Shown in pieces: positions 1-24,222 of a stretch of 24,222 nucleotides of DNA. The notes below the pieces were generated by a model that saw only the letters and a list, made by a program, of their open reading frames with translations, was not told the origin of the DNA and ran no database searches. Numbering within the stretch: position 1 is the first letter of the stretch; every line of letters starts with the position of its first letter. A program made the position numbers and the translations under genes. The stretch is from a virus: the IMG/VR virus record IMGVR_UViG_3300042539_000112, positions 1-24,222 of that record; one strand, given 5' to 3'.

Positions 1-1
1 C

Positions 2-430
2 GATATAGAACTATGTCAAAATAAAGGTCATACTGTCAAGCAATATGATCTAAGTTTCTTACCACAAAGTGATGGCTATCATGACGAGAGTGTAGACTTC
101 ATTTTCCTCAGACATGCACTAGAACATAGTCCATATCCAATATTCAGTCTCATGGAGTATAATCGCATACTCAAGCAAGGCTGTCATATCTACATAGAAG
201 TACCTGCTCCAGACTGTGAACGCCATCATGAATATAACTTGAATCACTATAGCATATTGACACAAAAGATGCTTGCCGCGTTATTATTACGCACAGGATT
301 CGATATCGCTAGATTTGAGACATTAGAGTTCACATTAAAGATGCCAGGTGTGAACAATACAGTCAAAGATGTCAAAGAACGATTTTTCTGCATAGTAGCC
401 ACTAAGACAAGACCATTAGATGTGAAATAA
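2..430 (+). CDS. SAM-dependent methyltransferase, C-terminal part (5' end outside window)
   Basis: The reading frame is open from base 2 and runs to TAA at 428-430, so this is the C-terminal ~142 residues of a longer protein. Visible motifs fit the second half of a class I (Methyltransf_11/23-like) methyltransferase. An acidic strand followed by 'LRHALEHSPYP' matches the post-motif 'D.i...hvLEHl.dp' block. 'EYNRILKQG' matches the conserved 'l.Ei.RvLkpGG' block, and 'IYIEVPAPD' follows as the next strand. The usual second Gly of the GG pair is Cys here ('KQGC'). The SAM-binding GxGxG loop would lie upstream of the window, so it cannot be checked. The first ATG in view (152) lies inside the fold and is not the true start. 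The substrate is unknown; phage enzymes of this type can modify DNA, protein or sugars. The fold call is good, the substrate is not assignable. Confidence 0.75.
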   Translation, partial: DIELCQNKGHTVKQYDLSFLPQSDGYHDESVDFIFLRHALEHSPYPIFSLMEYNRILKQGCHIYIEVPAPDCERHHEYNLNHYSILTQKMLAALLLRTGFDIARFETLEFTLKMPGVNNTVKDVKERFFCIVATKTRPLDVK

Positions 431-453
431 ATAATAATATAGGAGAACATCTA

Positions 454-600
454 ATGCCAGTAAAAGAAGTCAGAAACAGTTCAGGTAAGATCATGGGCTA
501 TCGTTGGGGCGAGAGTGGTAAACTTTATCGCAAGCGTGAAGACGCAGAGAAACAAGCAAGAGCCATATATGCGAGTGGTTACAAAGAAAAGAAAAAATAA
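454..600 (+). CDS. Small conserved phage protein (48 aa)
   Basis: This short ORF has a clear ribosome binding site (AGGAG at 441-445) ahead of ATG 454. The product is a basic 48-residue protein with the block 'MGYRWGESGKLY' followed by 'EDAEKQARAIYASGYKEKKK'. I recognise this pattern from short phage proteins, and as a terminal segment of larger phage head proteins, where a YRWG...GK.Y...AEaQarAIyaSGy segment recurs. No catalytic residues are evident and the function is unknown. It sits 23 bp after the methyltransferase and 16 bp before the next gene, in a run of tiny genes upstream of the terminase. An overlapping ORF starting at 515 in another frame is best explained as an artificial 5' extension of the next gene. 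Confidence 0.7.
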   Translation: MPVKEVRNSSGKIMGYRWGESGKLYRKREDAEKQARAIYASGYKEKKK

Positions 601-616
601 ACATAAAGGTGAACAA

Positions 617-883
617 ATGAATTACAAGATGGTAAGAGCAGAAGATGGTATTGTATGGGTGACTGTGCAACCATTAATGACTGAAGTAAGACAAGCATTA
701 GAAAAAGCAAAAAACATAGACATTAGTACTATGAGTACTGATGACAAGCGTGGTGTTGATTTCACCATACTAAGCATGGAAGCAGTCTATAACTTCTTAG
801 GTAGCCTCATGACAGAACAAAGTGTCAATGAATTAGTTACCGACGCTACTAATGAAGTAAAACATACAGGGAGTCTACACTAA
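617..883 (+). CDS. Hypothetical protein (88 aa)
   Basis: I chose ATG 617 because AAAGGTGA lies just upstream (605-612). The in-frame ATG at 515 would overlap the preceding 48-aa gene and has no ribosome binding site. The protein begins 'MNYKMVRAEDGIVWVTVQPL', then looks mostly helical and acidic, with a central 'ALEKAKNIDIS' and a hydrophobic helix around 'ILSMEAVYNFLGSLM'. There is no signal peptide or membrane segment, and I do not recognise a family. Its stop overlaps the next start (TAATG, 881-885), so the two are probably translationally coupled. Confidence 0.65.
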   Translation: MNYKMVRAEDGIVWVTVQPLMTEVRQALEKAKNIDISTMSTDDKRGVDFTILSMEAVYNFLGSLMTEQSVNELVTDATNEVKHTGSLH

Positions 884-1257
884 TGTTTGCCACAGATGTA
901 TGGAATCGTAAATTCGACAACAAGAAGGTAGACATCATGAATAAGATGGTTACCGAACTTAGTGTTTACATGCATGAAACAGAACTTGATAGATGCATGG
1001 ATTTCATGTATCAGATAGAAGATAGTAAATTCGATATCAATCCTACGGTTAGTGACTGTAAGACTCAACTAAAATTGATATTAGGCTCAGATAGATATGA
1101 TGAAATAGTAGAACAATGGAAAAAGAACAACCAAAAACTACTATCAGTATTCGGCACATTGAAATATAAAAACAAACTAGATAGTTCAGACAAGACACTA
1201 TATGACGGTCTCGACCCAGAAGACAATCCAGAAGATTGGGAGAAAATTTATGTATAA
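883..1257 (+). CDS. Hypothetical protein (124 aa)
   Basis: The start is fused to the preceding stop (TAATG). The 124-residue product is charged and probably helical, with an acidic C-terminus ('LDPEDNPEDWEKIYV'). Two cysteines (in 'DRCMDF' and 'SDCKTQ') do not form a recognisable zinc site. I do not recognise the family. Its last codons contain GGGAG at 1238-1242, which serves as a ribosome binding site for the microORF at 1250, whose ATG overlaps this gene's stop by eight bases (ATGTATAA). Confidence 0.6.
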   Translation: MFATDVWNRKFDNKKVDIMNKMVTELSVYMHETELDRCMDFMYQIEDSKFDINPTVSDCKTQLKLILGSDRYDEIVEQWKKNNQKLLSVFGTLKYKNKLDSSDKTLYDGLDPEDNPEDWEKIYV

Positions 1258-1303
1258 CAATAAACCAAAAAGACCTAAGCCAAATCCTAAACCAAAGAGG
1301 TAA
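1250..1303 (+). CDS. Lys/Pro-rich microprotein (17 aa), putative
   Basis: This ORF encodes MYNNKPKRPKPNPKPKR. Support for translation: GGGAG (1238-1242) sits seven bases before the ATG; the start overlaps the previous stop, as in other coupled pairs here; and the ORF's last codons (AAGAGG, 1295-1300) supply the ribosome binding site of the next gene, which starts four bases after the stop. The peptide is extremely basic, alternates Lys/Arg with Pro, and would be extended and unstructured, as expected of a nucleic-acid-binding tail or a coupling leader peptide. No family is recognised. It may act only as a translational relay between its neighbours. Confidence 0.4.
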   Translation: MYNNKPKRPKPNPKPKR

Positions 1304-1307
1304 TAAC

Positions 1308-1451
1308 ATGAAAGATAAACCTGTAAAATTACCACAGACAAATCAGCAAGGAAAGAAAGTAGGTGCTGACAATAAAGCATGTTGGCCTGGATACAAATAT
1401 CAAGGTACTGTTAAAGGCAGAGATATCTGCACACCAGTAAAGAAAAAATGA
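1308..1451 (+). CDS. Small two-cysteine basic phage protein (47 aa)
   Basis: I chose ATG 1308 because AGAGG (1296-1300) precedes it by seven bases; the upstream in-frame ATG (1236) lies inside the previous gene and has no site. The core 'ACWPGYKYQGTVKGRDIC' resembles a short motif (CW.GY...GT..G.d.C) that I recall from small phage proteins and from segments of phage structural proteins. Its two cysteines are about 17 residues apart, and both termini are Lys-rich. The function is unknown. The stop overlaps the next start as ATGA (1448-1451). Confidence 0.6.
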   Translation: MKDKPVKLPQTNQQGKKVGADNKACWPGYKYQGTVKGRDICTPVKKK

Positions 1452-1750
1452 GTTATAGACCTACAGAACAGATGGCAAACAATGCCAAGCGCGGATTAAA
1501 AATGCGTGAAGAAAGCACACCTAGCAATCGTGGTGGCACGGCTGTAGGTCTTGCTAGAGCAAATCAATTTGCTAAACGAGAAGGTGTCAGTCTAGATACA
1601 GTCATGCGCACTTACCAATTTTTGAGCAGAGCAAGAGTTTATTATAAGCCAGGTGAGAACACTAAAGGTACACAGGCATATCTATTATGGGGAGGCCCTG
1701 CAGGATTATCATGGGCAAGCAAGATATTGCGTGATGAAGGCGTGATATGA
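1448..1750 (+). CDS. Conserved phage protein with 'RGGTAVG...LWGG..G..WA' motif (100 aa)
   Basis: Translation starts within the ATGA overlap with the preceding gene. The 100-residue basic protein has two blocks I recognise as recurrent in phage proteins near packaging and head genes: 'NRGGTAVGLARANQF' followed by 'VSLDTVMRTYQFLSRA', and a C-terminal 'LLWGGPAGLSWASKIL'. I know of no established biochemical role. Because of its position upstream of the terminase and the frequent fusion of this motif to head proteins, a role in virion assembly or packaging is possible, but this is inference. The stop overlaps the next start as ATGA (1747-1750). Confidence 0.65.
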   Translation: MSYRPTEQMANNAKRGLKMREESTPSNRGGTAVGLARANQFAKREGVSLDTVMRTYQFLSRARVYYKPGENTKGTQAYLLWGGPAGLSWASKILRDEGVI

Positions 1751-1962
1751 CCACAGATCATATCAATCGTTGGAATAATATGACTGATAATGAATTTTTA
1801 TCTAGCATAATCTATTACAGGCGTTTTAAAAATGTAAGTTCATTAGAACATAGCATCAATCTTGATTATGTCGTCAAGCGTTGTACTAATTTAGGTTATG
1901 ACTTCACATCGGCATGCTGTGGTAGATTTACATTAACTAAAAAAGATGATATACAAAAGTGA
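1747..1962 (+). CDS. Hypothetical protein (71 aa)
   Basis: It starts within an ATGA overlap. The 71-residue product has an N-terminal helical part ('WNNMTDNEFLSSIIYYRRF') and a C-terminal part with a 'CT.........CCGRF' cysteine cluster. No known family is recognised. It is followed by 36 bp containing a small inverted repeat and the strong ribosome binding site of the small-terminase candidate. Confidence 0.55.
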   Translation: MTTDHINRWNNMTDNEFLSSIIYYRRFKNVSSLEHSINLDYVVKRCTNLGYDFTSACCGRFTLTKKDDIQK

Positions 1963-1966
1963 TGGC

Positions 1967-1983
1967 ACTATCATCAAGATAGT
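1967..1983 (+). promoter_or_regulatory. Small inverted repeat before terS candidate
   Basis: ACTATC-ATCAA-GATAGT can form a six-bp stem with a five-base loop, ending three to four bases before the AGGAG of the next gene. It is too short and AT-rich to be a terminator and has no T-run. It might tune translation of the next gene, or be chance. Confidence 0.2.
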
Positions 1984-1998
1984 AAAAGGAGACGATAA

Positions 1999-2364
1999 AT
2001 GTCTGAAAAACAATCAAATTATCCAAAAAAGTCCGGTAGAGGAGGTCCTAGGATCAACTCAGGAAGACCTAAAGGATCAACAAACAAGATAAGCCCTGCT
2101 TTATTATTGAACGATTTCCGTCGTGAGCAAGGCATGACTTTTAGCCAGTTCATAAACAAAAAGATCCGTGATGCTGAACTAGACAAGAACGATGAACTAG
2201 TCAGCAAATATATTTTAGGACTAGCCAAGTATATCATACAAGATGTGCAACAGATCGATCATACAACGAATGGTGAGAGTTTAAAGACTGTATTCAATTT
2301 CCCACAAAAGGAATTGAATGACTGGAGTCCAGTCTATTCATTATCAGATGCAAAGAAAGATTGA
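1999..2364 (+). CDS. terS: Terminase small subunit, putative (121 aa)
   Basis: A strong ribosome binding site (AAAAGGAG, 1984-1991) precedes ATG 1999. The basic N-terminus 'GRGGPRINSGRPKGSTNK' (about residues 13-30) is typical of small terminase and other phage DNA-binding proteins, which often start with a G.R.gaGRPKGs patch before a helix-turn-helix region. Residues 33-85 look helical ('ALLLNDFRREQGMTFSQFI', 'LVSKYILGLAKYII'). The length (121 aa) is at the small end for TerS. It lies immediately upstream of terL and overlaps it by 47 bp, the usual TerS-TerL arrangement. TerS would recognise the packaging start and recruit TerL. No direct catalytic motif exists for this family, so the call rests on the basic patch and position. 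Confidence 0.6.
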   Translation: MSEKQSNYPKKSGRGGPRINSGRPKGSTNKISPALLLNDFRREQGMTFSQFINKKIRDAELDKNDELVSKYILGLAKYIIQDVQQIDHTTNGESLKTVFNFPQKELNDWSPVYSLSDAKKD

Positions 2365-3787
2365 TGTCCCATTATATGGTGAGCAAGTTACTTTGCTCAA
2401 AGACATGCTTGATAGTGACAAGCATTGCATACACATCGTGCCAGTCGGTAGCGGTAAAACATTCTTGGCTGCTATAGCATTACCTATATTTGCTACCGAT
2501 GTTCGCTATCACAAAAACAAAGACATAATATATTCAGCACCAACAGGTGCCATGATCAAGTCACTTATATGGGAACCATTAAAGAAATCATGCATCAATC
2601 ATTTTGGATTGCGTGATGGCATCGATATCAACAATAGTGAACTAACGATAAAGTTTCCCAATGGCGTGTTCATACGCTGTAAAAGCGCAGAGATGCGTGA
2701 GAACTTACGAGGTCTCAATGTAGGCGTATGGATCGCTGACGAAGCGGCATTGTACACCAGTGATACATTACAAGAGATCACAAACAGATTGCGTCCTAGT
2801 GTGGGTCAACCCGACAGTCAAGGTAGACTGATCGTGATAAGCACGCCCAGTGGCACAGGACCACTGTACGACCTATTCAAGATGGCTCTTGAAAGGCCTG
2901 AAAAATACATCGTACGGCACTATAACTATGAGCAGATGCGCAGTGGTAATCGACAATACATCGATGAACAGAAACGCATACTCAGTCCCCTCAAGTTTGC
3001 GCAAGATTATCTATGCTCATGGGAGAGCGTGGCTGATCAGTTTTATTATTCATTTAATATACACAAACACACGGTGGATGACATAGTAGATAGGCGTACT
3101 GACTTATACACTTTCCATGACTTCAATAAAAGGGTCATGACGGCAATCGTTGCACAAGTCATCGATGAAGGTTTACCTACAGCACGATTAGAAGTGTTGA
3201 AGAGTTATGCCATCAAAGATTGTAGCACAGAAGGAATAGCAGATGCGATCAGACAAGACTTCCCAAAACGCAGACTTTATAGTATCATTGACATGTCAGG
3301 TACTCAAGTCAATCGTGACACGACTAGTCCATTCGGTGTCACAGATCGTATCATACTTGAGAAATATGGTTTCCAGATAGTCAATAGTCGCAAGAGCAAT
3401 CCATTGATCTCAGATACAGACAATACTGTGAATGGATTCATCAACGCAGATAGATTGCGTATCAAGAAAGATGACAAACTATTGATAGAAGCATTGACCA
3501 CATATCATTTCGAAGATGGTAGTCGCAAGCGTCTAGTAAAGTATACTGAACAGAAGTATGCTCACATTGACGGATTAGGTGATTGCTTGCGTTATGGTAT
3601 ACATCATTTGTTCCCAATACAACATGATCAAAAGATACATGAGTATGTAGGCATGGATCCACGCTATGCACGAATGAATGATCCTGCGAACAAATATAAA
3701 CCAGAGAGTCCATTGTATCCTGGTGGACCAACATGGGAAGACATCATTAGTGGTGATGAAATAAATGAAGACTATCAAACATACTAA
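2318..3787 (+). CDS. terL: Terminase large subunit (ATPase-nuclease packaging motor)
   Basis: This 489-residue protein has all the hallmarks of TerL. Walker A is 'VPVGSGKT' (41-48), Walker B is 'VWIADEAA' (137-144; D141, catalytic E142), and the coupling motif is 'ISTPSGTG' (174-181). The C-terminal RNase H-like nuclease shows candidate metal-binding acids D268 ('FHDFNKR'), D325 ('SIIDMSGTQ') and D422 ('GLGDCLRYGIHHL'). It translocates DNA into the prohead through the portal and cuts concatemers. Start choice: ATG 2318 has AAAAGGA (2307-2312) five to six bases upstream inside terS; ATG 2348 has no site at proper distance but would give a smaller overlap (17 bp) and a more conventional N-terminus. 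The stop codon lies in the loop region of a hairpin that also covers the next gene's start. Confidence 0.95.
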   Translation: MTGVQSIHYQMQRKIDVPLYGEQVTLLKDMLDSDKHCIHIVPVGSGKTFLAAIALPIFATDVRYHKNKDIIYSAPTGAMIKSLIWEPLKKSCINHFGLRDGIDINNSELTIKFPNGVFIRCKSAEMRENLRGLNVGVWIADEAALYTSDTLQEITNRLRPSVGQPDSQGRLIVISTPSGTGPLYDLFKMALERPEKYIVRHYNYEQMRSGNRQYIDEQKRILSPLKFAQDYLCSWESVADQFYYSFNIHKHTVDDIVDRRTDLYTFHDFNKRVMTAIVAQVIDEGLPTARLEVLKSYAIKDCSTEGIADAIRQDFPKRRLYSIIDMSGTQVNRDTTSPFGVTDRIILEKYGFQIVNSRKSNPLISDTDNTVNGFINADRLRIKKDDKLLIEALTTYHFEDGSRKRLVKYTEQKYAHIDGLGDCLRYGIHHLFPIQHDQKIHEYVGMDPRYARMNDPANKYKPESPLYPGGPTWEDIISGDEINEDYQTY

Positions 3788-3801
3788 ATACAAGTATGTT
3801 T
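3777..3801 (+). promoter_or_regulatory. Hairpin covering terL stop and HNH start codon
   Basis: AAACATACT (3777-3785) and AGTATGTTT (3793-3801) are perfect reverse complements, separated by AAATACA. The terL stop TAA (3785-3787) is at the left edge of the loop, and the HNH ATG (3796-3798) is inside the right arm. No Shine-Dalgarno sequence precedes that ATG, and no T-run follows, so this is not an intrinsic terminator. In the mRNA it would hide the HNH start unless a ribosome finishing terL opens it. Confidence 0.6.
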
Positions 3802-4248
3802 ACGAAAAACAAAAAACCACGCAAGAAGTCAAAAACTACAAGCGCATATGATCGCGTGATGAAACGCATAGAGATACCAGAAGATAAAAGTAAATGCTGG
3901 TTATGGACTGGACCAGTGAATAATGCAGGTTATGGTATGATCCGTGGCGACAATGGAGTACCTAAGATGACAACAGTTCATAGAGTCGTTGGTATACATA
4001 AAGGTCTAGATAGTGATGGCGAGATACAACATACATGCCTCACAAAACATTGTGCGAATCCTGATCATCTAGTAGAAGGTACTGGCATGACTAGGCATAA
4101 GCGCATAGTAGAGAAATATGGTAGAAACTTTCAAAAAGCAAAGAATCCATATAAGACATGTAAGCATTGCAAAGGCACAGATCATGTGACATGGTTCAGT
4201 CGCAAGCACGATGAATGCTACACATATAATCCTAAAAAGAAAGCATAA
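3796..4248 (+). CDS. HNH endonuclease, free-standing homing type
   Basis: The 150-residue protein has the signature of phage HNH nucleases of the 'CWLWTG...GYG' group. 'CWLWTGPVNNAGYGMI' spans residues 34-49, 'VHRVV' 61-65, and the ββα-metal core 'HTCLTKHCANPDHLVEGT' 79-96, with H79 and H91 as likely catalytic/metal residues. A second cysteine cluster (C122-x2-C125 ... H139-x-C141) suggests an extra zinc ribbon, perhaps for DNA binding. Such enzymes nick or cut a target and spread by homing; some HNH proteins next to terminases also assist packaging. It sits between terL and the portal, only eight bp after terL. It lacks a visible Shine-Dalgarno, and its start is in a hairpin, so expression probably depends on terL translation. 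An in-frame ATG at 3859 would leave the core intact but also lacks a clear site. Confidence 0.9.
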   Translation: MFTKNKKPRKKSKTTSAYDRVMKRIEIPEDKSKCWLWTGPVNNAGYGMIRGDNGVPKMTTVHRVVGIHKGLDSDGEIQHTCLTKHCANPDHLVEGTGMTRHKRIVEKYGRNFQKAKNPYKTCKHCKGTDHVTWFSRKHDECYTYNPKKKA

Positions 4249-4277
4249 ATAAATTATACATAACACGAGGTATAACC

Positions 4278-4589
4278 ATGGACTTTGACATGATGGTCGA
4301 GATGTACAACATCAGTAAATTTTATATTCCGCAAGACGATCATTATGATCTCGCCAAAGATGTCGTGAGATATCTTACAGATATGGGACACAGCAGTCAA
4401 GAGATTGATCGTGCGTTCGGCGAATTTCCAGAAGTCATGAAAGCATTAGACGAATATAGCATGTATGGTCAAGAGACCGAAGATGTCATGGACATGGATC
4501 CACAAGAATACGCTGCCATGGAACAAGAAGAATACCTCGATGAAAAATTCGGTGGCGATTATTATGAATATCTAGACGATAGTGAATAA
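4278..4589 (+). CDS. Acidic hypothetical protein (103 aa)
   Basis: ATG 4278 follows ACGAGG (4265-4270). The product is strongly acidic, with a helical first half ('YDLAKDVVRYLTDMGHSSQEIDRAF') and a C-terminal half rich in Asp, Glu and Tyr ('GGDYYEYLDDSE'). There is no membrane segment or catalytic motif and I recognise no family. Its position directly before the portal and its charge fit a minor assembly or packaging accessory, but that is only inference from context. Confidence 0.6.
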   Translation: MDFDMMVEMYNISKFYIPQDDHYDLAKDVVRYLTDMGHSSQEIDRAFGEFPEVMKALDEYSMYGQETEDVMDMDPQEYAAMEQEEYLDEKFGGDYYEYLDDSE

Positions 4590-4607
4590 TCGTCAACGGA
4601 AACAAAT

Positions 4608-6218
4608 ATGAATGTACATGAATTAACTCATAAGAATCCTATATACAACGCTGTCTATGAACAGATGTTAGCATACCAGTATGCATATCTAGGAGGACAG
4701 ATTTTTAAGACATATGTGCGCAAGAAAAGACCAAGCGAAGATAGCAATCTTTATATTGATCTAGTAAACAATACAGTAGCACAACCTATATGCCGTTATA
4801 TCGTTGACACCATCAACGATGTATTGTTTGAGCCAGGCATCAAACGCGAATTGAAGTTCTGCACACCAACAGGACAATATATCAATCCTGATAACACAGA
4901 GTGGGCACAACTCATGTTACTTGACGCTGATCTACAAAACAGATCAATGGATAGTTTCATGGAACAAGTAGGCGATCTCACTAGCATATATGGATATTGC
5001 TGGGTCTTTGTCGATATGCCTAAACAAGATGAAGGCAATCTAGGCAGACCTTATGTGGTCGCAGTCAATCCACTCAATGTATGGAATTGGGAATGGGAAT
5101 GGTTCGGTGGCAAGCCAATGGTCAAGCATGTCAAAGTATTAGAAGCCGAAGACAAGGACAATTATTATTTGAAGTGCTATCATCTTGGTACTGATGAATA
5201 TCCAAGTTATTGGAAGAATTACCGTGTAGGTAAGAATGTCAGCAAGAACGATGTAGAAGAGATAGGTACAGGTACTTATCCTGCAGGTATGAGCATACCA
5301 GGCTTCATAGCATATGGTCGCCGTGATCCAAGAACAATGGACCTAGGCGTTAGCGATATTGATAGCGCAAGTGACGCACAGAGAGAACATTATAAATTAG
5401 AATGTGAAGCATACACATCAGTACAGTTCGCAAAGACTATCATTCGTGCAGATAAAGGCGTAGCCATTCCAGTACACGCAGGTGCGATAGTTCGTGCAAG
5501 TCAAGGTCAAGTAGAGACTATTCCAGTCGATACTGGCGATGTCGATAAAGTTACTAGCCGCCAGCGTGAAATACTTGAACAGATCGAAGCATTAACTGGT
5601 CTTGGTGGTTTACGCAATACAAAGAATCAAATCGCAAGTGGCGTCGCTATCATAGAGGAACGAAAAACATTACATAGACTCGCAAAGAGCAAAGCCCGTT
5701 TGATGGAAGTCACAGAAGAATTGATATTCACTTATGCCGCACGATTCATGGGAATGCGTTGGGCAGGTGAAGTACATTACAACACAGATTATGAAGCACA
5801 TGACACGAACTATAGATTAGCCCTTATGGGTCAGGCTAAAGCCATGGTGCAAAATAATCCTATCATTGATAGTCTCATCACTAAAGAAATCATTGGCATG
5901 CTCGCACCTGCTGAAAAGATCCCGCAGTATGAGCAGGCTTATATTGAGACTATACAAGATCAGCAAGTCAAAGACTTGATGACACAAGACAATGAACAAA
6001 TATTGAGCCGTGATCTTGGCGATCAGATCAGTACACCAGAAGAGTTCGGCGAGACTGAACCAATGTATGGTGATGATACTGAGTATGATAGCGCAGGTGA
6101 TTATGGCGTAGGATATAATGATGAAGGTATAGGTACACCTGTTACATATACCGGACAAAGTTATTATACAAGCCAAGCGATTGCAACACAATTGCAAGGC
6201 ATCAACACAGGTAGGTAA
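4608..6218 (+). CDS. Portal protein
   Basis: At 536 residues between terL and the scaffold, this has the expected size and position of a siphovirus portal. The N-terminal domain contains 'NNTVAQPICRYIVDTINDVLF' (54-74), the conserved 'TSIYGYCWVFVDMP' strand pair (125-138) and 'VVAVNPLNVWNWEWEW' (150-165), matching the 'p..v.nw' block seen in SPP1/DUF4055-like portals. A helical clip/crown region follows ('ASGVAIIEERKTLHRLAKSKARLMEVTEELI'), and the C-terminal tail is acidic and Tyr/Gly-rich. Twelve copies would form the ring at one capsid vertex through which TerL pumps DNA and to which the joining proteins bind. The start has only a weak GGAA about six bases upstream. Confidence is good for the role, lower for the exact subfamily. 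Confidence 0.88.
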   Translation: MNVHELTHKNPIYNAVYEQMLAYQYAYLGGQIFKTYVRKKRPSEDSNLYIDLVNNTVAQPICRYIVDTINDVLFEPGIKRELKFCTPTGQYINPDNTEWAQLMLLDADLQNRSMDSFMEQVGDLTSIYGYCWVFVDMPKQDEGNLGRPYVVAVNPLNVWNWEWEWFGGKPMVKHVKVLEAEDKDNYYLKCYHLGTDEYPSYWKNYRVGKNVSKNDVEEIGTGTYPAGMSIPGFIAYGRRDPRTMDLGVSDIDSASDAQREHYKLECEAYTSVQFAKTIIRADKGVAIPVHAGAIVRASQGQVETIPVDTGDVDKVTSRQREILEQIEALTGLGGLRNTKNQIASGVAIIEERKTLHRLAKSKARLMEVTEELIFTYAARFMGMRWAGEVHYNTDYEAHDTNYRLALMGQAKAMVQNNPIIDSLITKEIIGMLAPAEKIPQYEQAYIETIQDQQVKDLMTQDNEQILSRDLGDQISTPEEFGETEPMYGDDTEYDSAGDYGVGYNDEGIGTPVTYTGQSYYTSQAIATQLQGINTGR

Positions 6219-6262
6219 TAAATTAATTCGTTTGTTACGATATAACTATAAAGGAAAATTAA

Positions 6263-7045
6263 ATGTTAGAAAATCAACTCGATGGCTCCGTTAGTGCCCC
6301 TGATGCAGAACAGGTTACAAATGATGCTGGTGATGGAAAAGTTAACCCAGGTGTTATTCGCAAAAGCACTACAAATTCTATTTTGAACGCATTGAGTCAA
6401 GCAAGCGGTCAAAATTTTGAAAGCGTAGAGGCAGCATTAGCATATGTGGCTCGTACTTCAAGTCAACAACGCGGTGGCAACGCACAGCCAGTGGAGTCAG
6501 AACTTACTGACAACTCACGCATGGGGCGTGATGTAAGTGATGACAGTACCGATCTAAGAGATCAGTTCATGAGACTTCAACGCGATCTTGCTCAAAAAGA
6601 CAGAGCATTGCGTATGAAAGAATTGGATACTGAGATATTACGCAACATGGGCGATAGATTCGATCCTGATTTACAAGATTATGCATTGCAAAAGATCAAG
6701 AGTAATCTACAGTTCAAGCGTGATGGCAGTTATTCAATCATCAATCAGAAGGGTCAAGAACGATATGGAATGGACGGTAATCCATTAAGTTTAAAAGGTT
6801 TGGTAGAAGAAGTTGCTCAAGGTAACCCTAAGTTACTCAAGCAAAATAGTCTATCAAGCGGTTCTGGATTGAGACCAGGTCAAAGTCAGTTCGCTGGCGC
6901 ACCTCCTGACACAATACCTGACTATAGCAAAGATCCTGCTGCCTTCAATGCATGGGCAAGCAAGATGGGCTTAGGCAAGCGTGTTGGTCTTAAGGGTGCA
7001 AGCGTGACTGCTACTGTGTCTACAGCATCTAGAAAGATCGTATAA
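6263..7045 (+). CDS. Capsid scaffolding protein, putative
   Basis: This 260-residue hydrophilic protein lies between portal and major capsid protein and has an AAAGGAA site (6251-6257) before its ATG. The N-terminus is low in hydrophobic residues and rich in Asp, Asn and Ser. The centre ('LRDQFMRLQRDLAQKDRALRMKELDTEILRNM', about 113-145) has the heptad character of a coiled coil, the C-terminal part is Gly/Ser/Pro-rich, and the basic tail 'GLGKRVGLKGASV' could bind capsid subunits. That combination and location are typical of internal scaffolds, which guide shell assembly and leave before or during packaging. No protease motif is seen here or next to it, so scaffold removal by a dedicated prohead protease is not evident in this window. 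Confidence 0.72.
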   Translation: MLENQLDGSVSAPDAEQVTNDAGDGKVNPGVIRKSTTNSILNALSQASGQNFESVEAALAYVARTSSQQRGGNAQPVESELTDNSRMGRDVSDDSTDLRDQFMRLQRDLAQKDRALRMKELDTEILRNMGDRFDPDLQDYALQKIKSNLQFKRDGSYSIINQKGQERYGMDGNPLSLKGLVEEVAQGNPKLLKQNSLSSGSGLRPGQSQFAGAPPDTIPDYSKDPAAFNAWASKMGLGKRVGLKGASVTATVSTASRKIV

Positions 7046-7048
7046 GCC

Positions 7049-7075
7049 AACTTAAGGAGATATTAAAATGGCATA
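7049..7075 (+). promoter_or_regulatory. Strong translation leader of the capsid gene (copy A)
   Basis: AACTTAAGGAGA, then TAT, then TAAAATGGCATA. This 27-base leader around the start codon is 25/27 identical to the one before the tail tube gene (9118-9144). AAGGAG is an almost complete Shine-Dalgarno sequence, seven to eight bases from the ATG. Confidence 0.7.
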
Positions 7076-8138
7076 TGTATTAGGTGGTGGTAATAATGAA
7101 GCCGATGGCTTCACAACAGCCATTGCAAACTTTGCTCTGCGCGCCATGCATGAAAGCACTGGACTCGTAGAGTTTACACAGGTCGTAGCCCCTAATCAGG
7201 GCAATCAATATTTGGTGCCTAACTTTGCACCAATCACATACCAAGACTATAACCCAGCCGGTTCAAGCGGCGGTGATGGTTTCGGTTCACCTCCTCTCGC
7301 TGTCGAGCAGAATCCTGCTCTTGGCCAGGGAAGCATCACAGCAACTCCAGCAGTTGCCGCTACTGCATTCGATGTGTTCTACGCATGGACTACATCATTC
7401 GAATTAGCCGCAACACTAGGTGCTGAACTAGGTGAGTCATATGGTGAAAAGGTTGACATTCGTGTATGTCAAGCCTTCTTATCATTCAAGGCAACACCAG
7501 GTAACACTAACTATAGCCCAACACCAGCAGACGGCTTTGCTCGTCCAACTGAACTTGGTGCAATGGAATTGATTACTGCTGGTCTACCAAGCAATACTGC
7601 TGGTTGGACTAATGGCTTCACTAGCGCTAGCGTATTAGAACTAGTTCGTAATGTCAAGCAGAATTACAAAGTTGCTCGCCTACCAGGCACTCCAATCATC
7701 GTATTGGACAGCAACGGTGATGCTCCTACTCCAACTACTACAGCAACAGCAGGACAAGATGGTTCTTCATTGAATCGTATGCTCGCTGAATTGACTGGTG
7801 GTGCAGTAAGCCAATCAGGTGGTTCAAACCTATCTGCACTTGGTAACGAATTATTGTCAACTGGACGCATCGAAAGCGTTTATGGTTGCGCAGTAATCTT
7901 TACTACATTCTTACCTTCAACTACTCGCGTATTGTTAGGTCAGCAATCAGCAAGCCCAGTGCTTGTTGGTGGTTACTTCCACGAGACTGCGATCTTCACA
8001 GTTCTCAAAGAAGGATTGCAGATCAAGATGGGTGAGAAGCCAGGTGGCTTGCAGATGTGGTTGACTGGTCTCGCTTACATGGGTGCAGGCGTAGCCGACC
8101 CAAGACGCGGTGGAGCAATCAACATTCTTCAGCAGTAA
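7068..8138 (+). CDS. Major capsid protein
   Basis: This 356-residue protein follows the portal and scaffold and has the best ribosome binding site in the head module (TTAAGGAGATATTAAAATG). Its length fits the ~300-400 residues of HK97-fold shells. The N-terminal segment 'DGFTTAIANFALRAMHES' looks like the helical N-arm, 'GNQYLVPNFAPITYQDY' a strand-rich E-loop/P-domain region, and the C-terminal half is Gly/Ala-rich with 'PGGLQMWLTGLAYMGAGVADPRRGG'. It would form the icosahedral shell. The call rests on gene order, length, composition and the strong translation signal rather than on a diagnostic motif. Confidence 0.82.
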   Translation: MAYVLGGGNNEADGFTTAIANFALRAMHESTGLVEFTQVVAPNQGNQYLVPNFAPITYQDYNPAGSSGGDGFGSPPLAVEQNPALGQGSITATPAVAATAFDVFYAWTTSFELAATLGAELGESYGEKVDIRVCQAFLSFKATPGNTNYSPTPADGFARPTELGAMELITAGLPSNTAGWTNGFTSASVLELVRNVKQNYKVARLPGTPIIVLDSNGDAPTPTTTATAGQDGSSLNRMLAELTGGAVSQSGGSNLSALGNELLSTGRIESVYGCAVIFTTFLPSTTRVLLGQQSASPVLVGGYFHETAIFTVLKEGLQIKMGEKPGGLQMWLTGLAYMGAGVADPRRGGAINILQQ

Positions 8139-8166
8139 TATTGAAATAATATAGGAAAAGTTTACT

Positions 8167-8694
8167 ATGTCAGTCCCCTATCAACGAATCAGCAATGCAA
8201 CTGTGCAAGACATAATCTTTTATGATCCTGCCGCAGAACGCCGCGCCGCTCAGATGCAAGTCAATTGGGATGATTACTTCCATGTAGGTAGTCAAGAGAT
8301 CCTTTATCAACTTGAATTTGGTTGGTGGCCCAAGTATTGCGATACGGTGTTAGGGGCAACATATTACACTAACTTACCTAATGGTGCATTGATATCTTCA
8401 TTCAATCCAAGTCTGCTCATCAAAAATGATCAGACATTGATACGCCTTGATACATTCATGGCTGTAAAGATATTCTACGAAAGTATCGTATCAGATGTCA
8501 GCAATGTCAACGATGTTGACAGAGCCAACTATGATCATGCATTGCGTAGATATACTTTTGAATGGGAGAAAGCATTGCAACTCATGAACTTCTATGATCT
8601 AAACCAAGATGCTCCTAACGGTCCAACGACTAAGTTAGAAGAGAATTGGACAGCAGATGTAGATTATTTCAACGGTGATCGTAGGTATTTCTAA
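8167..8694 (+). CDS. Head-tail connector/adaptor protein, putative
   Basis: This is a 175-residue protein directly after the capsid gene, with AGGAAAAG (8153-8160) before its ATG. It is largely helical with many aromatic residues ('FEFGWWPKYC'-like region near residue 50, 'FEWEKALQLMNFYDL' near residue 130). There is no membrane segment. In siphoviruses the first gene after the capsid gene usually encodes the adaptor ring that binds the portal (gp6/gp15-like), and the size and helical content agree. The assignment is by position; I cannot see a diagnostic motif. Its stop overlaps the next start (TAATG, 8692-8696). Confidence 0.55.
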   Translation: MSVPYQRISNATVQDIIFYDPAAERRAAQMQVNWDDYFHVGSQEILYQLEFGWWPKYCDTVLGATYYTNLPNGALISSFNPSLLIKNDQTLIRLDTFMAVKIFYESIVSDVSNVNDVDRANYDHALRRYTFEWEKALQLMNFYDLNQDAPNGPTTKLEENWTADVDYFNGDRRYF

Positions 8695-9110
8695 TGAGTA
8701 ATGTTCCATTAATCGTAAAACAGAATATTATCGACTACATCAATGTAGTGGCAAGAAATCTTGTCCCTGTCGTTGAAGTGTCAGGTATATATCCTGCTAC
8801 TGATGATATCGTACCATATGGCATCTATGTTGATGATGTCTCTACAATCAGTAGAGAAGTAAATCAATTAGGCGTCACTAGATGCGGTAGCATTTATACG
8901 ATGACTGATCAGTTTAGTGTTTTGTTCGTCAGTATTCAAGATGATCCTAAATGGATTTTCATTGAAGAACGCATACAAAACATGAGTGCTGATGCAGCCT
9001 TCTTTAATGGATATTATGAAGTTACATTTACTCAAGACATCGTTATCGGTAATCGTAGTGAAAAACGAACCTATACTTTCAATTTAAAACGCTTGAATTT
9101 TAATGATTGA
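8694..9110 (+). CDS. Tail terminator / neck protein, putative
   Basis: This 138-residue protein is coupled to the adaptor gene by a TAATG overlap and is followed by the tail tube gene. It alternates helix ('VKQNIIDYINVVARNLV') with predicted strands ('DQFSVLFVSIQD', 'YEVTFTQDIVIG', 'RTYTFNLKRLNF'), which matches the alpha/beta fold of tail terminator (gpU-like) or related neck proteins. Such proteins cap the tail tube and join it to the head. The role is inferred from order, size and secondary structure only; a head-completion role is the main alternative. Confidence 0.5.
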   Translation: MSNVPLIVKQNIIDYINVVARNLVPVVEVSGIYPATDDIVPYGIYVDDVSTISREVNQLGVTRCGSIYTMTDQFSVLFVSIQDDPKWIFIEERIQNMSADAAFFNGYYEVTFTQDIVIGNRSEKRTYTFNLKRLNFND

Positions 9111-9117
9111 CGCCACT

Positions 9118-9144
9118 AACTTAAGGAGACAATAAAATGGCATA
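9118..9144 (+). promoter_or_regulatory. Strong translation leader of the tail tube gene (copy B)
   Basis: AACTTAAGGAGA, then CAA, then TAAAATGGCATA: nearly the same leader as before the capsid gene, including the first codons (both proteins begin Met-Ala-Tyr). This gives the two most abundant virion proteins the same strong initiation signal. Confidence 0.7.
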
Positions 9145-9697
9145 CATTACAGTAAACGAGACAGGTAGTTTCCCTGCGCTTATACTGTCAACTGATGTTG
9201 CGAACTCTAATGTTGGCTTAGGTGGTAATGGTTTTGTTGCTGGAACATATGTTTCTGGTAACGCAGCCAATACAACTTTGTTAAATGTTACTTGCTTGCA
9301 AGATGTTACTATCACAAATAGTACTGGCATCTTCAGTTGGACAGACTTCTGTTCAGCAAGTATCAACAAGGTTACTACACCTAGTGACAACGAAATCAGT
9401 ACTAACATCGTAGTAGATGACGAAGGATTCTTTGGTGCTAACGCATCAGCAAACACTTCAGCATCATACCAAGGTGTTTCTGGCTTGAGCCAGAATCGTA
9501 TTGAAGTCGCATTCAGATTGCAGTTGAACAACAGCGCAAATATTGGTAACGCAGCGCCAGCAAATACTTTCATCTATCATGGTGTAGGTTATTTGAGTTC
9601 TGTAGCACCAACAGTATCACCTGATAGCCCAGTATGGGTATCACCGCTAACTATCGCGGTATCAGGCGATATGGGATCTGGTCCTAAGGTCGTATAA
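9137..9697 (+). CDS. Major tail tube protein
   Basis: This 186-residue, strand-rich protein is low in charge and rich in Asn, Ala, Ser and Thr ('VTITNSTGIFSWTDFCSASI', 'VWVSPLTIAVSGDMG'). It lies between the neck genes and gpG and has a strong ribosome binding site (TTAAGGAGA) and its own downstream terminator. These fit the major tail protein that polymerises as rings around the tape measure. The leader matches that of the capsid gene, consistent with high expression. No motif proves the family; gene order and the leader carry the call. Confidence 0.75.
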   Translation: MAYITVNETGSFPALILSTDVANSNVGLGGNGFVAGTYVSGNAANTTLLNVTCLQDVTITNSTGIFSWTDFCSASINKVTTPSDNEISTNIVVDDEGFFGANASANTSASYQGVSGLSQNRIEVAFRLQLNNSANIGNAAPANTFIYHGVGYLSSVAPTVSPDSPVWVSPLTIAVSGDMGSGPKVV

Positions 9698-9704
9698 TGA
9701 CCAA

Positions 9705-9737
9705 AGAAAGAGGGCAGAGCGATCTGCTCTCTTTTTC
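9705..9737 (+). terminator. Intrinsic terminator after the tail tube gene
   Basis: AAAGAGGGCAGA (9707-9718) pairs with TCTGCTCTCTTT (9723-9734) over 12 bp with one G-U pair. The loop is GCGA, a stable GNRA tetraloop, and the 3' arm runs into TTTTTC. It starts eight bases after the tail tube stop. This should end or attenuate transcription, so that head and tube genes are made in excess over the tape measure, tip and fibres. Confidence 0.88.
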
Positions 9738-9752
9738 TATATGGATGAACAA

Positions 9753-9950
9753 ATGAATACTAATAACAATACCTTCCTAAAGACTGAGGAAGAAAAATTA
9801 AGAAGTCTAATCGCCGATGAGGCAAAATTACTTCCAATGTTGATCAACATGGAACAAACTATCAGACAGATGAAAGCGAAACAAGCCTTTCGTCTTGCAT
9901 TGCTCAATCAATTACTAGAAGAACACTATGACAAGTACGCTGGTAATTAA
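9753..9950 (+). CDS. Small helical protein between tail tube and gpG (65 aa)
   Basis: I prefer ATG 9753, which has GGATGA (9743-9748) upstream. The in-frame ATG at 9741 directly abuts the terminator and has no site. The 65-residue protein is almost wholly helical and charged ('TEEEKLRSLIADEAKLLPML', 'TIRQMKAKQAFRLALLNQLL'), with coiled-coil character. No family is recognised. Its place downstream of the terminator and before the chaperone gpG suggests a low-copy tail assembly factor, but this is inference. Confidence 0.6.
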   Translation: MNTNNNTFLKTEEEKLRSLIADEAKLLPMLINMEQTIRQMKAKQAFRLALLNQLLEEHYDKYAGN

Positions 9951-9986
9951 TAAATACATTATAACAATTCATAAAGGAGATAACAA

Positions 9987-10331
9987 GTGAATATCAAAGA
10001 TTACGCAAGCAAACCAGAATTAGTAGAAGTCATACTCGACGGCAAAGAACTTGTCGAGCGTTATGGTGAACCTATCACATTCTATACATACAACATCGTG
10101 CGCATGTCAACATATTTTGACTTCTTCAATGCACGAAGCAACAACGAATTTAGCAACCTTGATAAGATGATGAAAGCCATGATCTTAGATAAGGATGGCA
10201 AGCAAGTACTTGCAGATGATGAGGATCTACCCATCGATATCGCTGCCGCGGCGATCAACAAGATTGGAGAAATCTTGGGAAAACCACAGAGCAAGGCATC
10301 GACCCAAATAGTTGGGGAAGCGCAAAAATGA
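9987..10331 (+). CDS. Tail assembly chaperone gpG-like
   Basis: The gene starts with GTG 9987, placed six bases after AAAGGAGA (9973-9980). The 114-residue product begins 'MNIKDYASKPELVEVILDGKELVERYGEPI', then is helical and acidic. It sits exactly where lambda-like phages encode gpG: after the tail tube, before the tape measure. A canonical -1 slippery heptamer (GGGAAAA, 10277-10283) lies near the 3' end in the correct phase, as in lambda (GGGAAAG). gpG and the frameshift product gpGT coat the tape measure and recruit tube subunits. In-frame translation ends 'GKPQSKASTQIVGEAQK'. The stop overlaps an ATG of the -1 frame (ATGA, 10328-10331). Confidence 0.8.
   Translation: MNIKDYASKPELVEVILDGKELVERYGEPITFYTYNIVRMSTYFDFFNARSNNEFSNLDKMMKAMILDKDGKQVLADDEDLPIDIAAAAINKIGEILGKPQSKASTQIVGEAQK
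10277..10283 (+). other. Programmed -1 ribosomal frameshift heptamer (gpG to gpGT)
   Basis: GGGAAAA is read in the gpG frame as ..G GGA AAA.., the X XXY YYZ form, and is one base different from lambda's G GGA AAG. A slip back by one base leads into 34 codons beginning TTEQGIDPNSWG and continuing 'MITIGRMAEKYGMLP', which read as a plausible T domain. I did not find an obvious strong stimulatory stem just downstream by eye. Confidence 0.8.
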
Positions 10332-10387
10332 TCACGATAGGTCGTATGGCTGAGAAGTATGGCATGCTACCACATACGACTTCATGA
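10283..10387 (+). CDS. gpT-like extension, first part (reached by -1 frameshift)
   Basis: In the -1 frame after the slippery heptamer, 34 codons follow, ending in TGA at 10385-10387. The last block 'IGRMAEKYGMLP' looks like the start of a conserved T domain; from memory, similar phage proteins continue with a helix containing 'ATTYD.M..DV'. Here the frame instead ends four codons later ('HTTS', stop), while the 'ATTYDFMITDV' continuation is present in the third frame from 10366. The T domain is therefore split. An ATG at 10328 in this frame overlaps the gpG stop, giving a possible separate 19-residue start. Confidence 0.6.
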   Translation, partial: TTEQGIDPNSWGSAKMITIGRMAEKYGMLPHTTS

Positions 10388-10527
10388 TCACAGATGTCCT
10401 TGCTGCCTACGATACTTATCAATCAGCAAAAGTAAAAGCAAAAGGTACTGCACCAGATCCTAATGCTTATAAAATTAGCCAAGATCAATTGCAGGCTATA
10501 TTGAACAAAGGTAAAAATAAACAATGA
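10384..10527 (+). CDS. gpT-like extension, second part (different frame)
   Basis: A third frame is open from 10354 to TGA 10525-10527 and encodes 'ATTYDFMITDV', then 'LAAYDTYQ', a Lys/Pro/Asp linker and 'ISQDQLQAILNKGKNKQ'. This reads as the C-terminal part of a tail chaperone T domain. The first ATG (10384) overlaps the stop of the preceding frame as ATGA, so reinitiation could make a 47-residue protein; there is no Shine-Dalgarno. Its own stop overlaps the next gene's ATG (ATGA, 10524-10527), which suggests this frame is still translated. Either the T domain has become two pieces, or a small deletion or sequence error has broken it. Confidence 0.55.
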   Translation: MITDVLAAYDTYQSAKVKAKGTAPDPNAYKISQDQLQAILNKGKNKQ

Positions 10528-10850
10528 GTAGCAACTGCGTGAATCGCCTTAATAAGGTATTAAAGACACTTGATGAGAAGAATATCAGCAAAGTTGCCTT
10601 TGATGCCTTTAAAGGTAATACTCCTATAGGTGATCCTAACCGTTGGAAGTCACGCAAAGCACCTAAGAATTATAAACCTGGTAACGCAAGACGCAAGACT
10701 GTATTGCGTGGTAACGAAGTGCAAGCAAATTACCCATATGCACAACGATTAGAAGAGGGTTGGTCAACACAAGCACCAAAAGGTATGACTGAACCTACTA
10801 TCAAAGAAGTTCGTGACTATGTGTACAATACATTAGGAATTAGAATATAA
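10524..10850 (+). CDS. HK97 gp10-like tail-completion protein, putative
   Basis: This is a 108-residue basic protein starting in an ATGA overlap with the T frame. The C-terminal block 'NYPYAQRLEEGWSTQAPKGMTEPTI' matches the recurrent pattern of HK97 gp10-like proteins ('..YA..vE.G...qaP.gm..pa'), which act at the head-tail joint or tail end. The N-terminal part ('VNRLNKVLKTLDEKNISKVAFDAF') is helical, and the middle is Lys/Arg-rich. The unusual point is position: gp10-like genes normally lie before the tail tube gene, whereas this one lies between the gpT region and the tape measure. The family call is moderate. Confidence 0.6.
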   Translation: MSSNCVNRLNKVLKTLDEKNISKVAFDAFKGNTPIGDPNRWKSRKAPKNYKPGNARRKTVLRGNEVQANYPYAQRLEEGWSTQAPKGMTEPTIKEVRDYVYNTLGIRI

Positions 10851-13078
10851 TGGCTACCATAGACAATTATAAAATAAAAGTAGAAGTTGATGGTCAGCAA
10901 CAAGTAGAACAACTTACTAGTCGTTTAGATACTTTACAAACTACTTTGAATAGAACTGCGGCTGCAGGTGTAGCGGCATTCACAGCGTTAGCCACTAGTG
11001 CGATACGCATGGCTGATAGTCTTGTTGATCTTGCTGATGCTACAGGTATAAGCGTCAGTCAATTATATCAATTAAGTGCCGCATTAGAAGCAAGTGGTGG
11101 CCAATTCGACGATAGCGGCAGAATGCTCATGGCATTCAGCAGAAGTTTGGGAGATGTCGAAAAAGGTAGCGAACAAACTATCGATGCTTTAACTAAATTA
11201 GGTCTAAGCCGTGGTGAATTAGAAAATCTTACCGACGAGCAATTATTCAAGCGCGTAGTTGATGGTTTAGCAGGCATGAAAGATGGCTTTGCTAAGACTG
11301 ATATCGCTATGCAGATATTTGGTAAATCAGCAGCCGGCATTGACTTTAAAAAATTAGCAGACGGTCTTAATCAAGCAGTAGATCCAAATGTAGAGCGCAA
11401 TCTAAGATTAGCGGCTGATGCTGTTGGTCAGATGGAAAGTGCATTTAGAAATCTACAATTGGCTGCATTAGAAGCGATAGCACCAATATTAGAAGAGTTA
11501 GCAAAATTTGAATTTAGTGCTGAAGATGCTAGAAAAGCAATGCAAGTATTAGGTGCATTAGTTGCAGGAGCATTTGCCGCAAGTACAGTAATTGCTATCA
11601 CAAAAACCGTGCAGGCTATAAGAACATTAGCATTAGCCATAAAAGCCGCCGCTGTAGCACAAACATTATTGACTGGATTGATACCTGTAGTTGGTGCCGC
11701 GACTGTCATTGCCGCTATAGGAGGCGCAACAGCAGCCTATCTAGCATTAGGCAAAGCGATGGAAGGTGCAGTCGATGCACAGGATAAACTAGATGGCTCT
11801 GCAACCGGTGCACCTGCTACATCTGCTACTGGATCAAACAAAGCACAAAGAGAAGTAGGTAAAACACCTGCAGAGAAAGCATTACTTGCCGCGCAAGCAA
11901 CAACAGAAGAAATGCGCAAGCAGAATGCTGCCGCATTAGAATATGAGCGTACCATTAATGGCACTATCGGCATGAGTCAAGAACTCGCTGACATCAAAAA
12001 GGTAGATGCTCAACTAGAACAAGATAGAGCCAAAAATACTGCGTCATATGAAAAACAAATAGCCGCGCTAAAAGCAGATACTAGCGGTAAAAATCAAGCG
12101 CAAATAGTAGAATTAGAAAAACAACAACAACTTGCAGACGAACAATTAGTCTCAATGGCTGAATTGAAAAAAATAGCCATTGAAAGAACTTTGGCTGAAA
12201 GACAATCAGCAGTTGAGATGCAAAAACAGTTGACTTTGATACAACAGCAAACTCAACAAAGTATAGCAAGCGCAGAAGCAGAAAACATGCGCAAAGTCAT
12301 CGCTGGCGAGATGACGCAACAAGAAGCCAATAATCTAAATGCTCTCAATAGAATTAGAGAAGAAGGCTTGAGCAGACAAAAACAATTAGAAGAACAGATA
12401 GCAGGCGAAAAAGATACTATCAGGAAAAAAGAATTACAAAATCAATTAGATGCCGCAAAACAGGCTACAGATTTTGCAATCAATGAAAAACGCCGCGAGA
12501 TTGAAGAAAAAGCCGCGCTTGAAGAAAGTTATAGTGCAGGCGTAGTCAAAGGATTAGAACAGATCGCTGAACAATTTAAACCTATCAATATGGCACAGAA
12601 AGCCGTACAAGATACATGGGGTAGCATCAATAATGCTATCGATACATTCGTCAATACAGGTAAATTTAAGTTTAGCGATTTCGCTAGAAGCATTGTTGCT
12701 GATCTTGCCAAGATGATAGCAAAAGCATTGATCTTCCGTTCTATATCAGGATTCATGGGTAGCCTAGGCATACCATTACCAGGATTCGCTGAAGGTGGTA
12801 GTCCACCAGTAGGTCAACCTAGCATCGTTGGTGAGAAAGGCCCTGAGTTGTTTATACCTAAGCAAGCAGGCACAGTCATACCTAACAATAAATTAGGTGA
12901 CATGATGTCTTCACAACCAATGCAACAACAACCTGTAGTAAACAACTATAACTACAATAATAACATCAATGCTGTAGATGCTAAATCTGTAGCGACATTG
13001 TTCTATGAGAATAGAAAAGCATTGTTCGGTGCTACAAATCAGGCAAGAAAAGAATTGCCATATGGCGCGGCAGCATAA
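10850..13078 (+). CDS. Tape measure protein
   Basis: The 742-residue protein starts in a TAATG overlap. The N-terminal ~230 residues hold the conserved region with 'LADATGISVSQLYQLSAALE' and 'IAMQIFGKSAAGIDFKKLADGL', typical of phage tape measures. Hydrophobic Ala/Val/Ile-rich segments at about 232-252 and 256-300 may form the membrane-inserting part used at infection. A long Gln/Glu/Lys/Ala-rich coiled coil covers about 325-560. A C-terminal tail has the hallmark 'GGSPPVGQPSIVGEKGPELF' (about 646-665). The protein spans the tail lumen and sets tail length. At roughly 0.15 nm per residue this predicts a tail near 110 nm, an estimate that ignores N- or C-terminal processing. No lysozyme or peptidase insert is visible. 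Confidence 0.93.
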   Translation: MATIDNYKIKVEVDGQQQVEQLTSRLDTLQTTLNRTAAAGVAAFTALATSAIRMADSLVDLADATGISVSQLYQLSAALEASGGQFDDSGRMLMAFSRSLGDVEKGSEQTIDALTKLGLSRGELENLTDEQLFKRVVDGLAGMKDGFAKTDIAMQIFGKSAAGIDFKKLADGLNQAVDPNVERNLRLAADAVGQMESAFRNLQLAALEAIAPILEELAKFEFSAEDARKAMQVLGALVAGAFAASTVIAITKTVQAIRTLALAIKAAAVAQTLLTGLIPVVGAATVIAAIGGATAAYLALGKAMEGAVDAQDKLDGSATGAPATSATGSNKAQREVGKTPAEKALLAAQATTEEMRKQNAAALEYERTINGTIGMSQELADIKKVDAQLEQDRAKNTASYEKQIAALKADTSGKNQAQIVELEKQQQLADEQLVSMAELKKIAIERTLAERQSAVEMQKQLTLIQQQTQQSIASAEAENMRKVIAGEMTQQEANNLNALNRIREEGLSRQKQLEEQIAGEKDTIRKKELQNQLDAAKQATDFAINEKRREIEEKAALEESYSAGVVKGLEQIAEQFKPINMAQKAVQDTWGSINNAIDTFVNTGKFKFSDFARSIVADLAKMIAKALIFRSISGFMGSLGIPLPGFAEGGSPPVGQPSIVGEKGPELFIPKQAGTVIPNNKLGDMMSSQPMQQQPVVNNYNYNNNINAVDAKSVATLFYENRKALFGATNQARKELPYGAAA

Positions 13079-13090
13079 TAGGAAAAAGTC

Positions 13091-13777
13091 ATGGCAGGAT
13101 TACAAACAATCTTAAACAAATGTAATGCGATCAGCATAGATCGTAGAAAGGTCGCTGGCATACAGTTTACAAGAAACGAGATACCAAGAGTCAGTCTCAC
13201 GCCAACTAAGAATCCATGGCGTTTCACATTAAAGATGCCTGCTAGTTTACAATATTATCAGAATCGTGATCTATTAGAAGCATTAGATACTATGGATGTC
13301 GTCAGTCCAGAGATCGTGACATTCAGCGATAATGATTGCTTGAGTTGGATATTTAGATATCAAGGTCAATTGAGTTTGCAACAACGCAATCAAATTGCTG
13401 TGCAAAGTTTTGTTGGTAATCAATTAGTTTTGACTAATCTACCAATCGTACCTAGCACCACAGTCATTTTTGAACCAAACGATTTGATACAATTAGGTAA
13501 CTATCCATACCCATTCACTAGCACTACAAGAGTTACTAGAGGTAGTGGTAGCACGATAACTGTGACAACGAACAGACCAAACATATTGACTGTCAATGTC
13601 GTAGGATTAGGAATAACAGTAGGCAATGCATGTGAGTGGAACATGTTCTGTCCAAACATGCCTACATATACACTAGTGCCTGGCGCGTATGTTCGTCCTA
13701 ATGGCACGGTAGTCAACAACGCATTGATAGAATTCAGTAGCGACTTTCAACTTTATGAATATGTAGGTACAGCATGA
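13091..13777 (+). CDS. Minor tail protein downstream of tape measure (228 aa)
   Basis: AGGAAAAAG (13080-13088) precedes ATG 13091. The 228-residue protein is strand-rich, begins 'MAGLQTILNKCNAISIDRRK' and ends 'NALIEFSSDFQLYEYVGTA'. It lies at the position of gpM- or DUF2460-type distal tail proteins, between tape measure and the DUF2163-like gene, and is coupled to the latter by ATGA (13774-13777). It contains three cysteines (in 'NKCNAI', 'NDCLSW', 'NACEWNMFC' region). The role is probably a ring or adaptor connecting tube and tip. I recognise the order but not the family with certainty. Confidence 0.6.
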   Translation: MAGLQTILNKCNAISIDRRKVAGIQFTRNEIPRVSLTPTKNPWRFTLKMPASLQYYQNRDLLEALDTMDVVSPEIVTFSDNDCLSWIFRYQGQLSLQQRNQIAVQSFVGNQLVLTNLPIVPSTTVIFEPNDLIQLGNYPYPFTSTTRVTRGSGSTITVTTNRPNILTVNVVGLGITVGNACEWNMFCPNMPTYTLVPGAYVRPNGTVVNNALIEFSSDFQLYEYVGTA

Positions 13778-14604
13778 CGACTAGTATTCCAGCAGTTGCC
13801 AATAATAAAGCAAATGTCACTAGTGCAGAATTTGTGCAATTGGTGATATACAATAATTACTTGCCAGTAGATGCAGGTAATTTGATTGTTGGTCAAGAAT
13901 ATATGATCAAGACTAGCGGTAATACAGCATGGACTACATTAGGTGCGACAAGCAATGTTAGTGGAACAATATTCACAGCAAATGCAAATGTTGCAAGTAC
14001 TACAGGTACAGCAGATGAGATTGAATTTTTGACATTCAGTAGCGCATATACTAATGAAACTATAGCAGGTAATGTCTATACACCATTAGGTGGATTGTTA
14101 AGTGTAGGCGTGCAACAGCGTAGCATCCGTGTCACTAGCGGAGATACTAGCATCGCTATCAGTGGTGTGAGTGGTAACAACATCTATGAAGTATTAGAAA
14201 GCCAGGGTCAGATACGCGGTGGTTTAGTAAAAATATATCGTGGATTCTATAACAATAACATGGTATTGAGCAATGCTTATCTTAGATTCACAGGCATCGT
14301 GACCAATTATGGTGTCAGCGAAGAGCGTGAAGAAAGACTTGATAATTACACTATCACTTTTGATTGTAGCAGTTATAAGTCTGTGTTAGAAAACAGAATT
14401 GCAGGAAGAAAAACAAACAAGGAAAGTTGGCAGTTCTTTGACAGCACAGATAGTAGCATGAATAACATAAGCAGTCTGGCAGGATTTAATTTTGACTTTG
14501 GCGTAGATCCTAAGACAAGACAAACTATACCTACTGCAGGTACTAGCGCAGCCGCGGGCAGCGGTGGTGGCGCGATAGGACCTCGAGGCATACAAAGAGA
14601 TTAA
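13774..14604 (+). CDS. DUF2163-like distal tail protein with an inserted mini-domain
   Basis: This 276-residue protein is coupled to its upstream neighbour. The backbone shows the pattern of DUF2163/gpL-like distal tail proteins: 'FVQLVIYNNYL' (20-30), then 'FLTFSSAYTNETIAGNVYTPLGGLL' region (85-109), 'VGVQQRSIRVTSGDTSIAIS' and 'FTGIVTNYGVSEER'. Between 'IYNNYL' and the 'TFSSAY' strand lies about 45 residues (34-80) with 'LIVGQEYMIKTSGNTAWTTL' and 'GTIFTAN...GTA', a module I know as a free-moving phage domain (vG..Y.I...GtT.w..iGA....G..F.a...GtGtA). The C-terminus is a Gly/Ala-rich flexible tail. No cysteine cluster of the iron-sulfur type is obvious. It probably bridges the tube end and the J-like tip. 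Confidence 0.65.
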   Translation: MTTSIPAVANNKANVTSAEFVQLVIYNNYLPVDAGNLIVGQEYMIKTSGNTAWTTLGATSNVSGTIFTANANVASTTGTADEIEFLTFSSAYTNETIAGNVYTPLGGLLSVGVQQRSIRVTSGDTSIAISGVSGNNIYEVLESQGQIRGGLVKIYRGFYNNNMVLSNAYLRFTGIVTNYGVSEEREERLDNYTITFDCSSYKSVLENRIAGRKTNKESWQFFDSTDSSMNNISSLAGFNFDFGVDPKTRQTIPTAGTSAAAGSGGGAIGPRGIQRD

Positions 14605-14606
14605 TT

Positions 14607-17390
14607 ATGAGTTTTTTCAAGAAAATAGGTAAAACACTTAAGAAAGTCATAGGCGTAGTCGCCGCTGTCGCTGCCGCTGTGTTCATACCAGGCGCAGGAG
14701 CATTCATAGGTAAAGCATTATTAGGCGCGGCTATCAGCATAGGTGCTAGCAAATTATTAGCAAAGCGTGGAGCAGATGCCCCTGCAGGTGGCGATGGTGG
14801 TGGTCGTGTACCATTAAATCCAAGCACAGATAATAAATTACCTGTAGTATATGGATCAGCATGGGTATTTGGTGCAACAACAGATGCTAAGATCAGTCAA
14901 GATCAAAAATACATGTGGTATTGCATATCATTAGCCGAAGTAACTGATACAGGTAATTATAGTTATGATCTAGCAAATGGAATATATCTTGATGGTAGAC
15001 TAGTACAGTTTGGTAACAATGGTGTTGTTACTGGCTTGATCACAAACAACAGTGGTCTAGGTACTGCACAACTTGATACTCGCATGAGTGGTAAGATATA
15101 TATCTGGTTGTTTACTAATGGTTCAAGTTCAGGCGTTAACACAGGTGGACAAACTGCTATACAAATATTGAGTGATGCAAGTACTGGTGGAGGCATTTTC
15201 CCAAGTGAGTTGCGTTGGAATGGATCAGTTTACACTACAGGTGGACAGAGCCCAACGATGAACAACACAGCGTTTGCAATCGTGCGTGTAGAGTACAATC
15301 CTGACGCAGGTACTACAGGTCAACCTGCATTGAATGTTAAATTGACTAACAATATGGGCGCGGCATTTGGCGCAAGACCTGGTGCTGTGATATTAGATTA
15401 TCTGACTAATGATAGATATGGATGCAATATACCATTATCACAGATCGATACAGGTAGTTTAACTACATTAGACGCATATAGCAATCAACAAGTTAGTTAT
15501 ATCGATGTTAATGGCAATCCACAGATACAACCCTATAGATATCGCATCAATGGTGCAGTAAACACAGCGCAAACATGTTTGAACAACTTGCAGACCATGG
15601 TCGATAGTTGCGATAGTTGGTTGCAATATAGCGAAGCGACAGGTAAATGGCGCGTGATCATGAACGCACCTTACAGTGGTGCAGAATCAAATCTATTCTT
15701 AGTTGATAGCAATAATCTCGTCGGTGGCGTACAGATCAATCCTGTAGATTTAAATGAGACATATAACCAAGTAGAAGTCGCATATCCAAACAACAATATC
15801 AAAGATCAAACAGATTATCAAGTTATCGATTTGACAAATCCTGCAAATTGGAGCAATCAAAACTTTGATGACATATTGAGTCCAAATGAAGCAGTCAATA
15901 GATTGAACATCAGTCTGCCATTAGTCAATAGCGCAGTACAAGCAAAGTATCTAGCCGCAAGACGATTGTTACAAAGTCGTGAGGATTTAGTCATCAGTTG
16001 TGATTTAGATTACTCAGGTATACAGATAGAAGCAGGTGATGTCATTCGCGTAGGTCAACCTGATTATGGTTGGGGACCTATCAGCACGAATCCTTCGAAT
16101 CCATACAAATTGTTCCGTGTCAGCAATGTAAGCGAACAGACATTAGAAGATGGTAGTTTGGTAGCAAGCATAGAAGCGTTTGAATATAATAATACAGTCT
16201 ATGCTGATAATGCTATCACAGATTTTGTACCTGCTGACAATACAGGCTTGACTGATCCTAATGTGATCAGCAAACCATGTGCTCCATTAGTGACAACATT
16301 AGACGATATCGCTACACCAGTCATCGATGCTTTCCAAGTTGAGACATGCGTACCTGATGAAGGTACAGTATTGTACATGGATTTCAACTATGGTACTGAT
16401 AGTAATGTGCAGACGCATCAATTATATCGCACCATACAAAGCGCAGGTGGCATACCATTCACAAATAGTGACAGCGCAAATGCATATTTCAACACGATAT
16501 CTATAACTGTCAACGATCTAGCAGCCAACACATACTATTGGAGTGCTACTGCTAGAAATGACACAGCAGGGCGTTATAGTGATGGTAGTGCATCATATAC
16601 ATGGGGCGGCGCAAGCATACAGCCCTATAATCCTGACACTACAAGAGGTGGATTGCCAGGTACTAGTTATAGACCAAACAGCATTCCTGCTAGTGCAATC
16701 GCAGGTGGTGGCGGAATAGGCGTAAGTAAAATAACAGCAGGTACATTTATTACAATATCTCCTACTAGTGGTTTAGGAAATGTAACTGTGAATGCATTTG
16801 AGCCTAGAATGACTACTATATTTAGAATATCAGATATAGGTAATGCAGTTACGGTACCTCCTGTAGATTTAACGACTGCACCATCATATAACATTCCTGT
16901 GTATCTTGATGGTACAGATCCAGGCGCAAACTACATATATCCATATTTTCAAGGTACATCAACTACTGCCAATGGATACTTAGCAAATAGTACTAGTCAA
17001 TATTATCCATGGAATGCATCAGTTTTAAATATGCCTGATGGTACTGATAATTGGTATATTTTTACAGCATTGCAAACAGCAAATGCGAATCCTACATTAA
17101 CATCAGGTCGTCCAGTACAATTAGAATTAGATATGCAGGTAGCCGCTAATGCAAATACTAGTATACAAGTTCTACCGATTTATACTAATAGCGGTAACAC
17201 ATATTTGTTTGGATTTACTAGTTTAATGGATACTGTAGAATGTCCAGCAAATACACCGGTAACTGTGAATAAACAAGATGCTATTTCATATCTTGGTGGT
17301 CAAGACGCATATGGATATGCAATTAGAAATATTGGTGCTAACAGTAGAGCAACAATACAATCTTGTTCATTCATAGTGAGACAACCATAA
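14607..17390 (+). CDS. J-like central tail tip / host specificity protein
   Basis: The 927-residue protein starts two bases after its neighbour. Residues 14-50 form a hydrophobic Ala/Val-rich segment, common in tail tip proteins of this class. 'NKLPVVYGSAWVFGA' (76-90) and 'MWYCISLAEV' (103-112) match the entry to the J hub domains. A middle part contains 'CLNNLQTMVDSCDSWLQYSE', 'VEVAYPNNNIKDQTDYQVID' and 'LLQSREDLVISCDLDYSGIQ', typical of gpJ-like hub domains. A fibronectin-like stretch follows near 570-690. At about residue 698 a linker 'GIGVSKITAGTFITISPTSG' opens a C-terminal domain to 927 that looks different in composition and is the likely receptor-contacting part. The protein closes the tail tube and directs host binding. 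The NlpC/P60 peptidase gene often found just before J is absent. Confidence 0.85.
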   Translation: MSFFKKIGKTLKKVIGVVAAVAAAVFIPGAGAFIGKALLGAAISIGASKLLAKRGADAPAGGDGGGRVPLNPSTDNKLPVVYGSAWVFGATTDAKISQDQKYMWYCISLAEVTDTGNYSYDLANGIYLDGRLVQFGNNGVVTGLITNNSGLGTAQLDTRMSGKIYIWLFTNGSSSGVNTGGQTAIQILSDASTGGGIFPSELRWNGSVYTTGGQSPTMNNTAFAIVRVEYNPDAGTTGQPALNVKLTNNMGAAFGARPGAVILDYLTNDRYGCNIPLSQIDTGSLTTLDAYSNQQVSYIDVNGNPQIQPYRYRINGAVNTAQTCLNNLQTMVDSCDSWLQYSEATGKWRVIMNAPYSGAESNLFLVDSNNLVGGVQINPVDLNETYNQVEVAYPNNNIKDQTDYQVIDLTNPANWSNQNFDDILSPNEAVNRLNISLPLVNSAVQAKYLAARRLLQSREDLVISCDLDYSGIQIEAGDVIRVGQPDYGWGPISTNPSNPYKLFRVSNVSEQTLEDGSLVASIEAFEYNNTVYADNAITDFVPADNTGLTDPNVISKPCAPLVTTLDDIATPVIDAFQVETCVPDEGTVLYMDFNYGTDSNVQTHQLYRTIQSAGGIPFTNSDSANAYFNTISITVNDLAANTYYWSATARNDTAGRYSDGSASYTWGGASIQPYNPDTTRGGLPGTSYRPNSIPASAIAGGGGIGVSKITAGTFITISPTSGLGNVTVNAFEPRMTTIFRISDIGNAVTVPPVDLTTAPSYNIPVYLDGTDPGANYIYPYFQGTSTTANGYLANSTSQYYPWNASVLNMPDGTDNWYIFTALQTANANPTLTSGRPVQLELDMQVAANANTSIQVLPIYTNSGNTYLFGFTSLMDTVECPANTPVTVNKQDAISYLGGQDAYGYAIRNIGANSRATIQSCSFIVRQP

Positions 17391-17452
17391 AGAAATAATA
17401 AATATATATAGGAAACAAGAATCTGAGTTTACTACTAAACGGCGCGAAAACG

Positions 17453-17917
17453 ATGACAATAGCAGGCACAGAGATGCAATGCCTGGAAATTTATACCGGA
17501 GAAAGTTATACTTTTCCCATATCGTTTACTGACGCAAATGGTAATGCAGCCAATGCACTAGTACCAAATGCTTGGTCATTAACTGCAAGTGCAAAATTTT
17601 ATGAAGTTGATAATGTAACTTATGTCAATGATACAGAAGTTATATTAGGAAATCTAACATTAGATACTCAACCTGCACCTAATGCGTATACATTGGTAAC
17701 CAATTGGACTAATGCTAATATCGGTACAGCATATCTATATGTTGGTTATGATATCACTAATACTGGTAATGGTACACCAACTATAAATTTAGCAAATAAC
17801 GCGGCTAATAGTACATTAGTCATAGTGACATTGACTGTGAGTAAACAAAGTACAGCAAATGCGAGTTTAGCAGATGTCAATAGAGAGCCATTAGGCTTTA
17901 TAGTAAGGTATCAATAA
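17453..17917 (+). CDS. BppU-like baseplate/fibre-base protein (154 aa from first ATG)
   Basis: From ATG 17453 the product is 154 residues: 'LEIYTGESYTFPISFTDANGN' near the N-terminus resembles the 'l.rGdd.t.pi.f.d.nG' opening of BppU-like N-terminal domains, which anchor fibres to the tail tip. The rest is strand-rich with many Asn, Thr and Ala. No ribosome binding site precedes this ATG. The frame stays open upstream, and a CTG at 17423 lies seven bases after AGGAAA (17410-17415) and would add 'SLLLNGAKT', so the true start may be that CTG (164 aa). The gene ends two bases before the large fibre gene. It probably links the J-like tip to the fibres. Confidence 0.65.
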   Translation: MTIAGTEMQCLEIYTGESYTFPISFTDANGNAANALVPNAWSLTASAKFYEVDNVTYVNDTEVILGNLTLDTQPAPNAYTLVTNWTNANIGTAYLYVGYDITNTGNGTPTINLANNAANSTLVIVTLTVSKQSTANASLADVNREPLGFIVRYQ

Positions 17918-17918
17918 T

Positions 17919-20153
17919 ATGGCTGAGATAATCATTGATCAAACCGATCTTAATCTTACCATAACACCTAACACGACACAACTCAATGTGTTCACAGGTG
18001 GTTATGCATGTGCGCAAGGTAATACCACAGAGTTTCAATATAACAATGGTGGTGTGTTAGCAGGCGCTAATGGGTTGACATACAATAGCGGTACACAGAC
18101 TACTACTGCCGCAAACCTAACAGTAACTAACGATACAAATCTAGGTGCAGTAGGAAATGTCACGATCACAGGTGGTAATCTCAACCAATTCTTGCAGACT
18201 GATGGCGCGGGCGGATTGAGTTTTGCTGACATTGCAAATGCAAACTATGCTAATTTCGCTGGCACAGTATTGACTAACGCACAACCAAATATAACTAGTG
18301 TAGGTAATCTAAGCAATCTAACAGTCACAGGAAATGTCACAGCCAATTACTTCTTAGGTAATGGTAGCCAATTGACAGGTATAGGTGATGGTACACAAAT
18401 AAGCAATGGTACTAGCAATGTAAGAGTCAATGGCGCAAATGGTAATGTAAGCATAGGCGTCAATGGTAATGCTAACATATTAGTTGCCACAAGCACAGGC
18501 ATAGTTGTTACTAGAGCAAATCTTGGTAATGCAAGCAATCTTACCATCACAGGTGGTATTAATGGTTATTTCTTGCAGACAGATGGTACAGGAAACTTGA
18601 CATGGGCCGCAGGTGGCAATGTCTCAGGTAATGGTGTGCCAGGTGGTGCTAACACACAGATACAATTCAATGATGGTGGTAGTTTTGGTGGTAAAGCAGG
18701 ATTTACATTTAATAGAACTACTGATTTATTAAATGCCCCAGGTGCTATTACAGCAGTAGGTAATATTACCGGTAGTTTTATAATAGGCGATGGTAGTTTA
18801 TTAAGCAATGTAACCGCAGGTCAATTTTTATCTAATGGTAATAGTAATTTAGGATTATATACTTCAAATGGCAATGCTACTTTTAGTATTGCTGGCGTTT
18901 CTAATGTTGTAGTTATTGCAAATACTGGTATGAATGTTGCAGGAAATATTACTGCATCAAATGTGTATGCAAATAGTGGTATAATAAGAGCATTTAATAT
19001 TCAAGGTAACACAGGTGGTTTTACTGGTAATCTTACCGCAGTCAACATAGTAAGTAACCTCGCGCGCGGCACTAGTAATATAAGCATTTTTGCAAACGCA
19101 GGCAATATCGGTATGTCTGTAAATGGTACAGCCAATATCGTGACTGTTAGCACCAGCGGCATGAATCTAACTACAGGTTCATATACTGGTAATGGTAGTG
19201 GATTGACTGACTTGACAGGCGCGAATGTCACAGGCACAGTAGCAAACGCAACTTATGCAGTAAGCGCAGGTAGCGCAAATAGTGTAGCAGGTGCTAATGT
19301 AAGTGGTCAAGTAGCAAACGCACTTGTCGCCGGCACAGTTTATACGGCAGCACAACCTAACATCACTTCAGTCGGTACATTGACAGGTTTAGGAGTGAAT
19401 GGAAATATTACTGCTGCCAATATCACAGCAAATACAGGTAGATTTACAGGTAACGGTAGTGGTTTATCAGCAATCGCAGGTGGTAATATCACTGGACAAG
19501 TAGCGAATGCACTAATCGCAGGTACAGTTTATACTGCCGCTCAACCAAACATCACAAGTGTTGGTAATCTAACTGATTTAATTTTAAACAATACTACTAT
19601 TCGTTTAGGTACAAATTCTTTTGCAAATAGTAATGCTGTTGCAATAGGTAGCAACGCAAATGCTATAATAAGGGGTGTCGCAATAGGTAATTCGAGCCGA
19701 GCCGGTTCAGAGGGTACGGCAATAGGATATTTAGCAAATGCTAGTCAAGAGTCTATTGCAATTGGTGCACAAGCATCATCATCCAATAATGCTATAAGTC
19801 TTGGTGATGGCGCAGCCGCGGGATCGAATGCAATCGCAATAGGAGTATTTGCTTCTTCTAGTAACCGTAGTGTTGTTTTAGGAGCATATTCCGATGACAA
19901 TAGTGTATCAGGTCCATGCATTATTATAGGGTCTAATTCTACTGGAAATTCATCTAATACTATATCAATAGGTAGTAATAGTTCTGCTAATGCACAGAAT
20001 ACAATTATAATTAATGCTACTGGATCATTGATAACTTCAAATACAGCCAATTCATTATTCATAAAACCAATTCGTACAGTCAATAGCATAGCAGGATTAA
20101 ATGCTTTATACTATAATAGTACTACAGGTGAGATCGTAGTTTATGTACCATAA
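17919..20153 (+). CDS. Tail fibre with NITSVGNL repeats and YadA-like beta-roll
   Basis: The 744-residue protein starts one base after the previous stop. After a short anchor ('MAEIIIDQTDLNLTI'), it is built of low-charge Asn/Gly/Thr/Ala repeats of the type 'QPNITSVGNLTxLxVxGN' and 'FLGNGSQLTGI', which I know from many aquatic phage fibres. One 63-residue unit is repeated in tandem (19287 and 19476). From about residue 557 to 700, repeats 'AVAIGSNANA', 'GVAIGNSSRAG', 'GTAIGYLANA', 'SIAIGAQASS' and 'AIAIGVFASS' match the ~14-residue head repeats of YadA-like trimeric adhesins and predict a trimeric left-handed beta-roll. The short end 'SLFIKPIRTV' to 'GEIVVYVP' resembles ends of endosialidase-type self-cleaving fibres but lacks the chaperone domain. 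It is probably a trimeric receptor-binding fibre. Confidence 0.82.
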   Translation: MAEIIIDQTDLNLTITPNTTQLNVFTGGYACAQGNTTEFQYNNGGVLAGANGLTYNSGTQTTTAANLTVTNDTNLGAVGNVTITGGNLNQFLQTDGAGGLSFADIANANYANFAGTVLTNAQPNITSVGNLSNLTVTGNVTANYFLGNGSQLTGIGDGTQISNGTSNVRVNGANGNVSIGVNGNANILVATSTGIVVTRANLGNASNLTITGGINGYFLQTDGTGNLTWAAGGNVSGNGVPGGANTQIQFNDGGSFGGKAGFTFNRTTDLLNAPGAITAVGNITGSFIIGDGSLLSNVTAGQFLSNGNSNLGLYTSNGNATFSIAGVSNVVVIANTGMNVAGNITASNVYANSGIIRAFNIQGNTGGFTGNLTAVNIVSNLARGTSNISIFANAGNIGMSVNGTANIVTVSTSGMNLTTGSYTGNGSGLTDLTGANVTGTVANATYAVSAGSANSVAGANVSGQVANALVAGTVYTAAQPNITSVGTLTGLGVNGNITAANITANTGRFTGNGSGLSAIAGGNITGQVANALIAGTVYTAAQPNITSVGNLTDLILNNTTIRLGTNSFANSNAVAIGSNANAIIRGVAIGNSSRAGSEGTAIGYLANASQESIAIGAQASSSNNAISLGDGAAAGSNAIAIGVFASSSNRSVVLGAYSDDNSVSGPCIIIGSNSTGNSSNTISIGSNSSANAQNTIIINATGSLITSNTANSLFIKPIRTVNSIAGLNALYYNSTTGEIVVYVP
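19287..19574 (+). repeat. Tandem protein-level repeat in the fibre gene (period 189 bp)
   Basis: Bases 19287-19385 and 19476-19574 encode 33-residue blocks differing at about five positions ('GQVANALVAGTVYTAAQPNI' and 'GQVANALIAGTVYTAAQPNI'). Codons differ at many synonymous sites, so the duplication is old, or sequence identity is being selected against. A less similar third relative lies near 18260-18310 ('FAGTVLTNAQPNITSVGNL'). Confidence 0.75.
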
Positions 20154-20168
20154 TAAATAAGATATAAC

Positions 20169-20198
20169 ACGCAACATTGCGAGGTAGTAGTGTTGCGT
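20169..20198 (+). promoter_or_regulatory. Perfect 8-bp hairpin in the leader of the next gene
   Basis: ACGCAACA (20169-20176) and TGTTGCGT (20191-20198) are exact reverse complements with a 14-base loop. The loop contains TTGCGAGGTAG, nearly a copy of AATGCGAGGAAG (20203-20214) that includes the ribosome binding site of the next gene. No T-run follows, so a terminator is unlikely. It may be a translational control element or a transcript-stabilising stem. Confidence 0.5.
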
Positions 20199-20219
20199 CA
20201 CTAATGCGAGGAAGCAGAG

Positions 20220-21035
20220 ATGGCAAAATTCAGTCAAAACACGCTCAATCAAGTGGGCGGATTCGATGGACAAGTACTAGCACAAGAACTTGTCTATAAC
20301 CAGAAAGACTTCTGGAACTTAGCATGGAGTAACATCACAAGTTACCCAAGTGGTTGGCAGACAGGCACTACGCCAATCAACTTAACAGGTGCAACGATTG
20401 ATGCGACAATCATTCGCAGAGCCATCACAAACTTCCGTGACAGTCGCAGTGGATATGATTTCACTATATCAGACTATCCATTAGTCAGCAAGATCACAGA
20501 CATAACTGCTACAACTACAGGTACAAATATATTGACTTGTAGTAGTACAGCAGAACTATTCGTAGGTATGCCCGTACAATTTCGCGGCACAGTATTTGGT
20601 GGCGTAGCGATCAACACAACATACTATGTCAAAGAAGTTATTACTAGCACTACTTTTACTATTAGCGACACTCGCGGGGCAGCACCAACTTATACACCAG
20701 GTACTGTTTTTGCATTATCTACAGCCACTGGTTCTATGACGATGAATCGCATAGAAGCATTACCCATATCATTGAGTATCACTAACAGAGTGAATAGTGC
20801 TGGCACATTCACACTAGTCATCGATGAAGAAACATGGGCTACAATAGGCCGTGATAGTTTGCAAGTCACATACTCAGGATTACCTGGTGACCCCGATCTT
20901 GGTATCAATGCTAGTGACCCAGCATGTTTCACAGGCAGGATCAAGATCAGTTTTCCCGCGAGTGGCACTACCCCTGCATATGACGAGAGCATATTCTTGT
21001 TATTCTTGGTAGCGTCAGACGGCGTATATAATTAA
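20220..21035 (+). CDS. BppU-like fibre-base protein with an inserted module (271 aa)
   Basis: GCGAGGAAG (20206-20214) precedes ATG 20220. The N-terminus has 'FDGQVLAQELVYNQKDFWNL', and 'PINLTGATIDATIIRRAITN' (52-71) followed later by 'LPISLSITNRVNSAGTFTLV' matches the two halves of a BppU-like beta domain (linear 'LtGa.i.a.ir' then 'g.f.l.i...t'). Between the halves, about residues 92-176 form an extra segment ('GTNILTCSSTAELFVGMPVQ', 'NTTYYVKEVITSTTFTIS', 'GSMTM') that I recognise as a mobile phage module (L.vGm.v.f.g...Gg....TtYYV..i.s.t.F.iS.t). It would attach the following collagen-like fibre to the tail tip. The next gene follows after 12 bp with AAGGAGA. Confidence 0.65.
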   Translation: MAKFSQNTLNQVGGFDGQVLAQELVYNQKDFWNLAWSNITSYPSGWQTGTTPINLTGATIDATIIRRAITNFRDSRSGYDFTISDYPLVSKITDITATTTGTNILTCSSTAELFVGMPVQFRGTVFGGVAINTTYYVKEVITSTTFTISDTRGAAPTYTPGTVFALSTATGSMTMNRIEALPISLSITNRVNSAGTFTLVIDEETWATIGRDSLQVTYSGLPGDPDLGINASDPACFTGRIKISFPASGTTPAYDESIFLLFLVASDGVYN

Positions 21036-24122
<3,087 letters not shown>

Positions 24123-24128
24123 GGAAAA

Positions 24129-24222
24129 ATGAACATGTTAGAAACATTGATGGCTTTTATTAAATCATTACCAACTTGGCTTGGTGCAGTTGCAGAAGTG
24201 TTGGTAGTTGCCATCATATTCA
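24129..24222 (+). CDS. Hydrophobic small protein, N-terminal part (runs off window)
   Basis: AAGGA (24121-24125) precedes two in-frame ATGs at 24129 and 24135. The second has the better spacing (nine bases) and begins MLETLMAFIKSL. The visible 31 residues contain an amphipathic start followed by 'WLGAVAEVLVVAIIF', probably the beginning of a membrane segment. Its position just after the last fibre gene is a common place for holins, but nothing visible proves that. The gene continues beyond the window. Confidence 0.5.
   Translation, partial: MNMLETLMAFIKSLPTWLGAVAEVLVVAIIF

Follow-up and report, generated by a model that had tools for sequence, protein, structure and literature searches.

A lambda-type chaperone locus raises the question of why its T domain is written in two reading frames and whether the phage still makes it as one protein. 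The locus lies in the window analyzed here, a 24,222-nt stretch of viral DNA from IMG/VR. T is tied to tail assembly in well studied phages: lambda depends critically on the G:GT ratio, and its T domain binds the tail tube protein (PMC5009743), and disruption of gpT in TP901-1 leads to capsids without tails (PMC4493119). The original prediction had offered four explanations: a short deletion, synthesis of T as two polypeptides, a second programmed slip, and a sequence error. As described below, the cause of the third frame is ordinary, namely a frame-breaking deletion of 25 nt, real or assembled, in a -1 frameshift chaperone locus that is otherwise standard.

The G gene and the slippery heptamer

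The first features needed are the following.

9987-10331, plus strand: G gene, predicted tail assembly chaperone gpG; intact open reading frame of 114 aa with a GTG start
10277-10283, plus strand: slippery heptamer G_GGA_AAA for the -1 shift into T, in phase with the G frame

G is preceded by a strong Shine-Dalgarno sequence, AAAGGAG (-8.7 kcal/mol), and gpG is 62-98% identical to its 17 aligned relatives. Pfam and the named PHROG families contained no detectable sequence match to G, and a sequence search of the PDB was likewise negative. The AlphaFold2 model of G (pLDDT 77) found an annotated tail assembly chaperone, A0A6J5LPC3, as its top Foldseek match (E 6e-12, 35% identity), and on this model G is predicted to have the tail-assembly-chaperone fold. 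Cultured phages in the phage collection gave no match to the DNA region, G, or T, plasmids gave none to the G of one relative, and none of the host genomes searched for T carries it.

Relatives were found among uncultured phages. A search with the G protein yielded 51 IMG/VR contigs, 50 of which were readable from the G start, and a broader search based on an alignment of T yielded 80 contigs, the earlier 51 included; many of the 80 are near-duplicates and represent fewer than 80 independent observations, none of them broken. The heptamer sat at the identical position in 50 of 50 readable relatives, as GGGAAAA in 32 and as GGGAAAG in 18. In the wider set, 79 of 80 contigs carried one of these two forms, and the remaining contig begins 3' of the heptamer site. 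In the frame of G, the heptamer at 10277-10283 is divided as G_GGA_AAA, as the original prediction had proposed, and a conserved, in-phase candidate slippery heptamer is thus located near the 3' end of G. Because the heptamer is fixed at one position, annotation of the family as putative -1 frameshift genes is well supported. Ordinary translation would yield G, and a single -1 slip at G_GGA_AAA would yield GT. The G/GT pair adds a new and unannotated member to the lambda-type -1 frameshift tail-assembly chaperones, and its family comprises at least 80 uncultured-phage contigs that Pfam and PHROG models miss.

Just 5' of the heptamer, GGAG (10266-10269) was present in nearly all relatives with GGGAAAA, and most of those with GGGAAAG have GGTGA there. 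This motif could be a dnaX-like stimulator for the weaker heptamer, or it could reflect mere shared descent. An Rfam scan at gathering thresholds returned no RNA element.

A T domain interrupted by the loss of 25 nt

Downstream of the heptamer, the parts of T in the window are arranged as follows.

10283-10387, plus strand: first part of T in the -1 frame, to GMLPH, then out-of-frame TTS and a stop; 85-98% identity to the opening stretch of T in the relatives
10363-10375, plus strand: deletion junction CATGCTACCACAT, the only copy left of a repeat of 13 nt; compared with all relatives, 25 nt are absent
10363-10527, plus strand: remainder of T (HATTYDFMITD...KNKQ, then a stop) in the third frame; 59-86% identity to the C-terminal part of T in the relatives

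From 10283, the -1 frame translates to TTEQGIDPNSWGSAKMITIGRMAEKYGMLPHTTS and is closed after 34 codons by TGA at 10385-10387; all 80 relatives have an open T domain in this frame. The third frame opens at 10354, directly behind TGA at 10351-10353, and translates to EVWHATTYDFMITDVLAAYDTYQ...KNKQ, with its stop at 10525-10527. The portion HATTYDFMITDVLAAYDTYQ...KNKQ occupies this remaining frame, and its end overlaps the ATG at 10524 of the next gene. Translations and relatives thus bore out the view that the -1 frame stops at 10385 and continues in another frame. The third frame had been placed from 10366; it does exist but opens at 10354, 10366 being the start of the ATT homology (10363 with the H). 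In each of seven relatives, the two pieces align with the respective halves of a single continuous protein, showing that the two-frame arrangement is not due to chance. The window copy is a broken member of the lambda-type gpG/gpGT frameshift chaperones.

In 50 of 50 readable relatives, T is a single open -1 frame of about 79-89 residues that runs through ...GMLPHQVEEHATTYDFMITD..., and it is uninterrupted (...AEKYGMLPHQVEEHATTYDFMITD...) in every one of the 80 contigs having the T domain. The ATT codon lies 379 nt from the start of G in the window, as against 404 nt in the relatives (407 nt in a single relative whose G is one codon longer). The window lacks 25 nt, or eight codons and a further base, precisely where GMLPH meets ATTYD. 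Extra residues between GMLP and ATTYD, which the original prediction had suggested looking for in homologues, were indeed present, the relatives being 25 nt longer there. In the intact relatives L010 and L015, CATGCTTCCACAT and CATGCTACTACAT lie exactly 25 nt apart, at both edges of the stretch that the window lacks. These imperfect 13-nt direct repeats reach an identity of 11/13 in intact relatives, and the window 13-mer matches each copy in L010 and L015 at 12/13. The likeness of the repeats arises because GMLPH and HATTY, in different frames, use nearly the same letters. The missing 25 nt, the repeats at their edges in relatives, and the absence of the loss from the relatives are direct observations. 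The 25 extra nt in the relatives and the 13-nt repeats at both ends lend strong support to the proposed deletion between two ATGCTACCA-like copies.

Compared with eight relatives, T was the only window gene found to be frame-broken. A second two-frame listing, at 9701-9745, turned out to be an indel in the non-coding leader of a small gene at 9741. As no other gene is frame-broken, the general sequence quality of the window is good. The third-frame part has the substitution pattern of a conserved ancestral coding sequence, a pattern that is silent on translation since the deletion.

Origin of the loss and fate of the third frame

We consider it somewhat probable (roughly 55%) that the 25-nt loss is present in the sequenced phage DNA and is a slippage-type deletion between short repeats. 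One 13-nt repeat unit together with the intervening bases, 25 nt in all, would have been lost between the copies in the manner of replication slippage. We infer a loss in the DNA molecule itself, its origin by slippage, and an abolished function. G output would be untouched by the lesion in T. A -1 slip would now give a truncated GT of 99 + 34 residues versus about 99 + 89. The truncated product retains only the first predicted T helix in a model of low confidence (pLDDT 65) that was used solely for approximate helix positions. As the second and later T helices would be lacking, a working gpGT is not expected from the window copy. One point against a real deletion is that gpGT is expected to be essential, and a phage in which the deletion is fixed should be defective.

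A join made during assembly on the 13-nt overlap would look like a real deletion in the sequence. The phage would then carry an intact T, and a gap closer or contig merger would have joined ends on the exact overlap, losing 25 nt; we regard this as a serious but less probable explanation. The window is a single linear 24.2-kb IMG/VR fragment, and its junction is a perfect 13-nt overlap; perfect short overlaps are what overlap-based gap closing joins on. All 80 other contigs are intact and none has the junction, and the failure to find a second contig with it also speaks against a real deletion. Two pattern scans of viral contigs detected no other carrier, although records near the window possibly lay outside these scans. 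The closest relatives are only about 88% identical to the window across 8.7 kb, and none of them thus comes from its own population. Against an artefact, the rest of the window is free of frame damage, and the 13-nt repeat is too short for collapse in ordinary de Bruijn assembly, which at a k of 21 or more cannot collapse such a repeat by itself.

The remaining readings retain a functional third frame. If T were made as two polypeptides, GT would end at 10385 and translation would restart at an ATG that overlaps the stop exactly (ATGA, 10384-10387), in the style of translational coupling.

10384-10386, plus strand: ATG that shares bases with the TGA closing the broken T frame; encodes the Met of the conserved (F/L)M motif

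This ATG encodes the Met that the DFMI/DLMI motif conserves in the same column in all relatives, and it is not preceded by a Shine-Dalgarno sequence (+0.4 kcal/mol versus -8.7 for G). A restart there would leave out HATTYDF, few ribosomes get to the stop at 10385, and a split T occurs in no relative (80 of 80 intact). Synthesis as two polypeptides is therefore very unlikely. Slightly less likely again is a viable lineage in which the truncated GT works in trans with a separately started C-terminal T peptide (10384 to the stop at 10525), initiated at the ATGA that the deletion made. The least likely reading is a second programmed shift, either -1 or a bypass, that reunites the frames within 10354-10387. 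Both frames contain a CAT codon, at 10373 and at 10363, 10 nt from each other, and a backward hop would give GMLPH-ATTYD, but this coincidence is a by-product of the repeat. Because the third frame opens only after TGA 10351-10353 and the -1 frame ends with TGA 10385-10387, any rescue must act between them. Enumeration of X_XXY_YYZ heptamers in the -1 frame revealed none between 10325 and 10385 and none in the usable 10354-10387, and relatives neither have nor need a second break or recoding site (80 of 80 intact). The only such heptamer farther upstream, C_CCA_AAT at 10303, was rejected as a second slip site; a shift there meets TAG immediately.

Thus, among the explanations originally offered, the short deletion gained strong support, and neither two polypeptides nor a second slip did. 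A sequence error, taken together with an assembly error, keeps a lesser but real probability. The ATGA at the start of the next gene had also been taken to argue that the third frame is translated. Such an overlap is present in 24 of 51 sequences, the window included; it, like the conserved residues of the third frame, says no more than that T ended in this frame ancestrally. Given its ordinary cause, what looks like a double change of frame should be entered neither as a second programmed shift nor as a split chaperone.

Genomic context and known systems

The genes downstream of T are listed here.

10524-10850, plus strand: next gene, Neck1/tail-completion family (phrog_169, E 4e-11); starts on the T stop (ATGA)
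10850-13078, plus strand: tape measure protein (phrog_24, E 4e-24)

G/GT accordingly precedes the tape measure gene closely, a single Neck1-like gene lying in between. Several relatives that align well on either side showed no DNA match to 10905-12390, the first two-thirds of the tape measure gene, which suggests replacement or fast divergence of this part. Upstream of G, a terminator-like hairpin with a T run (AGAGGGCAGAGCGATCTGCTCTCTTTTTCT) occupies 9704-9740, after the gene at 9137 and ahead of the small gene at 9741; hairpin and 5' flank are exactly conserved in five relatives. Elsewhere in the window, 21048-24122 encodes a predicted tail fibre-like protein of 1024 aa with collagen-like repeats at its start. 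A small gene at 3796-4248, between the terminase and a portal-like gene, matches the zinc loop of a His-Me finger homing endonuclease, but weakly and below the cutoff.

Among characterized systems, lambda gpG/gpGT (heptamer G_GGA_AAG) shares with this locus the place upstream of the tape measure gene, the type of in-phase heptamer near the 3' end of G and, in the intact relatives, a T domain in the -1 frame. Unlike in lambda, a Neck1-type gene separates T from the tape measure gene, and T of the window is broken by the 25-nt deletion. A0A6J5LPC3, an uncultured Caudovirales phage tail assembly chaperone in BFVD that is known from a metagenomic record only, has the same length (114 aa) and a similar predicted fold. 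The HK97 tail assembly chaperone (PDB 2ob9) was the second-ranked PDB match to the model, a weak fold resemblance (TM about 0.45, E 0.6) that alone is not significant. Translational bypass in phage T4 gene 60 would offer the model for a jump from one frame to a disjoint one; T4 bypass skips an insert, whereas here bases are missing and the relatives have no coding gap.
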